Notes under the pieces: generated by a model
The model's input: the letters and a program-made list of their open reading frames with translations, nothing else
Database searches by the model: none
Told to the model about the DNA's origin: nothing
Shown: one piece after another, positions 1 to 64,000 of the stretch
Layout of the letters: each line of letters starts with the position of its first letter
Numbering within the stretch: the stretch's first letter is position 1
NCBI GenBank assembly: GCA_009692005.1
Contig: SHZZ01000001.1
Coordinates: 1-64,000, forward strand
DNA: 64,000 bases
Direction of reading: 5' to 3'
Source: Gemmataceae bacterium
GTDB taxonomy: Bacteria > Planctomycetota > Planctomycetia > Gemmatales > Gemmataceae
Program-made: the position numbers and the translations under genes

Positions 1-161
1 TGGTTTTGACAAGTGGAGCGTGCTGCCGCTTCGCGCACCTTCTGCACTGCAGGCAGAAGAAGACCTATTAAAATGGCGATAATCGCGATAACGACAAGAA
101 GCTCGATGAGAGTGAAACCGGTACGCCCCGGCTTCTGAAAGCGAGAGAATATGGAACCCAT
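1..161 (-). CDS. Type II pseudopilin / DUF1559-type protein (N-terminal part only)
   Basis: Read on the minus strand from the ATG at 161, the first 53 residues show a short basic leader, the cleavage and methylation signature [17 protein letters not shown], and then [17 protein letters not shown]. That last stretch is the usual continuation of planctomycete DUF1559 (SBP_bac_10-type) pseudopilin-like proteins, which occur in many copies per genome. The gene runs off the left edge, so the C-terminal domain cannot be seen. The N-terminus is expected to be cut before the Phe of GF by a prepilin peptidase and to anchor the protein in the inner membrane. The family is clear. The role of this particular copy is unknown. 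Confidence 0.9.
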
Positions 162-701
162 CCTTTCGGAGAAGGGAAACAGTAAAAGAGCGAGTCGGCA
201 AAAACTGCCCGAGCAATCTGTGCCGTTGCGGCTTTTCCAGAAAACCCACTCTGAAAGTAAATCCATCTGGGCAATGACAAAAACCTTCAGTGCAACCTTG
301 CCACGATAGAGCTTACCGGGGCCGCATCTGCCACAAGAAGAAGTGGTAATAGGATTGTTAAACGGAATAACCGTTGGATTCAATCAAAAACCATGGAGTA
401 TGAGCAATATTTAATAAATGAAAATAAACTAACACAAGCCTCATCATCACTCGTAATCAAAAAAGTGAAAATAACCTGCAAGAAAAGGCTTAATAGTCAA
501 TTTTAACGAGAGGATTCTGTTGTCATAAATAAAGAAAAGATTAAATAAATAGATTAATAAATAAGTTTGCCTTTGGGTTATTCCGGCCGTTTTGGTAAAG
601 GTTGCGGCTTTTCCACCCCCTTGCGATTGCCCAGCCTTGGCCCGGCGATAAACTGCCTGTCGTTACCCAAAACAGAGTTCCTTTCCAAGGAGGCGGATTG
701 C
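162..701. other. AT-rich intergenic region between divergent genes
   Basis: About 540 bases separate the pseudopilin (minus) from the methyltransferase (plus) if the GTG at 702 is the true start. Positions 361-566 are clearly AT-rich compared with the surrounding GC-richer DNA, which fits a divergent promoter region. A small inverted repeat lies at 361-375 (AACGG, 5-base spacer, CCGTT). An open frame continues upstream of 702 to a TTG at 567, but it has no visible ribosome binding site and its translation looks unstructured. I see no convincing gene or RNA here. Confidence 0.5.
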
Positions 702-1415
702 GTGGATGCCAAGGGGTTGGGGAAATTCTTTGATTCCGCCTGGAACGCCTACCGCGATTTGCTCGTCTTTGACTTGATGCATCATCGGGACTTGTTCGGC
801 ATCTTGGTCGGGCAGGTCCAGCGCCGGTTTCAACACCCTGTTTCGTTTTTAGACCTGGCCTGCGGTGATTCTGACCCCGCTCGCATGGTGCTGGGAAAAG
901 TCCCGGTCAGGGAATATGTCGGCGTGGACTTGGCCGCAGGGCCCTTGGAACTGGCCAGGGCGAATTTGCAGCCCTTTGGGATCCCAGCGGAATTTTTTGC
1001 CCAGGATTTCCTGGAATTCCTTGGGGAAACCAAAAGAGAATTTGACCTGATCCTGATCAGCTATTCCATTCACCACCTGGGAACTTTCAAGAAAAAGGAA
1101 GTCTTCCGCCTGGCGAAGGAAAAACTCTCTCCACAGGGGATTTTCGTGATCATTGATGGCATGCGGCTGGCGGGCCAGGGGAGGGATGCATGGCTGGTGC
1201 AATGTTTCCAATACATGGAAAAGCGATCCGAGGGCAAAATCCCCGCCACTTTTCAAGTCGTTAAAAAACATATGGGGGAAGCGGATTTTCCCGAGGAAGG
1301 GGTTGGCTACGAGGCCATGGGCCGCGAGGCGGGTTTCAAAGAATCCCGCCTGATTCATCACGATCCGGCCAGCACCTTTGGGGTTTACCTGGCGGGAAAT
1401 GGGCGGGACCTTTAG
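702..1415 (+). CDS. Class I SAM-dependent methyltransferase
   Basis: A 237-residue Rossmann-fold methyltransferase. Motif I is DLACGDSDPA near residue 51, followed by the acidic strand YVGVDLAAG and by ILISYSIHHL, where methyltransferases of this type usually have a post-motif II strand. The start is chosen at GTG 702 because AAGGAGG at 687-693 sits 8 bases upstream. The frame stays open to a TTG at 567, but that extension has no binding site. The substrate cannot be told from sequence; the IHH motif and small size resemble small-molecule methyltransferases rather than DNA or rRNA enzymes. It ends 10 bases before the convergent oxidoreductase gene, with no terminator between them. Confidence 0.8.
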   Translation: MDAKGLGKFFDSAWNAYRDLLVFDLMHHRDLFGILVGQVQRRFQHPVSFLDLACGDSDPARMVLGKVPVREYVGVDLAAGPLELARANLQPFGIPAEFFAQDFLEFLGETKREFDLILISYSIHHLGTFKKKEVFRLAKEKLSPQGIFVIIDGMRLAGQGRDAWLVQCFQYMEKRSEGKIPATFQVVKKHMGEADFPEEGVGYEAMGREAGFKESRLIHHDPASTFGVYLAGNGRDL

Positions 1416-1425
1416 GCGGGAAATA

Positions 1426-3642
1426 TCAAGCCAAGGGCAGTGGGGTTTTCCCCGGGGATTCCTCAAAGCGTTCCAGGGTGATGCGAATATTTTTGAAAGC
1501 CGGGGTGCGCGACACCGGGTCAATCTCCTTGGGCACCAAAATGTTGGCTTCCGGATAATACATGAGGGCGTTTCCCTGGCGGATGGGGTGGGACCGCACG
1601 CGAATGGGCTGCAAAACCCCGGCGGAACTAACCACACACACGAGTTCGTCCCGTTTGAAACCAAGCTGCGCCATATCTTGCGGGTTGAGCAAGATCACAT
1701 CCCGGCGTTCCTGGCCGCGGTAAATGTCCTCTTCTTCATAAACCACGGTGTTGAATTGTCCCTCGCTGCGGACGGTCATCAGGCGAAGTTCCCCTTGCCC
1801 GAGGTTGTCAACCGGCGGGGAGACGCAGGAAAAGCTGGCCTGGCCTGATTCCCCGGGAAAATGGGTGTCGTGGAACACCCGCTTGGCCACATGAAACTCA
1901 TTCCGGGTTTTTTCCAGGGTTCGGATTTCTTGATAGCCAGGGACAATGTCGGCAATCATTTCCCGGATGGTTTGGTGGGCCCGGAGCTTGCGCCAATCTA
2001 CGGGGCCGCTATTGCCCAAAACTCTGCTGCCCAAACCGGCGATTATTTCCACTTCGGAGCGTGCCCCGGGGTAACGCGCCGGCCCGCCCTCGCTTAATCG
2101 GACAAAGTTGAACATCGATTCTTGGGTAGTGGGTTGGGCTTCTTCGTCTCGTGCCAAAACGGGCAGGATCAAAGTCTCTTTTCCCAGGCCCCAGGCATGC
2201 CCGGTGTTCAAAGTCGTATTTAAATAAACCACCAGCGGGGTTTTTTCCAAAGCTTGCTGGGCGAAGGAGGCATCGGGATTGCTGCCAAACAGGTTTCCCC
2301 CCAGGCAAAAGGCAACATCCATTTCGCCGTTGTGCGCGGCTTCCATGCAACCCATGGTGTCGAGGCCCGTGGTGCGGGGCAGGGAAAGGCCCAAATAACT
2401 TTCCAAGTTTTTGAGGAAGCCTTCACGCAGGTTGGGGACAACGCCCATGGAGCCAAGCCCCTGTACATTGGAATGCCCGCGGATGGGCAGGAGTCCGGCG
2501 CCGGGCTTTCCCACCATGCCCCGAAGCAGAGCAAGGTTGACAATCGAGCGGACATTTTCGGTGCCATGCAAGTGGTGCGTAATCCCCATGGTCCAGGCGA
2601 AAACCGCGTTTTTGGACTTGGAGAAAAGTTCCGCCGCTTGCAGGATTTCCACCTTCGACACGCCTGAGAGAGATTCAATGGTTTCCCAGGAAAGGTTGTG
2701 AACCATTTCCTTGAAATCAGAAAAGCCCTGGGTGGCCTGGTCAATAAACTCTTGGTTTTGGCTGGCGGATTCCAGGGTTGCCTTGGCAATGCCTGATAAC
2801 AGGGCCATGTCGCCGCCTATGTTTGGCTGCAGGTAAAGGCTGGCAATTTTGCTGCCAAAAAGAAGGCTCCAGGGATCGCTGGGGACTTTAAAATTCACCA
2901 GGCCGATCTCTCGGACCGGGTTGATGACGATGACTTTGCCCCCCCGTCGGCGAATTTGCATCAGGGTGCGCATGAGCCGGGGATGATTGGAAGCCGGATT
3001 GCCCCCGATCAGAAAGAACAAGTCGGTTTGATCCAGATCCTCGAGCGAGATGGTGGCGGTGCTGGTGCCCAAGGATTGCGACAGGCCAACGCCACTGGCT
3101 TGGTGGCAATAGTAAGAACAATTGTTGACGAAATTGGTGCCGTGCAGCCGGGCGAAAAGCTGTAATAGGAAGCCCGCTTCATTGGCAGAGCGGCCGGAGG
3201 CGTAGAAAAAATGCCGGTCGACTGGAGTTTCTCGCAGGCTGCTGGCGATTTTTTCCAGGGCGAATTCCCAATCCACCACTTGATAATGGGAACTGCCCGG
3301 CCCGGCATACAAGGGAGCAATCAACCGGCCGCTCATCTCCAGTTCCCGTGGGGAAAGGGTCTTCAACTGCTCGATGGAATATTTGTTGAAAAATTCAGGC
3401 GCCAGCCCATGTTGCATGTCAGCGACCATTGCCTGCAACGATTTTTTGCACACCTCGGGCCAATGGCCGGTTTCGTTTCGCATGCCTCCCTTCTGCCCGC
3501 CCATGCCCAGGGCGCAGGTTTTGCAGGCGTTTTTGCTGGTCATGGCGCGCCAAAGCCTGAGCCAGCCAACCTTGCTGGCCAGGCGCAGAGAATAAAAAAT
3601 TGCTCGCCAACCACCGGCGCTTTTAGGAATCTTCCAACCCAT
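1426..3642 (-). CDS. Molybdopterin-dependent oxidoreductase, FdhF/YdeP-like
   Basis: A 738-residue protein of the Mo-bisMGD oxidoreductase family (formate dehydrogenase alpha-like). Visible signatures are an N-terminal cysteine region, the segment LIGGNPASNHPRLMR typical of the cofactor-binding domain, GMVGKPGAGLLPIRGHSNVQG, and a C-terminal molydopterin-binding beta barrel (LRLMTVRSEGQFNT through EANILVPKEIDP). Only C40, C43 and C65 are present, rather than the four cysteines of the classical Fe-S motif. There is no Tat signal, so it is probably cytoplasmic. GGAGG lies about 9 bases before the ATG at 3642. No dedicated electron-transfer subunit is adjacent. Formate dehydrogenase activity is not established; FdhF/YdeP-like relatives have various or unknown substrates. 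Confidence 0.85.
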   Translation of the reverse strand: MGWKIPKSAGGWRAIFYSLRLASKVGWLRLWRAMTSKNACKTCALGMGGQKGGMRNETGHWPEVCKKSLQAMVADMQHGLAPEFFNKYSIEQLKTLSPRELEMSGRLIAPLYAGPGSSHYQVVDWEFALEKIASSLRETPVDRHFFYASGRSANEAGFLLQLFARLHGTNFVNNCSYYCHQASGVGLSQSLGTSTATISLEDLDQTDLFFLIGGNPASNHPRLMRTLMQIRRRGGKVIVINPVREIGLVNFKVPSDPWSLLFGSKIASLYLQPNIGGDMALLSGIAKATLESASQNQEFIDQATQGFSDFKEMVHNLSWETIESLSGVSKVEILQAAELFSKSKNAVFAWTMGITHHLHGTENVRSIVNLALLRGMVGKPGAGLLPIRGHSNVQGLGSMGVVPNLREGFLKNLESYLGLSLPRTTGLDTMGCMEAAHNGEMDVAFCLGGNLFGSNPDASFAQQALEKTPLVVYLNTTLNTGHAWGLGKETLILPVLARDEEAQPTTQESMFNFVRLSEGGPARYPGARSEVEIIAGLGSRVLGNSGPVDWRKLRAHQTIREMIADIVPGYQEIRTLEKTRNEFHVAKRVFHDTHFPGESGQASFSCVSPPVDNLGQGELRLMTVRSEGQFNTVVYEEEDIYRGQERRDVILLNPQDMAQLGFKRDELVCVVSSAGVLQPIRVRSHPIRQGNALMYYPEANILVPKEIDPVSRTPAFKNIRITLERFEESPGKTPLPLA

Positions 3643-3719
3643 TATTCCTTCCCTCCCCTGACAACTTTTGCAATCATGAAGGAAACTCGTAAGGCAAACA
3701 AGAAGGAATTATTTCAACC

Positions 3720-4337
3720 ATGGAATCGCGGGTTCATCCCTGGCTTTATTCTTCAACGCTTCAGGAAAGCAGCAGGCTGGCCTCGGTAATTAAACCGATT
3801 CTGGGGCAGAATTTAACCGGGTTTCTTGTACTGGGGGTTTTTGGCTGCCTGGCGGCGTTGGCCTGGCAGCAACTTCGACTTGGCTTGGGCATCCCAGGAC
3901 ATGCCATTGTGAAAGCCGTTGTGCCCCTTGGCCTGGGAATCGCTCTGGTGCCATGGCGCGGGGGAGGAACCATTCAATCCCTCATCGCCGGTTTGCTCAC
4001 CCTGGTCATACCCGCGGCGCCGGGGGAGGGGAGCGCTTCACGGATAAGCCTGATTTGCCTCGGGCCGGTTCTCGACCTTTGTTTACTGAAAGGCAGCCGC
4101 GGAAGGTGGCTTCTCCTTTGCTTCGGCCTGGCGGGACTGTTGGCAAACCTGCTGGCGTTTTTGTCGCGGTTGCTGCCCTTATTGCTTGCCGGGGAAATTC
4201 CCAGGCGCAACTTAACCCAAGGCTGGTGGACTTATCCTCTTTGCGGTTTTCTGGCGGGAATGATGGCAGCGGCGGCGGTTTTTAAAACCCGCGCCTCACC
4301 CAAGGACTCTCCCCATGGAAATTCTTCTGGGCATTGA
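3720..4337 (+). CDS. Multi-pass membrane protein, unknown function
   Basis: A 205-residue hydrophobic protein with about six predicted membrane segments, the first near residues 34-52 and the last near 168-188, and a short polar N-terminus. I do not recognise a family with confidence; in size and hydropathy it resembles small permease subunits or ECF-type substrate-binding membrane proteins. Its last 23 bases overlap the start of the GIDDTD gene, so the two are almost certainly co-translated and probably work together. It is divergent from the molybdopterin oxidoreductase across 77 bases, which must hold both promoters. The ATG at 3720 has only a distant AAGGA, so the exact start is uncertain. 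Confidence 0.6.
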   Translation: MESRVHPWLYSSTLQESSRLASVIKPILGQNLTGFLVLGVFGCLAALAWQQLRLGLGIPGHAIVKAVVPLGLGIALVPWRGGGTIQSLIAGLLTLVIPAAPGEGSASRISLICLGPVLDLCLLKGSRGRWLLLCFGLAGLLANLLAFLSRLLPLLLAGEIPRRNLTQGWWTYPLCGFLAGMMAAAAVFKTRASPKDSPHGNSSGH

Positions 4338-5022
4338 CGACACCGACATTCCCGATTGGCCGGGAACCAACAAGCTGGCCATGGCCCTTGCCTTGCGGCT
4401 GGAAGAAAACCATGTCCACACGCGAAGGATCTTGCGGCATCAACTCTGGCTCGATGCCGCCGTCCCTTACACTTCGGGCAACGGTTCCGCCTCGATGCTC
4501 TTGAAGGCCGATTCGCTTGAGCAAATCCCGTGGCTGGAAAAATTCTGCGCCGGGTTCATTGAACCTTTGTGCCCCGAGGGGAGCGACCCAGCCATGTGTC
4601 TATGCCCTGCCAGCGAGGCAGTGGGGCTGACAAACCTTGGATGGAAAGCGACTCAGGAATGGGTGAGCCCAGCGGAGGCGATGGCGGTGGCCCGTGAGCG
4701 AGGAGTATTATTGCGCAGTTTAAAAGGGCGGGATCATGGGGTGGTTGGTGCGCTGGCAGCGGTGGGTCTGGCGGCTTCGGGGGAACAAGGGCGGGTGGTC
4801 TTCCATGAAAAGGGATATGGAAGCCTGCAAGGTGTCGTGGAGGTAGAAAAATTAATCCAATGGGGGATTAAGGTGGAGGAAGAAAGTACCGGCCAGATTT
4901 TGGATCATGGCCTGGTGGACTTGGTGAAAAAACTGCGGCCGAATATCCGGCATGGTTTGGAAGTGCTGTTTGTGGAAAAAGGCCCCGGCCGGGATGCATG
5001 GATAGCGCTGAAACGGCATTAA
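4315..5022 (+). CDS. TiaS-like GIDDTD protein
   Basis: A 235-residue protein opening with MEILLGIDDTD, the signature of the catalytic (TCKD) domain of archaeal TiaS, the enzyme that attaches agmatine to the wobble cytidine of tRNA-Ile2. A second TiaS-like element, GVVGALAAVGLAA, lies near residues 142-154. The OB-fold and zinc-ribbon tRNA-binding domains of full-length TiaS (about 420 residues) are absent. Bacteria normally make lysidine with TilS instead, so a tRNA role is doubtful. The overlap with the upstream membrane protein and the divergent molybdoenzyme suggest a different, perhaps ATP-dependent, function. The family resemblance is seen in motifs; the function is unknown. Confidence 0.65.
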   Translation: MEILLGIDDTDIPDWPGTNKLAMALALRLEENHVHTRRILRHQLWLDAAVPYTSGNGSASMLLKADSLEQIPWLEKFCAGFIEPLCPEGSDPAMCLCPASEAVGLTNLGWKATQEWVSPAEAMAVARERGVLLRSLKGRDHGVVGALAAVGLAASGEQGRVVFHEKGYGSLQGVVEVEKLIQWGIKVEEESTGQILDHGLVDLVKKLRPNIRHGLEVLFVEKGPGRDAWIALKRH

Positions 5023-5078
5023 GGGAAATAAGGGCAGCAATTAAGGTAGGGATTACGCCCGGAATGAAAATATTCGGT

Positions 5079-5107
5079 TTGACCAATCCCATTTGCCGAT
5101 TTAAACT
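5079..5107 (+). promoter_or_regulatory. Candidate sigma-70 promoter for the first DUF1501 gene
   Basis: TTGACC (5079-5084), a 17-base spacer and TAAACT (5102-5107) match a vegetative promoter (four of six at each box). It lies 55 bases before the ATG at 5162 in the gap after the GIDDTD gene. Confidence 0.5.
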
Positions 5108-5161
5108 TACAGTACCTGCCAACAACCTCCCCCCGAGCGGTAATGTAATTCGGAGAGATGG

Positions 5162-6553
5162 ATGAAAAATCACGAGAGATGCCCCGGCCCGCAAACGCGT
5201 CGGCAATTCATGAAAATCGGGGCAGGGGGATTGGGTGGCGCCTTCCTGGGCGGTTTAGGGCAAATCCGCGCCGATCAAAAAAAAGCCGGCATCAGCTTTC
5301 CAGACACCCAGGTGATTTTCATCTGGCTGCCAGGCGGCCCTCCCCACATGGAAACCTACGACATGAAGCCGGACGCACCGGTGGAATATCGGGGAGAATT
5401 CAGACCCATTCGCTCGACCGTTCCCGGTATTGATGTCTGCGAGTTGTTGCCATTGCATGCCAAAACGGCCAAACGGTTTTCGCTGATCCGTTCCGTGGCC
5501 CATGGGTTTGCCGATCACGGCGGCGGGCACAAAAAATTCCTCACCGGTCGAAACCCCATGTCCCCAGTCGGGTTTGTCAATGACCACCCGATGGTCGGTT
5601 CCATGGTAGCCAAGATGCGGGAAAACCTGGTGGCCGGAATTCCTAATTACATCGCTGGCATGGACAATGGGCGCCAGGGCATCGATACTTTCAGCTTTGG
5701 CTCGGCTTATCTGGATCAAGGGACGCATCCGTTCACGATTCCCGGCGACCCCAGCAGCGTCGATTTCAAAATCCAAAACTTGCGGATTGCCCAGGACCGC
5801 TTCCCCATCCTGAAAGAGCGCTTGAACCTTCTCGCCAGCCTGGATGACCCGGTGGCGGGGAAGGAAAATGCCCGCCTCAGGGAAAGGGCCATGGAACTGC
5901 TAACCAGGGAAGAACCGCGCGTGGCTTTCGATTTGCGGCGCGAACCCGAAGCGGTTCGCGAACGCTATGGCATGCACGCCTACGGGCAAAGGTGCCTGAT
6001 GGCGCGCAGAATGGTGGAGGCCGGCGCCAGTTTTGTCACCATGGTTTTGGAAAGCCCCAATGTCCCTGGTAAACAGTGGCCCAAGGGCGTCCTTTACAAT
6101 TGGGATTCGCACGCGGTGAATGGCCACATCTTCGATGACGCCCGCTGGCGCTTCCCCATGTATGACCAGGCAATCACGGCGCTGATTGACGATCTCCATG
6201 AACGCGGGTTGGCTAAAAAGGTGCTTTTGATTGTGACAGGGGAATTCGGGCGCACGCCGAAAATCAGCTACGCAAATGGGACCCAGACCGGGGTTCGCCA
6301 ACCCGGCCGTGATCACTGGCCGCAGGCCATGTCGATCCTGGTGTCCGGCGGCGGCTTGAACGAAGGCATTGTCGTCGGTTCGACCAATTCCAAGGGGGAA
6401 CATCCGAAGAACCGGCCCCTGACTCCCAATGACCTTTGGGCCACAATGTTCAGCCACCTGGGTATTGATTACAACAACACTTCCTTCCTGGACCATTCTG
6501 GCCGTCCCATGCCAATCCTGGCTTCAGGTGACCCGATTGGCGAGTTGCTTTAG
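5162..6553 (+). CDS. DUF1501 family protein, Tat-exported (copy 1)
   Basis: A 463-residue DUF1501 protein, a sulfatase/alkaline-phosphatase-like fold very common in planctomycetes and of unproven activity. A twin-arginine motif (R13-R14, RRQFMKIG) precedes a hydrophobic glycine-rich stretch, so export by Tat is expected. Family hallmarks are VIFIWLPGGPPHMETYDMKP, the GHKKFLTGR region, and VTGEFGRTPKISYANG near the C-terminus with GRDHWPQAMS. GGAGAG lies close to the ATG at 5162. These genes are often found next to DUF1549/DUF1553 cytochrome-like genes, but none is present here. A paralogue lies convergently at 6625-8007. Confidence 0.92.
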   Translation: MKNHERCPGPQTRRQFMKIGAGGLGGAFLGGLGQIRADQKKAGISFPDTQVIFIWLPGGPPHMETYDMKPDAPVEYRGEFRPIRSTVPGIDVCELLPLHAKTAKRFSLIRSVAHGFADHGGGHKKFLTGRNPMSPVGFVNDHPMVGSMVAKMRENLVAGIPNYIAGMDNGRQGIDTFSFGSAYLDQGTHPFTIPGDPSSVDFKIQNLRIAQDRFPILKERLNLLASLDDPVAGKENARLRERAMELLTREEPRVAFDLRREPEAVRERYGMHAYGQRCLMARRMVEAGASFVTMVLESPNVPGKQWPKGVLYNWDSHAVNGHIFDDARWRFPMYDQAITALIDDLHERGLAKKVLLIVTGEFGRTPKISYANGTQTGVRQPGRDHWPQAMSILVSGGGLNEGIVVGSTNSKGEHPKNRPLTPNDLWATMFSHLGIDYNNTSFLDHSGRPMPILASGDPIGELL

Positions 6554-6576
6554 CCGGGGGTGTGGCAGGCGTTAAT

Positions 6577-6608
6577 AAAAAAACCCAGCCAGGATTGGCT
6601 GGGTTTTT
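6577..6608. terminator. Bidirectional Rho-independent terminator
   Basis: A perfect 8-bp stem (CCCAGCCA 6584-6591, TGGCTGGG 6596-6603) with a GGAT loop is flanked by seven A on the left and five T on the right. It can end both convergent DUF1501 transcripts, whose stop codons lie 24 and 17 bases away from it. Confidence 0.92.
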
Positions 6609-6624
6609 GCTTTTATAGATCTGG

Positions 6625-8007
6625 CTAAAAGAGTTCGTGGATCGGTTCTGGGTCGTCGAGAACCGGTGTGGGCCGGCCGCTTGGGTCCATCAAGTGGATT
6701 TTTGGATCGATACCAAGGACCTTGTAAATAGTTGCATGTATGTTGCAAGGTGTCACCGGGCGGGAAACCGGCTGAGTGCCCTTTTGGTCGGTGGCGCCAA
6801 TAACGCGGCCGCCTTCAACCCCGCCTCCACCCATCAGGCAAAACATGGAATTGCCCCAGTGATCCCGGCCGGGAGTTCCTTTGCTACCCGCGGGTCCGCC
6901 ATTGCCGCCGTCATTCATCTTGGGCGTACGGCTGAATTCTCCACACAAAATCACCAGAGTTTTTTCCAACATGCCCCGTTCGGAAAGGTCTTCAAAAAGG
7001 GTGGCGGTAAGGGCATCCACCTTGGGCAAATAATTTTCGTAACTGGCTTTCAAGTCCCAGTGGTGATCCCACCCGCCCAAGTGAACAGTTGCAAAGGTAT
7101 TGCCCGCCTCGACTAGCCTTCTGGCCAGCAAGGTGCTTTGTCCCCAGGAATTCCGGCCGTAGCGGTCGCGAAGTTTCGGGTCTTCCTTGTTGATATCGAA
7201 GGCATTTCTGGCAGTGGAGCCGCTGACAAATTCAAAGGCCTGGCGGTTGAAGCGGTCCATGGCATCAATGGTTTTGGAAGTTTCCAAGGTTTTCTGCATG
7301 GCATCGAAACGGGTTGAAAGGTCTTTACGGTCGTCGAGCCTGTCGATGCTGAGGCCGGTAACCAGGTGGAGATTTTGCACTTTGAAGGCGTAGGAATTGG
7401 GGTCCCCGCCTGAAGCAAAGGGGTCGTGCTGGACGCCCAGCATGTGTCCGCCAAAGTAACCAGGATTCAGTCCAATGCTGGAAGCGTAGGGCAGGGCAGT
7501 GTAGCCGGGCATGCCGGGCCTGCGCGCGCCCAGTTCCCGGTTGACAATTGCGCCAATGCCAGGAAATTTTTGTATGTTGTTGGCGCCGCTGACACCCATG
7601 TCCTTGGAAGTTAGCATGCGGTGTCCGCCGGCAAAATGGTCGCCGGTGTTATGGTAAAGCGATCGCACCATGGAAAACTTATCGGTGACCTTTGCCTGAC
7701 GGGGATAAAGTTCCGTGATATCAAATCCAGGCACTGCGGAGCGAATCGGTTTCCACAGACCGCGGTATTCCGCCGGGGCTTCCGGCTTCATGTCGTACAT
7801 ATCCAAATGGCCTGGCCCGCCATCGAGCCAAATCAAAATGACAGAGGTGTCCTTTGCAGGGATGCCCTTTGCGGTGGAATCTGCCTTGGCCTGGAAAAAA
7901 GCACCCAAGCCAGCCGAACCCATTCCAGCGATTCCCAATTGGAGAAAACTCCGGCGGCTGTGGCCATCGCAATAACCAGGGGTTTTTCCAGCATCAACTC
8001 GAATCAT
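6625..8007 (-). CDS. DUF1501 family protein, Tat-exported (copy 2)
   Basis: A 460-residue DUF1501 protein, paralogous to copy 1 but clearly diverged. The Tat motif R18-R19 (RRSFLQLG) is followed by GIAGMGSAGLGAFF. Shared family segments are VILIWLDGGPGHLDMYDMKPEA, the GGHRMLTSKDMG region, CGEFSRTPKMNDGG and GRDHWGNSMFCLMGGGG. I prefer the ATG at 8007, because GGGAG lies 8 bases upstream; an ATG at 8022 would add five residues but lacks a binding site. The protein should be folded in the cytoplasm and exported. The enzymatic activity of the family is not established. Confidence 0.92.
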   Translation of the reverse strand: MIRVDAGKTPGYCDGHSRRSFLQLGIAGMGSAGLGAFFQAKADSTAKGIPAKDTSVILIWLDGGPGHLDMYDMKPEAPAEYRGLWKPIRSAVPGFDITELYPRQAKVTDKFSMVRSLYHNTGDHFAGGHRMLTSKDMGVSGANNIQKFPGIGAIVNRELGARRPGMPGYTALPYASSIGLNPGYFGGHMLGVQHDPFASGGDPNSYAFKVQNLHLVTGLSIDRLDDRKDLSTRFDAMQKTLETSKTIDAMDRFNRQAFEFVSGSTARNAFDINKEDPKLRDRYGRNSWGQSTLLARRLVEAGNTFATVHLGGWDHHWDLKASYENYLPKVDALTATLFEDLSERGMLEKTLVILCGEFSRTPKMNDGGNGGPAGSKGTPGRDHWGNSMFCLMGGGGVEGGRVIGATDQKGTQPVSRPVTPCNIHATIYKVLGIDPKIHLMDPSGRPTPVLDDPEPIHELF

Positions 8008-8262
8008 TGGCAGGACTCCCATATAAGGAGCGTTTTTGAGGAGGGATCTATCTTCATATAATAGATATCATCCTTTATCGGTTGTGAAAAGGACAAAATT
8101 GGAAAATTCGGGCGGAGTCTCCCTTGCCCGACCCGCTTATAAGGTGGGAGATTATGAGAAAATCTCGGGCATATTTCGACTTGACCAAGGCCCAGAACTG
8201 ACCTAGGTTTGATCAAGGTGTTGCAGGAAACTTTTGCCACCCTTTTTGGGAATGTAAGGCTA
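8008..8262. other. Divergent intergenic region upstream of the tad genes
   Basis: About 255 bases lie between DUF1501 copy 2 and the TadE-like gene. They hold two small inverted repeats, the clearer being TCTCCC (8118-8123) with GGGAGA (8146-8151). A weak promoter candidate is TTGACC (8181-8186), a 17-base spacer and TAGGTT (8204-8209). No gene is visible. Confidence 0.35.
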
Positions 8263-8679
8263 ATGCCAAAAAATCCAGGGACTAGACGGGGCGCAGCGGC
8301 GGTGGAATTCGCCATTGTCGCGCCGTTTTTAATCCTTTTGGTTTTTGGCATTGTCGAGTTTGGGCGCATGCTCATGGTGCTTGAACTTGTGTCCAATGGT
8401 GCGCGGGAAGGAGCCAGGAAAGCAATCCTACCGGGCGCCGGGGACTCAACCGTAACGGTGGCCGTAGATTCCTACATGACCAGCGTCGGTTTGCAAGGGT
8501 ACACGACGACCATAACGCCGAGCGCCACCACTGCCACGGCCGGGACAGCCATCAAGGTCACGGTGAGTATCCCATGCGATAATGTCACCTGGCTTCCCAT
8601 CGGCGGGCCATTTAGTTTTCTCACTGGCCGAAGCCTCAACCTGAATGGCGTTTCCGAAATGCGTAAGGAAGAGTTCTAA
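8263..8679 (+). CDS. TadE-like pilus assembly protein
   Basis: A 138-residue protein with the TadE signature RRGAAAVEFAIVAPFLILLVFGIVEFGR near its N-terminus: a pilin-like membrane anchor with the conserved Glu of AAVEF that resembles a pseudopilin processing site. The rest is a small periplasmic domain with the usual NGAREGAR helix. TadE proteins are minor pseudopilins of Flp/Tad pili. The ATG at 8263 is chosen because it gives the short N-terminus usual for the family; a TTG at 8209 would extend it by 18 residues. The TadG-like gene follows after 16 bases, so the two form an operon. No TadA, TadB, TadC or Flp gene is in the window. Confidence 0.85.
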   Translation: MPKNPGTRRGAAAVEFAIVAPFLILLVFGIVEFGRMLMVLELVSNGAREGARKAILPGAGDSTVTVAVDSYMTSVGLQGYTTTITPSATTATAGTAIKVTVSIPCDNVTWLPIGGPFSFLTGRSLNLNGVSEMRKEEF

Positions 8680-8695
8680 GTACAGGAGCCATCCC

Positions 8696-9919
8696 ATGAT
8701 TATTCACTCGAGCCCCCATCGCCGCGGCGCCATTATTCCCCTGGTCGCAATTCTGACGGTTTTCTTGTTGGGAATGGCGGCGTTTGCCCTGGACATTGGT
8801 TTTATTCAAGTGGCGCGCTCGGAAGCGCAAAATGCCAGTGATTCCGCCGCCCTGGCCGGATTGTCCAAAATGATCGAGCTGTTGCAAAAGGCGCCGATTA
8901 TCAATGGGACTCCTAGCCAAACGCTGGCGGATTTGGATTTGGCCAAAGCCGAAGCTATTTTATTTTCCGGGAAAAATAAAATCGCCGGCACGAGTGTTGA
9001 CCTTCTGACCAGTGAGGTTGAAATTGGCTTCATGACTGACCCCGCCAATTTAAGTTCGGATGTTTTGGATCTTAGTGGCTGGCCAGCGCGCCCCTACAAC
9101 ACGATCCGCATTACGGTTAACAGGGACTCTGCACATACGGGGGGCCCATTGAGCCTCTTCCTCGGAGGCCTTTTTGGGAAATCCACGGCCAACATTCAGG
9201 CCACTGCCACGGCGGCCATGAAAACGGGGATTCCCCAGGTTTCCGGAAATCAAAATGGATTTTTCGGCGGGTTGCTCCCATTTGCTTTTCCTGTGAACCA
9301 ATGGAATGCCCTCCTGGCAGCGCAAAACCCTGGCGATGTGGTGGTGGATGGCACCACGGTCACCCTTTCGGATGACCTCACTTCAACAACAAGCGGGAGT
9401 GCGCAAGTCGGCGCTGATGGAAAATTGGAAGCGAAAATGTTCCCTTCGGGAACCACTTCGGGAAATTATGGAACCATCAATTTCACCCTGACCAAGTTCA
9501 ACAATTCCACTTCCACCCTGGAAGATTTGATTGTCAATGGTCCAGAACAATCGCAGTGGACCGATTTACCCACGATTCTAGGAGCCAACATGAACAATCC
9601 CGTGCCAGTTAATGGGGATCCGGGATTAAGCGCGGGCGTGGAAAGCGCGGTTCAATCCATTTTGGGGAAACCTCGGGTTTTACCACTTTACAATTCGGTT
9701 TCCGGGTCGGGAAACAACTCCTATTATTCGATCGTGGGCTTTGTTTCCGTCACCATTGTCGATGTGAATTTAAGCGGGAACAATAAGTACATTAAAATTC
9801 AACCCAGCGTGATCAAGCAAAAAGAGTTGATCGGGGCCAACCAAAGAATTAATTTTTCCATTACTCCAAGTGCAACACCGAATTTCTTGTTTATCGGGGG
9901 CAATGCCCTGGTTCGCTAA
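8696..9919 (+). CDS. TadG-like protein with N-terminal anchor
   Basis: A 407-residue protein with an N-terminal membrane helix (GAIIPLVAILTVFLLGMAAFALD, about residues 11-33), followed by GFIQVARSEAQNASDSAALAG, the classic TadG/pilus-assembly signature of the putative Flp pilus-assembly (TadE/G-like) domain. The remainder is a long extracytoplasmic domain that I cannot assign further. The ATG at 8696 is preferred because AGGAG at 8684-8688 lies 7 bases upstream. It is co-directional with the TadE-like gene and probably co-transcribed. Such pairs are common in planctomycetes, often away from a full tad locus. Confidence 0.83.
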   Translation: MIIHSSPHRRGAIIPLVAILTVFLLGMAAFALDIGFIQVARSEAQNASDSAALAGLSKMIELLQKAPIINGTPSQTLADLDLAKAEAILFSGKNKIAGTSVDLLTSEVEIGFMTDPANLSSDVLDLSGWPARPYNTIRITVNRDSAHTGGPLSLFLGGLFGKSTANIQATATAAMKTGIPQVSGNQNGFFGGLLPFAFPVNQWNALLAAQNPGDVVVDGTTVTLSDDLTSTTSGSAQVGADGKLEAKMFPSGTTSGNYGTINFTLTKFNNSTSTLEDLIVNGPEQSQWTDLPTILGANMNNPVPVNGDPGLSAGVESAVQSILGKPRVLPLYNSVSGSGNNSYYSIVGFVSVTIVDVNLSGNNKYIKIQPSVIKQKELIGANQRINFSITPSATPNFLFIGGNALVR

Positions 9920-10129
9920 ATTATCTCCGTTTCTTTTCTTTTCCGCCTGGTTTCCCAAAGCCTTTTTTAAAGAGGACCAGGGAAGCCATTTCAAAGTCTC
10001 CCAAAACACTCCCGGCATCATGGGGGAAAGTTTAAAATTGATTTCTTTTGCGGGCCTCTGGGTCGTACCCTAATAGTAGGGTGAATTGGCCGGGATTCAG
10101 AAAACCAGGAATGGGGCCAGCAATTATTT
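9920..10129. other. Intergenic region before purF
   Basis: About 210 bases. They hold an imperfect hairpin with CCTGGT at 9946-9951 and ACCAGG at 9976-9981 (no T-run, so not a good terminator) and a small perfect hairpin, ACCCTA 10067-10072 with TAGGGT 10077-10082, 48 bases before purF. The second could be an operator or leader structure. I see no purine riboswitch core. Confidence 0.3.
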
Positions 10130-11719
10130 ATGGATGAATTACAGCATGAGTGCGGCGTAGCGGCGATTTACCACCTGGAGGAATTACCGACTTCTCGGTT
10201 AGTTCCCCTTGCCGGGCCGGAGCAGGTTTCCAGGTTGATGCCCAGGATGCTTCTCGACCTGCAGAACCGGGGCCAACTGGCTGCCGGGTTCACCACTTAC
10301 GACCCCCGCCGGGAAAAACTCATCGATACCCACCGCCAGATTGGCACGGTGATTGAAGCTTTTCGTCTCAGTCACCAGGGAAAATACGAATCGCTGATGG
10401 AGGAGTTTTCCGGCCGCGCCGCCATTGGCCATACCCGCTACGCCACCTGCGGCGCCAACGACCGCAGTTATGCCCAACCCTTTGAAAGACATCACGGTTG
10501 CAAATGGAAGTGGTTTGCCTTTGCCTTCAATGGCCAGCTGGCCAACTATGCCCAGTTGCGGGATGAATTGCTGCACCAGACCGACTATCACCTGACCCGC
10601 GATACCGACACGGAAGTGATCATGCATTACCTCAGCCATGAGCTGAGCCAGCATGTGAATGAATGCCCGGATCTGGTGGAAGTGTTTTCGCGTTTGTGCG
10701 AGAAATTCGATGGGGCCTATAACATCGTGTTTTTGAATGCCATGGGCGACATGGTGGTCATGCGTGATCCGAACGGATTCCGGCCATTGTGCGTGGCGCA
10801 AGACGGCCCTTTGTTTGCCGCCGCCAGCGAAAGTGTTCCCTTGCTGAACCTGGGATTCAAAGAAGTTCGCTCTCTTCCCCCCGGGGAAATGATTGTAATT
10901 CAAGACGGCAAGATCCGTCAGGTGCAGTTTGCCCCCAAGAAACGGGTTTCTCATTGCTTTTTTGAATGGATCTATTTTGCCAATGTCGCCAGCAATTTGG
11001 ACGACCGCAGCGTTTATTTGACTCGTTCGCGGCTGGGGCAGGCCTTGGCCCGCCAGGAAAAACAACTGAACTTTGGCACTTTGGATGGAAATACGGTGGT
11101 GGTGCCGGTGCCGGATACCGGCAAAGCCGCTGCCGACGCCATGGCCCACGAACTGGGCCTTCCCGCGGTGGAAGGGCTAATGCGCAACCGCTATATCGGG
11201 CGCACCTTTATTGAAGGACAAAACAGGGCCGAAAGGGTGCAATTGAAATACACCCCCCTTCGCGAGGTGCTTGAAGGAAAAAAAGTCCTTCTCGTCGAGG
11301 ATACCATCGTCCGCAGCACCACCATGAAGGCCCTATTGTCGGATATGAAAAACCGCGGCCATGCCAAGGAAATCCATGTGCGGGTGGCTTGTCCGCCGAT
11401 TATCGCACCCTGTTTTTATGGAATTGACATGTCGACGGTGAAGGAGCTTTTCGCGCCGCGGTTTATGAAGGGGGGCCCTCTGACCGAAGCAATTCAAAAT
11501 GAGATGGCGCGGGAACTTGGCGCCGATAGCTTGCGGTATCTTCCAACCGAAGAAATTTCCAAGAGCATTGGCCTCGATTCCTCCACCCTTTGCCAGGCCT
11601 GCATCACGGGAAAATACCCAACCCCGAAAGGGGAGGAACTGTATCAGTTATCCATTCATCATAAATCCAGCGGCATAAGCGGCCGGACCTATGAGCAGGA
11701 GTCCTTGAAAAAGAGCTAA
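10130..11719 (+). CDS. purF: Amidophosphoribosyltransferase
   Basis: A 529-residue enzyme for the first committed step of purine synthesis (PRPP plus glutamine to phosphoribosylamine). The N-terminal Ntn glutaminase starts with a short propeptide and Cys8 (HECGVAAIY), which would become the N-terminal nucleophile after processing. Next come the glutaminase segments [11 protein letters not shown] and GHTRYATCG, with [10 protein letters not shown] further on. The phosphoribosyltransferase PRPP loop is [13 protein letters not shown] near residue 390. Cysteines at [10 protein letters not shown] and [12 protein letters not shown] match the Fe-S-containing Bacillus-type enzyme rather than the E. 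coli type. No other pur genes are adjacent. Confidence 0.94.
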
Positions 11720-11791
11720 TCCTCCAAAGATCCTCGGGTTTCCCCTTTGCCAATTTCTTGTTACCATTTCCCTGTTCCCAAGGGATAGCGT

Positions 11792-12283
11792 ATGGCTAAA
11801 TCCAAGGTTTCAGCGGATGCCAAGGCGGAAATTAAAAACATCTGCCAGAACCGCAAAGCTTCGTTTCAATATGAACTGGGCGATCGGTTGGAATGCGGCA
11901 TGGTTTTGACAGGGACCGAAGTGAAGAGCTTGCGAGCCGGGCAGGCAGGTTTGGAAGGCGCCTATGCCCGGATTGAAAATGGCGAAATCTGGCTGCATGG
12001 TTGCGAAATTGCCGAATACGCCATGGGCAATCAGATGAACCACCTTCCCAAGAGGCCCAGAAAGCTGTTGCTGCATCGGGCCGAATTAGCACGGTTCGCT
12101 GGCAGATCTTCGGAAAGGGGCTTTACCCTTGTGCCGACCCGCCTTTATTTCAAGGGTGGGAAAGCCAAAGTGGAAATTGCCATAGGCCGCGGGAAGAAAT
12201 TGCATGATAAGAGGCAGGCGAAAAAAACGGCAGAAGCTACCCGGGAAATTCGCAAGGCCATGAAAAGAAAACGCGGAGATTGA
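11792..12283 (+). CDS. smpB: SsrA-binding protein SmpB
   Basis: A 163-residue tmRNA-binding protein for trans-translation, of normal length. Diagnostic segments are ASFQYELGDRLECGMVLTGTEVKSLR, DRLEC leading into the OB-fold core, ENGEIWLHGCEIAEY, LVPTRLYFKGGKAKVEIAIGRGKKLHDKR and a basic C-terminal tail rich in Lys and Arg. The tmRNA gene (ssrA) itself is not seen in the window. A glycosyltransferase gene starts one base after the stop codon, so the two are likely co-transcribed although functionally unrelated. Confidence 0.96.
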   Translation: MAKSKVSADAKAEIKNICQNRKASFQYELGDRLECGMVLTGTEVKSLRAGQAGLEGAYARIENGEIWLHGCEIAEYAMGNQMNHLPKRPRKLLLHRAELARFAGRSSERGFTLVPTRLYFKGGKAKVEIAIGRGKKLHDKRQAKKTAEATREIRKAMKRKRGD

Positions 12284-12284
12284 A

Positions 12285-13322
12285 ATGCGCTCGGCAGCCA
12301 TGGAAGGTAAACGGGAACTGGTGGCGCTGGTAGACTCCGCCAGCCATGTTTGCTGCCGTTACAGAATCCTTCCCTTTGAAAAAGTCTTTCACGAAATGGG
12401 CTTCCGATTGAGGCTGGAGGAATGGCCCTCCTCCCTGGGCGGCAGGATTTCCCTGATCCTTTCCTTGCGGGGAAAAACCGTCCTCTTGCAAAGAAAGCTC
12501 ATCAGTTCCTGGCTGGTGTGGTTGATGAAAAAACAAGGCGCCCAATTGATTTTTGATTTCGACGACGCGGTTTTTCTGCGTGATTCCTATTCGGAAAAGG
12601 GTTTTGCAGATCCCGGTCGGTTGCGCAGGTTCACCCGGATTTGTCAATCGGCCCGTGCCGTCATTGCCGGAAACTCCTTTCTGGCTCAACACGCCCGTAA
12701 ATGGAACAGCGGCCAAGTTTATGTGGTTCCCACCAGCGTGGACCCGCTGGTCTATCCGGTGGAATCACGCCCTCAAAAAAATCCAGATTTGACCTTGGTT
12801 TGGGTTGGATCCTCCAGCACGCTGCAATCCCTGGAACACGCCCGGGCCGGATTGGATGCCGTCGGAGATAATTTCCCAGGGGTTCACATGAAAGTCATTT
12901 GCGACCGCTTCCCGGAATTCGCCAAGCTCCAGGTAAAGCCTGTTGCCTGGGAAGAGGCAACTGAGGTTAAGGAAATTTCCAGTTCCGATGTAGGCTTTTC
13001 CTGGATGCCCGATGACCCCTGGAGTCAGGGAAAATGCGGTTTAAAGGTGCTGCAATACATGGCAGCCGGGCTGCCGGTGATTGCCAATCCTGTGGGAGTC
13101 CACAAGGAAATGGTGGAGGATGGCAAAACCGGTTTCCTGGTGGAATCAACCGGGGAATTTCTGCAAGCGATTTCCGCCCTCAGGGGGAACCCCAACTTGC
13201 GTCAGCAAATGGGTAAAAAGGGCCGGGAAAAACTGGAACGAGATTACAGCGTGGCCAAAGCGGGAAACCTTTGGCGGGTTATTTTATCTGATTTCCAGGC
13301 ACGGTTGCCTGTCGCGGGATGA
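12285..13322 (+). CDS. GT4-like glycosyltransferase
   Basis: A 345-residue protein with a GT-B-type C-terminal half: DLTLVWVGSSSTLQSLEH, then GFSWMPDDPWSQGKCGLKVLQYMAAGLPVIANPVG, which is the nucleotide-sugar binding EX7E-like region in a diverged form, and NPNLRQQMGKKGREKLERDY as the C-terminal helix. The N-terminal half (FEKVFHEMGFRL, LIFDFDDAVFLRD) also fits group 1 transferases. GGAG lies 6 bases before the ATG at 12285. No signal peptide or membrane helix is evident. It is followed after 6 bases by the tandem kinase-like gene, suggesting a joint role in lipopolysaccharide or other glycan assembly. The substrate is unknown. Confidence 0.8.
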   Translation: MRSAAMEGKRELVALVDSASHVCCRYRILPFEKVFHEMGFRLRLEEWPSSLGGRISLILSLRGKTVLLQRKLISSWLVWLMKKQGAQLIFDFDDAVFLRDSYSEKGFADPGRLRRFTRICQSARAVIAGNSFLAQHARKWNSGQVYVVPTSVDPLVYPVESRPQKNPDLTLVWVGSSSTLQSLEHARAGLDAVGDNFPGVHMKVICDRFPEFAKLQVKPVAWEEATEVKEISSSDVGFSWMPDDPWSQGKCGLKVLQYMAAGLPVIANPVGVHKEMVEDGKTGFLVESTGEFLQAISALRGNPNLRQQMGKKGREKLERDYSVAKAGNLWRVILSDFQARLPVAG

Positions 13323-13328
13323 TTCCCA

Positions 13329-15035
13329 GTGGACATTTCACCCAACGATTTTCACGGCATTCGCTGGACTCTTGCACCCGGAATCCACCTGGATGTTCTG
13401 CAGAAAATTCTCCTTGGACCGGGTGGAATTCCCATGGAGGATTGGAATCATGCGGGCTTCGTGTCTTTGATCAAATCCGGGCCGCACCGTTCGGTTTATA
13501 GAATCTGCCTTCCCAACCTTGACCTGCACTTGAAACATAACCGGATTCAGGGCTTTAAAACTTGGATTCGAGAATGGGGGAGAGTTCCCAAAGCTTCCAA
13601 GGAATATCAAATTGCCCTCCACTTGAAAAAACTTGCCATACCTGCAATTGAACCCTTGGCTTTTGGAACCCGGGGCGGATTGCGCCCAGATTCCTTTTTG
13701 TTGACAAGAACTCTCCCGCTATCCAGGCCATTGGACGCGGTTTTCTTGGATTCCTTGAACCATGGCAAAGCCAAGTTTAAGGACATGGCCTTCTTGATTC
13801 GTTCCCTGGCCAAGTTCATTGCCGTGATTCACCAAAAGGGAATAATCCACCGGGATTTCCACCTGGGCAATATTCTTTTGTCAGAAACCGTCCCAGGAAC
13901 TTTGGGTTTTTTCCTGGTTGATCTTGAACCTTTGGCCATTGGAGAAAGGCCGGTTCCCTGGGATAAAAGGGTTCTCAACCTGGCCGTCCTTAATTGTTGG
14001 GCGGATTTACACTTGCCCCGGTCATGGCGCTATTGTTTCTGGCAAAGTTACCTGCGGGAAGTACAAAGGGAAAAACTCCCTCAGGTTTTTGCCGAAGACC
14101 GAGAGTGGCGGCGGTTTCAACTCAAGCAAATGGCCTTATTAACCGCTGGGGTGAACCGAAAATTATGGAATAAGTTTGACGGGCGGTGTTTGGGAGTCAA
14201 TCGGCGGTTTAGGAAAATTCAGTCCGGCTGCTTCCACGGCCATGTTTCCGCCCTGGTTCCAATGGGCGAAATTGAAAAGTGGCTGGAAATGGCTAGGCAA
14301 GAAATTCCCCAGGGAGTTGTCTTGAAGAATTCCCGCAGTTCCCTGGTGGTAGATTTCAACCCAAGCATCGGAGTTGGACAGTCTCTGATTTTCAAGAAGT
14401 TTAAAGCCAAGGAGTGGCTGGATCCACTGGCGGCGCTGTTCCGTCCCGACGGCGCTACGCGCTCTTGGACCATGGGCAATGCCATGCTTCATCGCCTCTT
14501 GCCAACACCAAGGCCTCTGGCGGTTTGGCATCGATGGAAGTTTGGGCTGCCCCAAGATGGGTTCCTTGTATCCGAAAAAGTAGCGGGCGCCATGCACCTT
14601 CTCGATTGGTTATCCCATTTACGCACTTTTCCTGAGGAAATATTCGTCCCAGGGGTGCGGGTATTAATCGATCGGCTGGGGGACTTAATTCGGCGGATGC
14701 ATGACCGGGGTATTTCACACAGGGATCTCAAGGCTCCCAATCTATTGGTGAATGGGAAGGCAATCGACCCGAAGTTGTGGTTCATAGATTTGGTTGGAGT
14801 TCAAAAGCACGGGAGTCTGGGGGAAAAAAGGAAAATGCAAAACCTGGCAAGATTGAATGTCAGTTTCCTTATCAATAGAGGAATAACTCATTCGGATCGA
14901 CTGCGGTTTTTGCGCCAATATCTAAAATGGGGGCTTGAGGGCCCTTTTACCTGGAAAAAATGGTGGCGGGAAATAAGCAAACTATCTCTTTTCAAAATGG
15001 AAAAAAACCGCTTGTCCAACCGCCCATTAGCTTGA
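13329..15035 (+). CDS. Tandem LPS-kinase-like (WaaP/KdkA/RIO-type) protein
   Basis: A 568-residue protein with two kinase-like domains in a row. Domain 1 (about residues 40-250) has catalytic loop HRDFHLGNILL near residue 174 and metal-binding FFLVDLEPL. Domain 2 (about 310-555) has HRDLKAPNLLVNG near residue 464 and WFIDLVGV. Both keep the HRD Asp, the Asn and the DFG-equivalent Asp, so both could be active. Single-domain relatives phosphorylate heptose or Kdo in LPS cores; a two-domain form is unusual. The start is a GTG at 13329, 6 bases after the glycosyltransferase, which supports a lipid-linked glycan function. The true substrate is unknown. Confidence 0.78.
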   Translation: MDISPNDFHGIRWTLAPGIHLDVLQKILLGPGGIPMEDWNHAGFVSLIKSGPHRSVYRICLPNLDLHLKHNRIQGFKTWIREWGRVPKASKEYQIALHLKKLAIPAIEPLAFGTRGGLRPDSFLLTRTLPLSRPLDAVFLDSLNHGKAKFKDMAFLIRSLAKFIAVIHQKGIIHRDFHLGNILLSETVPGTLGFFLVDLEPLAIGERPVPWDKRVLNLAVLNCWADLHLPRSWRYCFWQSYLREVQREKLPQVFAEDREWRRFQLKQMALLTAGVNRKLWNKFDGRCLGVNRRFRKIQSGCFHGHVSALVPMGEIEKWLEMARQEIPQGVVLKNSRSSLVVDFNPSIGVGQSLIFKKFKAKEWLDPLAALFRPDGATRSWTMGNAMLHRLLPTPRPLAVWHRWKFGLPQDGFLVSEKVAGAMHLLDWLSHLRTFPEEIFVPGVRVLIDRLGDLIRRMHDRGISHRDLKAPNLLVNGKAIDPKLWFIDLVGVQKHGSLGEKRKMQNLARLNVSFLINRGITHSDRLRFLRQYLKWGLEGPFTWKKWWREISKLSLFKMEKNRLSNRPLA

Positions 15036-15125
15036 AACTTAAACCAAGACTAGCCTTGCGCCTTTTCCCGTTTCCACTTATCCTCCGCCCGCTTTTGGGG
15101 ATATTCCCCAAAACGAGGGGCACTT

Positions 15126-16034
15126 ATGTTGTCGGCGCAATCCACCTCATTTTTCAGGCGGTTCTTGGCCATTTTTGCCATCGGCCTGGCATTCCTTGCC
15201 GGGTGTTCCTCATTTCAATTCAACATGAACCAAAATGGCAAGGACGCCAACGATGCCAATGCCGCCCCGGTGCCGACCTTGCCAGGGAAGTATTTGGTCC
15301 GCGTAGCTCCGTATGTTTTCCTGAGTGATTTCGAAATTCAAAAAGACCTGCCATTGTTTCAGGAATTGGGCCACCTGCGTGACCAGGTTTACCAGGATTT
15401 GAAACTCCCTGACTCAACTACCATGATCCAGGTCTACTTGTTTGAGGACCGGGACAAGTACGAACGCTTTATGCAATCGCGATACCCGAAACTGCCATCC
15501 CGCCGGGCATTTTTTGTCGCCCAAAGCCGCGGGGTTGGGCGGTCGGAAGATTTGCTGATTTACACTTACTGGGGTGACCGGGTGAGGCAAGATTTGAGGC
15601 ACGAACTCACTCACGCTTTGCTTCACAGCGTTTTGAAGGATGTTCCCCTTTGGCTGGATGAAGGGCTGGCGGAGTATTACGAACTTCCGTTGGAACAAAA
15701 AGGAATCAACCGGGCGCATGTGGAACAGTTGCGCAAGGAACTCAGCTTGGATTTTAAACCTGATTTGATCCGACTGGAATTGATGGATGAAGTGGGGAAA
15801 ATGAATCGGGCGGAGTACCGTGAATCTTGGGCCTGGGTCCATTTTCTTTTGAATTTCTCCCCCGACACGCGAAAAAATCTCCTCACCTATTTGCAGCAAT
15901 TGCGCGACACCTCGAACCCAGGAAACTTTCGGGAGAAATTGCTAGAAATATTGCCGACGCCAGAAACCGATTTGCAAAACCATATTCTCCGCCTGGACTT
16001 TGCCCCGGTGGAAAAAAAGCCCTCCTCCCCTTGA
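15126..16034 (+). CDS. Lipoprotein metallopeptidase-like protein (DUF1570/peptidase MA-like)
   Basis: A 302-residue protein with a lipoprotein signal, lipobox LAGC with Cys27 as the lipidation site, and a gluzincin-type zinc motif HELTHALLH near residue 159 followed by WLDEGLAEYYE, where the Glu would be the third zinc ligand. This layout is that of DUF1570 and peptidase-MA-like families common in planctomycetes. The preceding region (YLFEDRDKYERFMQSRYPK) is also typical. It should be anchored in a membrane facing the periplasm. The ATG at 15126 has GAGGGG a few bases upstream. Substrates are unknown. It follows the kinase-like gene on the same strand after 90 bases. Confidence 0.82.
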   Translation: MLSAQSTSFFRRFLAIFAIGLAFLAGCSSFQFNMNQNGKDANDANAAPVPTLPGKYLVRVAPYVFLSDFEIQKDLPLFQELGHLRDQVYQDLKLPDSTTMIQVYLFEDRDKYERFMQSRYPKLPSRRAFFVAQSRGVGRSEDLLIYTYWGDRVRQDLRHELTHALLHSVLKDVPLWLDEGLAEYYELPLEQKGINRAHVEQLRKELSLDFKPDLIRLELMDEVGKMNRAEYRESWAWVHFLLNFSPDTRKNLLTYLQQLRDTSNPGNFREKLLEILPTPETDLQNHILRLDFAPVEKKPSSP

Positions 16035-16112
16035 TCTGCCTGCTTCAGGCCAGTTCCATTGATAAAATCTAATTCAGGGCCGATCGGCTATTCCGCGACG
16101 AGGCTTGGGCGT

Positions 16113-16775
16113 ATGAAAATTCTGGTTACTGCCGGTGGAACTTCAGTTCCCATTGACCCAGTCCGGCGAATTACCAACTTTGCCCAAGGTATCACCGGGA
16201 AACTCATCGCCGAGGAAGCCCTGAAAAGAAATCATTCGGTAACCCTTCTCACCTCCAATCCCAGGGAAGTTCCCTTGAACAGTTCGGGATTAACCTTGAG
16301 GTATTTCGAGTTTTTCCAGGAGTATTGGCAAGCCATGGAGGAACTTACCCGCCAGGGAAATTTCCACGCCATGGCGCTATCAGCGGCAGTTAGTGATTTT
16401 TCCTGTACAGGGATTTTTTCCGGGCCGGATGGTCTAACAAAAATCCCTCCAGGGGAAAAAGCCTGTTCCTCGCAGAATGACCTGTGGATTCAGTTGGCAA
16501 AATTACCCAAAATCCTGGAGCAGGTTCGATCGCCTTGGGGATATAACGGCCTGTTGGTGGCCTTTAAGCTGGAAACCATGAAGGATGAACCGGAACTTCA
16601 GGCGATGGCTGAAAAATCCAGGGTGAAAACTGGCGCCGACTTTATGGTCGCCAATCTTTTGGAAAACGCCCGCGATTGCGCCTGGCTTGGCCCGATAAAG
16701 GGAAATTACCAAAAAATGCAACGGAACCAATTGCCCGGCGCTCTCCTCGACTTGTTGGAATCCGCAAAAAGGTGA
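16113..16775 (+). CDS. coaB: Phosphopantothenate-cysteine ligase (CoaB domain, separate gene)
   Basis: A 220-residue protein matching the CoaB half of CoaBC: KILVTAGGTSVPIDPVRRITNFAQGITGK at the N-terminus, then NDLWIQLAKLPKILEQVR, LLVAFKLET and ADFMVANLLENA. It would join phosphopantothenate to cysteine, the second step of CoA synthesis from pantothenate. The ATG at 16113 is preferred because it starts directly at the conserved strand; a TTG at 16059 would add 18 unconserved residues. It is followed after 6 bases by the separate CoaC gene. Most bacteria carry a single fused protein in the order C then B; here the order is B then C and unfused. Confidence 0.88.
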   Translation: MKILVTAGGTSVPIDPVRRITNFAQGITGKLIAEEALKRNHSVTLLTSNPREVPLNSSGLTLRYFEFFQEYWQAMEELTRQGNFHAMALSAAVSDFSCTGIFSGPDGLTKIPPGEKACSSQNDLWIQLAKLPKILEQVRSPWGYNGLLVAFKLETMKDEPELQAMAEKSRVKTGADFMVANLLENARDCAWLGPIKGNYQKMQRNQLPGALLDLLESAKR

Positions 16776-16781
16776 CCTCAT

Positions 16782-17450
16782 ATGGCCAAAGTCCTGTTAG
16801 GAATCACTGGCTCGGTGGCTGCAGTGAAAACCCTGGAAATTGCCGAGCTGCTCCTAAAAACAGGGCATGATGTTCGGGTTTGCTGCACCGCCTCTTCCCT
16901 TTATTTTTTCCCTCTTCAAAAATTAAGGGAAGTCATTGGTCCCAAGGACGAAAGTGATCTGCCTCCGGTTTTTCTCGATGCCGACGAATGGAGTTGGGGC
17001 GGCGGAGGTTCCCATTACAAAACGGAACAGAAAATTCTCCATATTGAAGCCCGCCGCTGGGCCGATTTGTTCCTTCTGGCTCCCTTGGATGCCAACACCT
17101 TGGCGAAAATGGCCGACGGTATCGCGGATAATACTTTAACCTGCATTTGGCGGGCCTGGGATCTCGCGAAACCGGTCATCCTGGCTCCGGCGATGAACAC
17201 CTTGATGTGGAAAAAAAGAGCCACTCTCCGCAATTTGCAATGGATCGCGGAAGAATTTGGGCTGGCGGATTCTCAGTCGATTCACCCCAGCAGTTTTTGT
17301 GAAGCCATCAATAAACAACGAGGAAAACTGGCTCTGTTAGCCCCGGCGGAAAAACAGCTTGCTTGTGGCGATTTGGGCCTCGGCGCCATGGCGCCAATTC
17401 AGGAAATCATTCGTGAAGTAAACCGCCTGATACTTACCGTGCCTCATTAA
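16782..17450 (+). CDS. coaC: Phosphopantothenoylcysteine decarboxylase (CoaC domain, separate gene)
   Basis: A 222-residue flavoprotein of the HFCD family. Visible motifs are the N-terminal FMN-binding VLLGITGSVAAVKTLEIAELL, the segment DLFLLAPLDANTLAKMADGIADNTLT, and the substrate-binding PAMNTLMW. It would decarboxylate phosphopantothenoylcysteine to phosphopantetheine. CACLGDG-like flap sequence is not obvious; the corresponding region reads LACGDLGLGAM. It is encoded 6 bases after coaB and probably translated from the same mRNA. A bare HFCD flavoprotein can have other substrates, but the coaB neighbour makes CoaC by far the most likely assignment. Confidence 0.87.
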   Translation: MAKVLLGITGSVAAVKTLEIAELLLKTGHDVRVCCTASSLYFFPLQKLREVIGPKDESDLPPVFLDADEWSWGGGGSHYKTEQKILHIEARRWADLFLLAPLDANTLAKMADGIADNTLTCIWRAWDLAKPVILAPAMNTLMWKKRATLRNLQWIAEEFGLADSQSIHPSSFCEAINKQRGKLALLAPAEKQLACGDLGLGAMAPIQEIIREVNRLILTVPH

Positions 17451-17467
17451 ATCCAAACCCGGGCCTT

Positions 17468-17496
17468 TTGCTTATCCGGCGATGTGCTACCATAAT
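17468..17496 (+). promoter_or_regulatory. Candidate sigma-70 promoter for the SMP-30-like gene
   Basis: TTGCTT (17468-17473), a 17-base spacer and CATAAT (17491-17496, five of six matches to the consensus) lie 73 bases before the ATG at 17570. The gene also has AAGGAGG at 17554-17560 with a 9-base spacer. Confidence 0.5.
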
Positions 17497-17569
17497 GCAA
17501 TTGCCTTCCAGGATATCGGCCCAAGTGCGCGTTGAAAAAAATGACCATTGAGAAAGGAGGCTAGTAGCC

Positions 17570-18511
17570 ATGGGTTATTCCAGGGGACTTGTTTTATTCT
17601 TCGGAGTTATTTTTGCTGCCAAAGGCTTTACCCAGGAATCTTTTTTCCCAAAGGATGCCCGGGTAGAAAGAGTTTGGACAGGGGGTGAATTCACCGAAGG
17701 ACCTGCCTATGGCCCCGATCACTGCGTCTATTTTTCCGATATTGGAAACCGCATCCTTAAATTTGACCCAGCGACCGGGAATACCACCGATTTTCGCAAC
17801 CCCGGTGGCCGCTCCAACGGGCTCGACTTCGACCAGAAGGGGAATCTGATTGCCGCCGAGGGAGCCAACACGGGGGGCAACCGCCGAATCACCAAATCTT
17901 CTCTGCAGCCAGGGGCCCAGCTCACGGTCCTGGCGGATTCCTTTAATAAGAAAAAGTTCAACAGCCCCAATGACCTAATTCTGGATAAGAACGGGGGAAT
18001 TTACTTCACCGACCCTCGCTATGTGGGTAATGAACCGAAAGAACTCGACTTCGAGGGAGTTTTTTACATTGCGCCTGGCGGCAAAGTGATAGTCGCCACC
18101 AAGGAATGTGCCAAACCCAATGGCCTCGTTTTATCCATGGATGGGAAAACGCTTTACCTGGCGGAAAACCATCCCAGTGGGGCACGACATTTGCTTTCCT
18201 TCCAGGTGGGTAAGGATGGCGGCTTGTCCGGGAAAAAGGTTCTCTACGATTTTGGCAATCAACGAGGGGTCGATGGCATGTGCATCGACCAAAAGGGCAA
18301 TCTTTTTGCCACAGCAGGGTCGAAAGAGAAGGCGGGGATCTATGTGTTTTCGCCGGAGGGCAAGCGCCTGGAATTTCTGCCCACGCCGGAAGACCCAAGC
18401 AACTGCATTTTTGGCGGAAAAAATCGCGACATTCTTTACATTACCGCTGGAAAGTCGCTGTACCGGGCAATAACAAATACCAAGGGATTTCATTGCTTTT
18501 GGCCGGAATAA
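17570..18511 (+). CDS. Secreted SMP-30/gluconolactonase-like beta-propeller
   Basis: A 313-residue protein with a signal peptide (GLVLFFGVIFAAKGFTQ) and the SMP-30/LRE family layout: VWTGGEFTEGPAYGPDHCVYFSDIGN, NNG-type lactonase site features (SNGLDFDQKGNLIAAEG, FNSPNDLILDKNGGIYFTDPRY), PNGLVLSMDGKTLYLAEN and RGVDGMCIDQKGNLF. The metal-binding Glu, Asn and Asp positions of the gluconolactonase fold are therefore probably all present. Family members hydrolyse sugar lactones; this one is predicted to work outside the cytoplasm. A strong ribosome binding site and a candidate promoter precede it. A second secreted propeller gene follows after 24 bases. Confidence 0.88.
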   Translation: MGYSRGLVLFFGVIFAAKGFTQESFFPKDARVERVWTGGEFTEGPAYGPDHCVYFSDIGNRILKFDPATGNTTDFRNPGGRSNGLDFDQKGNLIAAEGANTGGNRRITKSSLQPGAQLTVLADSFNKKKFNSPNDLILDKNGGIYFTDPRYVGNEPKELDFEGVFYIAPGGKVIVATKECAKPNGLVLSMDGKTLYLAENHPSGARHLLSFQVGKDGGLSGKKVLYDFGNQRGVDGMCIDQKGNLFATAGSKEKAGIYVFSPEGKRLEFLPTPEDPSNCIFGGKNRDILYITAGKSLYRAITNTKGFHCFWPE

Positions 18512-18535
18512 GTTGCTCCATTACAAAGTGATTTT

Positions 18536-19459
18536 ATGAAACAAACGATTGCATCCTTGTTTTTACTTTTCCTCGCCGGACTTGGTTCCAATCCGGGTTG
18601 GTCGCAGGAATCCCAGGTCAAACTTTTTGCCCTGCAAGTGAATTCCCCCGCCGATGAAGACGATCCTCATTTTGCCCCTTCGGTAAACGCCTTGCTCACT
18701 TCCCGGTTCTATTTTTCACGCCAGGAAGGAAAAGGCAAACCGGTTATCATGGTCTCAAAGTGGGAGAAGAAGGCGAATAAATGGGGCGAGGCTTTCACCA
18801 TTGGACCCTACATCGATTCCAAAGCGGGTGACGCCAGTTGTTTCGTGGGAGAGGAGGGAAAGTTTCCTCAATTGATTATTTATGCCACCCGGAAAGACGA
18901 GAAGAACTCCAATTTTGATTTGTACAAAACATTTCGTGACGGTCCAGGGAAAGACCGGGAAGACAAAGCCTTCATGCCGGCGCGGCCACTGATCTCATTG
19001 GATACCGATGAGGATGAAATGTATCCCTGGCTGAGCAAGGATCAGATGCAGATATTTTTCAGTCGCAAGGGGAAGGATGGTTGGCGATTATGGACGGCCC
19101 GGCGTGAGGCGGGTTCCGGCGTGGAGGGGAATTTTGCAGAGCCCAATTTGCTAAACGAAATCCCCCCGGGGTTTCACCATGTCACCATGAATCCCCTGGG
19201 CACTTTGATGTTTTTACAAGGACCAGTGGAAAACAACCGCACAGGGATTTTCCAGGCCAAAAAAACAGGCGCCAAGTGGGGAGATATCAAGCCGGTGGAA
19301 ACTCTGAATCACCCCGAGGGGAAAATCGGGTCGAAGTCCCCAAATTTATCCCGCGATGGCCTGCGCCTTTATTTTGCCTCGGACCGACCGGGAGGGCAGG
19401 GGGGGCTCGATCTTTATTCCATCCTGGTTTCAGATTTAAAACTGACTAAAACCAATTAA
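18536..19459 (+). CDS. Secreted PD40/WD40-like beta-propeller protein
   Basis: A 307-residue protein with a signal peptide (ASLFLLFLAGLGSNPGWSQ). The body contains TolB/PD40-like repeats: VNALLTSRFYFSRQEGKGKPVIMVS, DEDEMYPWLSKDQMQIFFSRKGKDGWRLW, and the C-terminal SPNLSRDGLRLYFASDRPGGQGGLDLY, which is the classic PD40 motif. No catalytic residues are apparent. It is likely a periplasmic or surface binding protein. It is probably co-transcribed with the SMP-30-like gene upstream. Its stop codon overlaps that of the convergent CxxC paralogue by four bases (TTAA at 19456-19459). Confidence 0.75.
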   Translation: MKQTIASLFLLFLAGLGSNPGWSQESQVKLFALQVNSPADEDDPHFAPSVNALLTSRFYFSRQEGKGKPVIMVSKWEKKANKWGEAFTIGPYIDSKAGDASCFVGEEGKFPQLIIYATRKDEKNSNFDLYKTFRDGPGKDREDKAFMPARPLISLDTDEDEMYPWLSKDQMQIFFSRKGKDGWRLWTARREAGSGVEGNFAEPNLLNEIPPGFHHVTMNPLGTLMFLQGPVENNRTGIFQAKKTGAKWGDIKPVETLNHPEGKIGSKSPNLSRDGLRLYFASDRPGGQGGLDLYSILVSDLKLTKTN

Positions 19460-20610
19460 CGGCTGGCGGGAATGAGAAGACTTTCCCGCACCTCCGAGAG
19501 GAGTTGCGGTTCTTGGCGGGCCAAGGACTGCAAAAAGATCGCCAGGGAAGAATTTCCCGGCGCTGTGAGCGCGTAGCGGATGATGGCCCGTTTGACAATT
19601 GGCGTGTCGAATCCTTTGGTTCCCCAGCGGTTCAGGATTTCAGCGCTTAAGGCCCAGTCTTTTTGTCTGCGCAATTCCTCAATAACCAGGTCGGAAAGTT
19701 CTCCTTGTTTCAGGGCGGCTTGCAACACCAGGTGCAGATTTTTCCTGGTTTGAACAGAGGCGTCTCCATCAAAAAGACCTTTCAGCACGCGGAATCCCGC
19801 CAGGCGTAAATTCAGAGGAGTTTCGTTTTCTCCCAAGACTCCTTGTAGAGTTTTCCAGCCCAATTCGGGGTGAATACGAACAAGGGCCAAGAGGATGCCA
19901 TCATGGCTGGACTGGGCTCGTGGCGATTGGTCTTTCAAAAGAGAGGACAAGAAATTTAGGTCTTCTGGCTTTCCTTGGGCCCCCAAAAGAAAAGCGTAGA
20001 GGCCGAGCCGGTTTTCTGGCACCTTGGGGTCGCGCAGCCACTGGCGGAGATTCTCCAGGGGAATTTGCCGTGATATGGCCAGCAAGGCGTTATCCGTGGC
20101 CTTGGCGAATTCCAGGAAAGCATCGGCGGCGATTTCCCGAGTGGGAGATTCCAAATGCTTTAAAAAAAAGAGCAAGTGGGAGACCTGGTCGGTTGCGTTT
20201 TGCCTGACCGCTTCGATCGCGTATTTTTCCCATTCCACGGAATTAAGAGAAATCCCCCGGTAGGCGTCAAGTTGGCCTTTTTCTAGGTCGCAAAAAACGA
20301 GAAAACGATTTCCAAGCCCAGGCTCAACCGGGACATATTTTTCCATGACCAAACCCGGTGTTGGCGTCCAATTGGCCGGGGCCCGGACCACTTTGTCGAT
20401 GGTAAATTCTGTGCGGCCTTTGCCGTTTTTCTCTAGCGTTGCCTTGATGGATTTTACCACAAAAATGGCCCTGGCCGCTGGTTTATTCCCTTCTTCCCGC
20501 AGGCTGGAAGCGTTTTGGAATCCTTGGCAAATGCTGCACGCCGACGCGGCAAAACTCCCAAGGGCCAGGCAATTAGCCAAGAGAATGAACAAGCGGATTT
20601 TGGATTGCAA
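19456..20610 (-). CDS. Secreted CxxC protein, paralogue B, with HEAT-like C-terminal half
   Basis: A 384-residue protein with a signal peptide ending near ASACSICQGF, placing a CxxC (CSIC) at the start of the mature chain. A beta-rich region follows (AIFVVKSIKATLEKNGKGRTEFTIDKVV, then FLVFCDLEKGQLDAYRG), and the second half is alpha-helical and looks HEAT-repeat-like. The gene just upstream (20638-21816) codes for a clear paralogue with the same order of elements. I do not recognise a named family; the N-terminal part recalls netrin/TIMP-like domains but this is only an impression. It is the last gene of a six-gene minus-strand run that includes metal transport genes. Confidence 0.75.
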   Translation of the reverse strand: MQSKIRLFILLANCLALGSFAASACSICQGFQNASSLREEGNKPAARAIFVVKSIKATLEKNGKGRTEFTIDKVVRAPANWTPTPGLVMEKYVPVEPGLGNRFLVFCDLEKGQLDAYRGISLNSVEWEKYAIEAVRQNATDQVSHLLFFLKHLESPTREIAADAFLEFAKATDNALLAISRQIPLENLRQWLRDPKVPENRLGLYAFLLGAQGKPEDLNFLSSLLKDQSPRAQSSHDGILLALVRIHPELGWKTLQGVLGENETPLNLRLAGFRVLKGLFDGDASVQTRKNLHLVLQAALKQGELSDLVIEELRRQKDWALSAEILNRWGTKGFDTPIVKRAIIRYALTAPGNSSLAIFLQSLARQEPQLLSEVRESLLIPASR

Positions 20611-20637
20611 CGGAAAGTCCCTCCATGGACCAGGCCG

Positions 20638-21816
20638 CTATTTTGCGGGCGGGGGTTGCTCTAATTTCAACAATTCTTCCGCGTCAATGACTCCTTGGGG
20701 ATCGGTTCCCCGCATTTTTTTCACATAAGCGTCCGCGGCCTTGTTTCCTTTGCAGGATAGGGCATATCGCAGGACCGCACGGCGCACGATGGGGATTTTC
20801 TTGAAAAACTCTTTTTCTTGCAAGCCGAGGACTTGGTCAGCGGCCTCCCAAACCTGCCATTTCCTCAGGTCTTCGATGGCCAGATCGGAGATGTCATCCT
20901 GCTCATTTAGAACCAGGATGGCTTCAACTAATTGCTTTTTTTCGATTACATCAGGGCGAAATTCCAGGAGAAAGCGAATGGCCCTTAGGCCGGCGTAACG
21001 GAACAGGAATTCTTTCTTCGGGTTCTTCAGAATCCCTGTCAGGTAATCCCAGCCGGCCTTTTTATTCAGCAGGCAATAGGCTGTGAAAACACCATCAATG
21101 CCGGTGCCAGTTTGCTTATCTGGGTTCTCCAGAAGCTGTTTCAAAACCACCGCGTCCTTCTCTTGACCAACATGGCCAAGGATGGAAGCGTAAAGCCCGG
21201 TTTTAAAAGCCGCGGTTTCCGGGTTATTCAGCCAGGCTAAAACCTTGTCCCTGGAGAAGCCCTTGGCGGCTTCCTGGAAATCCTTGTAGGAAGCGTTGCC
21301 AAATTCTTTGTAAGCGTCGTTAGATATTTCCAGGTCTGCATTTTCCAGAAAATTAAAGTAAAACTCCAATCGCTTGGGCACGGTCTTGTCCTTGATTTCC
21401 AGGGCCCCTTTCAAATACTTGACGATTTCGCTGTCAGGGGGGATCGCCACACCGCGGTAAGGGTCCAATTTGCCCTTGTACACTTCGCAAAAGAGCAGGA
21501 ACTTGTATTTTCCATCCTTGTCGGGTGGCACATACCGAGGCAGGGTCAGGGCTTTTTTGTCACCGCGAAACGCATGGTCCTTGATGACGGACTCAATTTC
21601 AAAATCGGTCGTGCCATCCGAACCATTGGCGTTGCCTAGCTTGGGATTTTTCAATGTGCCGAACAGGACCAAGTTTGCCTGATTGACTTCGCCAATCAGG
21701 GTTTGACCTTGCATGGTGCAGAAAGGGCAGTGACTGTCTGCCTGCGCCAGTGGGGAAAAGAAAAAGGCCAAGGCAACCGAGGCTGTTATCCAGCGAAATG
21801 TTTGGCGGCAAGCCAT
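20638..21816 (-). CDS. Secreted CxxC protein, paralogue A, with HEAT-like C-terminal half
   Basis: A 392-residue protein. The signal peptide (VALAFFFSPLAQADS) is followed at once by HCPFC, a CxxC with adjacent His. Segments shared with paralogue B are LVLFGTLKNPKLG, KFLLFCEVYKGKLDPYRGVAI, the pattern of an invariant Cys in L(L/V)FC, and the helical C-terminal half ending in RRAVLRYALSCKGN (B: KRAIIRYALTAPGN). The ATG at 21816 is chosen because AGGAG lies 8 bases upstream; an ATG at 21834 would add six residues. No function is known. The CxxC and extra Cys suggest metal binding or a disulfide. It follows the histidine-rich gene after 44 bases. Confidence 0.77.
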   Translation of the reverse strand: MACRQTFRWITASVALAFFFSPLAQADSHCPFCTMQGQTLIGEVNQANLVLFGTLKNPKLGNANGSDGTTDFEIESVIKDHAFRGDKKALTLPRYVPPDKDGKYKFLLFCEVYKGKLDPYRGVAIPPDSEIVKYLKGALEIKDKTVPKRLEFYFNFLENADLEISNDAYKEFGNASYKDFQEAAKGFSRDKVLAWLNNPETAAFKTGLYASILGHVGQEKDAVVLKQLLENPDKQTGTGIDGVFTAYCLLNKKAGWDYLTGILKNPKKEFLFRYAGLRAIRFLLEFRPDVIEKKQLVEAILVLNEQDDISDLAIEDLRKWQVWEAADQVLGLQEKEFFKKIPIVRRAVLRYALSCKGNKAADAYVKKMRGTDPQGVIDAEELLKLEQPPPAK

Positions 21817-21860
21817 AATAGTCACTCCTGTCATGCGAAGTCAAAGTTCAAGGCGGGTTA

Positions 21861-22913
21861 CTAATTGGCATAGGGGTTTGGGTCGCGGGGCACGACGCGA
21901 ACCAGATCATCGTTGAGCTTTTTGTCTTTTTCGGGATATAGAACCAAGGCAGTCATGAACTCGTTGGCGCCCTTCCTTTGCAGGAAATGCACCCGCCCGG
22001 TTACTTGAACCCATTTATCATCGTATTTTTTCCATTGCAGTTTATCGGGGATTCCTGGGGCCACCATGATGACAGCGTTCAAGGGGACGGCGTCGGCGGC
22101 GCAGCAATTGATTTTAAAGCGCGCCAAAGTGAAACGCCTTTCGTCGTCACCGCGGTATTTCCCTGAAAGGCGAACCGTTTTCCCTTCGTAATGGTTGCGG
22201 CTTTCCTGGTTCATGGATGCCATTTCCAATTGCAAAAAACCTACATTGAAATCGACCCCTTTTTCCTCAACTGTCTTGACCTCTGTGAATTGATTCAAAT
22301 CCACGGCTTTGATGCTGCTGAATACTTCATTGGGCAAGTTGAGGAAAAACAGAACCACCGGAAGCATTAACACGATATAGCGCCATGGGGCCCAGCCATG
22401 ATCATGGCCGCAATCTTGCCCATTACCCTGGGTATGGGCGTAGTCGTGCTCGCAACCTTCGTGATGGTGGTGCTCGTGACCACAGTCCTCATGGTGATGG
22501 GCATGGGAATCGTTGGCGGATTGTTGTTCGTGAGCATGGGCAGGGTGGTGGTGGCCATGTTTTTCACTGTGCGCGTGATCATGCCCATGATCATGGTCGC
22601 AATCGCCATGGTGATGATCGTGATCGTGGGAGTGCCCTTCGTGGGCCCCTTCTTTAGCGTGCTGGTCTTTCCACAGGGCAATGGTGCGGACAATGACCAG
22701 GAAGAAAAGCGCCAGGCTGCCAAGGAAAACCCAGAGGTGGAATTTTGGATGAAGAATGAGTGAAAGCTGATTGCCTACAGCGCCATCGGGTCCTTTTACC
22801 GGCCACCAAAGCATGAGGCATACATAGGCAATGGCCAGAGAAATCCCCAGGGTGAGGATTTGTTCCGTGAAATATTCCCTGGAACTTCCGTGATGATGAT
22901 GTTCGTGCGCCAT
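21861..22913 (-). CDS. Histidine-rich DUF1980/TIGR03943-like membrane protein
   Basis: A 350-residue protein with an N-terminal MAHEHHHHG, membrane helices near residues 17-35 and 50-72, then a long His/Asp/Glu-rich tract (about residues 90-172) with many HxH and HDHDHHH units, a third helix (YIVLMLPVVLFFLNL) and a C-terminal extracytoplasmic domain. The latter has FKINCCAADAVPLNAVIMV, with the CC-A-D motif typical of DUF1980 proteins, the usual partner of YraQ/ArsP-type permeases. The His tract suggests storage or capture of zinc, nickel or a similar ion. GGAG lies 6 bases before the ATG. The partner permease ends 10 bases upstream, so the two are translationally coupled. Confidence 0.85.
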   Translation of the reverse strand: MAHEHHHHGSSREYFTEQILTLGISLAIAYVCLMLWWPVKGPDGAVGNQLSLILHPKFHLWVFLGSLALFFLVIVRTIALWKDQHAKEGAHEGHSHDHDHHHGDCDHDHGHDHAHSEKHGHHHPAHAHEQQSANDSHAHHHEDCGHEHHHHEGCEHDYAHTQGNGQDCGHDHGWAPWRYIVLMLPVVLFFLNLPNEVFSSIKAVDLNQFTEVKTVEEKGVDFNVGFLQLEMASMNQESRNHYEGKTVRLSGKYRGDDERRFTLARFKINCCAADAVPLNAVIMVAPGIPDKLQWKKYDDKWVQVTGRVHFLQRKGANEFMTALVLYPEKDKKLNDDLVRVVPRDPNPYAN

Positions 22914-22923
22914 GGCAAACTCC

Positions 22924-23952
22924 TTAGTTTGATTTTACCGTAACGGCGGGAGGAGTGACATATCGAGGCGCCAGATTCTCCCATAAGTAGTGAACGATCA
23001 TGGTGTAGAGAAAAACCTGGAGAGCCACGGTGAGGAAGATGGTCCAGATCAGCTTGGGTCGAAAAACCTGGGTGTACATCATGTAAAGTTTCAGGTCCAC
23101 CATGGGGCCAATGACGAGGAAACCTAATTTCGCCGCCGGCCGCAGGGTGACAAAACTGGCCGCCACGAAGGCATCGGCCTCGCTGCAAAGGCAGAGGAGA
23201 ACGGCGAAGCCCATCATGAGGAGAATGGCGGCGGCAATATTGGCTCGCGACAGCTCCGCAATCGTTTCATGGGAAAACCAAATGCGGGAAAACGCAGCCA
23301 GCAACGCGCCCAGTGTCAGGTAAACCGATATGTCGATGAAATCATGCAGGGCGGTTTCTGAAATCCGGGACAGGCGTGAAAATCCACTATTATTCTTGCC
23401 TTTGCTGTTTTCCCCCGTCGCATCCTCCTTGGGGGGAAGGGCCAAGGGTGTAAGAAGGGTGTTTCCATGCTTCTGGTACAATCGGTCCACCACCAAGCTG
23501 GTTACCACCGACACCAGAAAGGCCATGGACAACCGGCAAATCACCATCATGATCCCGCCCATTTGGTATGACAAGCGGCCGCCTTCGGTGGCATTTTCCA
23601 TTCCCGAAAAAGCCACATAGGTGCTAAAAAGCACCACCGGGTTGATAATCGGCCCAGCCAGCAAATAGGCGACGCAGCAGCTCAGGGGCAGACCCTTGCG
23701 CAACAGACGCCTCATCACCGGGATGATCCCGCACTCGCACATGGGAAAGGTCAATCCCAAAAGCGCGCCCATGCCAATTCCAAGCAACTTACTTTTAGGA
23801 AGGATCCGGGCGATGAGATTTTGCGGCAACATTTCCTCTAAGACCCCAGCGATAATCGCCCCTACGACGATGAACGGCAGAGCCTCGTAAAAAATGCTGG
23901 TAAAGATCAGGATGAAGTCCTTGATCCTGTCAAACGCTTGAACGCTATCCAC
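22924..23952 (-). CDS. YraQ/ArsP-type permease (DUF318)
   Basis: A 342-residue membrane protein of the PF03773 permease family. The characteristic segment LTFPMCECGIIPVMRRLLRKGLP (CECG motif) and AYLLAGPIINPVVLFSTYVAF are both present, and a second similar half has CLCSEADAFVAASF followed by LGFLVIGPMVDLKLYM. About eight to nine membrane helices are expected. Relatives include ArsP, an exporter of organoarsenicals, but most are uncharacterised and pair with DUF1980 proteins as here. The start appears to be a GTG at 23952. Given the His-rich partner and the neighbouring metal ABC permease, divalent metal handling is the best guess; direction of transport is unknown. Confidence 0.87.
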   Translation of the reverse strand: MDSVQAFDRIKDFILIFTSIFYEALPFIVVGAIIAGVLEEMLPQNLIARILPKSKLLGIGMGALLGLTFPMCECGIIPVMRRLLRKGLPLSCCVAYLLAGPIINPVVLFSTYVAFSGMENATEGGRLSYQMGGIMMVICRLSMAFLVSVVTSLVVDRLYQKHGNTLLTPLALPPKEDATGENSKGKNNSGFSRLSRISETALHDFIDISVYLTLGALLAAFSRIWFSHETIAELSRANIAAAILLMMGFAVLLCLCSEADAFVAASFVTLRPAAKLGFLVIGPMVDLKLYMMYTQVFRPKLIWTIFLTVALQVFLYTMIVHYLWENLAPRYVTPPAVTVKSN

Positions 23953-24071
23953 TGTTTAACTTCTACGAAGGGATGGAATAAGCAACAGCCCCAGGGCAGG
24001 GGGAAGGGATGGCCCGCATTCCCATGCAGATATTCTCCAAAACTGGGGCCAGGGAAGCAAGAGGATTGCGC

Positions 24072-25028
24072 TTAAGTCGAACTTTGCCCGCGGATAAAGC
24101 GGGAAGCGATCATGCTGCAAAAGAACAAAAAAACGCTGGACAAGACAATGGTTCCGGAAACCCCAAAGCGAATACCGGTCCGCATTTGCAATTCCCAACT
24201 GGCACCCAGCCCGCCGAGGCAAACCAAAAGGCTGGTCAGGACGCTTATCCAAAAGACCTGTCGCAGGTTTTTTCCCACATTGTTGGCCGTTGCCGCCGGC
24301 ACGATTAACAAGGCATTTATCAGCAACACGCCGACATAGCGCAGTGAAAGATTAACAATCAAGGCCAGGACCATGACAAACAGGTAATAAAGAAGCGCCA
24401 CCGGGTACTTGCGGGAAAGGGCTAGGCTGCTGTTAAAGCTGCTGAAAACCAGGCGATTGTAGGCGAAGATGAGCAATCCCCAGGTGAAAACGGTCAGCAT
24501 GGCCATATAAATAATTTCCGGCGCGCTGACAAATAGGGGATCGCCAAACAGGAAATCCTCCAGAGAGAAAACGCTGCGGTCGTTGATGATGTTTTTCAAA
24601 AGGGCGGCGAAACCAAGGGAAAAGGCGAAAAACACGCCAATGACCGTATCGCTGGCTAGGCCGGTCTGCCCGCGGACATAAGCGATCCCCGCGCCGACCC
24701 CGATGCCAAACAGGACCATGATGGGGGTGACCCATTGCCAGAACTCTTCCCGCGGGCGGGTGCCCACCAAGAACAGCTCGAAGAAAACATAACCCAGGCT
24801 GACCCCGGCGAAGGCGCAGTGGGCCAGGGCGTCGCTGAAAAAAGCCATGCGGTTGCCCACCACCAGGGATCCCACCGCGCCGCAAGTCAACGCCACAAGT
24901 GTCAAAGCGAGAATAGCCCGCAGGTTGAAAGTCTGGTGAAAAAAGGAATGCTCCGGAAACCAGGTGGATACCGCTCCGAGAAGCTGGTCCAGCCAGTGAA
25001 TGGCGCCTTCCGATAGAAGAATCGACAT
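24072..25028 (-). CDS. Metal ABC transporter permease (ZnuB/MntB-like, ABC-3 family)
   Basis: A 318-residue permease with about eight membrane helices and the ABC-3 family hallmarks LTCGAVGSLVVGNRMAFFSDALAHCAFAGVSLGY (shown here in part), IGVFFAFSLGFAALL and RYVGVLLINALLIVPAATANNVGKNLR. Such proteins carry zinc, manganese or iron with a periplasmic binding protein and an ATPase. Neither partner is encoded next to it in this window: the upstream gene is an aminotransferase and the downstream gene is the YraQ-like permease. The partners are presumably elsewhere, or the three membrane proteins form another arrangement. The zinc assignment rests on family and the adjacent His-rich gene. Confidence 0.87.
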   Translation of the reverse strand: MSILLSEGAIHWLDQLLGAVSTWFPEHSFFHQTFNLRAILALTLVALTCGAVGSLVVGNRMAFFSDALAHCAFAGVSLGYVFFELFLVGTRPREEFWQWVTPIMVLFGIGVGAGIAYVRGQTGLASDTVIGVFFAFSLGFAALLKNIINDRSVFSLEDFLFGDPLFVSAPEIIYMAMLTVFTWGLLIFAYNRLVFSSFNSSLALSRKYPVALLYYLFVMVLALIVNLSLRYVGVLLINALLIVPAATANNVGKNLRQVFWISVLTSLLVCLGGLGASWELQMRTGIRFGVSGTIVLSSVFLFFCSMIASRFIRGQSST

Positions 25029-25053
25029 GCGGTTCCTTTTTGAAAGCCATCCA

Positions 25054-26478
25054 TTAGGAAACAGGGGCGGCCATCTGGGATCGGGCTTTTTCCTCTTTGC
25101 CCAGGGGCTTTACCAACCGGTGCATTAATCGCATGGCCTCTTGGGCCTCCTCGTGCGTTATTATCAGGGGCGGGGAGATGCGAATGACTTTTTTTGCCAG
25201 CGGGCCAAGCAGGTGAATTCCCTCGTTGCCATTATCACCCCGGTAGCAAATTTCCACAACTTTGTTGGCCCAATCGGCGGCGGTAATGCCTGCCCAATCG
25301 CGCGTTTCCACTCCCCAAACCATGCCGCCTTTTTCACCCCGCACATGGCAAATAAAGGGCAGGTCCTTTTTCAATTGCAGCAATCCAGCTTCGATCACCT
25401 GCGAAACCTGGCTCTTCCTGGCGATTACCTGGCCATCGGCGTAATCATCCAAAGTGGCAAGAACGGCGGCGCAGCAAATAGGGTTGGCGCTCCAGGTATC
25501 CGATCCTTCCCCGTATTCCAGGGAAGAAAAAAAATCGGCTCCTCCCACCGCAGCCGCCACCGGAACCCCATTGCCCAACCCCTTGCCCAGGACCACGATA
25601 TCTGGCTCAATCCCGTAAGTTTCATAAGCAAAGAGCGAGTTGGTTCTGCCGAAGTTGGATTGCACCTCGTCGAGAATGAAGACGATCTCTTTTTCCTGGC
25701 AGAACCGTTGCAAAAGCTGGTGATACTCCTTGGGCGGATGGTAGGAGCCTCCTCCTCCCAGGTAGGGCTCGGTGATCAAGGCGCAGATCTTACGGCCAAA
25801 CTGATTCCAAAGGGTATCGAGTTCTTTTTGGTAGGGCGACGGGTCGAAGGGCTTGTCACGGGTGGAAACATCGACGCACTCGGCCATGGGGAAGGAGATG
25901 AAGCGCACTCGCGGATCGCGGTCGCGGTCGGTTTCCGAACCGGTGACGGCGTTTGCCAGCCCTTTTTTCCCGTGAAAACCAAAGCGAGTAGCAAGGATCA
26001 TGTCGCGGTTGCGGTCTCGGGCCAGGGCGGCCCACAAGGCTTTTTGAATTGCTTCCGAACCTGATGCCGCCCACAAGACCTGCTGCATTTTTTCCCCGCC
26101 TGGGCAACGGCGCATGGCTTCCAGCAGTCTTTCACTGGCTTCGATTTCGATCTGCGTGACGGCGTTGTATGCCGTCATCGGTTTGCCAGGGAAAAAACTG
26201 CCAGAAGAATTGGACCCTTCGTTCCTGGCATCCCAGCCCATGTAATGAAAAAACCTCTCCATCCACCCGCGCGGGTTATGCCCCAGGTTGGCCACCAGGA
26301 CTCCCGAGGAAAAATCAAACAACTTCCTGCCTTCCGGCGTCCAATGAAAAACCCCGGCGCTTTTTTCCAGCACTGCTAGCGAGGGCGTGAAAGCCCGCAA
26401 AGAGCGAGGCTCAACTTTTCCCAGGGTTTCCCGAGTTTTATTGGAGAGCGTTTCATTGGCGTGTTGAATTGGATTCAT
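25054..26478 (-). CDS. Class III PLP-dependent aminotransferase
   Basis: A 474-residue fold-type I aminotransferase of class III. Visible features are GRKLFDFSSGVLVANLGHNPRG at the N-terminus, QVLWAASGSEAIQKALWAALA (phosphate-binding region), EPYLGGGGSYHPP, the cofactor Asp in FILDEVQSNFGRTNSLFAYE, and the Schiff-base Lys in DIVVLGKGLGNGVPVAAAVGG. Specificity cannot be read; 4-aminobutyrate, ornithine, diaminobutyrate and lysine transaminases are all in this class. It precedes the metal ABC permease by 25 bases on the same strand, so co-transcription is likely. A role in making a metal-chelating amino acid product is an attractive but unproven idea. Confidence 0.87.
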   Translation of the reverse strand: MNPIQHANETLSNKTRETLGKVEPRSLRAFTPSLAVLEKSAGVFHWTPEGRKLFDFSSGVLVANLGHNPRGWMERFFHYMGWDARNEGSNSSGSFFPGKPMTAYNAVTQIEIEASERLLEAMRRCPGGEKMQQVLWAASGSEAIQKALWAALARDRNRDMILATRFGFHGKKGLANAVTGSETDRDRDPRVRFISFPMAECVDVSTRDKPFDPSPYQKELDTLWNQFGRKICALITEPYLGGGGSYHPPKEYHQLLQRFCQEKEIVFILDEVQSNFGRTNSLFAYETYGIEPDIVVLGKGLGNGVPVAAAVGGADFFSSLEYGEGSDTWSANPICCAAVLATLDDYADGQVIARKSQVSQVIEAGLLQLKKDLPFICHVRGEKGGMVWGVETRDWAGITAADWANKVVEICYRGDNGNEGIHLLGPLAKKVIRISPPLIITHEEAQEAMRLMHRLVKPLGKEEKARSQMAAPVS

Positions 26479-26566
26479 GGCTTACTCGAGCATTTCTTGG
26501 TCTTACAAATTAAATTATCCAAGGGGGGCAGCCGTGCATAGGTGGAAATGCCCGCCCGGAGGAAAA

Positions 26567-27862
26567 TCAAACTGTTCCGGAATAAAGGACTCGCGGAGGC
26601 TTGCCCCCTGGCGAACGCAGCACCAAGCCGCCAAGGGGATCGTTGACAAACACCTGGCAGCCGGGGTTTTCCCCGGCATGCTCCTCCAGGAGCGCTTCCA
26701 ACGCCTGCACAATTGCCACCGTGTTGCGGTCGGCCGACAAGTCGTTGTAATGCAAGTCGCTCATGGCTTTCAGACGGGTTTCCCGGTCTTTTTTCTCCCC
26801 GCCGAATTCCACCTGGGCCACTTCCTCAAAAAACTTCCGGATGATTTCAATTCCATACCCCCGGCGGGATCGAGCGCCCCAGGGCTCCAGGAAATCTCCG
26901 TTGTAATGATGGTTCGGGGTGTTTTTGATCTCATGGGGCGAGCGATCCTCCACCGCCATTTCAACTCCACGCTTACGCTGGTGGGCGTTCCAAATTCCAT
27001 TATCGAAACGGAACTGAACTTCCTGCTCCACATAACCGGGGAAGTTGTCCGGGTTGACCCAGCTCGTGTGGATATCGAAGGTGGCTTCCCGATTGTCCGG
27101 GTGCAAGTAAGTGACCTGAAGCTGGCAGGAATCCCAAGTTTTTCCATCGGGTTTGCCAACCAGGCCGCGCTGCCCGGTGGCGCCAATTCGCCACAGCTTC
27201 CACCCAGGCTGGCAAGACGAGGGGCCAAAGGAAAAATCAATCAGTTTGATGTAATGAACCGCCACATAGGTTCCCGGGTTCCTGCCTTGAATCCATTCAG
27301 CAAATTGCTGACCGCTGATTTGTTTTGGCTCCAATAGGGAACAAAAGCCGTTGTTCACATGTTTTAAAACGCCATCAGCGTAGTGGGTGCGGAGTTTTTT
27401 GTGGTCTGGGTCGGCGAGTTTGTGATAAACGACCTTGGCCAGCACGCAATTCTTTCGAGCCGTTTCCACCAGGACATCGAGTTGCTCAAGTTTCAGTACG
27501 GAAGGCTTTTCAATGAGGACATGTTTTCCGGCTTCCAGGGATTTTTTTGCAGCTTGAAAATGGCGGTCATCCGGAGTGGCCACGCAGACCAGGTGGACTC
27601 CCTGTTTGAGCATTTCGTCCAGCGCCTGCGGCCCGTGATGGTTGGTGAAGGTGGGCAGAGCGCCGGGCAATTGGGCCAAATACTTTTGTCCGCGAGCCCC
27701 GGTTCGCGTGGCCGCCGCAGTCCACTGAACTTCCACTGGCCCAGTTTCACGCGAATAAAGGGGCGCCTTCCTCAAATCAATAAACGCCGGGAGGTAAGTT
27801 TCCTCGAAGATCATTCCCAGGCCGGCCATTCCTGCTCGGAGGGTTTGCTGTGCTTTTTCCAT
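26567..27862 (-). CDS. Gfo/Idh/MocA family oxidoreductase
   Basis: A 431-residue NAD(P)-dependent oxidoreductase-like protein. The N-terminal Rossmann motif is LRAGMAGLGMIFEETYLPAF, VCVATPDDRHF follows, and the signature EKPSVLKLEQL supplies the conserved Lys. The C-terminal alpha/beta domain includes VAVHYIKLIDFSFGPS and the active-site-like NTPNHHYNGDFLEPWG. Planctomycetes carry very many paralogues, usually acting on sugars, inositols or amino sugars. No signal peptide is present, so it is cytoplasmic. It is the first gene of the minus-strand run 27862-19456, 88 bases before the aminotransferase. Confidence 0.87.
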   Translation of the reverse strand: MEKAQQTLRAGMAGLGMIFEETYLPAFIDLRKAPLYSRETGPVEVQWTAAATRTGARGQKYLAQLPGALPTFTNHHGPQALDEMLKQGVHLVCVATPDDRHFQAAKKSLEAGKHVLIEKPSVLKLEQLDVLVETARKNCVLAKVVYHKLADPDHKKLRTHYADGVLKHVNNGFCSLLEPKQISGQQFAEWIQGRNPGTYVAVHYIKLIDFSFGPSSCQPGWKLWRIGATGQRGLVGKPDGKTWDSCQLQVTYLHPDNREATFDIHTSWVNPDNFPGYVEQEVQFRFDNGIWNAHQRKRGVEMAVEDRSPHEIKNTPNHHYNGDFLEPWGARSRRGYGIEIIRKFFEEVAQVEFGGEKKDRETRLKAMSDLHYNDLSADRNTVAIVQALEALLEEHAGENPGCQVFVNDPLGGLVLRSPGGKPPRVLYSGTV

Positions 27863-27992
27863 TCCAGTCCTTAAAGCGTGTGCCGCGTGGTCGATGGTTG
27901 AAAGTTTACAGTAAACGCGCTCCCGCGCAAATCAGGCTGGGTTGATTGGGTCTGGGAATCGCAAATATCCTGGGGAAAACGATAAACGCAAA

Positions 27993-28082
27993 GAAACATA
28001 ACATCCGTTATCGGACCTTGGGATAGGCGATCCAGGCGCGCCAAAGCCGAAAAATAATGTCCGATAACGGATCTTATGTTTC
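27993..28082. repeat. 24-bp inverted repeat flanking a 42-bp core (possible MITE or RNA hairpin)
   Basis: The left arm 27993-28016 and the right arm 28059-28082 are reverse complements at 23 of 24 positions (the single mismatch is at the tenth base of the left arm). Both contain the core CCGTTATCGGAC or its complement. The 42-base centre includes GGCGCGCC. The element lies alone in the 269-base gap between accA and the Gfo/Idh gene, both on the minus strand. It has no T-run, so it is not a standard terminator. It may be a miniature inverted-repeat element, a recombinase site or a structured RNA. Confidence 0.75.
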
Positions 28083-28131
28083 CTTTGATCTATTTTTCTC
28101 GGAACCTGTTTAGTTCCTTTTTTGAACCTGC

Positions 28132-29127
28132 TCAGGCAGATCCGGCCGATTGGTTTTGACTTTCGTTTTCCAGGTAAACGCCCATCTTGCGAAACTTCAT
28201 GTACCGTTGCTCCAGCAATTCTGCCACGGGAATTGTTACGAGTTCACGAAGCATTTTCAGCAAGCTGGCCTTAAGCGTGTTCCCAATTTCCTTGGGGTCG
28301 CGGTGGGCCCCTCCCAAAGGCTCCATGATGACATGGTCTACCACTCCCAGGCGGGAAAGGTCACGGGAAGTCAGGCGCAGGGCCTCGGCGGCGGTTGGCT
28401 TGGTCGTTTCATTGGCCGTCTTCCAAAGAATCCCCGCGCAACCCTCCGGGCTGATCACCGAGTAATAGGCGAACTCCAGCATGCAGACGCGGTCGCCCAC
28501 GCCGATTCCCAGCGCGCCGCCAGATCCGCCTTCGCCAATGACTACACAAATCACCGGTGTGGCCAGGCGCGTCATTTCCAAAATGTTGTTGGCGATCAAA
28601 GCCGATTGGCCGCGCTCCTCGGCGCCGATCCCTGGAAAGGCTCCCGGTGTGTCAATCAGGCAAATAACCGGCAGATTGAATTTTTCCGCCAGCTTCATGT
28701 TCTTGAGCGCCTTGCGGTAACCTTCCGGATGCGCGCAGCCGTACATGCATTCCTGGCGTTCTTGCAGGGTGTGCCCTTTTTGATGCCCCATGAGCATGAC
28801 GCGGAACTCGCCCACCCGAGCGAAGCCGGTTCGCAAGGCGCGATCATCTCCAAAGGCCCGGTCTCCATGCAATTCCACGAAGTCTTCAAAAATCATTTCT
28901 ACATAATCGAGCAACTGCGGCCTGTCGGGGTGCCTGGAGACTTGCACGGTTTCCCAGGCGGTGAGGTTGTTGAATTTGGTTTTTTTTAAGGAGGCGATTT
29001 CCTTGCGGATCCGCCTGATCTCCTCCGATGAGCCTTTCTCCCCGCCCTCCTTGGTTTCCAAGGAAGCGAGAAGATCCTCCAGGGCGTAAATTTCCTTTTC
29101 GAAAGGAAGCCGGCTCAATGAACTCAT
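28132..29127 (-). CDS. accA: Acetyl-CoA carboxylase carboxyltransferase subunit alpha
   Basis: A 331-residue AccA of normal length. Diagnostic segments are FEKEIYALEDLLASLE at the N-terminal helix, ETVQVSRHPDRPQLLDYVEMIFEDFVELHGDRAFGDD, GHQKGHTLQERQECMYGCAHPEGYRKAL, PVICLIDTPGAFPGIGAEERGQS and GGSGGALGIGVGDRVCMLEFAYYSVISPEGCA. It transfers the carboxyl group from biotin to acetyl-CoA together with AccD for fatty acid synthesis. accD, accB and accC are not in the window. The gene is preceded by a 169-base gap shared with the divergent GT87-like gene. Confidence 0.96.
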   Translation of the reverse strand: MSSLSRLPFEKEIYALEDLLASLETKEGGEKGSSEEIRRIRKEIASLKKTKFNNLTAWETVQVSRHPDRPQLLDYVEMIFEDFVELHGDRAFGDDRALRTGFARVGEFRVMLMGHQKGHTLQERQECMYGCAHPEGYRKALKNMKLAEKFNLPVICLIDTPGAFPGIGAEERGQSALIANNILEMTRLATPVICVVIGEGGSGGALGIGVGDRVCMLEFAYYSVISPEGCAGILWKTANETTKPTAAEALRLTSRDLSRLGVVDHVIMEPLGGAHRDPKEIGNTLKASLLKMLRELVTIPVAELLEQRYMKFRKMGVYLENESQNQSAGSA

Positions 29128-29296
29128 CTCATCCTCGAAAGACCGCGGCTGCTGAATAAACCGGCCCGCTAAACAAATATCCTATCAGGATGGGTGGTTC
29201 AAACAACTTTGAACTCCTCTCTCTTGCCCCTTCGAGGCGGTTTTTGGTATGGATGAGTCGGCCCTTTGTTATCCCAGTGGAATGGAATTCTGATAC

Positions 29297-30604
29297 ATGC
29301 CTGGGAAACCCCTCGGAACTACAATTTTCCCGACGGCCAGGACCACTCAGCGCAAGTGGATTTTGACTGGTCTTTACCTCTTATTGACTTTCTTTGCCAC
29401 CTCACCCATTTTTCTTCGCACGCAATCCGAATTCGATACCGTCTTCATCGCCTACGCACGCATGTTGGCCTGGGGGGGCGACATTTACCATGAGGGCACC
29501 CCCTATCTCTACCCGCCCTGGATGGCTTTTTTTAGCGTCCCTTTTTCCTGGCTTCCCCATTGGCTGTCTCGCGGAGCTTTTGGGTTATTGAACATGGCGT
29601 GCTTGGTTGCCGCCGTGGGAGCGGCCTGGAAACTTGCTTCGATATACCGAACCGGAAATAAATCCTCCCCTTGGGTCTTTATCCTCGGTTTGCTTTGCTC
29701 AGCCACTTTCTTTCTCAATTGCACATCGCATCAGCAAATGGATGTGATTATTGCCGGGTTGGTCCTTCTCGGTTGTTGGGTTTTCTTTAAGGGTAAGGAA
29801 GGAACCGGCGGGGTTCTTTTGGGGATTGCTGCAGCCTTCAAAATGACCCCCTTGCTGTTTCTTCCCTATTTTCTTTACCGTGCGAAGCCCAAGGCGGCGA
29901 TTTCATTGGCAGGCGCTTTTTTACTCTGCAATTTTCTCCCCGATTTGTTTTTTCCTCCCCCCTTGGGCCAACCTCGAATACTGGCTTTTGTAGAACGCCA
30001 ACTGCTGCCCATGGCCAGTCCTGGGTTTGTGCCCGGCACCTGGGCCAGCGAAATTGTTTACAACCAATCTCTTTCCGGTTTTGCCAAACGCATGGTGCAA
30101 ACCCGAATAGAAAACACCGAGGGGAAATGGCGCATTGCCACCCTGCAATCTTCCGAGGCCGCCAGCCAGGTGAAAAAACTATTCCTGTTAATGGTCGGCG
30201 CTTGTCTCCTTTTGGGTTTTTATTCCTTGGGCTGGCCAGGGAGAAGATCCGTTGATTTTCCCCTTGAGGCCTCTTTGGTTATCTGCGGTATGCTGCTGCT
30301 TTCGCCCATGTCGGGCTTGGCGCATTTTGGCATCCTTGTGCTGCCTGCTTTCTGCCTGGCTTTTGGCACGCTTCAAGCCGGCTGGAAATTTGGCCCTTGG
30401 TTCCTTGCCCTTCCATTGTTGGGTGGGGTGTTTTTAAACAAGGACTTATCCGGCGAGGGAATTTACACCTTCTTGCTTTGGTCCGGGGCGCTGACTGCGG
30501 CGACCTTGTCGCTTTTTGCCGGGTCGTGCTGGTCCTTGATTGGGAAAAGAAAAATTCAGTCGGTGGCGGTGCAGGTGGAAACCCGCGGTTCGCAAGCCGC
30601 CTAA
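29297..30604 (+). CDS. GT87/DUF2029-like membrane glycosyltransferase
   Basis: A 435-residue membrane protein with about ten helices and the GT87 (DUF2029) pattern: a short periplasmic loop after the first helix with the acidic QSEFDTVFIAYARMLAWGGDIY, then YLYPPWMAFFSVPFSWL, FLNCTSHQQMDVIIAGLVLLGCW and the aromatic IAAAFKMTPLLFLPYF. The Asp in the first loop fits the general-base position of polyprenyl-phosphate-sugar dependent transferases. Relatives act in lipoglycan synthesis using lipid-linked mannose. The donor and acceptor here are unknown. Its stop codon overlaps that of the convergent ferredoxin reductase (CTAA at 30601-30604). Confidence 0.8.
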   Translation: MPGKPLGTTIFPTARTTQRKWILTGLYLLLTFFATSPIFLRTQSEFDTVFIAYARMLAWGGDIYHEGTPYLYPPWMAFFSVPFSWLPHWLSRGAFGLLNMACLVAAVGAAWKLASIYRTGNKSSPWVFILGLLCSATFFLNCTSHQQMDVIIAGLVLLGCWVFFKGKEGTGGVLLGIAAAFKMTPLLFLPYFLYRAKPKAAISLAGAFLLCNFLPDLFFPPPLGQPRILAFVERQLLPMASPGFVPGTWASEIVYNQSLSGFAKRMVQTRIENTEGKWRIATLQSSEAASQVKKLFLLMVGACLLLGFYSLGWPGRRSVDFPLEASLVICGMLLLSPMSGLAHFGILVLPAFCLAFGTLQAGWKFGPWFLALPLLGGVFLNKDLSGEGIYTFLLWSGALTAATLSLFAGSCWSLIGKRKIQSVAVQVETRGSQAA

Positions 30605-31542
30605 GACCAATATTCCTCGAAGTGAATGTTGCCCTCGGGTTGGCCGTGTCCGAGACTCGCTTTGAAACCCTCCTTCTCGAGAATTTCGATCACTCCCTCT
30701 GGTGTGGGATAGGCCCAGAGGCCGGTTTCTCGGTCTTTATTGGGAACACCAATCATGGCCGGGTTGCCGCACAAAAAGAAGTGCGTGTTTTTCGGGTTCA
30801 AATTCTCACCCAAGGTCCGCTCCAAGTCTCCTGAACGCAGCAGGTCTTGCAGGTATTTTTTTTGGTTCGGATTGCCATCCCGGGTGGTCAGGGGAAGGTA
30901 ATGATAATTGGAAAAATGCGCCATCAATTTTTCATGGTTGGCCATGTAGGCCAGGTCCTTGCCATGGCGAACACAAGAGGCGGAAACAATCTTTCCCTGG
31001 TGGCCGCTGCGCAACAATTCCCAGGTCATGTAATTGTGAGGAGCTTCCCCCGTGCCGGTGGCGAAAAAGACCACATGATCGCCGGGTTTCACTGGGGAAA
31101 GGTTGAAGTTCCCGGTGATTTTTTCCCCCACGAACAAGCGCTGCCCCTCTTGCAATAAGAACAAGCGGGGAGTAAGCAACGGCGGCTCCCCCCGAGTCTC
31201 ACGGACCAGTACGATGTAAAACTCCAGGGTGTTATCGCTGGCGGGTTCCAGGATTGCACCTTCGCCATCAACGATAGAGTGCGAAATGGAATATGACCTT
31301 CGTGCAAGCTTGGTAAGCTCTTCGGGCGGGAGAGTTTCCGCCTGGCACCCCTCGGCGCGGGTTTCCCAATTCCCCATGCCCAGAAGAGTGTATTGCCCGG
31401 CGCGATGCGGCCGGATCGGCTTATCCGGCCGAACACGCAGGAGCATCAAGTCCGAGTGGGCTTTTTGAATTTGAACTACCGCGGCGTTATACTTGGATTT
31501 CCGCAAATCCTCGATCTGCGCCGCGGTTAAACAATCTGCCAT
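30601..31542 (-). CDS. Ferredoxin-NADP reductase
   Basis: A 313-residue FAD-binding reductase of the bacterial FNR type. FAD-binding RRSYSISHS (RxYS motif) occurs near residue 78, the pyridine nucleotide loop is VVFFATGTGEAPHNYMTWELL, and THFFLCGNPAMIGVPN gives the CGNP signature. It moves electrons between NADPH and ferredoxin or flavodoxin. The ATG at 31542 is preferred because GGAG lies 8 bases upstream; a TTG at 31566 would add eight residues. C-terminal FEEYWS resembles the aromatic-ended tail of bacterial FNRs. No ferredoxin gene is adjacent. Confidence 0.88.
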   Translation of the reverse strand: MADCLTAAQIEDLRKSKYNAAVVQIQKAHSDLMLLRVRPDKPIRPHRAGQYTLLGMGNWETRAEGCQAETLPPEELTKLARRSYSISHSIVDGEGAILEPASDNTLEFYIVLVRETRGEPPLLTPRLFLLQEGQRLFVGEKITGNFNLSPVKPGDHVVFFATGTGEAPHNYMTWELLRSGHQGKIVSASCVRHGKDLAYMANHEKLMAHFSNYHYLPLTTRDGNPNQKKYLQDLLRSGDLERTLGENLNPKNTHFFLCGNPAMIGVPNKDRETGLWAYPTPEGVIEILEKEGFKASLGHGQPEGNIHFEEYWS

Positions 31543-31571
31543 TACCGTACTCCGAAACTCACCCAAAGCGC

Positions 31572-32426
31572 TTATGATATTTCCTGAGCGGCTTTGTTGT
31601 AAATCTCCACGCAGGCTTTTAAATCCTTCGAGGGATCTTGCGGGTTGGCTTCATATTCAATGCTGATCATCCCCTTGAAACCAACTTCCTTCAGCGCTTT
31701 GAGCACTTCCGCAACCTTGAGGGGGCCTTTCCCGAAAACTACATCGGTGTGCTTGGCGTTATCGTGGTCCTTGAGATGCATGCCAAAATTCCTTTTCCCC
31801 ATGGCTTTCACCTCGGCGGCAGGATCGAGTTTCTTTCCCACCTGGTCCGCGCGAATCAAATGCCCCGTATCCAGGCAGGAACCAATGAGCGGGTGATGAT
31901 CCTTGACCACGCTCATGATCACCTCGGCGCAATACCAGCGGTGCAAGGCGCCCTTCCCCGCTGGGCCATGAGGATGAATGGCAATGGCGATTTTGAATTC
32001 TTCACACAACTTGTCCAGGTTGTTGAAGGAGTCGGGATCAGGGTCGGCGCTGAATGCCTTTATCCCCAGAGCCGAGCCAAATTCAAATGTCTTCTTGTTG
32101 GCATCGGCGTCCTTGGTGAACCGTTGCACGCCAAAGGCCATGGGCCGCACATTGTAATCCGCGCACAACTTCTTGAGAGCCTTGAGCTGTTCTGCCGTGC
32201 TGTTGAGTGGAATGTGTTTTTGATAAAACTCCGCCTGGGTGAAGCCAATCTCCTGAATCCGTTTCAACGCCGGTTCCAGGTCGAAGTTGCGGTAGGTATA
32301 GGATTGAATTCCCAGGGAGAACCCCGGATCCTTGGTTTCTTTGTCGCGTCCCGGTGCCAGACTGGCGCCGATGGCCAAAAGCGCCGCGCTTCCCAAAAAT
32401 TCCCTTCTACCTGGTTCCCTGTTCAT
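31572..32426 (-). CDS. Sugar phosphate isomerase/epimerase-like TIM-barrel protein, Tat-exported
   Basis: A 284-residue AP-endonuclease-2-like TIM barrel. The Tat-like signal GRREFLGSAALLAIGASLAPG supports export. Barrel signatures are FSLGIQSYTYRN, IAIHPHGPAGKGALHRWYCAEVI, IGSCLDTGHLIRADQ (metal-binding Asp and His), FGMHLKDHDN and GMISIEYEANP, with Glu as a metal ligand. GGAG lies 6 bases before the ATG at 32426; a longer frame to 32507 lacks a binding site. Many planctomycete copies of this family are exported, and most have no known substrate. It lies just downstream of no obvious sugar-operon gene. Confidence 0.83.
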   Translation of the reverse strand: MNREPGRREFLGSAALLAIGASLAPGRDKETKDPGFSLGIQSYTYRNFDLEPALKRIQEIGFTQAEFYQKHIPLNSTAEQLKALKKLCADYNVRPMAFGVQRFTKDADANKKTFEFGSALGIKAFSADPDPDSFNNLDKLCEEFKIAIAIHPHGPAGKGALHRWYCAEVIMSVVKDHHPLIGSCLDTGHLIRADQVGKKLDPAAEVKAMGKRNFGMHLKDHDNAKHTDVVFGKGPLKVAEVLKALKEVGFKGMISIEYEANPQDPSKDLKACVEIYNKAAQEIS

Positions 32427-32708
32427 TTCGTTCTCCACAAATTGGTTGATGGATTCTTGGCAATACTCAAGAGTATGGTAAGGAGGCGTGATTGGAAGGA
32501 CAAACAAATCTCGCCGTGATAGTTATTAGGAAACCGTGCTGGAAGACTGAGCGACCGGTTTTTCCTTGAGATTCCTGTTTTCTCCTGGTTTTCTTTGGAG
32601 GCCGGCGGTCCTTACTGGAGAAATGATCGGATGACCGGGAAAAACAGATCAAAACTTCCGGGTCTTCCCAGGGAAAAGTGTTCGGCCGAAACGCCGGGTG
32701 CCGAGATT

Positions 32709-34409
32709 TTATCTTTCCTTGGTTCCGTCGGCTCGCCCTTTTTTTTGAAGGGAAGAGGCCTGATAAAGAAGGAATGGGCCAACTCGAAAGTCCGGCGGGG
32801 TTTTTTGCATTAGGCTTTTCCATTGCTGGTGCCCTGGAACAAGGGTGGGGCCATAAACCAAAGTGGCGCTGATGGCCAGCGTGTCGTTTCCAAATCCGGC
32901 ATACTCTCCAGGTTGATGGCGTGCTAGCTCCTGTATCGGCAGCACCCTGGCCCACCCTTGGTGCAGAAACGGGTCCTTGCCGTAATAACAGACGGCCAGG
33001 CCGCCTTGCTGTTGGAGTTTCCAGCGGTGTAATTCCTTCAGGCCCTGTCCCCAATCGTAATTGGAATCGCAAACCAGTTTGTACCCCGAGTTCGTGCCGC
33101 CCCAATAGGCGTTGATGAAACTCAGGCCATGGGGCCAGGAAAAGAGCCATTCCCCCACGGCCAGGAATAAAACCAATGCCAAGGAAAGGTTCTTGGCGGT
33201 TTTTCCCCTTGAAAGGGAGGCTTGCCAATTCCCCAAAGCAATTCCCATGGCTAGGACCATCAGTGCCATTAATGGAAAAAGAAAGCGGATGCCAATTTGC
33301 ACCCTGCAATTGAAGCTGAATAAGAAAAGGAGCGCGATGGCGGGAACCAACGGCCTTGGCAAATACTTTCGGCCAAAGACTAGGAATGCAACCGCAAGGG
33401 CCAGCACGACCGTGCCGGCTTTGATCGAGAGCAGGACGGGGAAATAATACCAAATTGCCCGTTGCGATTCCTGGCCAAGAATATAAGAGCCATGCCCGCG
33501 GATGTTGTGTTTGATCTGCTGGGCAATCCCTTCCCCAGCGTTGGTGAAAATTTTCAGGTTTTCGGAAATCCAAACCATCCAAGGTTTAATGTCGCTTTCG
33601 GGAAGTTGCCTGGCCCACTCGACAAAAGTCCGTTCCGTTTGCCAATCAGACCCGCAAAAAAGGAAAAGCAAGGTCAGGCCCAGGAAACCAATCTGAAAAC
33701 TATCTTTGATGAAGGGTTTCAGCCAATTAACCAGGTTGGCTTTACTCCCCTGCCCTTCCCTGGCCTTTTCACTGGATCGGGATTCCCATTTTCGCCAAAG
33801 TTCACAACCGATCATGATTAATGGAACAAAGGGAAGTGCGGAAGCCTTGGCGGCCAGGGCCAAGGCAAACCACAAGGCGGGAAGGCCCACCCGTTCGCGC
33901 CAGCCCTTCCCCTGCCCCGCCAGGTAAAAATATACAAAGCCCAGGATGCAAGCCGTCAAGGAAATGTCGGTAGTGGCAAGCGCCGCATGGGAAGTGAGAT
34001 TGGGTTCGGTAGCGAGGAAAAAAACCGCCAGGCGCGCGCCCCAGTCCTGGCCAAATTGCTTGCCCAATTTCCAACCAAAGAAAAGGAGCATCCACCAGAA
34101 CACCAGGTTCATTCCCCTGGCCCAAGGAAGGATCAATTCCAATTCGTCTTTGGTGTCAAAGGGGTTGCCACGGTAAACCTCGGCAATCCACAAGGGAAAT
34201 GTCTGGATATCAACCGGCAAAGGCATCGTTCCAAGACGCATCAGCGGCTTATGGCTTCCTGTCCGCCAGCATTGCAGGCCGCATTCAATATAAGTGGGTT
34301 CATCAAAAGTTGGCCCCCATTGGCTGGCTGTGGAGAGGCACCAATACGAGGACCCGCCGAGGCAAAGGAGAAACCAGATTACATTAATAAACCTGGTTGA
34401 AACCGCCAT
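32709..34409 (-). CDS. GT39/PMT-like membrane glycosyltransferase
   Basis: A 566-residue membrane protein with about eleven helices. The first periplasmic loop carries the catalytic-type acidic pair in WGPTFDEPTYIECGLQCW, and the central loop has the GHGSYILGQESQRAIWYYFPVLLSIK segment typical of dolichyl-phosphate-mannose protein mannosyltransferase (ArnT/PMT)-like proteins. A C-terminal soluble domain (SNYDWGQGLKELHRWKLQQQGG) follows, as in other bacterial members. Donor and acceptor are unknown. It is separated from the next gene by 282 bases with no visible gene. A small hairpin lies in its leader. Confidence 0.82.
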   Translation of the reverse strand: MAVSTRFINVIWFLLCLGGSSYWCLSTASQWGPTFDEPTYIECGLQCWRTGSHKPLMRLGTMPLPVDIQTFPLWIAEVYRGNPFDTKDELELILPWARGMNLVFWWMLLFFGWKLGKQFGQDWGARLAVFFLATEPNLTSHAALATTDISLTACILGFVYFYLAGQGKGWRERVGLPALWFALALAAKASALPFVPLIMIGCELWRKWESRSSEKAREGQGSKANLVNWLKPFIKDSFQIGFLGLTLLFLFCGSDWQTERTFVEWARQLPESDIKPWMVWISENLKIFTNAGEGIAQQIKHNIRGHGSYILGQESQRAIWYYFPVLLSIKAGTVVLALAVAFLVFGRKYLPRPLVPAIALLFLFSFNCRVQIGIRFLFPLMALMVLAMGIALGNWQASLSRGKTAKNLSLALVLFLAVGEWLFSWPHGLSFINAYWGGTNSGYKLVCDSNYDWGQGLKELHRWKLQQQGGLAVCYYGKDPFLHQGWARVLPIQELARHQPGEYAGFGNDTLAISATLVYGPTLVPGHQQWKSLMQKTPPDFRVGPFLLYQASSLQKKGRADGTKER

Positions 34410-34450
34410 GCGGCATCCTGCCTTGGGGTAAAGGGAGTGAACTGCAAAAT

Positions 34451-34468
34451 AATACCCGGATGGGTATT
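34451..34468. promoter_or_regulatory. Small palindrome upstream of the GT39-like gene
   Basis: AATACCC (34451-34457), a 4-base centre and GGGTATT (34462-34468) form a perfect 7-bp inverted repeat 41 bases before the ATG at 34409 (minus). It could be an operator or a leader hairpin. No function can be assigned. Confidence 0.3.
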
Positions 34469-34490
34469 TCTGGGAAATGCGACTTGGAAT

Positions 34491-34521
34491 GAAAAAGGCG
34501 CAAGGAGGAATCTCCTTGCGC
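34491..34521 (-). terminator. Rho-independent terminator of the VIT/vWA gene
   Basis: A perfect 10-bp stem (34498-34507 with 34512-34521), a 4-base loop and, read on the minus strand, a T-run (CCTTTTTC) immediately after. It starts 20 bases after the stop codon at 34542. Confidence 0.9.
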
Positions 34522-34541
34522 TAAGTAGACTGGCTTGCCGG

Positions 34542-36941
34542 TTACTTTGCGGCAAACAGGTCGGCAATTTCTTTATCGCTTAGGGTAACCACCCCATCAT
34601 GGGTATCGATGACCAGGGCAGTTTGGTTGGGAGTAACCCAAACCAAATGGTTTCCCAGTTGATAAAGCGCCTTGACCTTGGGCTGCTGTTCCAAAATCTT
34701 GAAGTAAGCATCGGACTGGGCCCGGACGGTGACGGACTTCATTTTTGGGTTGAAGCCTTCATCGATCCAAACGCCGCCTAATTCCATTAAGTTCCGACCG
34801 GCGAACTGGCGTACCGCGGATTGACAAACCTGGCTTTCATTACGCAATTGCTGGTAATGAACCGACAGGTCCACGCCGAGTTTTCCTCCCTGCACGGAGG
34901 AATAATCCCGTCTGGCCATGGCGGCTTTGGCCCGGTCCAGCGCCAGTTTCGATTCGATGGTTTGCCTGGCTTTATCGGATTCTTCCTTGTTAGGTGCGTT
35001 GGCGGCCCGTTGTTCCAAGGCTTTTTCGGCAAAGACGCCGCGGTTATAACCTAGTTTTCCAGGCTTTTCCTGGTTTTCCCTGGCGAAATCGAGAACTTTC
35101 TTTTGGTTACCCGCAGGGCCGCCGGCGCCGCCGCCTCCTAAACCTGGAGGAGTTGCGAAAGCTGGTATCCCGTCCCTTCCCGCCCGGGCCACCGGCGCTG
35201 GCGTGGCGCCATCCGGCACGACCAGGTAACTGGTATAGGGAGTGGTGATGCCATACTTTTTGGCCAAAAGAGTCACCTCCTCGACAAGTTCTTTCTTCTC
35301 GCCATTGGTCCGAATCTGGTCAACCAGGAAGCCGACTTTCCTCCTGGCCCAGAGCTGTTCAACGAACTCGCGGTCGCCTGAAGTTTTGCTGGCAAAAGTG
35401 AACTCATGAGTAAAGCTTTTGCTTTCCTTGCCCACATTTCCCTTTAAGGTAATGGCGGTGGCCCCTTTGCCCTTGTACCTGCCAAACACCACGAGCTGGC
35501 TGCCATGGAAAAGGTCGGGCAGTTGCGGCGGGTAAACCTCCAGCAGGCGCACATCCGCGGTAGTTTCCAGTTTCAAATTGACCAAAACCGGGTTGGTGAT
35601 TTTCGACAACAAGGAACTGGCTTTGATTTCAATGTCCTCATTAGGGCGGACATAGGTGGGCAAGGCCTTGGTTTGCTCGGCAAGGGAGTCAAGCAAGGTG
35701 GTGTTTACATCGTCGCCCACGCCAAAGGTGAAGATGCGCATATTTCCGGTGATTTTTGCCGAGACTTCTTTGAGGATTTTATCAGGATTGGTTTCGCCAA
35801 TTGTGGGCATGCCATCTGTGAAAAAAACCATGACGAAAGGGCGGTCGGGGTCGGAGGATTTCAAATTAATGCCGGCTAACAAGGCATCGCGGATGGCTGT
35901 TCCTCCAGTGGATTCCAGTCCGTCAATCCATTTTCTTCCCAAGTCGAGGTAATCCTTGCTTGCAGGAACCAGTTCATTACGGAAGGAATTTACGGTGGTG
36001 GAGAAGTTCAAAACTGCGAAGCGGTCTTCCGGCGCCAGGTTTTCCACGCAATACCGCATGGCTTTCCTGGCCTGGTCCATCTTGACCCCGCGCATGGAAC
36101 CTGAGGTGTCCATGACAAAAACCATGTCGCGGGGAATGGTTTTCCCGTTTAAGGGCTTGAACGACGGGGAAATCAACAAAGAAAAGAACCCATCCTCCGC
36201 CTCTACTGGCCGGTGATTCAATACGGTAAGGCCGATGTCTTTGTCCGACATGGTGTAAAAGAGTTGGAAATCGCGGTCCAGAAGCGCCTGTCCCTTTTCA
36301 AATTGGACCACAACTTCTTTGTCGTTTTCGCGCTTCATGTTGATGGCGTGGCTGGGGCTGTAGACATTGGAAATCCCGTGCTGAGATTTCAGCACCGCCT
36401 TCACGGTGAAGTTTTCCAAGGTGCTGGAAGCGCGCGCATCCGACTTCATGGGGTAAGTGAATTCCACCCCATTGCCTTCCCTGGGTGAAACGGAGGTGAA
36501 AGTGAGCGAAACTTTCTGGTCTCCCTTGGGGGGAACCGGAAAGATCCGCATGCGCATTAGGTTGTTGCCCAGGTATTCCAGCAAGCCGGGGTCTTGAGTT
36601 TGCCTGACGATGCTGGTGTAAATTTCCCGCGCCTTGGCCGCCTCCATCAATTCGCCTTTGGTTTCTTTGCCATCCACCCACATGGTGAAACTGGTTACCG
36701 AGGCGCCCTTGGGGACGGGAAATATATAAGTGGCTTCCAAGGCCCGGTCGGTGTGATTGCGGAAGGTTTGCTCGACGCGGGTAATGGCAATTTGATCATC
36801 AATGCGGATGTCTACTTTATGGTTGAGCATGGCCAAGGGTGGGAGTTTTTTATCCTCGGGGATAAGCAAACCCCTGCCCAGGGAGGTTTGGGAAAAAAGC
36901 CCAAGCGCCAACAAGGAAAAAACCAGTTTGAAAGTTCGCAT
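34542..36941 (-). CDS. Secreted VIT and von Willebrand factor A domain protein
   Basis: A 799-residue protein with a signal peptide (LVFSLLALGLFSQTSLG). The VIT domain (about residues 30-160) has VEQTFRNHTDRALEATYIFPVPKGASVTSFTMWVDGKETKGEL. The vWA domain follows with MIDAS motif DTSGSMRG near residue 278, STGGTAIRDALLAGI and FFTDGMPTIGE. The rest is a helical segment, a Gly-rich linker (GLGGGGAGGPAG) and a C-terminal domain. The architecture matches inter-alpha-trypsin inhibitor heavy-chain-like proteins that are abundant in planctomycetes. Protein-protein adhesion in the periplasm or surface is likely. A good terminator follows the stop codon. Confidence 0.88.
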   Translation of the reverse strand: MRTFKLVFSLLALGLFSQTSLGRGLLIPEDKKLPPLAMLNHKVDIRIDDQIAITRVEQTFRNHTDRALEATYIFPVPKGASVTSFTMWVDGKETKGELMEAAKAREIYTSIVRQTQDPGLLEYLGNNLMRMRIFPVPPKGDQKVSLTFTSVSPREGNGVEFTYPMKSDARASSTLENFTVKAVLKSQHGISNVYSPSHAINMKRENDKEVVVQFEKGQALLDRDFQLFYTMSDKDIGLTVLNHRPVEAEDGFFSLLISPSFKPLNGKTIPRDMVFVMDTSGSMRGVKMDQARKAMRYCVENLAPEDRFAVLNFSTTVNSFRNELVPASKDYLDLGRKWIDGLESTGGTAIRDALLAGINLKSSDPDRPFVMVFFTDGMPTIGETNPDKILKEVSAKITGNMRIFTFGVGDDVNTTLLDSLAEQTKALPTYVRPNEDIEIKASSLLSKITNPVLVNLKLETTADVRLLEVYPPQLPDLFHGSQLVVFGRYKGKGATAITLKGNVGKESKSFTHEFTFASKTSGDREFVEQLWARRKVGFLVDQIRTNGEKKELVEEVTLLAKKYGITTPYTSYLVVPDGATPAPVARAGRDGIPAFATPPGLGGGGAGGPAGNQKKVLDFARENQEKPGKLGYNRGVFAEKALEQRAANAPNKEESDKARQTIESKLALDRAKAAMARRDYSSVQGGKLGVDLSVHYQQLRNESQVCQSAVRQFAGRNLMELGGVWIDEGFNPKMKSVTVRAQSDAYFKILEQQPKVKALYQLGNHLVWVTPNQTALVIDTHDGVVTLSDKEIADLFAAK

Positions 36942-37156
36942 GATTCAACCTCGTTTTTTCCTAATTTTCAAGGACTCCGCCCTTACCATTAGACGAGAAC
37001 CCCCGGGTATTGGATTGCACCTGGCATTTTCCCTTTTCCTGGCAAATAAGTAAATTGGGAAAGATGTTCCAAACTGTCTGGCTGGTTTTTAATTCTAATC
37101 GCCCTACTCCAACCGCCGTTTAAAGGTGAAGTAACCCCTTTTGCGATAATTGTTTT

Positions 37157-37969
37157 ATGGAAAACCCCCATCCCCTTCCCGTGCCCGGGATGAAAACCCT
37201 GATCCTCGCTTTAGTAGTCCTTGCTGGATGGTTGACCTTCAATTCCCCATTCTCCCAAGGGGCTCAGCCCAAGGAGAAATTGCTAATTCTCATTGAAGGT
37301 GCGGGGGATTTTACGGCTTTGTCGCGGGCCTTGGAAAGGGAATTCAATCTTCGCCCAGAAAAGTTAGAGGTTCAAAGGTTTCATTGGTCGCATGGGTATT
37401 TACGCGTGTTGGCCGACCAAACAGACCTTGCTCATTTGTCGGATCAAGGCATGCGTCTGGCAGCGATGATCCGCCAAGTGCGGGCAAGGAATCCGCAAAA
37501 GGAATTAGTGGTTTTAGCCCATAGCGCCGGCTGCGCAGTTGCCTTGGCGGGAATTTCCCTTTTAAACGATGACATGGTTTCCAAAGTAGTTTTACTGGCC
37601 CCTTCCGTAGGTAAGGATTTTCCCCTCATTCCCGCTTTGGCCTCCAGCAAGAATGGCATCCATGTTTTTTACAGCGAGGTGGACACTTTTGTTTTGGGGC
37701 CTGTCATCAGGGTTTCCAAGACGGCGGATAATGCCCGAAGTGTAGAAGCGGCGGGGAGGTATGGCTTTAAACCCCTGGCCAGAAATGCCGCCGAGTCACT
37801 GTTGATTGGACAACGGCTTCGGCAAGTGAAATGGGCGCCCAAGGATAGTGACCTGGGAAACCAAGGTGGTCACTATGGGGCCTATGCCAATCCGTATCTG
37901 GGAAAAGTGGTTCTTCCAATCTTAATGGGAGAAGAACCGGCGGTTATGGTGCAGACCAATACGCCTTAA
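37157..37969 (+). CDS. Exported alpha/beta hydrolase-like protein
   Basis: A 270-residue protein with an N-terminal hydrophobic signal (LILALVVLAGWLTFNSPFSQG). LLILIEGAGDFTALSRALEREF and LVVLAHSAGCAVALAGISLL give the hydrolase fold; the nucleophile elbow is AHSAG with Ser near residue 122, so the first Gly of GxSxG is replaced by Ala. KVVLLAPSVGKDFPL and NGIHVFYSEVDTFV (candidate Asp) and GGHYGAY (candidate His) complete a plausible triad. The enzyme family is reasonably clear, the substrate is unknown. Its stop codon overlaps that of the anti-sigma gene on the other strand (TTAA at 37966-37969). Confidence 0.72.
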   Translation: MENPHPLPVPGMKTLILALVVLAGWLTFNSPFSQGAQPKEKLLILIEGAGDFTALSRALEREFNLRPEKLEVQRFHWSHGYLRVLADQTDLAHLSDQGMRLAAMIRQVRARNPQKELVVLAHSAGCAVALAGISLLNDDMVSKVVLLAPSVGKDFPLIPALASSKNGIHVFYSEVDTFVLGPVIRVSKTADNARSVEAAGRYGFKPLARNAAESLLIGQRLRQVKWAPKDSDLGNQGGHYGAYANPYLGKVVLPILMGEEPAVMVQTNTP

Positions 37970-39252
37970 AGGTCCGACCGGATCAGGAAGAGGACTTGCA
38001 GGTTGCCCTTTTGAATTGGTTTTCTGGCTTCGAAGAATTTCTTGATTTCGGGAGAGTTAAGCGCCGGGCGCACTGGGTTGTAAGCCAGCCCCAAGGCGGT
38101 TTTCCTTCCGACTAATTCGCTTGACCCCTTGGATTTTTGTTCGCCAAAGCCCGGCGCGGTTTTTTCTCCAGGGGCCATGGGGATTTCTTCCGGACTGAAA
38201 CCCGCCATGGTTTTTAATTGTTTGCGGTCATTGGCGGTGATTTTTGATACCACCACGGTATCCCAGGCGGCGGAAGGTTCTTTATCTTTGCCCGCCGGGG
38301 CAGTTTGCGCAGTCAACACCAGGGCAATTAACTCCGCCGTTGAAATATCCTCCACCAGGAGAAGGTAATTGGTTTTCCATTGCGGGGACCTCATCCTGCG
38401 GGAGGTAACGGGATCGGAAAGCAACTGGATTTTCAAAGCGGCAAGGGCGGCTTTCAGTTGCGCCATGGCTTTGCCCGCGTCTTTCGCCGGAATTTCCAGG
38501 CGGATTTCTTTTTCCTTGCTGGTGAAGGAATAAAGGCTGGCCTTGATCTCATTTTCATTGGCAGTCAGGGTTTTCAGGACCAAGGGCGTTGTCGACTCAA
38601 CGCGCACCAGGGAAAACACCTCCATCGCAGGGGCGGTTAATGGAAGTTCCTCCTGGTTGTTATTCAGCGATTTTCCTTTGCCAGCCACAGTATTGGAGGG
38701 GGATTTCGCCAGTGAGTTTTGGGGATTCTCTTTTCCAGAACCCTTGGCCACCTGCTCAGCCTTGGCTTTTCCGGTGTTCTCCTGGGAAATGGCGGACGGA
38801 GTTTCTTCCTTGGCGGGACTTGGCTTGGTCTGAGCCAAGGCATTCTCCGTTTTGTTTTTTGCCGCGGCCTGCGATGCTTCTTGATCCAGGGTTTTTATGG
38901 AACTGAAAATGTAAACCGATATTCCGCAGGTGATGACAAGGATTCCTGCGGCCATCGACAAAGCAAACAGGGGATTCAAAACCACTTCGCGGGTTGGGGA
39001 ATAATAATCCTTGGACTGCAGGAAGCGGGGCGAGTGGATTCGCGCCATGGTATTTTTAACCAAGGCGCCGGTGGGCTCGGCTATGACCAATTTCCTTAGG
39101 CCCCGGTGGTCTTTGAGAAAGCCCCTGAAGCGGGCGCGAGCTTCCGCTGATCCTTGAATTAGCTTAAATACCTTTTTCCGTTTCCAGGAAGGGAGTTCCC
39201 GGTCGAAATAGGCGGCCAATAATTCCAAGTCCGAGTGATTCATTGGGTTCAT
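37966..39252 (-). CDS. Probable anti-sigma factor (transmembrane)
   Basis: A 428-residue single-pass membrane protein. The N-terminal cytosolic part (HSDLELLAAYFDRELPSWKRKKVFKLIQ) matches the start of zinc-finger anti-sigma factors in layout but has no HxxxCxxC cysteines. A membrane helix lies at about residues 93-114 (LFALSMAAGILVITCGISVYIF). The periplasmic part has a Lys/Ala/Gln-rich linker and a region of ferredoxin-like pattern (RLEIPAKDAGKAMAQLKAALAAL). It starts 26 bases after the sigma factor stop, and this gene order is the standard sigma/anti-sigma arrangement. The signal sensed is unknown. Confidence 0.7.
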   Translation of the reverse strand: MNPMNHSDLELLAAYFDRELPSWKRKKVFKLIQGSAEARARFRGFLKDHRGLRKLVIAEPTGALVKNTMARIHSPRFLQSKDYYSPTREVVLNPLFALSMAAGILVITCGISVYIFSSIKTLDQEASQAAAKNKTENALAQTKPSPAKEETPSAISQENTGKAKAEQVAKGSGKENPQNSLAKSPSNTVAGKGKSLNNNQEELPLTAPAMEVFSLVRVESTTPLVLKTLTANENEIKASLYSFTSKEKEIRLEIPAKDAGKAMAQLKAALAALKIQLLSDPVTSRRMRSPQWKTNYLLLVEDISTAELIALVLTAQTAPAGKDKEPSAAWDTVVVSKITANDRKQLKTMAGFSPEEIPMAPGEKTAPGFGEQKSKGSSELVGRKTALGLAYNPVRPALNSPEIKKFFEARKPIQKGNLQVLFLIRSDL

Positions 39253-39278
39253 TCCGGGCCAACATCTCCAAGGGGTTA

Positions 39279-39854
39279 TTAGGAATCCTCCAGGATTCTT
39301 CTCAGTTCCATCCGGGCCCGGTGCAGCCGGCTGCGAACCGTTCCCAATGGAATGCCAATGGCTTGGGAAATCTCTTCGTAAGAAAGCCCTTCCATTTCCT
39401 TCAATAATAAACAGGCGCGAAAGTCGAGGGGCAATTGTTCCAAGGCCAGTTCCAACTCTGCCTTGTTTTCCTCCGCTTCCAGCCTCTTACCCGGGTTATC
39501 CTCGTACGAGGGGAGCAGGAAATCAGCGCTGCTGGAGTTCCCGATTTTCAGGTCCAAGGAAAGAGCTGGCTTTTTTTTTCTCCTGTGGTTCACGGTCTGA
39601 TGGTAAGCAATGCGAAACAACCAGGTGTAAAACTTGGACTGTCCCTTGAATCCACCAATTGCCCTGAAAGCTTTGACAAAAGTTTCCTGTGCGACATCCT
39701 CGGCGTCTTCTTTATTACCCAAAAACCGAAAGGCCAAATTATACACCTTGGTTTGAAAAAGCCGCACCAGGGTTTCAAAAGCCGTGGCACTTCCTTCCTG
39801 GGCTTGACGGATCAATTTTGCTTCGTTTTCGTGCGTCACGCGGTAACCACTCAT
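39279..39854 (-). CDS. ECF (RpoE-like) RNA polymerase sigma factor
   Basis: A 191-residue group 4 sigma factor. Region 2 has AFETLVRLFQTKVYNLAFRFLGNKEDAEDVAQETFVKAFRAI (shown across the -10 recognition helices), then FYTWLFRIAYHQTVNHRR. Region 4 has LPLDFRACLLLKEMEGLSYEEISQAIGIPLGTVRSRLHRARMEL as helix-turn-helix for the -35 element. No extra C-terminal domain is present. The probable anti-sigma factor follows after 26 bases. A promoter-like element for this class of sigma factor lies directly before the start, which suggests autoregulation. If that promoter is real, the true start may be the in-frame GTG at 39839. Confidence 0.92.
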   Translation of the reverse strand: MSGYRVTHENEAKLIRQAQEGSATAFETLVRLFQTKVYNLAFRFLGNKEDAEDVAQETFVKAFRAIGGFKGQSKFYTWLFRIAYHQTVNHRRKKKPALSLDLKIGNSSSADFLLPSYEDNPGKRLEAEENKAELELALEQLPLDFRACLLLKEMEGLSYEEISQAIGIPLGTVRSRLHRARMELRRILEDS

Positions 39855-39857
39855 TTG

Positions 39858-39882
39858 GACGGCCTGAGGAGCTAAAAGTTCC
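39858..39882 (-). promoter_or_regulatory. Candidate ECF-type autoregulatory promoter
   Basis: On the minus strand GGAAC (39882-39878, within GGAACTTTT) is followed by a 16-base spacer and CGTC (39861-39858), which is the layout of ECF sigma promoters. It lies at once upstream of the sigma ATG at 39854, leaving almost no leader. Confidence 0.45.
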
Positions 39883-40042
39883 CAGCCGTATTAATTTTAG
39901 TTCATTTTGGGTGGGCAGGGTGAGCAAGGGGACTATTATTCTAAAAAAAGGAGTTGCTGAGATTCCGGCAACACGCTCTGGCGGCTCTGAGTATAAATCC
40001 TTGTAAGAAGCAGATTTGCGAGTTCGGTCCCTTGGAGGGGGA

Positions 40043-43000
40043 ATGTCTGATAATCAATCGATTCGGGTTAGCGGCGCCAGGGAACATAACCTGCGGGGTG
40101 TGAACCTGGTTCTGCCCCGCAATCAGTTTGTGGTTTTTACCGGGGTCAGCGGTTCCGGTAAAAGTTCCTTGGCTTTTGATACGCTCTTTGCCGAGGGGCA
40201 AAGGCGCTACATTGAATCCTTATCCAGTTATGCCAGGCAGTTTCTCGGGCAAATGCAGAAGCCGGATGTCGATTTTATTTCCGGCCTTTCTCCCACCATT
40301 AGTATTCAGCAGAAAGCCGCGGGGCGAAACCCCCGCTCCACGGTGGGGACCATCACCGAAATTTACGATTATTTGCGGGTGCTCTTTGCCCGTGTTAGCG
40401 AGGCCTGGTGCCCGCAGTGTGGAAAAAAGGTCGAGGCGCAATCGCGTGAACAAATCATTGCCCGAATCCTGGCCATCCCGCACGGGACCCGACTATTGAT
40501 CCTGGCCCCCTTGATCCGAGCTCAAAAGGGCGAATACAAAGATCTTTTTGAGGATCTTTTGCGGCAAGGTTATGTGCGCGCCAGGGTGGATGGCGTGGTG
40601 CATAACCTGAATGAGACCTTGAACCTCGACCGGAAAATCAAACATACCATCGAGGTGGTAATTGACCGGCTCAAAGTGGAGCCGGATGCCCAGTCCCGCG
40701 TGGGCGAAACGGTGGAACAAGCTCTGCACCTGGGCAAAGGCAACTTGATTGTGGCCATGGTATCGGAAGCGGCTGGTTCGCCAGTTACTCAGGAACTGCT
40801 TTTTTCTTCCCTGCATGCCTGCGTTTCCTGCGGCGCAAGCCTTGACCCGCCTTCCCCGCAAATGTTTGGTTTCAATAGCCCCCAAGGCATGTGCCTGGAC
40901 TGCGACGGCCTGGGCATCCGTTACACTTTCGACCCGGACTTGTTGATTCCAGACACTAGCCTCAGTTTCCGCCAGGGCGCCATTCCCCTGGTTGGCAAAT
41001 TTGTTGGCATGGGGCGCTGGCGGAAGCACATTTTTGAAGGCCTGGCCAAAACCCTGGCCTTTGACATCGGTTTGCCCTGGCGGGATTTGCCGACTGAACA
41101 TCAGCGCCTTTTGTTGCATGGCAGCGGTACTCGGCACATTGCCTTTGAATGGAAGATGCGTGGAGGGAATATCTGGAAACATGGGGGTGTGTGGGAGGGG
41201 GTGGTTCCCCAGTTAATGGCCAGTTTTAAGAAAACGGCGTCTGGGCCCAGAAAAGCGCAACTGGATAAATACATGCGCGTGCTGAAGTGCGCCTCGTGCC
41301 TGGGCCAAAGATTGAACCCGCAAGCCCGGGCGGCGCGGGTGGCAGGCAAGACCTTGTGGGAACTTTGCTCGCTGCCGGTAGGGGACTTGGCCCAGTGGTT
41401 TGACCCGGTTCAAGGGCCTTTGGGGAAATCTTTTTCCCCGACACAGGCCATCATTGCTACCGAGGTGCTCAAGGAAATCCGCGGTCGGATCGGGTTTCTT
41501 TTGAATTTAGGCCTGGAATACCTGACCTTGGCTCGGTCTGCGCCAACGCTGTCTGGCGGGGAAGCTCAAAGAATCCGCCTGGCTGGCCAAATTGGCTGCG
41601 GCCTGGTGGGCGTTCTTTACATTCTCGACGAACCGAGCATTGGCCTTCACCCTGCCGATAATGACAGGCTGCTGAAAAGTTTGAAAAAACTCCGCGACCT
41701 GGGGAACACCGTGCTGGTGGTTGAGCATGATGAAGACACCATGCGCGCGGCGGATTACCTGGTGGATTTTGGTCCGGGGCCTGGGGTGCGTGGCGGCGAG
41801 GTGGTGGCCACTGGGAACTGGCAGGACCTGGCCAAAAACCCCAGAAGCCTGACGGGGAAATACCTGTCTCGCGAACTGGAGATCACCCGGCCGGGCAAGC
41901 CGAGGGAAGGGGCCGGGGCGGAGATCCGGGTGCTGGGGGCCAGGCAAAACAATTTGCGAAACCTCGAGGTTGGCTTTCCTTTGGGCCGTTTCATTTGCGT
42001 CACGGGGCCCAGCGGGTCGGGGAAAAGTTCTCTTTTGAATGAGATCTTGCGCAAAGGCTTGGTGCGATTGTTGCGCCAGGGGAATCAGGAGGAATCGTCC
42101 CCGGCGGAGGCCGGCGACCTGGAGGCTGGCCCGGATTCCCTGGGAGATTTTGATGCCATCAAGGGTAGTGAAGCCATTGATAAGGTGATCGATATCGATC
42201 AAACCCCCATCGGCAGGACGCCCCGGTCCAACCCCGCGACTTACATCAAAGTGTTTGATGAGATTCGGCAGCTCATGGGTGAAATGCCGGAATCCAAAGT
42301 GCGGGGGTATGCCGCGGGGAGGTTTAGTTTTAACCTGGCTGGCGGCCGTTGCGAGGCCTGCGAAGGGAACGGCAGCAACCGTCTGGAGATGGACTTTCTT
42401 GCCGATGTCTGGGTCTCCTGCCCTGTGTGCGAGGGTAAAAGATTTAATAGGGAAACGCTGCAAGTGCGTTACAAGGGGAAGAATATCCAGGAAATCCTGG
42501 AGATGGATATTCAAGAAGCGCTGGAGCATTTCAAGAACCACCCGAAAATCCGCGCCATGATCCAATCACTGCATGATGTCGGCCTTGACTACATGAAATT
42601 GGGGCAGCCAGCGCCTACGCTTTCAGGCGGGGAAGCCCAAAGGATAAAGCTGGCCAGGGAACTCTGCAAGCGCTCTACCGGAAGGACCCTTTACCTTTTG
42701 GATGAACCGACCACCGGCCTGCATTTCGACGACATCAAAAAACTTTTGAATGTGCTTCATGGATTCGTCGATGCGGGCAACACCGTCATCGTAATTGAGC
42801 ACAATCTGGATGTGATCAAGACCGCTGATTGGGTGATCGATCTTGGTCCTGAAGGCGGTGTGAAAGGCGGGGCGCTGATTTTTGAAGGTCCGGTGGAAAA
42901 GCTGCTGCGGCATAAAAAGTCCAAGACGGGCCTGGCTCTGGCCGCGCACCTTCGCCTGGGAAAAAATCCAGGGGGTGGCGCCAGCGCCATGGAACCTGCG

Positions 43001-46000
43001 ACAGCGCCAAGTATGGAGGGCCTTAAAGCCATCCGCGTGGAAGGGGCCTGCCAGCACAATCTGCGCAACTTGACCGTTTCCATTCCCAGAGACCAAATGA
43101 CCGTTTGTTCAGGTCCCAGCGGTTCGGGCAAAAGCTCCTTTTCCCTTGATACGGTTTATGCCGAGGGCCAAAGGCGGTACATCGAATCGTTGTCAGCTTA
43201 CGCCCGGCAATTCCTGGGCAAGATGCAAAAGCCCAAGGTGGAACATGTTTCCGGGTTATCTCCGGCTATTGCCATTGAGCAAAAATCCGCCAGCAAAAGT
43301 CCACGCTCCACCGTGGGGACCGTCACCGAGATTCATGATTATTTGCGAGTTCTTTACTGTCGGCTGGGAGTTCCCCATTGCCCGGATTGCGGCATTCCCG
43401 TGGGGACGCAAACCACGGATGAAATCATTGCCAAGATCACATCGTTTCCTGAAGGGACCAAGCTCTACCTATTGGCGCAGGTGGAGCGCCAAGGCCAGGA
43501 ATCTTACGACGAGGTGTTTGAAGAGATTAAACGCGCTGGGTTTATTCGCGTCCGCATCGATGGCAAAATTCATCTTGTGGAAAACCTTCCATCCATGGAT
43601 CACCGAAGGAAACACAGGGTGGAAGTCGTGATCGACCGGCTGGTGATTCGTCCTGGGCAGCGGTCGCGAATTTCCGATAGCGTGGAAACCGGGTTGAATC
43701 TGGGAAAGGGAATGATCAGCGCCGCCCTGGTGGAGGAGGCGGTTCCGGAAGAGGCCTGGAAGGTCGAGGCCTTCAGCCTGCATTTTTCTTGCGGCCAATG
43801 CGGCCGGGGTTTCGAGCAGCTCAACCCGCACCATTTTTCTTTCAACAGCCCTTTGGGCTGGTGTCCCGTGTGCGAAGGGCTGGGCAGGCAGCAAGGGGCC
43901 AACCCGGCGCTCTTGGTGCGCGACAAGGAAATGTCCCTGATGCAAGGGGCCTTAACTGCCTGGCCGGCCATGACGGAAGATCCTTCCTTTTTGCCCTTTG
44001 CGCGGGCCATTGCCAAGCGCGGCGGTTTCTCCTTGGAAAACCCCATGAGGGACCTTTCACGCGAGCAGCAAAAAATCCTGTTCCATGGGATGGGTGAGGA
44101 GTGGCTGGAAGCAGTCATGGAGAAGGGAAATTCTATTTTGTTTCAGTATAAGGGGGTGTTCCCTGCGCTGGATGAAGCTTCGAGGGCCAGCGCCCATTAC
44201 CGACAAAAGCTGGAAAGCTGGGTGGGGGATGTTTCTTGTGGAGCCTGCCAGGGATCCCGATTGCGCGAAGATGCCAGCGCCTTCCGACTGAGTTTTGGCG
44301 CCAGGGCGCCGTCTTTAACCCTGGGGAAGTTGCAATCTTTGCCTCTGGGCGAGTCGTGCAGGATGTTTTCCGAATTCAAACTCGACGCCAGGGAGAAAAA
44401 GATTGCGGGCGAACTGGTTCGGGAAATCCTCGGCCGCATACAACTGCTTGTCGATATTGGCCTGGAATACCTCACTTTGGACCGCCCTTCCCCTACCCTT
44501 TCCGGTGGGGAATCGCAGCGCATTCGCCTGGCGAGCCAGGTCGGCAGCGGCCTGACCGGGGTGCTTTATGTTTTGGATGAACCGACCATTGGCCTGCATC
44601 CCAGGGACAATGCACGCTTGCTGGCAGCTTTGAAAAAGTTGCGGAATCTCGGCAACACCCTGATTCTGGTGGAGCATGACCGGGAAGTAATCAGCTCGGC
44701 GGACCACCTTCTCGATTTTGGCCCAGGGGCGGGAGACCAGGGGGGCCGGATCACCGGCGAAGGGCCCCCTGCCCTGGTCATGAAAAACCCTAATTCGCTC
44801 ACCGGGCAGTATTTGTCAGGGAAGAAGTTCGTGCCGATCCCATTGGATAGGCGGCTGCGCCCGGGCGCCAAAGGATTGTTTCATTGCAAGGGCGGTTTGG
44901 TCGTATTAGGCGCCAGGCAAAATAATCTGCAGAATCTTCAGGTCACTTTTCCTTTGGGCGCCCTGGTGGGAGTTTCCGGAATGAGCGGGTCGGGAAAAAG
45001 CTCGCTGGTGAATGAGGTGCTTTATCAAACCCTGGCCAGACGGCTCAATCGCGCCAGGTTTCCCGCCTCCGCCCATGACGATATTCTTGGGCTGGAACAG
45101 ATCGACAAGGTCATCAATGTTGACCAGGATCCGATTGGGAATTCGCCGCAATCCAATCCCGCCACTTACACCGGACTATTTGATCATTTACGAGAGCTTT
45201 TCTCCCGGTTGCCCGATGCCAAGGTGCGGGGATATCTTCCCAGGCGCTTCAGCTTCAACAAGCCTGGGGGACGCTGCGACGCTTGCGAAGGCAATGGCCA
45301 GAAGCGGATTGAAATGCACTTCCTCCCTGATGTCTGGGTGGAATGCGAGATTTGTAAAGGCAAGCGCTACAACCCCGACACCTTGTCCGTTTGTTACAAG
45401 GGCCGGTCAATTGTCGATGTCCTGGAGATGCGCGTGTCCACCGCCCGGGAAGTGTTCGCGCATCAGCCGGTGATTCGCAGAATATTGCAGACCTTGGAGG
45501 ATGTTGGCTTGGGATACATGGCCTTGGGGCAGCCGGCGCCAACGCTTTCCGGGGGAGAAGCGCAGCGGGTGAAACTTGCCGCCGAACTCTCCCGCCCCAG
45601 CACCGGAAAAACACTTTACCTTCTCGACGAGCCTACCACCGGGTTGCATTTTGACGATGTGAGGAAATTACTGGAAGTGCTGCACCGGCTGGTGGAACTG
45701 GGAAACACGGTCATCGTGGTCGAGCACAATCTCGATGTATTGAAAAACGCCGACTGGATTATTGACTTGGGCCCGGAGGCTGGCAACCGGGGAGGTCTTG
45801 TAGTGGCGCAAGGAACGCCGGAAGCGGTGGCCATTGGCCAGTGGCAAAACCTCTCCGTTGGTCCGCGGTTGGAGCCTTTCAAGGGTGTTTCCCACACCGG
45901 CAGGGCTATAAAAACCGTGCTGCTCAAGGAGCACTATGCCGAGCGGACGACCAAGGACCCGGCTTGCCAAGCGGGGGATGAAAACCCAGGGTTGAACCTG

Positions 46001-46969
46001 GAGGAGTTGGGTTCGAAGGAAAAAATGCCCTGGCAGGTGGATGGCAAGGCCTGGCATACCCGCGACCGGGTCAGCCTCAATGGGCAAACCCCCAAGTGGG
46101 AAGGCGAAGCGCTGCTTCTGGTGGAAGAATTGATCCAGGGTCGGGAGGGTTTTAAGCCAACCGATTGGTCGGAGCGGGGTCTGGTGGAAATTACCGGGGA
46201 AGGGAAACCAGGCTCATGGTTTTTCCACGGGCTCACCAGCCATGAGTGGATTTTGGGGCTAGTCTTTCGGGTTCCCAAAAACACTTTCAAGCAGGAGGAA
46301 CTGAACCACGCTTTGGGTATTCCCACATTGAATGACACGGCAGGGGTTCAAGTCTATGGAAACGGGCCGCGGGTTCGGGTGCGCAACATGAAACGAGGCC
46401 CTTGGCAGGGAGTTTCCATTTATGCGTTTCGCAAAGTCGAGTTGGAAACGCCGGCGTTCCGTGAATTTCTTAATCAAGGGATGGGTGCTTACTTGAAGCA
46501 ATCGAAGCGGGTGGAGCAGAAGCCCGAGGACTTCATGCCATGGAAAAAGGACGGGGAGAAATGGCACCTGGGGGAAAAGGGCTTCCCTGTGGGGAAAAAG
46601 GCAACCTGGGACCGGGCTCTGCTAAAAGAGGTTATGGATTTATTTCTGGGGATAAAAGGGATTCGGCCCAAGTGGGACTCCCGCGATGCGGTGACATTCA
46701 AAGCGCCCAGGATCAATCATGGCTGGGTCATGGTGAAAACCAAGCTGGCGAATTTTCTGGAATTGCGGTTTTTCGGTCCGCGGGGAGCCGTCAACCATGA
46801 TTCAATCAAAGATTTGGGTTGCGAGCGGGAAATTCAATCGCACCGCGGCGCGGGTGACCTGGTCGTCATGCGTTTTACCCAATTCCAACATTTTTCCAGA
46901 ACTCGCCTGGCCGAGTTTCTCGATTTTCATGTTAAAAGTTTTCAATCCATGGACTGGAATTTAGAATAG
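40043..46969 (+). CDS. uvrA: Tandem double UvrA (excinuclease ABC subunit A-like) with duplicated C-terminal module
   Basis: A 2308-residue protein consisting of two complete UvrA units. Unit 1 (about 1-975) and unit 2 (about 990-1940) each hold two ABC ATPase halves; Walker A motifs GVSGSGKSS or GPSGSGKSS occur near residues 33, 654 and 1023, and GMSGSGKSS near 1645. Each half keeps LSGGE(A/S)QRI or LSGGEAQR(I/V)K signatures and DEPSIGLH, DEPTIGLH or DEPTTGLH Walker B regions. The second halves have zinc fingers (CEACEGNG...CPVC, CDACEGNG...CEIC). UvrA normally works as a dimer of about 950 residues in nucleotide excision repair; here the dimer is covalent. Residues about 1994-2308 are an extra duplicated module. 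GGAGG is 4 bases before the ATG. Confidence 0.93.
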   Translation: MSDNQSIRVSGAREHNLRGVNLVLPRNQFVVFTGVSGSGKSSLAFDTLFAEGQRRYIESLSSYARQFLGQMQKPDVDFISGLSPTISIQQKAAGRNPRSTVGTITEIYDYLRVLFARVSEAWCPQCGKKVEAQSREQIIARILAIPHGTRLLILAPLIRAQKGEYKDLFEDLLRQGYVRARVDGVVHNLNETLNLDRKIKHTIEVVIDRLKVEPDAQSRVGETVEQALHLGKGNLIVAMVSEAAGSPVTQELLFSSLHACVSCGASLDPPSPQMFGFNSPQGMCLDCDGLGIRYTFDPDLLIPDTSLSFRQGAIPLVGKFVGMGRWRKHIFEGLAKTLAFDIGLPWRDLPTEHQRLLLHGSGTRHIAFEWKMRGGNIWKHGGVWEGVVPQLMASFKKTASGPRKAQLDKYMRVLKCASCLGQRLNPQARAARVAGKTLWELCSLPVGDLAQWFDPVQGPLGKSFSPTQAIIATEVLKEIRGRIGFLLNLGLEYLTLARSAPTLSGGEAQRIRLAGQIGCGLVGVLYILDEPSIGLHPADNDRLLKSLKKLRDLGNTVLVVEHDEDTMRAADYLVDFGPGPGVRGGEVVATGNWQDLAKNPRSLTGKYLSRELEITRPGKPREGAGAEIRVLGARQNNLRNLEVGFPLGRFICVTGPSGSGKSSLLNEILRKGLVRLLRQGNQEESSPAEAGDLEAGPDSLGDFDAIKGSEAIDKVIDIDQTPIGRTPRSNPATYIKVFDEIRQLMGEMPESKVRGYAAGRFSFNLAGGRCEACEGNGSNRLEMDFLADVWVSCPVCEGKRFNRETLQVRYKGKNIQEILEMDIQEALEHFKNHPKIRAMIQSLHDVGLDYMKLGQPAPTLSGGEAQRIKLARELCKRSTGRTLYLLDEPTTGLHFDDIKKLLNVLHGFVDAGNTVIVIEHNLDVIKTADWVIDLGPEGGVKGGALIFEGPVEKLLRHKKSKTGLALAAHLRLGKNPGGGASAMEPATAPSMEGLKAIRVEGACQHNLRNLTVSIPRDQMTVCSGPSGSGKSSFSLDTVYAEGQRRYIESLSAYARQFLGKMQKPKVEHVSGLSPAIAIEQKSASKSPRSTVGTVTEIHDYLRVLYCRLGVPHCPDCGIPVGTQTTDEIIAKITSFPEGTKLYLLAQVERQGQESYDEVFEEIKRAGFIRVRIDGKIHLVENLPSMDHRRKHRVEVVIDRLVIRPGQRSRISDSVETGLNLGKGMISAALVEEAVPEEAWKVEAFSLHFSCGQCGRGFEQLNPHHFSFNSPLGWCPVCEGLGRQQGANPALLVRDKEMSLMQGALTAWPAMTEDPSFLPFARAIAKRGGFSLENPMRDLSREQQKILFHGMGEEWLEAVMEKGNSILFQYKGVFPALDEASRASAHYRQKLESWVGDVSCGACQGSRLREDASAFRLSFGARAPSLTLGKLQSLPLGESCRMFSEFKLDAREKKIAGELVREILGRIQLLVDIGLEYLTLDRPSPTLSGGESQRIRLASQVGSGLTGVLYVLDEPTIGLHPRDNARLLAALKKLRNLGNTLILVEHDREVISSADHLLDFGPGAGDQGGRITGEGPPALVMKNPNSLTGQYLSGKKFVPIPLDRRLRPGAKGLFHCKGGLVVLGARQNNLQNLQVTFPLGALVGVSGMSGSGKSSLVNEVLYQTLARRLNRARFPASAHDDILGLEQIDKVINVDQDPIGNSPQSNPATYTGLFDHLRELFSRLPDAKVRGYLPRRFSFNKPGGRCDACEGNGQKRIEMHFLPDVWVECEICKGKRYNPDTLSVCYKGRSIVDVLEMRVSTAREVFAHQPVIRRILQTLEDVGLGYMALGQPAPTLSGGEAQRVKLAAELSRPSTGKTLYLLDEPTTGLHFDDVRKLLEVLHRLVELGNTVIVVEHNLDVLKNADWIIDLGPEAGNRGGLVVAQGTPEAVAIGQWQNLSVGPRLEPFKGVSHTGRAIKTVLLKEHYAERTTKDPACQAGDENPGLNLEELGSKEKMPWQVDGKAWHTRDRVSLNGQTPKWEGEALLLVEELIQGREGFKPTDWSERGLVEITGEGKPGSWFFHGLTSHEWILGLVFRVPKNTFKQEELNHALGIPTLNDTAGVQVYGNGPRVRVRNMKRGPWQGVSIYAFRKVELETPAFREFLNQGMGAYLKQSKRVEQKPEDFMPWKKDGEKWHLGEKGFPVGKKATWDRALLKEVMDLFLGIKGIRPKWDSRDAVTFKAPRINHGWVMVKTKLANFLELRFFGPRGAVNHDSIKDLGCEREIQSHRGAGDLVVMRFTQFQHFSRTRLAEFLDFHVKSFQSMDWNLE
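46025..46966 (+). repeat. Internal tandem protein repeat at the C-terminus of the double UvrA
   Basis: Two homologous units follow the second UvrA unit. Unit A starts at 46025 (MPWQVDGKAWHTRDR) and unit B at 46535 (MPWKKDGEKWHLGEK). Both continue with a Trp-containing helix (PKWEGEALLLVEELI; ATWDRALLKEVMDLF) and then an aromatic-rich region (SHEWILGLVFRVP; NHGWVMVKTKLANFLELRFFG). Each unit is about 150-170 residues. I do not recognise the domain; the pattern resembles small YdhG/MmcQ-type or DNA-minor-groove proteins only vaguely. Confidence 0.65.
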
Positions 46970-47027
46970 CTATCGTCCTAAGGGAAATCACTGCGTTACT
47001 CCGTCCTGGCTGGAAAGGGAAAATCGC

Positions 47028-47801
47028 ATGAAAAGGTTTTTGGCAATGCTCGGTTTTCTGTCTTTGCAAGGGGTGGCCGTCGCCCACTTTCACATTTTGA
47101 TTCCCGAAAATCCGTTGCCCAAAAAAGGTGATGAGGTAAGGGTGGTTTACCGCTTTGGGCACCCGTTTGAGCATGAAATACAGGACGCTGCAAAACCGGC
47201 TCGCGGCAGGGTCATTTGTCCCGACGGCAAAGTTCTCGATATCAGCCAACGCTTTCAACCCTTCAAGGACCGCGAGGGGAAACGAGGGTTTTCTGTTTCC
47301 TTTATGGCGGAACAGCGGGGCGATTATGTTTTGGTGGCAGAATCACCCCCCTTCCCTTTTTCAGAGGTAGGCGAATTCCTGCAAGACACGACCAAGGTCG
47401 TGGTTCATGTGCAATCGCAAAAAAACTGGGATGCAGGCCTTGGACAATTGCTGGAGATTCAGCCCTTGAACCGGCCCTACGGCATCTTTCCGGGCATGGC
47501 TGTGAACTTTCGCCTTGCCGATCTTCCCAAGGACATCACTGTGCCTGCAAAAGGCTGGCTGTTTGAATGGGAAAAATTTAATCACGCTCCGCCAAAAGAC
47601 ATTCCCAGCCCTGAATGGGTTACCTTCAGCGCCAAAGGGGACGACCGCGGCCGCGTGACTGTCACTCCGAACCAATTGGGCTGGTGGGTGGTTTCCACAA
47701 CAAGTGAGCCGGTTGAAGGGTTGGTGGATGGGAAAAAAGCCCGGATCAGTAAACGGACCAGTTTCTGGTTCCATGTCGGAAGCCTTCAAGAAGGGAAATA
47801 G
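47028..47801 (+). CDS. DUF4198 family secreted protein, NikK-like
   Basis: A 257-residue protein with a signal peptide (MLGFLSLQGVAVAHFH) and the DUF4198 layout: the mature chain starts at once with HFHILIPE, followed by VVYRFGHPFEHEIQDA, GLGQLLEIQPLNRPYGIFPG and ARISKRTSFWFHVGS. DUF4198 proteins such as NikK are periplasmic components of nickel or cobalt ECF transporters; the HxH at the mature N-terminus may bind the ion. It is followed after 10 bases by a NikM/CbiM-like gene, which supports the assignment. The NikQ and NikO components are not in the window. Confidence 0.85.
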   Translation: MKRFLAMLGFLSLQGVAVAHFHILIPENPLPKKGDEVRVVYRFGHPFEHEIQDAAKPARGRVICPDGKVLDISQRFQPFKDREGKRGFSVSFMAEQRGDYVLVAESPPFPFSEVGEFLQDTTKVVVHVQSQKNWDAGLGQLLEIQPLNRPYGIFPGMAVNFRLADLPKDITVPAKGWLFEWEKFNHAPPKDIPSPEWVTFSAKGDDRGRVTVTPNQLGWWVVSTTSEPVEGLVDGKKARISKRTSFWFHVGSLQEGK

Positions 47802-47811
47802 GTTGGCCCGA

Positions 47812-49200
47812 ATGAGTGATTTCCTCCTCAACTGGGCGGTTCATATGCCAGATAACCTGGTCACTCTTCCCTGGTGGGCGGGTGGCTGGGCTTTGGCTGC
47901 CCTTTTGATCGTTTGGAGCGCGTGGGGTTTGGAAGATCAGGACATTCCCCGGGTGGCCCTTCTTTCCGCGGTTTTTTTCATCACCACCTTGGTTCACATT
48001 CCCATACCCGGTGGGCCGAAAGCGCACCTCTTGTTAAATGGCTTAACCGGTGTGATCCTTGGCCGTAGAGCTATCCTGGCCATTGCTCCGGGGTTATTTT
48101 TGCAAGCGGTTCTCTTTGGCCATGGAGGGTTCCTTTCTCTGGGGTTGAATCTCTGCGTGATTGGGATTCCTGCCTTGATTGCGGGTGGTATTTTTCGGTC
48201 GATGGCAAAATGGTATTTGGGAACTGGTGAGGGCTTTGGCCGTTTTGCCTTGCTGGCGGGATTAAATTGGGCCATCTTGTGCGCCTTGGTTTTATGCGTT
48301 TTCCTGTTTCAAGCGCAATGGAGTTCCAACAGTGAGGAAGAAGTCTTTCGGGATTCGTGGGCGCGGTTTCAAGACCTTTGGATTGGCGCCTGGGTAATGC
48401 CTCCGGCGGTCCTCCTGACCCTCTTCCTGCGCGGTTCTGACCAGGGTGGTTTGTTCTCCTTGGGGGTAGTCACGGGGGAAGCCGCGGTGTTGTTGACTTT
48501 ACTGGGCAATTCCTTGGTATTGTATTTTGGCGGAATCCTCAATTGGGCGCCGCTCATCCTGATTACTTGCGTTATTCACCTTCCCTTGGCGGTGTTGGAA
48601 GGTCTGGCGGCCGGGTTTCTGGTTGGCTTTTTATCCCGAACCAGGCCAGATTTGCTGGGCCTGGGAAATTCCATGGTCGGCGCGCAACCGTCGCCGCCTG
48701 CACACCAGCAAAAAATTAGCTGTTTCCTTCTGGCCTTGCTTGGCACTGTGTTGGCCACTTCAGCCTGGGCGGGGGCGCACAAATTGGTGATCGAACACAA
48801 GATTCTGTCAAAAGGGCAAATCGAAATTGAATGCTACTTCGATATTTCCGGTGATGTTCCCAAAAAGGCCCGGGTGGAAGTTTACCGGGGTGAGGAACCC
48901 GGTCCCTTGTTGGGCGAGTTAAATGAAAAAGGGAAGTTTCAATTTCAGGTGTTTGACTCGACAGAGATTCGCGTTCGCGTGATTACTTTGGACCACGCGG
49001 GGGAAATTCGCATTCAACCGCAGGAGCAGGAGCAATTCCTGGCCGTTGAGCCGGCTGGGCCGAAAAAAGAATCGCCTTCAAAACGCGACCTCCCCTTCCC
49101 TGTCAAGGATCTCCTCCTGGGGCTGGCAATAATCAGTTCCTTAGCCGCGCTCATCATGGTTTGGCGGCTCAAGGCGAAGTTGAAAAAGTTGGAAAGGTAA
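47812..49200 (+). CDS. NikM/CbiM-like permease fused to a NikL-like periplasmic domain
   Basis: A 462-residue protein. The first 280 residues form a CbiM/NikM-type membrane domain with about seven helices: VHMPDNLVTLPWWAGG, TLVHIPIPGGPKAHLLLNGLTGVILG and FGHGGFLSLGLNLCVIGIPALIAGG. After residue 310 there is a second signal-like helix (FLLALLGTVLATSAWA) and AHKLVIEHKILSKGQIEIECYFDISGDVPKKARVEVYRG, a carboxypeptidase-regulatory-like beta domain ending in a C-terminal helix (LLLGLAIISSLAALIMVW), the layout of NikL. It would be a NikM-NikL fusion in nickel or cobalt uptake. Family members begin MHI or MHM; here that motif is preceded by about nine residues. Confidence 0.82.
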   Translation: MSDFLLNWAVHMPDNLVTLPWWAGGWALAALLIVWSAWGLEDQDIPRVALLSAVFFITTLVHIPIPGGPKAHLLLNGLTGVILGRRAILAIAPGLFLQAVLFGHGGFLSLGLNLCVIGIPALIAGGIFRSMAKWYLGTGEGFGRFALLAGLNWAILCALVLCVFLFQAQWSSNSEEEVFRDSWARFQDLWIGAWVMPPAVLLTLFLRGSDQGGLFSLGVVTGEAAVLLTLLGNSLVLYFGGILNWAPLILITCVIHLPLAVLEGLAAGFLVGFLSRTRPDLLGLGNSMVGAQPSPPAHQQKISCFLLALLGTVLATSAWAGAHKLVIEHKILSKGQIEIECYFDISGDVPKKARVEVYRGEEPGPLLGELNEKGKFQFQVFDSTEIRVRVITLDHAGEIRIQPQEQEQFLAVEPAGPKKESPSKRDLPFPVKDLLLGLAIISSLAALIMVWRLKAKLKKLER

Positions 49201-49201
49201 A

Positions 49202-51112
49202 TCACTCGGCTTCCTGGGCGGGTGGGAAGAGTTCCTTCAAGGGTATTTCCCATTGACCTAGGCCCACATCGACGCGCGCCAAGCCTTTTTTGGAATCTAC
49301 TGAACGAAGGACTCCCTCTTTGCCGAACCGTTCCACCAGGACAAGGTCGCCCGGCTTCCATTCAAGGCGCAGTTTTTCCAGCGCCTCTATTTTGGCTGCC
49401 TGCAGCTCTTGCAAGAGTTCTTGCTGAGAAATTGCCGCCTGTTCTTCCCTCTGGGCCGCTTGAGCCAGCCGGGTTTTTTCCCTTTCCTGTTCTTCGGTTT
49501 CTCTTTCCTTTTGAAGCTGAATTATTCTTTTGCCCTTGTTGGCAAAGCGGAAATGCCTGCGAGCCTTCTTCAATAAATCGGCAGGGAATCCTAATCGTGC
49601 TGCGATCCTTAAGGCGTTGCTTTTGCCAAATTGGCCGATGAGAAGCCGGTAGGTGGGCCGCAGCGTTTGTGTGTCGAACTCAACAGCGGCGTTTTCCGCG
49701 TGCGGGTTTTTCAAGGCGTAGGTCTTTAAATCACCCAGGTGAGTCGAAACCATCCCCAGCGATTTCCTTTCTCCGAGGCCATCTAAAATTGCCCGGCCCA
49801 GGGCGCTCCCTTCCGAAGGATCGGTGCCGGCGCCCAGTTCGTCCAATAGCACCAGGCTGGTTTCGTTGGCTTCTTGAAATATTGAAGTTATCCGGGTTAA
49901 GTGGGAACTGAAGGTGCTGAGCGATTGTTCCAGGCTTTGCTCGTCGCCAATGTCGGCGAAAATCCCGCTTAGAAAAGGTATTGTGCACCCTGGGCTGGCG
50001 GGGATATGCAGGCCAGACAAGGCCATGGCGCAGAGCGACCCCGCGGTTTTCAAGCACACCGTCTTTCCCCCAGTGTTGGGCCCGGTTATTACCAAAATGC
50101 GGTAGCCGTCACCCAGGCGAATATCGACCGGAACCACCTGGCGTTTTTCCTCGGTTTGTTTGGTTTGGAACAGGTGTTGTAATACGGGATGGCGGGCATC
50201 CTTTAACCACAGGGGAATTCCCTGGGCGACCAGGGGCGGGGCCATATTCAACTGGCTGGAGAATTTGGCCTTTCCGGTCAGGAAATCGAGATGGGACAAG
50301 ATATCCAAAGTAAAACTCAACGGCTTGGCAATTTTGCCGACCTCGGCGCTTAAGTGTCTCAGGATTTTGCCAATCTCACGCAATTCCTCGGCCTTAAGAC
50401 AGGCTCGCTCCGAACTCAAGTTGGCCACCGCCGTCGGTTCAATAAAAAGCGTGTCTCCTGTGGCGCTGGTTCGATGAATCACGCCTTGCACTTTTTGCCG
50501 GTGATTGGCAGCCACCGGCAGCACGCAATGGTCGCCGCTGAAAGTGGCGTTTGGATAGCGGAGAATCTTGCGGATTTCAGGATCCTGCAAAACCCTGCGG
50601 ATGGCGTGATTGATCCTTTCCTCTTTGTCGTGAATTTTTACGCGAATTGCGGCCAATTCCGGCGAGGCCATGTCCAGAATGTTTCCCCGGGAATCCATGC
50701 ACCCCTGGAGGGTTTTCGCCACCGGAGCGAAATCTTCCACTCCCGCCAAAGTGTCCGATAAGGCGAACAGATCTTCCCCTAGCCGCATTCGGTAACGGTA
50801 CATATTGCCAGTGCAAAGCAGAACATCCGTGATTTGCAACAACTGTTCCGGGGTTAGTTTCGCTCCGATGGAAGCCCTGCGCACAACCAGGCGGATGTCG
50901 CTCAACCCTGAGAAAGGTGGCGACTGCCCTCGCTCCAAGGCCTTGACCATTTCCGTGACCAGGTCGATTTCCTCGACAACCTTCTCCAGGGCGATCAAGT
51001 GGTCCAGCTTGAAGGCCAGTTCTTTCCCCAAGGAGGAAAAACAATGGGAAGCGACAATATCCCGGATTTTCGGGAATTGCAGAATTTCAAGTGTGTGTGG
51101 ATCGAACCCCAA
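49202..51112 (-). CDS. MutS2-like ATPase lacking the Smr domain
   Basis: A 636-residue MutS2 homologue. The N-terminal part (LEILQFPKIRDIVASHCFSSLGKELA) and the clamp region match MutS2. The ATPase has Walker A ITGPNTGGKTVCLKTAG, DEQSLEQSLSTFSSHL and Walker B VLLDELGAGTDPSEGSALGRAIL, followed by the long coiled coil (LQKERETEEQEREKTRLAQ). Typical MutS2 (about 780 residues) ends in a KOW-like part and an Smr nuclease domain; here the protein stops after the KOW-like VERFGKEGVLRSVDSKKG. The start is a TTG at 51112 with AAAGGAG 8 bases upstream. MutS2 acts in recombination suppression or ribosome rescue, so this protein may have only part of that role. Confidence 0.85.
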   Translation of the reverse strand: MGFDPHTLEILQFPKIRDIVASHCFSSLGKELAFKLDHLIALEKVVEEIDLVTEMVKALERGQSPPFSGLSDIRLVVRRASIGAKLTPEQLLQITDVLLCTGNMYRYRMRLGEDLFALSDTLAGVEDFAPVAKTLQGCMDSRGNILDMASPELAAIRVKIHDKEERINHAIRRVLQDPEIRKILRYPNATFSGDHCVLPVAANHRQKVQGVIHRTSATGDTLFIEPTAVANLSSERACLKAEELREIGKILRHLSAEVGKIAKPLSFTLDILSHLDFLTGKAKFSSQLNMAPPLVAQGIPLWLKDARHPVLQHLFQTKQTEEKRQVVPVDIRLGDGYRILVITGPNTGGKTVCLKTAGSLCAMALSGLHIPASPGCTIPFLSGIFADIGDEQSLEQSLSTFSSHLTRITSIFQEANETSLVLLDELGAGTDPSEGSALGRAILDGLGERKSLGMVSTHLGDLKTYALKNPHAENAAVEFDTQTLRPTYRLLIGQFGKSNALRIAARLGFPADLLKKARRHFRFANKGKRIIQLQKERETEEQEREKTRLAQAAQREEQAAISQQELLQELQAAKIEALEKLRLEWKPGDLVLVERFGKEGVLRSVDSKKGLARVDVGLGQWEIPLKELFPPAQEAE

Positions 51113-51200
51113 GGAATCAACTCCTTTGCCATGGAACTCCCCTATTTTAGAAATTGGGAAACCAACAGAAAGGAGAAACTAAAAAGGCTATAACAACCTG

Positions 51201-52325
51201 ATGAGAAAAGCGGATGAAATTGTCATCGTGGGCGGCGGGGTAATTGGCCTCAGCACGGCATTTTTCCTTGCTCGCGGCGGCCGCCAGGTGACTGTGTTGG
51301 ATAATTCCCCAACCCGAGACAAGGCTTCCTGGGCCGGCGCGGGGATTTTGCCCCCGGGCAACCCTGCCTTGGCCTCCACCCCGTGCGATTGGCTCCGCGC
51401 CAAGAGCGCTGAATTGTTCCCGACCTTTTCCCAAGAGTTACTCCAACTCACCGGTTTTGATAATGGCTTCCGGATTTGCGGCGGGGTGGAATTTCCCGGG
51501 CAACCAGACTGGCAATGGGAGGATTCCCTGCGAGACGAGGGCATTGCCTTTGAATTGGTAAGCGAAAGCCAGATCCCATCGCGCTTTCCTGGCATCGATA
51601 GGGGGTTGGGGCCTGGATATTTTTTGCCCGCCATGGCCCAAGTGAGAAATCCCTGGCACCTTCATGCCTTGAAAAACGGTTGTGAAAAATTGGGAGTCCA
51701 TCTGCGGGATAACTGCACCGCATTCGATTTTCAAATCCAAGGTGGAAGAATCACGGCTTTAAACTCCAGTGAAGGGGCGCTTTCGGCTGACCGTTTCCTG
51801 GTGGCAGGCGGCGCCTGGAGTGGAAAAATCCTGAAGACGCTAGGTTTTGAAAGCAGCGTCGAACCTATCCGCGGCCAAATCGTTCTGATCCAGGCCGATG
51901 TCCCTTTGAGGCAAATAGTTTTGGCCGGGAAAAATTACCTGGTACCCAGGGGAGATGGCTTAATCCTTATCGGCTCCACCGAGGAAGATGTTGGGTTTCT
52001 GCGGGGAACCACGGCGGAGGGAAAATCCAGTTTGTTGGAATTCGCCCGCCGGATATCACCCAGTATTGCCGAGGGAAAAGTTGTTGATCACTGGTCGGGG
52101 TTTCGTCCAAAAAGCCCAACTCGAAACCCGCTGATCGGTCGGGTGGGGGATTTTGAAAATTTGTATGTTGCCACGGGCCATTTCCGCAGCGGTTTGCAAA
52201 TGTCCCTCGGCACCGCCCTGCTTGTTAGTCAATTAATGACGGGCGCCAATACGGAAATCCCGCTCGACTCATTTTCCCTCAATGAATTGCCTGTCTCCGA
52301 GGTTCCCTTGCTGTTTCAATCCTGA
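51201..52325 (+). CDS. thiO: Glycine oxidase-like FAD-dependent oxidoreductase (ThiO-like)
   Basis: A 374-residue DAO-family enzyme. The FAD-binding motif is EIVIVGGGVIGLSTAFFLARGG, followed by the substrate-domain WAGAGILPPGNPA, VAGGAWSGKIL and the C-terminal second FAD site GDFENLYVATGHFRSGLQMS. The length and segments match glycine oxidase ThiO, which supplies the iminoglycine for thiazole synthesis in thiamine production. No other thi genes are present in the window, so D-amino acid dehydrogenase or a related activity remains possible. It is divergent from the MutS2 gene across 88 bases. Confidence 0.8.
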   Translation: MRKADEIVIVGGGVIGLSTAFFLARGGRQVTVLDNSPTRDKASWAGAGILPPGNPALASTPCDWLRAKSAELFPTFSQELLQLTGFDNGFRICGGVEFPGQPDWQWEDSLRDEGIAFELVSESQIPSRFPGIDRGLGPGYFLPAMAQVRNPWHLHALKNGCEKLGVHLRDNCTAFDFQIQGGRITALNSSEGALSADRFLVAGGAWSGKILKTLGFESSVEPIRGQIVLIQADVPLRQIVLAGKNYLVPRGDGLILIGSTEEDVGFLRGTTAEGKSSLLEFARRISPSIAEGKVVDHWSGFRPKSPTRNPLIGRVGDFENLYVATGHFRSGLQMSLGTALLVSQLMTGANTEIPLDSFSLNELPVSEVPLLFQS

Positions 52326-52336
52326 AAAGCCGGGAA

Positions 52337-53320
52337 TCAAATTGCAGGATTGGCGGGCCAAAGCAATTCCTCTACCCAGGATTCCACGACCAGGGAGATT
52401 TGCATACGGCGGTGGATCCGTTCCTCTGCTGACAGGCAGGCTTGAATCATGGCTGGAATTCGGGGCGGGGAGAAAGCTCCCCCCGTCGCCTCACTAAGCA
52501 ATTGTTCCTTCAGGGAATTTCGCAAAAAATGCACCAATGTGTGGAAAAGCCAAATCACCCTGGCCCGTTGCTCAGCGGTGTTCTTTCCCGCGGATTCGGA
52601 AAACTCCACAGCCAGCTTGGCTAGCCTGACTGCATCTGGGCTTTTTTCCCCTAGAGCTTGCAGAAAAGTTTCCCGGGCTTGTAGGAATTCCGGTTGGGCC
52701 ACGCGCATGGCCAACCCAGGGGAGCCAAGGGCGAATTCCGCGGTTTTTTCCAGATTGGCCCCTGCGGGCAACTCAACTTTTCCCAGCAGCGTTTTTACCT
52801 GTGCATCAGTGAGCGCCGTAAATGCCACTTGCTGGCAGCGGGACAAGATGGTTTCCAATTGTTTTTCCGGACTGGACCCCAGGAGGAAAATCGCGTACTT
52901 GGGAGGAGGCTCTTCAAGCCTTTTCAAAAAGCAATTTGCAGATTCCTCGTTCAACTTGTCGCAATCATCCAGGATAAGAATGCGGTACCCGCCCCGAAAG
53001 GATTTCAAAGCGAATTGCTCACATTGTTGCCGCATTAATTCGATGGGGAATTCGAGGGAGTCGGCAGGAGGGGCGGCATAATGCAGATCGGGGTGATTGT
53101 CGCTCTCCACCAGGGCGCAGGAAGGGCAGGCATCACAAGCTTCCAACTCTGGACCGGTTTTTTCACAGAGTAGGGCTCGGCCCATTTCCTTGGCAAAGGT
53201 CCTTTTGCCAATCCCATCGGGGCCGTGGAAAAAAAAGGCCTGGCCCAGCCGGCCAGACTTCCAGGCGTTCTTCATGATTTCCATCTGGAACTCATGGCCC
53301 AGGATTTTCTTCCATGCCAA
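52337..53320 (-). CDS. holB: DNA polymerase III subunit delta prime
   Basis: A 327-residue clamp-loader-type AAA+ protein. HEFQMEIMKNAWKSGRLGQAFFFHGPDGIGKRTFAKEMGRAL carries the Walker A. The zinc module (C-x8-C-x2-C-x2-C in LLCEKTGPELEACDACPSCALV), RILILDDCDKLNEESANCFLKRLEEPP (sensor and Walker B region) and FLLGSSPEKQLETILSRCQQV follow, as in delta prime and DnaX. Its length and the neighbouring tmk favour HolB. It follows tmk after 21 bases on the minus strand, the usual tmk-holB arrangement in many bacteria. Confidence 0.88.
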   Translation of the reverse strand: MAWKKILGHEFQMEIMKNAWKSGRLGQAFFFHGPDGIGKRTFAKEMGRALLCEKTGPELEACDACPSCALVESDNHPDLHYAAPPADSLEFPIELMRQQCEQFALKSFRGGYRILILDDCDKLNEESANCFLKRLEEPPPKYAIFLLGSSPEKQLETILSRCQQVAFTALTDAQVKTLLGKVELPAGANLEKTAEFALGSPGLAMRVAQPEFLQARETFLQALGEKSPDAVRLAKLAVEFSESAGKNTAEQRARVIWLFHTLVHFLRNSLKEQLLSEATGGAFSPPRIPAMIQACLSAEERIHRRMQISLVVESWVEELLWPANPAI

Positions 53321-53341
53321 TTGCCACCTCGCCTTGGATTT

Positions 53342-53971
53342 TCAACACAGATCCCCAGCCGCAACCATCGGCCCAATATGCGAAAAAATTTCTTCTTCCA
53401 CCTCGGCTTCTCCCCGCCAGCCATCTACCACCAGAATACTTTCCGGTTGATTCTTTGCCTCAAGCAAAAAACCCTGGCGGACTTTGGCAAAAAAACTGTC
53501 TGGAAGAGATTCCATGTTGTCGCTGGGCGAACCGGTCCTTTTTCTCGCCAGGGGAACCGGGATATCCAGGACAAAGGTCAGGCTAGGCAGGATTCCGCCG
53601 GTGGAGAGTTTTCCCGTTTGCCAAAGAAGGTCCGGGTCGAGACCGCTGGCGTGGCCTTGATAAACCACATTGGCCAGAAGGAAGCGGTCTGCAAGGACGA
53701 TCTTCCCCGCCGCCAGTGCGGGTTGAATGATCTCATCCACCAATTGTGCCCGGCTGGCCATGAAAAGCAGCGCCTGGCAGCGTGTGCCTGGGCGGGGTTC
53801 ACCATGCAACAGAATTTGCCGCAACTGCTTGCCGATGGCGGTTCCCCCCGGGTCGGCGCAGGTGACGACTTGCTTGCCCATTTTTTTTAGCCGACTTTCC
53901 AGCCGCCGGACCTGCGTGGATTTCCCGCAACCATCCAGGCCATCCAGGCTGAAAAAAAAACCCTTCGACAT
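53342..53971 (-). CDS. tmk: Thymidylate kinase
   Basis: A 209-residue enzyme that makes dTDP from dTMP. The P-loop is SLDGLDGCGKSTQVRRLE, followed by DPGGTAIGKQLRQIL, which resembles the DR/EPGGT region with Asp in place of the more common Glu, and VLADRFLLANVVYQGHASGLD for the DR(X) substrate-binding motif. The LID region is LARKRTGS. It is directly upstream of holB on the same strand and just downstream of lipA. Confidence 0.93.
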   Translation of the reverse strand: MSKGFFFSLDGLDGCGKSTQVRRLESRLKKMGKQVVTCADPGGTAIGKQLRQILLHGEPRPGTRCQALLFMASRAQLVDEIIQPALAAGKIVLADRFLLANVVYQGHASGLDPDLLWQTGKLSTGGILPSLTFVLDIPVPLARKRTGSPSDNMESLPDSFFAKVRQGFLLEAKNQPESILVVDGWRGEAEVEEEIFSHIGPMVAAGDLC

Positions 53972-53980
53972 GAATAGCCT

Positions 53981-54892
53981 TTAAGTGCAGGACTGAATGG
54001 AGGCTTTCGCCTCGCCGACCTTGGCCATTTCATCGGCATGATAGCTGGAGCGGACGAAAGGCCCGGCGACTACTTTCAGAAATCCCATGTGTCGGGCCAA
54101 CTCGGCCAGGTAATCGAATTCTTCCGGTGGAACATAACGGGCCACGCGCATATGTTTCAAAGTTGGCGCCAGGTATTGCCCCAGGGTCAAGGTATCGCAA
54201 TCAACTTGGCGCAAATCCGCGAAGACTCCCAAAAGCTCTTGGGTCGTTTCTCCCATGCCCAGCATAAGGCTGGATTTGGTGACGATTTTCCGGTCAATTT
54301 TCTTGGAATGCTGAAGAACGGCCAGGCTGCGGCGGTATTCGGCCCGCCCCCGGGCCTTCTTGTATAAACGGGGCACGGTTTCCATGTTGTGGTTAAACAC
54401 TTCGGGTTTCGCCGACAACACCGTTTCCACAGCCTGCAGGTTTCCCAGGAAATCGGGCGTTAAAACTTCCACCTGGGCTCCGGTCCGTTCTCTCACGGCG
54501 AGAATGCAACGGCGGAAGTGTTCAGCCCCGCCATCGGGCAGGTCGTCGCGAGTTACGGAAGTAATGACCACGAATTTTAAACCCAGCCGCGCCGCTGCCT
54601 CCGCCACTCGGGCCGGTTCATCGTCCTCAACATGCAAGGGTTCGCCCTTGGGCACTGAGCAAAATCCGCAGGGGCGCGTGCAGACATTTCCCAAAATCAT
54701 GAAGGTGGCTGTGCGGCGGGAATAGCATTCCGGCCGGTTTGGACAGCGGGCGTTTTCGCAAACCGTCTCCAGACCCAGTTCTTCTAGCAGGGATTGCGTG
54801 AAGTGGTTTTCATTCCCTGAAGGGAGCGGCCTTTTCATCCATGAGGGAAGCCGCTTTTGTGGCTTTTTTTCAACAACATTTAACTGCAGCAT
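53981..54892 (-). CDS. lipA: Lipoyl synthase
   Basis: A 303-residue radical SAM enzyme that inserts sulfur into octanoyl groups. The auxiliary cluster motif is CENARCPNRPEC (C-x4-C-x5-C) and the radical SAM cluster is CTRPCGFCSV (C-x3-C-x2-C). Further hallmarks are VITSVTRDDLPDGGAEHF, NHNMETVPRLYKKARGRAEYRRSL and LMLGMGETTQE. The C-terminal RSSYHADE motif carries the conserved Ser. The ATG at 54892 is chosen as it starts directly at the usual N-terminal region; a frame to 54964 is open but unconserved. No lipB or pdh genes are in the window. Confidence 0.95.
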   Translation of the reverse strand: MLQLNVVEKKPQKRLPSWMKRPLPSGNENHFTQSLLEELGLETVCENARCPNRPECYSRRTATFMILGNVCTRPCGFCSVPKGEPLHVEDDEPARVAEAAARLGLKFVVITSVTRDDLPDGGAEHFRRCILAVRERTGAQVEVLTPDFLGNLQAVETVLSAKPEVFNHNMETVPRLYKKARGRAEYRRSLAVLQHSKKIDRKIVTKSSLMLGMGETTQELLGVFADLRQVDCDTLTLGQYLAPTLKHMRVARYVPPEEFDYLAELARHMGFLKVVAGPFVRSSYHADEMAKVGEAKASIQSCT

Positions 54893-55317
54893 GCGAAGGG
54901 AGTTCTCCTTTTCGTCCAGAAGGTAGTTTAGTGTTTTTGCTTGGCCCAAGCCAACCCCAAGCATCGATTGAGCCCGTAGCCTGCGACGGCCTTGTCTTAT
55001 TTCCTACCCTGGGAACGCCAGGCTCCAGCCTGGCAGGTGAAGAAGCCGCGCTGGAGCGCGGCGATCCCAGGGAAGAACAAACCTCTCACCGAGGTCGCAA
55101 AGACTTTCAAGCTTGCATCGTCATCCGAGGCCCAAGGGTGCAAGCGTCAGCGACGGGTTTCGTTTTTTTTGGTCCCCACCCTCAATCCCTCTCCCTCACC
55201 GAAACATTCAGGTTAGGATTCTGCTCATGGTCAGGAATTGTTCCAATGAGAATCGCTCTTGCCAAGGGGAAACCGAGGCAGTAGCTTGAGAAAAGTTTTA
55301 ATGAACAAGGAGGCAGC
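54893..55317. other. Intergenic region with cloverleaf repeat
   Basis: About 425 bases between the divergent lipA and cyclophilin genes hold the 66-bp structured repeat listed separately (55007-55072). The rest shows no clear gene. An open reading frame of moderate length crosses it but has no ribosome binding site and its translation looks random. Confidence 0.5.
55007..55072. repeat. 66-bp cloverleaf-like palindromic repeat
   Basis: An outer 8-bp stem (CCCTGGGA 55007-55014, TCCCAGGG 55065-55072) encloses two perfect 8-bp hairpins: GCCAGGCT/AGCCTGGC (55017-55034, 2-base loop CC) and GCCGCGCT/AGCGCGGC (55045-55062, 2-base loop GG). The whole can fold as a three-way junction on either strand. 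The sequence style resembles intergenic palindromic repeats of Gemmata-like genomes and of cyanobacteria, which are usually present in many copies. Only one copy is in this window. Confidence 0.85.
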
Positions 55318-55902
55318 ATGTTAACTCGTTTCTTGATGGTACTCGGCGTGCTTGGGGCCATTTCCCCAGGAACCATGGCCCAGGAAAAAAATCCTCAAGT
55401 CCTGATCAAAACTTCCCTGGGTGATATCAAGGTGGAGTTAGACAAGAAAAACGCGCCAATTACCACGGCCAATTTTCTTTCCTATGTGGATGACAAATTC
55501 TACGACGGCACCGTTTTTCACCGGGTCATTCCCACTTTCATGATCCAGGGTGGCGGGATTGAAAAAGGATTGCAAACTGCAAAAACCATGGAGGATTTTG
55601 AAAAAAGGCAAAAGAAGACCAAGCCACCTATTAAGAATGAATCTGGCAACGGTCTTTCCAATGCAATCGGCGCCATTGCCATGGCAAGAACCAGTGAATT
55701 GGATAGCGCCACTTCCCAATTTTTCATCAATGTGGTTGATAACGAGCGGCTGGATGGCGCGAAATATTGCGCCTTTGGCAAAGTGGTTTCCGGCCTGGAA
55801 GTTGTCGACAAGATCCGCAAGGTAAAAACTCGAACGATTCAAGCCATTGGGGATGTTCCCGTGGTGGATGTGGTGATTATTTCCATAACCAAGATTCCCT
55901 AA
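55318..55902 (+). CDS. Exported cyclophilin-type peptidyl-prolyl isomerase
   Basis: A 194-residue cyclophilin with an N-terminal signal peptide (FLMVLGVLGAISPGTMAQE). The fold signatures are FLSYVDDKFYDGTVFHRVIPTFMIQGGG, with the catalytic Arg in FHRV, AMARTSELDSATSQFFINVVDN and KYCAFGKVVSGLEVVDKIRK. It should assist folding in the periplasm. AAGGAGG precedes the ATG at 55318 by a good distance. The neighbouring gene codes for a cytoplasmic cyclophilin that is very similar in its core, so the pair looks like a tandem duplication followed by gain or loss of the signal peptide. Confidence 0.93.
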   Translation: MLTRFLMVLGVLGAISPGTMAQEKNPQVLIKTSLGDIKVELDKKNAPITTANFLSYVDDKFYDGTVFHRVIPTFMIQGGGIEKGLQTAKTMEDFEKRQKKTKPPIKNESGNGLSNAIGAIAMARTSELDSATSQFFINVVDNERLDGAKYCAFGKVVSGLEVVDKIRKVKTRTIQAIGDVPVVDVVIISITKIP

Positions 55903-55928
55903 GAAAAGCAGCCAGGAAGGATAAATCA

Positions 55929-56459
55929 TTGAGTAATTCAATAGTTGTCGTGGAGACCTCCAAGGGCGCAATTCACCTGGAGTTGGAAGACGAAAAAGCC
56001 CCCAAGACCGTGGCCAATTTTCTCTCGTACGTGGATGACAAGTTCTACGATGGCACGATCTTCCACCGTGTGATCCTGGGCTTCATGGTCCAGGGGGGCG
56101 GATTTACGCCGGACATGAAGCAGAAAAAAACCAAACCGACGGTGCAAAATGAATCGGCCAATGGGCTGCAGAATTTGAAGGGCGCCGTTGCCATGGCCCG
56201 AACCAGTGAACCCCATAGCGCCTCCAGCCAATTTTTTATCAATGGCTCCAATAACCATTTCCTCGACAAGGCCCAGTCAGGCGATGGCGTGGGCTATTGC
56301 GTTTTTGGCAATGTGACGCAAGGGTTGGAAATTGTGGAAACCATCGAGAAATCCAAAACGGGGAATAAGCAAGGCATGTCCGATGTTCCCGTTGAAACTG
56401 TGACAATCATTTCCATCAAGCGCCTGCAATGGGATTTAATCCCTAGGGGAAGAGCATGA
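55929..56459 (+). CDS. Cytoplasmic cyclophilin-type peptidyl-prolyl isomerase
   Basis: A 176-residue cyclophilin without a signal peptide. FLSYVDDKFYDGTIFHRVILGFMVQGGG, AMARTSEPHSASSQFFINGSNN and GYCVFGNVTQGLEIVETIEK give the family and the catalytic Arg and Gln positions. The start is a TTG at 55929, with AAGGA about 7 bases upstream; the frame is open further into the previous gene but that extension reads as noise. It lies 26 bases after the exported cyclophilin, and its stop codon overlaps the ATG of the WD40 gene (ATGA), so all three are probably one operon. Confidence 0.88.
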   Translation: MSNSIVVVETSKGAIHLELEDEKAPKTVANFLSYVDDKFYDGTIFHRVILGFMVQGGGFTPDMKQKKTKPTVQNESANGLQNLKGAVAMARTSEPHSASSQFFINGSNNHFLDKAQSGDGVGYCVFGNVTQGLEIVETIEKSKTGNKQGMSDVPVETVTIISIKRLQWDLIPRGRA

Positions 56460-57487
56460 ATTCCTTGATTCTTGGAGTGTTGATAACCCTGGGTCAGCCA
56501 GCGCCAAAACCCCCTGCCCCTCCTGCTCTTCCAGCGATTCAACCGGCCAATGCCAAGGCTGGCTCCCTTTCCAATCCCCTGCCATTTCCCCCAATGGGCC
56601 TGGGATACTTAACTGCGCCGGAAACCTTGGTTGTTGTGGGTTGGGAAAATCAACTGATCCTTTGGAAAACAGATGTCTGGGCTGCAGCCACCGGCCCTGT
56701 GGCGGTCCCCAATGCCGGCCAAGGACCGGCGGCACGGATTACGGCATTTGCCTCTGCCAAAGGAATGTTTGCCTTGGCTGCACTTGAGGGGAAAATATTC
56801 CTCTACAAGGGAAGCGAGGGTAAACCGGGAACCACTTTAGAAGCGAAAAAACCGATCCGTGCCCTGGCCTTAGATTCCGAGGGAACCTTGCTGGCCGCAG
56901 GGTTTGAAGATGGCTCGATCCAGGTTTGGGAAGCGGCCACCGGGAAGCCAAAAAGCAATTGGCAGGCGGGGAGTGATTGGGTTACCGCCTTGGCCTTTTC
57001 TCCCGATGGGAAAATCCTGGCTGCGGGCACCAATGATGGATTTGTCCGGGTTCATGATGTTCAAGGGAAAAAAGTAGTTGAGTTTCTGGCACAGGCGCCG
57101 GTGGCCGCCAACACGCCTAAGCCCCCGGTTTTTCAAGTTGCTGCCTTGGCCTTTTCCCCAGATGGGAAATCCCTGGCCTGTTCCGGCGGGGATCCGGGAA
57201 TTCACCTTTTTCAGGCGAATGATGGAAAGTTCATAAGGACCTTGCCAGGCCACCAGGCACCGGTTACCAGCTTGCTCTTTCACCCCACGGGCAGTTTGTT
57301 GATCTCGACATCATGCGACAAAACGGTGAGGCTGTGGAATCCCGCTGGGAATTTGATCAAGACTCTTGAAGGCTCAAACGCCTGGGTGACTGGCGGCGCT
57401 TTTAATCAATCCTTCGATAGGCTTTTCACCACCAGCATTGATGGAACAGTTCGTTCATGGGATCTGGCGGATAAGCCCAAAAAATAA
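56456..57487 (+). CDS. WD40 repeat protein with N-terminal signal-like segment
   Basis: A 343-residue WD40 beta-propeller. A short hydrophobic start (LILGVLITLGQP) and a Pro/Ala-rich linker precede seven-bladed-like repeats such as IRALALDSEGTLLAAGFEDGSIQVWEAATGK, VTALAFSPDGKILAAGTNDGFVRVHDVQGK and VTSLLFHPTGSLLISTSCDKTVRLWNPAGN. These are classic GH-WD repeats with conserved Asp and Trp. A secreted scaffold role is likely; the short start makes export uncertain. It overlaps the upstream cyclophilin gene by four bases. It is convergent with the next gene, with a 7-base gap. Confidence 0.85.
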   Translation: MNSLILGVLITLGQPAPKPPAPPALPAIQPANAKAGSLSNPLPFPPMGLGYLTAPETLVVVGWENQLILWKTDVWAAATGPVAVPNAGQGPAARITAFASAKGMFALAALEGKIFLYKGSEGKPGTTLEAKKPIRALALDSEGTLLAAGFEDGSIQVWEAATGKPKSNWQAGSDWVTALAFSPDGKILAAGTNDGFVRVHDVQGKKVVEFLAQAPVAANTPKPPVFQVAALAFSPDGKSLACSGGDPGIHLFQANDGKFIRTLPGHQAPVTSLLFHPTGSLLISTSCDKTVRLWNPAGNLIKTLEGSNAWVTGGAFNQSFDRLFTTSIDGTVRSWDLADKPKK

Positions 57488-57494
57488 ACCCGGT

Positions 57495-59885
57495 CTAGGG
57501 CTTAATAGTAAGCCGAGTGTAAACCAAGGCTGTCCGGTCCGCGGTTTCGTAAAGATTTTCCATCAGGGTTTCCAGGGAGGGGACGGCCTTGCCCACCCAC
57601 TTATTCGTGAAACTGGTGGCCACTGTCACCGGCTTTTCAAAATTGATCTGTGTTTCCCCCTTGGCATTTCTGCCCAACAAGAGGAAGAAATCTTTCACCC
57701 CATGGACGCGCACATTGATGGTGTTGTTTCCGCGATCGGTCTTGCAGAAGAAACTGGCGGGTGAAAGATTGGCCTTCCAGTTGGTTGGGTAATTGATCCG
57801 GTTTTCTTGAATGGAGTTTGAGCCGATCCAGTAATACTTGGTGTCGCAGTAGCGAGTGGATTGGAATTCGTTACCCAGGACGGTTCCACCCCCGTCGGTG
57901 CCAAGTTGGCTCATGGGGAAGTTGCGAGTTTTAAAGCGCATCCAGTCGAAAATTGCCGGGGTTTCGGCCTTGAACCATTCCAACCCCCGTCCCTTGTATT
58001 GCACCCAGATCGAAGGAAAGCTCCTGGGCATCCAGTTATTGAATAGGGCGCGGGTTTTGGAATTCGGGTCGCCGGAGCGGTCGCCGCATACCACAAAAAA
58101 TGGCAAATACTGTCCGTTGCGCCAATATTTATCAATGTAAAAATCAGGCAAGCCGCTCATGGGAACAACCCCGGCAAACAGATCGGGGTGAGATAACCCG
58201 ATGTCATAGGCGATCTGGGCTCCTTGCTCGAGTCCAAACAAAAACACGCGGTCGGGATCGACAGGGAAATAAAATTTCAAGTCGCGGACAATGTCCAGGA
58301 TTTCGTGATGTTCCTTTTCGGAAAAAGCGTAGTTGCCTCCGCCGCCCCACCGGAACCCAGCCAGGATTGTGCCGTTCTCATCAGCAGCCGTTGACCATTG
58401 GGCCATTTGCTCAACGACCTTTTCTCCCTTTTTGGGGAAAAGGAACAAAAGTGGGTAAGTGCGATTTGGGGAATACTCCGGAGGTAGGCGGACCCAGTAG
58501 GTCAAATCTTTATTCCTGCCGGAGGGGATTTTTCTTTCAAAGGGGGAATTTCCCTTGGCGGCGGTGGCGGGCGCCAGGGAAAGGTAAGACATATTGCCGA
58601 GGATAGCCGCGACTTCATCAACCCGGGATTTTTCTCCGGTAGTGAAAGTTTTCAAGGCATCCAGGCGGGCGGCCAGGGTTTCTTCCTTCAGATATTGCCA
58701 GATAAACTGCCTGGTGTTCCACAAGGTTTTGGCTTGCCCGGGGTCGCTATTGGCAGCGGTATTTCCCAGGAGCCAGCCAGTTACCGCCAGGGAAGCAAGC
58801 GCTTCACATTTCTTTTTGATGGCCTCCGGGCCGGCGGCTTCCGCTTGCACCGCTTGGCTGAAAAATGTTTCCAGCCTTTCCACATTGGCCTCATTGAGTT
58901 CCAGAGAAATGGCATCGAGGGCATCAGGAAAGAAAGGGGCCAGCTTTTGATCCCGGTGCGCTTGCGCCGTTAGGTAAAGTTGTTTTCTCGTTTTTTCCAG
59001 CGATTCGTTGATTTTTTCCAGGCGCGATTGCAGGGTCTGAAGCCCGGTCAAGGTGTTCCCGCTGGCTTCCGCGGTGGGAAAGGAATCCAGGAGTTTTTTG
59101 GCTTCCTTAATCCTACCGGCTGCCTGGATTCTTTTGATTTTTTCCAACCTTTCGCGACCTCGTAATCCGGCCAGTGCTTCCAGTGCTTTTTTCCCCCGGT
59201 CTTCTTGGTCGGGGTGGTCGATCAGGATTTTCTTGATTTCATTTTCGGCATCGGAAAACCATCCCGCCTGGGCCAGAAAGTCAACGATGCGGAATTTTCT
59301 CGAGACCAATTCCTCAGGTTTAACATTTTTGGTGTTTTTGAAATCAGCATGATCTTCCAAGAGTTTCAGGCAGATTTCCGGGCCCAGTTCCTGGGTCAGA
59401 TACATGCAACTCCAGAAAAATTTATTGGTGGCATCCACCCGCGCCGCGTAGGAGGAAAGAAAACTCATGTGCTGGTATAAACCGACCACGCCCGCGGGGC
59501 TTTGGTAACGGAAGGTCCGTTCCCATTTTGCGTCCCATGGGGTCGATTCCAGTTCATGATGAAAGGGGGGCGGATTTTTTCCACCAGCGATGTAAATCGA
59601 TTTCGGGTGCACCCATTTTTCTTCTTGGGGAAGGTCCTTCTTTTCCAATGTCCGGACCATGCTGGGACTGAAATAAATTCTCCGGGCCCCGTCATCCACC
59701 ATGAAAAAGCCTTTGGGAATGTCGATGGGTTCCTTGCTGACTGGGTCAAATTCTGTGACGCTTTCGCGTTTGACGATTCCCTGCAGAATGAAACCGTCTT
59801 TCAAAATGACAATGTCGGCATAAAGTGGCCATACCGCCAAGGCGGCAATTCCCAGCAACAGGACTAAGCGCGCAATTAATTTCAT
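57495..59885 (-). CDS. Secreted esterase-like protein lacking the nucleophile serine
   Basis: A 796-residue protein with a signal peptide (LLLGIAALAVWPLYA). The N-terminal part (ADIVILKDGFILQGIVKRE) is a short SH3-like stretch, followed by a long helical region with coiled-coil-like patterns (residues 230-440). From about residue 470 there is a PHB-depolymerase or Feruloyl-esterase-like alpha/beta-hydrolase domain: VRLPPEYSPNRTYPLLFLFPKKG, DPDRVFLFGLEQGAQIAYDIG and FAGVVPMSGLPD. The nucleophile elbow reads GLEQG, with Glu553 where Ser should be, so it is probably not a normal esterase. A C-terminal beta-rich domain follows. The function is unknown. Confidence 0.75.
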   Translation of the reverse strand: MKLIARLVLLLGIAALAVWPLYADIVILKDGFILQGIVKRESVTEFDPVSKEPIDIPKGFFMVDDGARRIYFSPSMVRTLEKKDLPQEEKWVHPKSIYIAGGKNPPPFHHELESTPWDAKWERTFRYQSPAGVVGLYQHMSFLSSYAARVDATNKFFWSCMYLTQELGPEICLKLLEDHADFKNTKNVKPEELVSRKFRIVDFLAQAGWFSDAENEIKKILIDHPDQEDRGKKALEALAGLRGRERLEKIKRIQAAGRIKEAKKLLDSFPTAEASGNTLTGLQTLQSRLEKINESLEKTRKQLYLTAQAHRDQKLAPFFPDALDAISLELNEANVERLETFFSQAVQAEAAGPEAIKKKCEALASLAVTGWLLGNTAANSDPGQAKTLWNTRQFIWQYLKEETLAARLDALKTFTTGEKSRVDEVAAILGNMSYLSLAPATAAKGNSPFERKIPSGRNKDLTYWVRLPPEYSPNRTYPLLFLFPKKGEKVVEQMAQWSTAADENGTILAGFRWGGGGNYAFSEKEHHEILDIVRDLKFYFPVDPDRVFLFGLEQGAQIAYDIGLSHPDLFAGVVPMSGLPDFYIDKYWRNGQYLPFFVVCGDRSGDPNSKTRALFNNWMPRSFPSIWVQYKGRGLEWFKAETPAIFDWMRFKTRNFPMSQLGTDGGGTVLGNEFQSTRYCDTKYYWIGSNSIQENRINYPTNWKANLSPASFFCKTDRGNNTINVRVHGVKDFFLLLGRNAKGETQINFEKPVTVATSFTNKWVGKAVPSLETLMENLYETADRTALVYTRLTIKP

Positions 59886-60044
59886 GGCCGGATTATTTTA
59901 CCCCATTCAACTTTTGCCCATTGAATTCTAACCTATTCGCAACTGGGTGGAGCAATTCCGTTGTGGTATTCCCCACCCCCTGGGTAAACTATTTCGTAAT
60001 AACCCTTGGGATCCTGGCCTTGCCAACCTTTCTGGGCCTTTACC

Positions 60045-60494
60045 ATGCCAATCCGATTTAACTGCAGGCATTGCAAAACTCGGTTAAGTATTACACGGAA
60101 GAAATCCGGTTCCCAGGTGCAATGCCCCCACTGTTACAAATACCTTACAGTTCCGATTATTAAGGGGGGCAGCGGGCCCTCTTCAAAATTGGAATCGATG
60201 GACATTGACGATGTCGTGGTTTCGGAACCGACCAGGGATGCGTTACAACCCCCGCCGCCTCCCCCCATTTTGGAATCGGTTCCCGGAGAATATGACCTCC
60301 TCCCTGGCCCCGAGGAAGATTACGATGTTATCCGCATTGATCTCACATCCTTGCCTGCCGAAACAGGAGGCAGACCGAGTATTGGCCAAATGGTGCGGGC
60401 TCCTCTCTTTTGGGCATTGGTGGTTCTAATTTTGGTCATCGGTTTTGGCGGCGGCATGTTCCTTGCTCCTTTGTTAAAAGGAACGCCAAAATAA
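60045..60494 (+). CDS. Small zinc-ribbon membrane protein
   Basis: A 149-residue protein. Residues about 6-32 form a zinc ribbon: NCRHCKTRLSITRKKSGSQVQCPHCYKYL (two CxxC pairs separated by about 16 residues). An acidic and proline-rich stretch follows (QPPPPPPILE), and a C-terminal membrane helix (ALVVLILVIGFGGGMFLAPLL) anchors it. Such zinc-ribbon and one-helix proteins are common in planctomycetes with no known function. The ATG at 60045 is preferred over an upstream TTG at 60006, because it begins just before the conserved ribbon. Confidence 0.72.
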   Translation: MPIRFNCRHCKTRLSITRKKSGSQVQCPHCYKYLTVPIIKGGSGPSSKLESMDIDDVVVSEPTRDALQPPPPPPILESVPGEYDLLPGPEEDYDVIRIDLTSLPAETGGRPSIGQMVRAPLFWALVVLILVIGFGGGMFLAPLLKGTPK

Positions 60495-60534
60495 AGGGAA
60501 ATTGCGCCTGGTATTTTGGTAAGATAGGGTGGTT

Positions 60535-60616
60535 GGCGAAAGCGGTGATCAGGTGGAGTTTTTGCCTGTTCATCTTTTAGCGGTTACCATTCCTTGGTTA
60601 CCCAAAGGCTTTCGCC
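60535..60616. promoter_or_regulatory. Inverted repeat in the leader of the HEAT protein gene
   Basis: GGCGAAAGC (60535-60543) and GCTTTCGCC (60608-60616) are perfect 9-bp complements spanning 64 bases in the 231-base gap before the HEAT protein gene. They could bracket a structured 5' leader. No known riboswitch core is recognised. Confidence 0.3.
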
Positions 60617-60725
60617 ATTTTGAGCGATTTTTTTTCCAACATGAAAATCGCGGGCAATACTTTTTCCGGGATTATTGTTGAGCGATTCCCAATTCCTGAG
60701 CCTTGGCATTTTTTGGAGTTCCGCC

Positions 60726-62549
60726 GTGTTCCGAAAAAATGTTTTGCGGTTGGCCCTGGTTGCCCTTTGCCTTCCCTTGATTACTTCCCATCCAGTAACT
60801 GCCGATCCCTTGACACAGGACATTACCGAGGAATTTAAGCGAATTTACTCGAGCAAGGAGGATCCGCAACGGAAAACCAAGCTTACCAGCCTGGTTGAGG
60901 GAAGCCTTTCACTTGGGCAATTAAGCCGGATTATCCGCCTGCCGGACTGGCAATATGTGGAAAAAACCATGGCCTTGGGCGATGCCAATATTGAAGTCAG
61001 AAACTCTGCCATAAAAGCGTTCAAGTCCCGTAGCCACAAAGTCTTGCAAACGGGCAACAATGAAGAAAAACTGGAAATTGCGGTTCTGGTAGGTGAAACG
61101 GCATTTTCTAATTTGAATGATGAGACTTCGGAATTCCTGGACCAGATGGCTCAGCGCAGCAAGTATTTGCGCAAAGAACTGGGGGATTTTGGTCCGGATC
61201 TGGCGAAAATGGCGCGGTCGGGTAGTCCGGGCTTGGTTCGCGCCAGTGTTTTAGCCATGAGCAAAATCGAAACCAATCCGGCATTATTTGCCGAGGTGGT
61301 AGGCGACCTTCTTTCCAGTTCAAATGCCAATCGGGTAGAAAACCGTCGATCGGCCGCTGAAGGAATGAATTTTCGGCTGAAGATTGTGGGCCAATTGCTG
61401 CGAGAAATTCGCGTTGTCCGTACTCAGGATAATGTGGGGCTGGTCACGGATCTCCTCGACACCAGCCGGTTACTTTTCCCAATTGCCATAAAAGCCCTCA
61501 ATGACAAGGATGCCTTGGTGAGAGAAAATATCACCTTGGCTTGCAGGAATGCCACCGCCACCATTGTGGAAGTTGATTACATCATCCCAAGAGGCGAGGT
61601 GGAACTGGCTCTCTCGGAAAGACCTGATGTCATGGCAGTTCGCGCCAAGGGGTTTCGCGAAGCCTTGAACCGACATGAACTACTAATTAATGCTTACCGG
61701 GACGCGGGTCATGGCCTGGGTGGCCATGCCATCAACCACGAAAAGGACCTGAAAGTCCGCCTGGCCAGCTTGGATGTCCTGGAAGATTTGGCCATCATCA
61801 GGAGAAAATTGGCGGAATTTGAGTCTTTGCTGGTCCGACTTGAGAAGCTTGCTGGATTGGCGGTTCCTAATTCCTCCAAAGCGGTTTCGTTCGATCTCTT
61901 TCCCGATTCCCACTTGCAGGAGCTGGTCAATAATTTGTCGACAGCCTTGCTGGACACCAACGCCAAGGTCCGTTTGAACACGGTGGATGTCTTGGATGTC
62001 ATGTTTATTATGCCGGATTTGCAAACCCGTTTGCTGAAGGCGCCCGGCGATTTGGTCAAGAACCTGGCCCAGGTTGCTGGAAGAGATTCGAACAAAATGG
62101 TCAAGTATGGCGCTATCCGGTCCTTGAAACGCATTGCACCCTTAAAATACGAGACGGTTATTCAGAGCTTGGGTTTGGCGCTTTACGATGAGGACCTGGA
62201 TGTCCGCATCGAGGCGGCAAAAGCTTTGGGCCATTACGGTGACAAGGCCCTTCCCGTTTTGCATACCTTCCAGGAAATGGTTGGTCGGGGCGACCCCGAT
62301 GCCCGGATGGCACTCATGCAAACCCTGGAAAAAATGGGCACGGGAGCCCAAAAAGCCCTTGGCGCTGTCAGCAAAAACTTGAAGTCTCATGACCCGCGGG
62401 TTCGGGTGCAAGCTGCGGATACTCTGGGCGCCTTTGGAAAATTATCCCAGGCCCAGGTTCCTGCTTTGAATGCCCGCTTGGACGACCCTGACTCGTCCGT
62501 CCGCAATGCGGTCAGTTCGGCCTTGTTGAAAATTCGTTCGGAGCGTTAG
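60726..62549 (+). CDS. Secreted HEAT-repeat protein
   Basis: A 607-residue alpha-solenoid protein with an N-terminal signal segment (LRLALVALCLPLITSHPVTAD). Repeats of about 35-40 residues with hydrophobic and Asp/Arg positions recur, most clearly toward the C-terminus: YDEDLDVRIEAAKALGHYGDKALPVL, SHDPRVRVQAADTLGAFGKLSQAQVPAL and DDPDSSVRNAVSSALLKI. A protein-interaction scaffold role is expected. The start is a GTG at 60726, because GGAG lies 7 bases upstream and the signal peptide begins right there; a TTG at 60675 would add 17 residues. The target is unknown. Confidence 0.8.
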   Translation: MFRKNVLRLALVALCLPLITSHPVTADPLTQDITEEFKRIYSSKEDPQRKTKLTSLVEGSLSLGQLSRIIRLPDWQYVEKTMALGDANIEVRNSAIKAFKSRSHKVLQTGNNEEKLEIAVLVGETAFSNLNDETSEFLDQMAQRSKYLRKELGDFGPDLAKMARSGSPGLVRASVLAMSKIETNPALFAEVVGDLLSSSNANRVENRRSAAEGMNFRLKIVGQLLREIRVVRTQDNVGLVTDLLDTSRLLFPIAIKALNDKDALVRENITLACRNATATIVEVDYIIPRGEVELALSERPDVMAVRAKGFREALNRHELLINAYRDAGHGLGGHAINHEKDLKVRLASLDVLEDLAIIRRKLAEFESLLVRLEKLAGLAVPNSSKAVSFDLFPDSHLQELVNNLSTALLDTNAKVRLNTVDVLDVMFIMPDLQTRLLKAPGDLVKNLAQVAGRDSNKMVKYGAIRSLKRIAPLKYETVIQSLGLALYDEDLDVRIEAAKALGHYGDKALPVLHTFQEMVGRGDPDARMALMQTLEKMGTGAQKALGAVSKNLKSHDPRVRVQAADTLGAFGKLSQAQVPALNARLDDPDSSVRNAVSSALLKIRSER

Positions 62550-62569
62550 TTAATCCAGGATTCGGTGTT

Positions 62570-62884
62570 TTACATTGAGGGTTCAATGACGGCGCTCATG
62601 GAACCTGCGCAATTTTTGTTGCTCCAGGGATCTGGGCCAAAGGATTGGATTTGATCCCGCTTCAATTCCGCCAATTCCTTGCTGGTGGTCAAGACAATTG
62701 CTCGACCGGCCTGGTCCACTTCCAAGGCAATTAAAAAAGCTTTCTCTTTCGGGTGCCCGAAAAGCGCCTGCATCATGTGGATCACATATTCATAGGTGTG
62801 ATCGTCGTCATTCAAAAGAATGACATGATAAGGGGGAAGGATTTTGGTCTGGTTGAAAACTTCGGGTTCTACAGTCATTGTCAT
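62570..62884 (-). CDS. clpS: ATP-dependent Clp protease adaptor ClpS
   Basis: A 104-residue ClpS adaptor that brings N-degron substrates to ClpA or ClpC. The conserved binding segment is PPYHVILLNDDDHTYEYVIHMMQALFGHP (Asn-Asp-Asp motif), followed by KAFLIALEVDQAGRAIVLTTSKELAELKRDQI. The family normally has an H-x-x-G-R-A/K-V pattern here given as VDQAGRAIV. It is encoded 22 bases after the stop of the GAF/PP2C phosphatase gene on the same strand, so both may share a transcript. No Clp ATPase gene is in the window. Confidence 0.92.
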   Translation of the reverse strand: MTMTVEPEVFNQTKILPPYHVILLNDDDHTYEYVIHMMQALFGHPKEKAFLIALEVDQAGRAIVLTTSKELAELKRDQIQSFGPDPWSNKNCAGSMSAVIEPSM

Positions 62885-62906
62885 GGGCAGTCCCCGCCGA
62901 CTATTC

Positions 62907-64000
62907 TTAGGAAACTCTGCTCACAGCCACAATGGTGATGTCATCGTGGGGGTATTGCCGCCCTACTGTGTGATTTCTAATGGCGTTGACGACGCAGTTC
63001 AAAACATTATGTGGGGAAGTATCCTTGCAACCGGTCAAACAATCCAGCAAGCCTTTGGTGCCAAAGGCGACATTGGCAACGCTCATGGCATCGGGCACGC
63101 CGTCAGAATACATTAAAATGGCTTCCCCTGGTTTCAAAATAAAATCAACAGACTCATAAGGGAAGCTGTCCATAATGCCCAGGGGCAGCCCCGCGGTTTC
63201 CATGGGAACCGAGTCCAATGGCGTGGAACCGTCTCCCTTGATGAGTAGCGGAGACATATGCCCGGCGTTCACCAAAGAAACCGTATTGCTTTCCGGGTTG
63301 AGAATCGCAGTGATCAAGGTCACAAACCGGTCCAGTTGACTGGTGTGGGGATAGAGGACTTCGTTTAATTTGATGATGGCATCTTTTGGGGTTGGTTCCG
63401 TGATAAGCGCAAGGCGGGTTTCCGAGGAGAGCTTGGCCATGAATAAAGCGGCGGCAACCCCTTTCCCTGCCACATCGCCCACGGTTACCGCCATGCAATT
63501 GTCCTTCAAAGGCACAAAGCCATAGTAATCCCCGCCAACCTGCTGAGCGGGTTGGTAATGCGCGGCAAATTCGAAATGGGGAATTTTCGGAAAGCTGGTT
63601 GGCAGAAAACTGAGTTGCACCTGATTGGCCAGTTCCAAATCTCTTTTGATTCTTTCCTGGGAAAGTGAGTTCTGGTGAAACTTGGCGTTTTCCAGGGCGG
63701 CCCCGGACTGGTTGGCCACACCCCACAACAATTTCAAATCATCCTGGGTAAATTTCTTGCTGCGGTCCTGCGTGTCTACTTGAATCACACCGAAGGGTTT
63801 CCCATCCACCGCGGTCAGGGGCACGCACATGACCGAACGGATGCGGAAATCAACCACGCTTTGGCTCGATTGCACGCGGCTATCCGAACTGGCGTCATCG
63901 CTCAGGAAGGCCTGATTTTCCTCCAGGCACTGGCGGACAATACTTTTACTGAAGCGGGCGTTGGCCTCGTCATTTTGCCTGCGCGTGCGAATGACCTTGG
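62907..64000 (-). CDS. GAF and SpoIIE-type PP2C phosphatase domain protein (N-terminus off window)
   Basis: At least 364 residues; the frame stays open to the right edge. From the edge the translation runs KVIRTRRQNDEANARFSKS... into a GAF-like domain (RSVMCVPLTAVDGKPFGVIQVDTQD), a coiled linker (QERIKRDLELANQVQLSFLP) and a SpoIIE/PP2C domain with GGDYYGFVPLKDNCMAVTVGDVAGKGVAAALFMA, NAGHMSPLLIKGDG and DDITIVAVSRVS. Metal-binding Asp residues are conserved. Such proteins dephosphorylate anti-anti-sigma factors in partner-switching stress systems; no partner is visible here. A GTG at 63875 is not the true start because the protein clearly continues upstream. Confidence 0.88.
   Translation of the reverse strand, partial: KVIRTRRQNDEANARFSKSIVRQCLEENQAFLSDDASSDSRVQSSQSVVDFRIRSVMCVPLTAVDGKPFGVIQVDTQDRSKKFTQDDLKLLWGVANQSGAALENAKFHQNSLSQERIKRDLELANQVQLSFLPTSFPKIPHFEFAAHYQPAQQVGGDYYGFVPLKDNCMAVTVGDVAGKGVAAALFMAKLSSETRLALITEPTPKDAIIKLNEVLYPHTSQLDRFVTLITAILNPESNTVSLVNAGHMSPLLIKGDGSTPLDSVPMETAGLPLGIMDSFPYESVDFILKPGEAILMYSDGVPDAMSVANVAFGTKGLLDCLTGCKDTSPHNVLNCVVNAIRNHTVGRQYPHDDITIVAVSRVS

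Follow-up and report, generated by a model that had tools for sequence, protein, structure and literature searches.

The gene pair described here, which encodes a small protein with a GIDDTD motif and a six-helix membrane protein, is a real module, and it is very probably linked to molybdenum or tungsten (Mo/W). It was found in a window of 64,000 nucleotides (the whole stretch of DNA that was analysed) from contig SHZZ01000001.1 of a Gemmataceae bacterium (assembly GCA_009692005.1). The pair recurs across many phyla beside Mo/W cofactor genes, and therefore probably represents an unrecognised tungsten-supply system. We lean towards a two-protein module for the supply of tungsten, or possibly of tungsten and molybdenum. 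The folds, gene coupling, exact co-occurrence, Mo/W context, tungsten-type riboswitches and co-occurrence with AOR on which this proposal draws rest on sequence, structure prediction and statistics.

A recurrent pair of genes

The locus is laid out in Table 1. The initial annotation had described a 235-residue protein that carries the GIDDTD and GALAAVG motifs, lacks tRNA-binding domains, overlaps a six-helix membrane protein and is divergent from a molybdopterin oxidoreductase. This description holds: both motifs lie where it had placed them, the match to TiaS covers the N-terminal part only, the open reading frames are present, and the AlphaFold model of the membrane protein (pLDDT 88.5) consists of six long helices. 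The overlap of the two genes likely reflects their translational coupling, and 77 bases separate the start of the membrane-protein gene from the divergent oxidoreductase gene. Elsewhere in the window, positions 40016-46969 form a single open reading frame of 2317 aa whose product has, by eye, a UvrA-like start, matches an ABC ATPase profile and is more than twice the usual length.

Table 1. Features of the GIDDTD locus (positions in the window)
Feature	Position	Strand	Details
FdhF/YdeP-family molybdopterin oxidoreductase, divergent neighbour	1426..3642	-	TIGR01701, 689.8 bits (cut-off 582)
Six-helix membrane protein, predicted ECF S-component fold	3720..4337	+	205 aa; AlphaFold, Foldseek, VIA-align; family HMM E 5e-52
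PGH motif of the membrane protein (residues 59-61)	3894..3902	+	weighted conservation P 0.97, G 1.00, H 0.89 (71 members)
Conserved Asp119 of the membrane protein	4074..4076	+	D 0.98, E 0.02 (71 members)
Conserved basic residue Arg150 of the membrane protein	4167..4169	+	R 0.76, K 0.14 (71 members)
GIDDTD protein, TCKD-type kinase-like	4315..5022	+	235 aa; AlphaFold pLDDT 93.4; superposition on TiaS
Overlap of the membrane-protein and GIDDTD genes	4315..4337	+	23 bases
GIDDTD motif (residues 6-11)	4330..4347	+	G6, D8, D9, T10 and D11 invariant in 86/86
Thr18 of the GIDDTD protein	4366..4368	+	invariant in 86/86; aligns with Thr18 of TiaS
R41-H42-Q43, signature of the GIDDTD family	4435..4443	+	invariant in 86/86; HQ not in TiaS rows
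GALAAVG motif of the GIDDTD protein (residues 145-151)	4747..4767	+	G145 invariant

Eighty of the 112 relatives found by a pattern-based genome scan, together with the window and six further loci, make up a set of 87 loci. Two pairs in it are the same (L009/L053 and L013/L026), leaving 85 distinct loci, which fall into 58 clusters at 65% identity. A homologue of the membrane protein is encoded beside the GIDDTD gene at 72 of the 87 loci (70 of the 85 distinct loci, 50 of the 58 clusters), and iterated profiles from three seeds converge on the identical 72 proteins, one per locus. The membrane gene lies directly upstream in 37 cases, directly downstream in 30 and at 3 to 4 kb in 5; it is on the opposite strand in two of the 72, and the overlap is exactly 4 bases at 31 of the 37 loci where it is directly upstream. 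The loci come from Planctomycetota, Bacteroidota, Chloroflexota, Acidobacteriota, Spirochaetota and Alphaproteobacteria, as well as from one member of the Desulfuromonadaceae, one genome labelled Gemmatimonadetes and two archaeal MAGs.

Neither the GIDDTD nor the membrane profile matches any of 60 control planctomycete windows. Among 392 planctomycete genomes each profile matches eight, and the two sets are identical (hypergeometric probability 8e-17, uncorrected for phylogeny). The coupling of the two genes that the initial annotation proposed is thus a recurrent one. That an FdhF/YdeP-like enzyme might recur as a third regular member, which it raised as a point to check, is not borne out: FdhF lies no more than 8 kb away at 7 of the 87 loci, five of which are the window and its closest relatives, and we rejected it as a regular partner.

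Fifteen of the 87 loci are without the membrane gene, including the six closest to the window (L015-L020), where no remnant of it was found in the available sequence, which for L015 and L020 includes little upstream DNA. Since these six have no adjacent membrane gene, the GIDDTD kinase may do without the membrane protein. Two loci contain a tandem second GIDDTD copy (L070:6656-7428 and L084:8734-9456); that of L070 (Nitrobacter) is broken into two frames, and that of L084 lacks the RHQ segment.

Folds of the two proteins

In single-sequence searches, the GIDDTD protein of the window matches the NCBIfam TiaS family (E 1.7e-10, 40 of 600 bits, residues 1-152 only) and methanogenesis marker 11 (E 4.1e-9, 36 of 255.8 bits); together these matches span residues 1-158, and both are far under the curated cut-offs. 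Pfam TiaS_TCKD scores 19.5 of 27 bits. The profile of the family alignment, which comprises 86 of the 87 proteins (L087 was omitted for its over-long start), finds TiaS structures with E 7e-13 and the TiaS-labelled entry 3u02 with E 1.4e-15, in each case over residues 2-151 only. At E 0.001 or better, 83 of the 86 members match marker 11 and 83 match TiaS, the best marker 11 match (E 5e-18) being better than the best TiaS match. Fifteen positions are invariant: G6, D8, D9, T10, D11, G17, T18, R41, H42, Q43, T53, N56, G142, G145 and G159. By these sequence comparisons, the protein resembles TiaS more closely than chance could explain.

The AlphaFold model superposes on TiaS over 151 residues (Z 22.8, rmsd 1.6 Å), and the first unrelated structure follows at Z 8.0. 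As far as the model goes, what the two proteins have in common is the kinase domain only; the later domains of TiaS are absent, because the GIDDTD protein stops at 235 residues. It is thus related to the kinase domain of TiaS without being a TiaS itself. Thr18, conserved throughout the family, is equivalent to the Thr18 of TiaS that gave the TiaS kinase domain (TCKD) its name; Terasaka et al. 2011 reportedly found that this domain phosphorylates Thr18 and C34. TilS is present over its cut-off in all 10 GIDDTD genomes tested, and the GIDDTD protein is quite unlikely to be a tRNA enzyme. These results agree with the initial view that it probably carries out a different reaction from TiaS. ATP-dependent phosphoryl transfer is a rather likely activity of the protein, as we infer from its kinase-type domain.

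Two other candidate relatives were rejected. In the fold search, HPPK-like pterin pyrophosphokinases rank after TiaS, none better than E 0.025 and with TM about 0.25, and have the common ferredoxin-like arrangement only. Entry 3u02, considered as a stand-alone relative of 252 residues, was dropped because it is titled TiaS of Pyrococcus furiosus and may be a fragment.

The membrane protein of the window matches no Pfam or NCBIfam family. Among 71 of its 72 homologues (L084 was omitted for its over-long start), none matches an NCBIfam family and three match Pfam PF09819 (ABC_cobalt), at least one of them over its cut-off. In Foldseek, the top five hits of the AlphaFold model are all ECF S components, four RibU and one YkoE (structure 5edl), with E 0.04-0.25 and probabilities of 0.92-1.00, after which the probability falls to 0.10. 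VIA-align places S components in rows 1 to 11 (Z 9.4-11.0), the riboflavin, folate and thiamine types being among the nearest folds, followed by methane/ammonia monooxygenase subunits (Z 8.2-9.1); in this method a Z below about 13 can reflect a common arrangement of helical bundles. The predicted structure thus most likely has the S-component fold. At three loci (L059, L076 and L079) the membrane homologue belongs to a single run of genes that also encodes EcfT/CbiQ and a double ATPase of the ECF type, and EcfT is found near 6 of the 87 loci. The window's genome encodes a CbiQ elsewhere; none was found in 5 of 10 GIDDTD planctomycete genomes.

Molybdenum and tungsten context

Within 8 kb of the 87 loci, we found ModE-type regulators at 23, MoeA at 13, MOSC/MoaB at 10, MoaA at 10, MoaC at 8, AOR at 8, FdhF at 7, TupA at 4 and TonB receptors at 19. 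At five loci, an amino-acid-kinase-family protein resembles the Mo storage protein. At least one of 11 Mo/W gene types is present at 43 of the 87 loci (42 of 85 distinct loci) versus 3 of 60 controls, and at 25 (24 of 85) versus 2 of 60 once ModE and FdhF are left out; the controls are planctomycete windows of 16.7 kb, so that p-values for these comparisons are indicative, since the loci are not all planctomycete. The neighbour families MoeA, MoaB-type, MoaC, MoaE, MoaA, MOSC, AOR, TupA, WtpA and ModE-type were confirmed for representative proteins only: at L090, WtpA exceeds its cut-off, whereas the ModE representative reaches 84.3 of 98.5 bits and that of TupA 244 of 400.

Against a Mo/W reading counts the fact that no Mo/W gene was recognised up to 8 kb from 44 of the 87 loci, many of them planctomycete, and that at the window locus FdhF is the only Mo-related neighbour. 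No periplasmic oxyanion-binding protein with an ABC permease is encoded at the window locus. The initial annotation did not include the wider link to Mo/W cofactor genes and riboswitches.

Five Moco riboswitches (RF01055) were found, at L079 (2001-2120, 7788-7904 and 8958-9075), L057 (1535-1655) and L076 (2069-2192). One of those at L079 ends 96 bases upstream of the GIDDTD gene (start 8001), and another lies upstream of the ECF genes, which extend to the S gene. Downstream of the copy at L057 lie the gene for a lipoprotein that weakly matches a molybdopterin domain, a FecCD importer and the GIDDTD gene. Read from the alignments, stem P3 is missing in all five copies; Regulski et al. 2008 (PMC2408646) describe Moco riboswitches without P3 as accompanying tungsten-cofactor genes. 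The riboswitch is present in 3 of the 79 sources tested and absent from the window, and both results weigh against a tungsten reading.

At the level of whole genomes, the tungsten-enzyme family AOR (PF01314) occurs in 84 of the 392 planctomycete genomes, including all 8 with the GIDDTD protein versus 76 of the 384 others (Fisher 3e-6, uncorrected for relatedness). Importers were compared in 32 chosen genomes, 10 with the GIDDTD protein and 22 with AOR and no GIDDTD match. A TupA-type protein is encoded by 1 of the 10 versus 17 of the 22, a contrast confounded by class (0 of 8 versus 1 of 3 within the class of the window, p 0.27); a second TupA match (G342, E 5e-4) was set aside, as it overlaps the ModA of that genome. 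ModA-type matches occur in 7 of the 10 and are missing in the window's genome, G019 and G121. The window's genome, which is 100% complete, thus has neither a ModA-type nor a TupA-type match; it does encode MoaA, MoaC, PF00384 enzymes and AOR. Nothing linked was found around its AOR gene.

A recurring context is thus seen on three levels, among neighbouring genes, in the riboswitches and in the content of whole genomes, and it favours tungsten over molybdenum. We infer that tungsten is probably the main metal of the module.

Several further features of these genomes were observed. Small secreted or membrane-anchored proteins, grouped as one profile family by hand-picked seeds, occur in the transport gene runs of L059 (9024-9533), L055, L076, L082 (3530-3979) and L057 (1758-2228); that of L057 weakly matches Oxidored_molyb (E 4e-5, 23.7 of 24 bits), and these proteins could capture a substrate and have a pterin-binding ancestry. 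At L056, L073, L089 and other Bacteroidota loci, the membrane gene is immediately followed by a conserved set of genes for a lipoprotein-like protein (c6), a TonB receptor and a secreted protein (c11); neither c6 nor c11 matches a Pfam family over its cut-off. A pilin-like secreted DUF1559 protein is encoded within 2.5 kb at 27 of the 87 loci (for example L046:6539-7435, planctomycete) versus anywhere in 6 of the 60 controls (16.7 kb), and may replace the TonB/lipoprotein part at planctomycete loci. In Bacteroidota, a gene for a PpnP-type nucleoside phosphorylase lies just upstream of the ModE-type regulator (L091, L093, L094, L087 and L056), adjoined by AOR in some; at L078, a different nucleoside phosphorylase is encoded some 3 kb upstream. 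In three GIDDTD planctomycetes (G045, G190 and G246), the AOR gene is near MoaC and away from the GIDDTD locus (G045:C1:5688599-5691414, L157). Finally, matches to molybdopterin oxidoreductases in G198:C151 and G121:C1299 contain one in-frame TGA, as in a selenocysteine enzyme.

Proposed function and comparison with known systems

The question arises as to what the two proteins would do together. Resemblance to S components implies that some small species is imported, which is the direction that we propose for the module, and the TCKD-type partner implies ATP-dependent handling of what is imported. As an ECF-type S component, the membrane protein would capture, outside the cell, a species that bears tungsten or is a precursor of the cofactor, and would bring it across the inner membrane. 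Power may come from a dedicated EcfA-EcfA'-EcfT in some phyla, and from something else, or nothing dedicated, in Planctomycetes. The GIDDTD protein would be a cytosolic, ATP-using TCKD-type enzyme acting on the incoming ligand or cofactor precursor, which it may trap or activate for assembly of the tungsten cofactor, without a role in tRNA modification.

Four rival readings were weighed. The membrane protein, elsewhere a TonB receptor with a FecCD-type importer, may take up chelator-bound tungstate or molybdate, the GIDDTD kinase modifying the chelator inside and so releasing the metal. TonB-dependent receptors near 19 loci (Pfam-verified in one), TupA or WtpA at five loci, and L057, where a FecCD permease and a Peripla_BP_2 protein accompany the GIDDTD gene and no S component, are in line with such a chelate route; against it, none of the 49 planctomycete loci has a TonB receptor nearby. 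We regard it as possible, though unlikely. A little less likely is the salvage of a pterin or nucleoside cofactor precursor, imported by the membrane protein and phosphorylated by the GIDDTD protein. S components do bind vitamins, and the riboflavin, folate and thiamine types are among the nearest folds; other S components pair with salvage enzymes, a precedent being QrtT-QueK (PMC11477304). The membrane protein also has a conserved acid, Asp119, and PpnP adjoins five Bacteroidota loci. Yet the de novo genes are there, MoaA in 10 of 10 GIDDTD genomes and MoaC in 9 of 10. A test of salvage on GIDDTD genomes lacking MoaC came down to one of 10, G416, and was dropped; MoaA is present there, so an assembly gap is as likely as a true loss of MoaC. 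Moreover, molybdopterin is very oxygen-labile, which makes its external supply doubtful.

The doubts about the remaining two readings are similar or greater. In the one, about as improbable as salvage, the GIDDTD protein activates tungstate or a pterin with ATP in the cytosol, like MoeA or MobB, with the membrane protein acting as an importer in its own right within the same regulon. The 15 loci without a membrane gene, several of them beside amino-acid-kinase-family proteins, suit this arrangement, as does a tungsten-specific route with MoeA1 and MobB in Methylorubrum (PMC13197769); the strict co-occurrence in planctomycetes and the gene overlap, however, favour a joint step. The other makes the GIDDTD protein a bacterial descendant of TiaS that modifies tRNA or RNA. 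The protein has the TiaS fold and the conserved Thr18, but the later TiaS domains are absent, TilS is present in all 10 genomes, the RHQ signature replaces a TiaS segment and the context is one of Mo/W genes, so that we consider this very improbable.

If the module supplies tungsten as we propose, it could, tentatively, define a new class of tungsten acquisition, with ECF-type capture and a TiaS-type kinase trapping the cargo, in tungsten-enzyme organisms without TupABC or ModABC; the GIDDTD superfamily, perhaps including methanogenesis marker 11, would then act in Mo/W cofactor metabolism and not on RNA. Both folds are already known, from ECF capture proteins and TCKD kinases. In the largely open-access literature searched, we found no paper describing the pair or its link to tungsten. 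Among 3,683 bacteria that use Mo and 249 archaea, a 2018 survey (PMC6147048) counted 278 and 13, respectively, with no known Mo/W importer, and concluded that further uptake systems may exist. The GIDDTD/membrane module is a concrete candidate for such a missing system. A kinase domain known from tRNA modification would thereby enter metal-cofactor metabolism, and a line of enquiry is suggested for methanogenesis marker 11.

Compared with known systems, the GIDDTD protein shares with the TiaS kinase domain (TCKD; PF22641 / NF040849) its fold, the GIDDTD motif, Thr18 and GALAAVG. It differs from TiaS by the absence of tRNA-binding and agmatine domains, by a score under the equivalog cut-off, by its own RHQ signature and C-terminal part of about 80 residues, and by its gene context. 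Methanogenesis marker 11 (TIGR03280), although matched by nearly all members, has some 134 initial residues that GIDDTD proteins lack, the match of the window protein covering profile positions 135-288 of 292. With the ECF S components (RibU, ThiT, YkoE, FolT, BioY and PanT) the membrane protein has in common the predicted six-helix fold and, for some members, neighbouring EcfT and ECF ATPases; it is set apart by its PGH motif, a link to Mo/W rather than to vitamins, and the lack of an NCBIfam match. With TupABC, WtpABC and ModABC, the module shares the genomic and regulatory context, whereas the protein architecture is unrelated and the module of the window has no substrate-binding protein.
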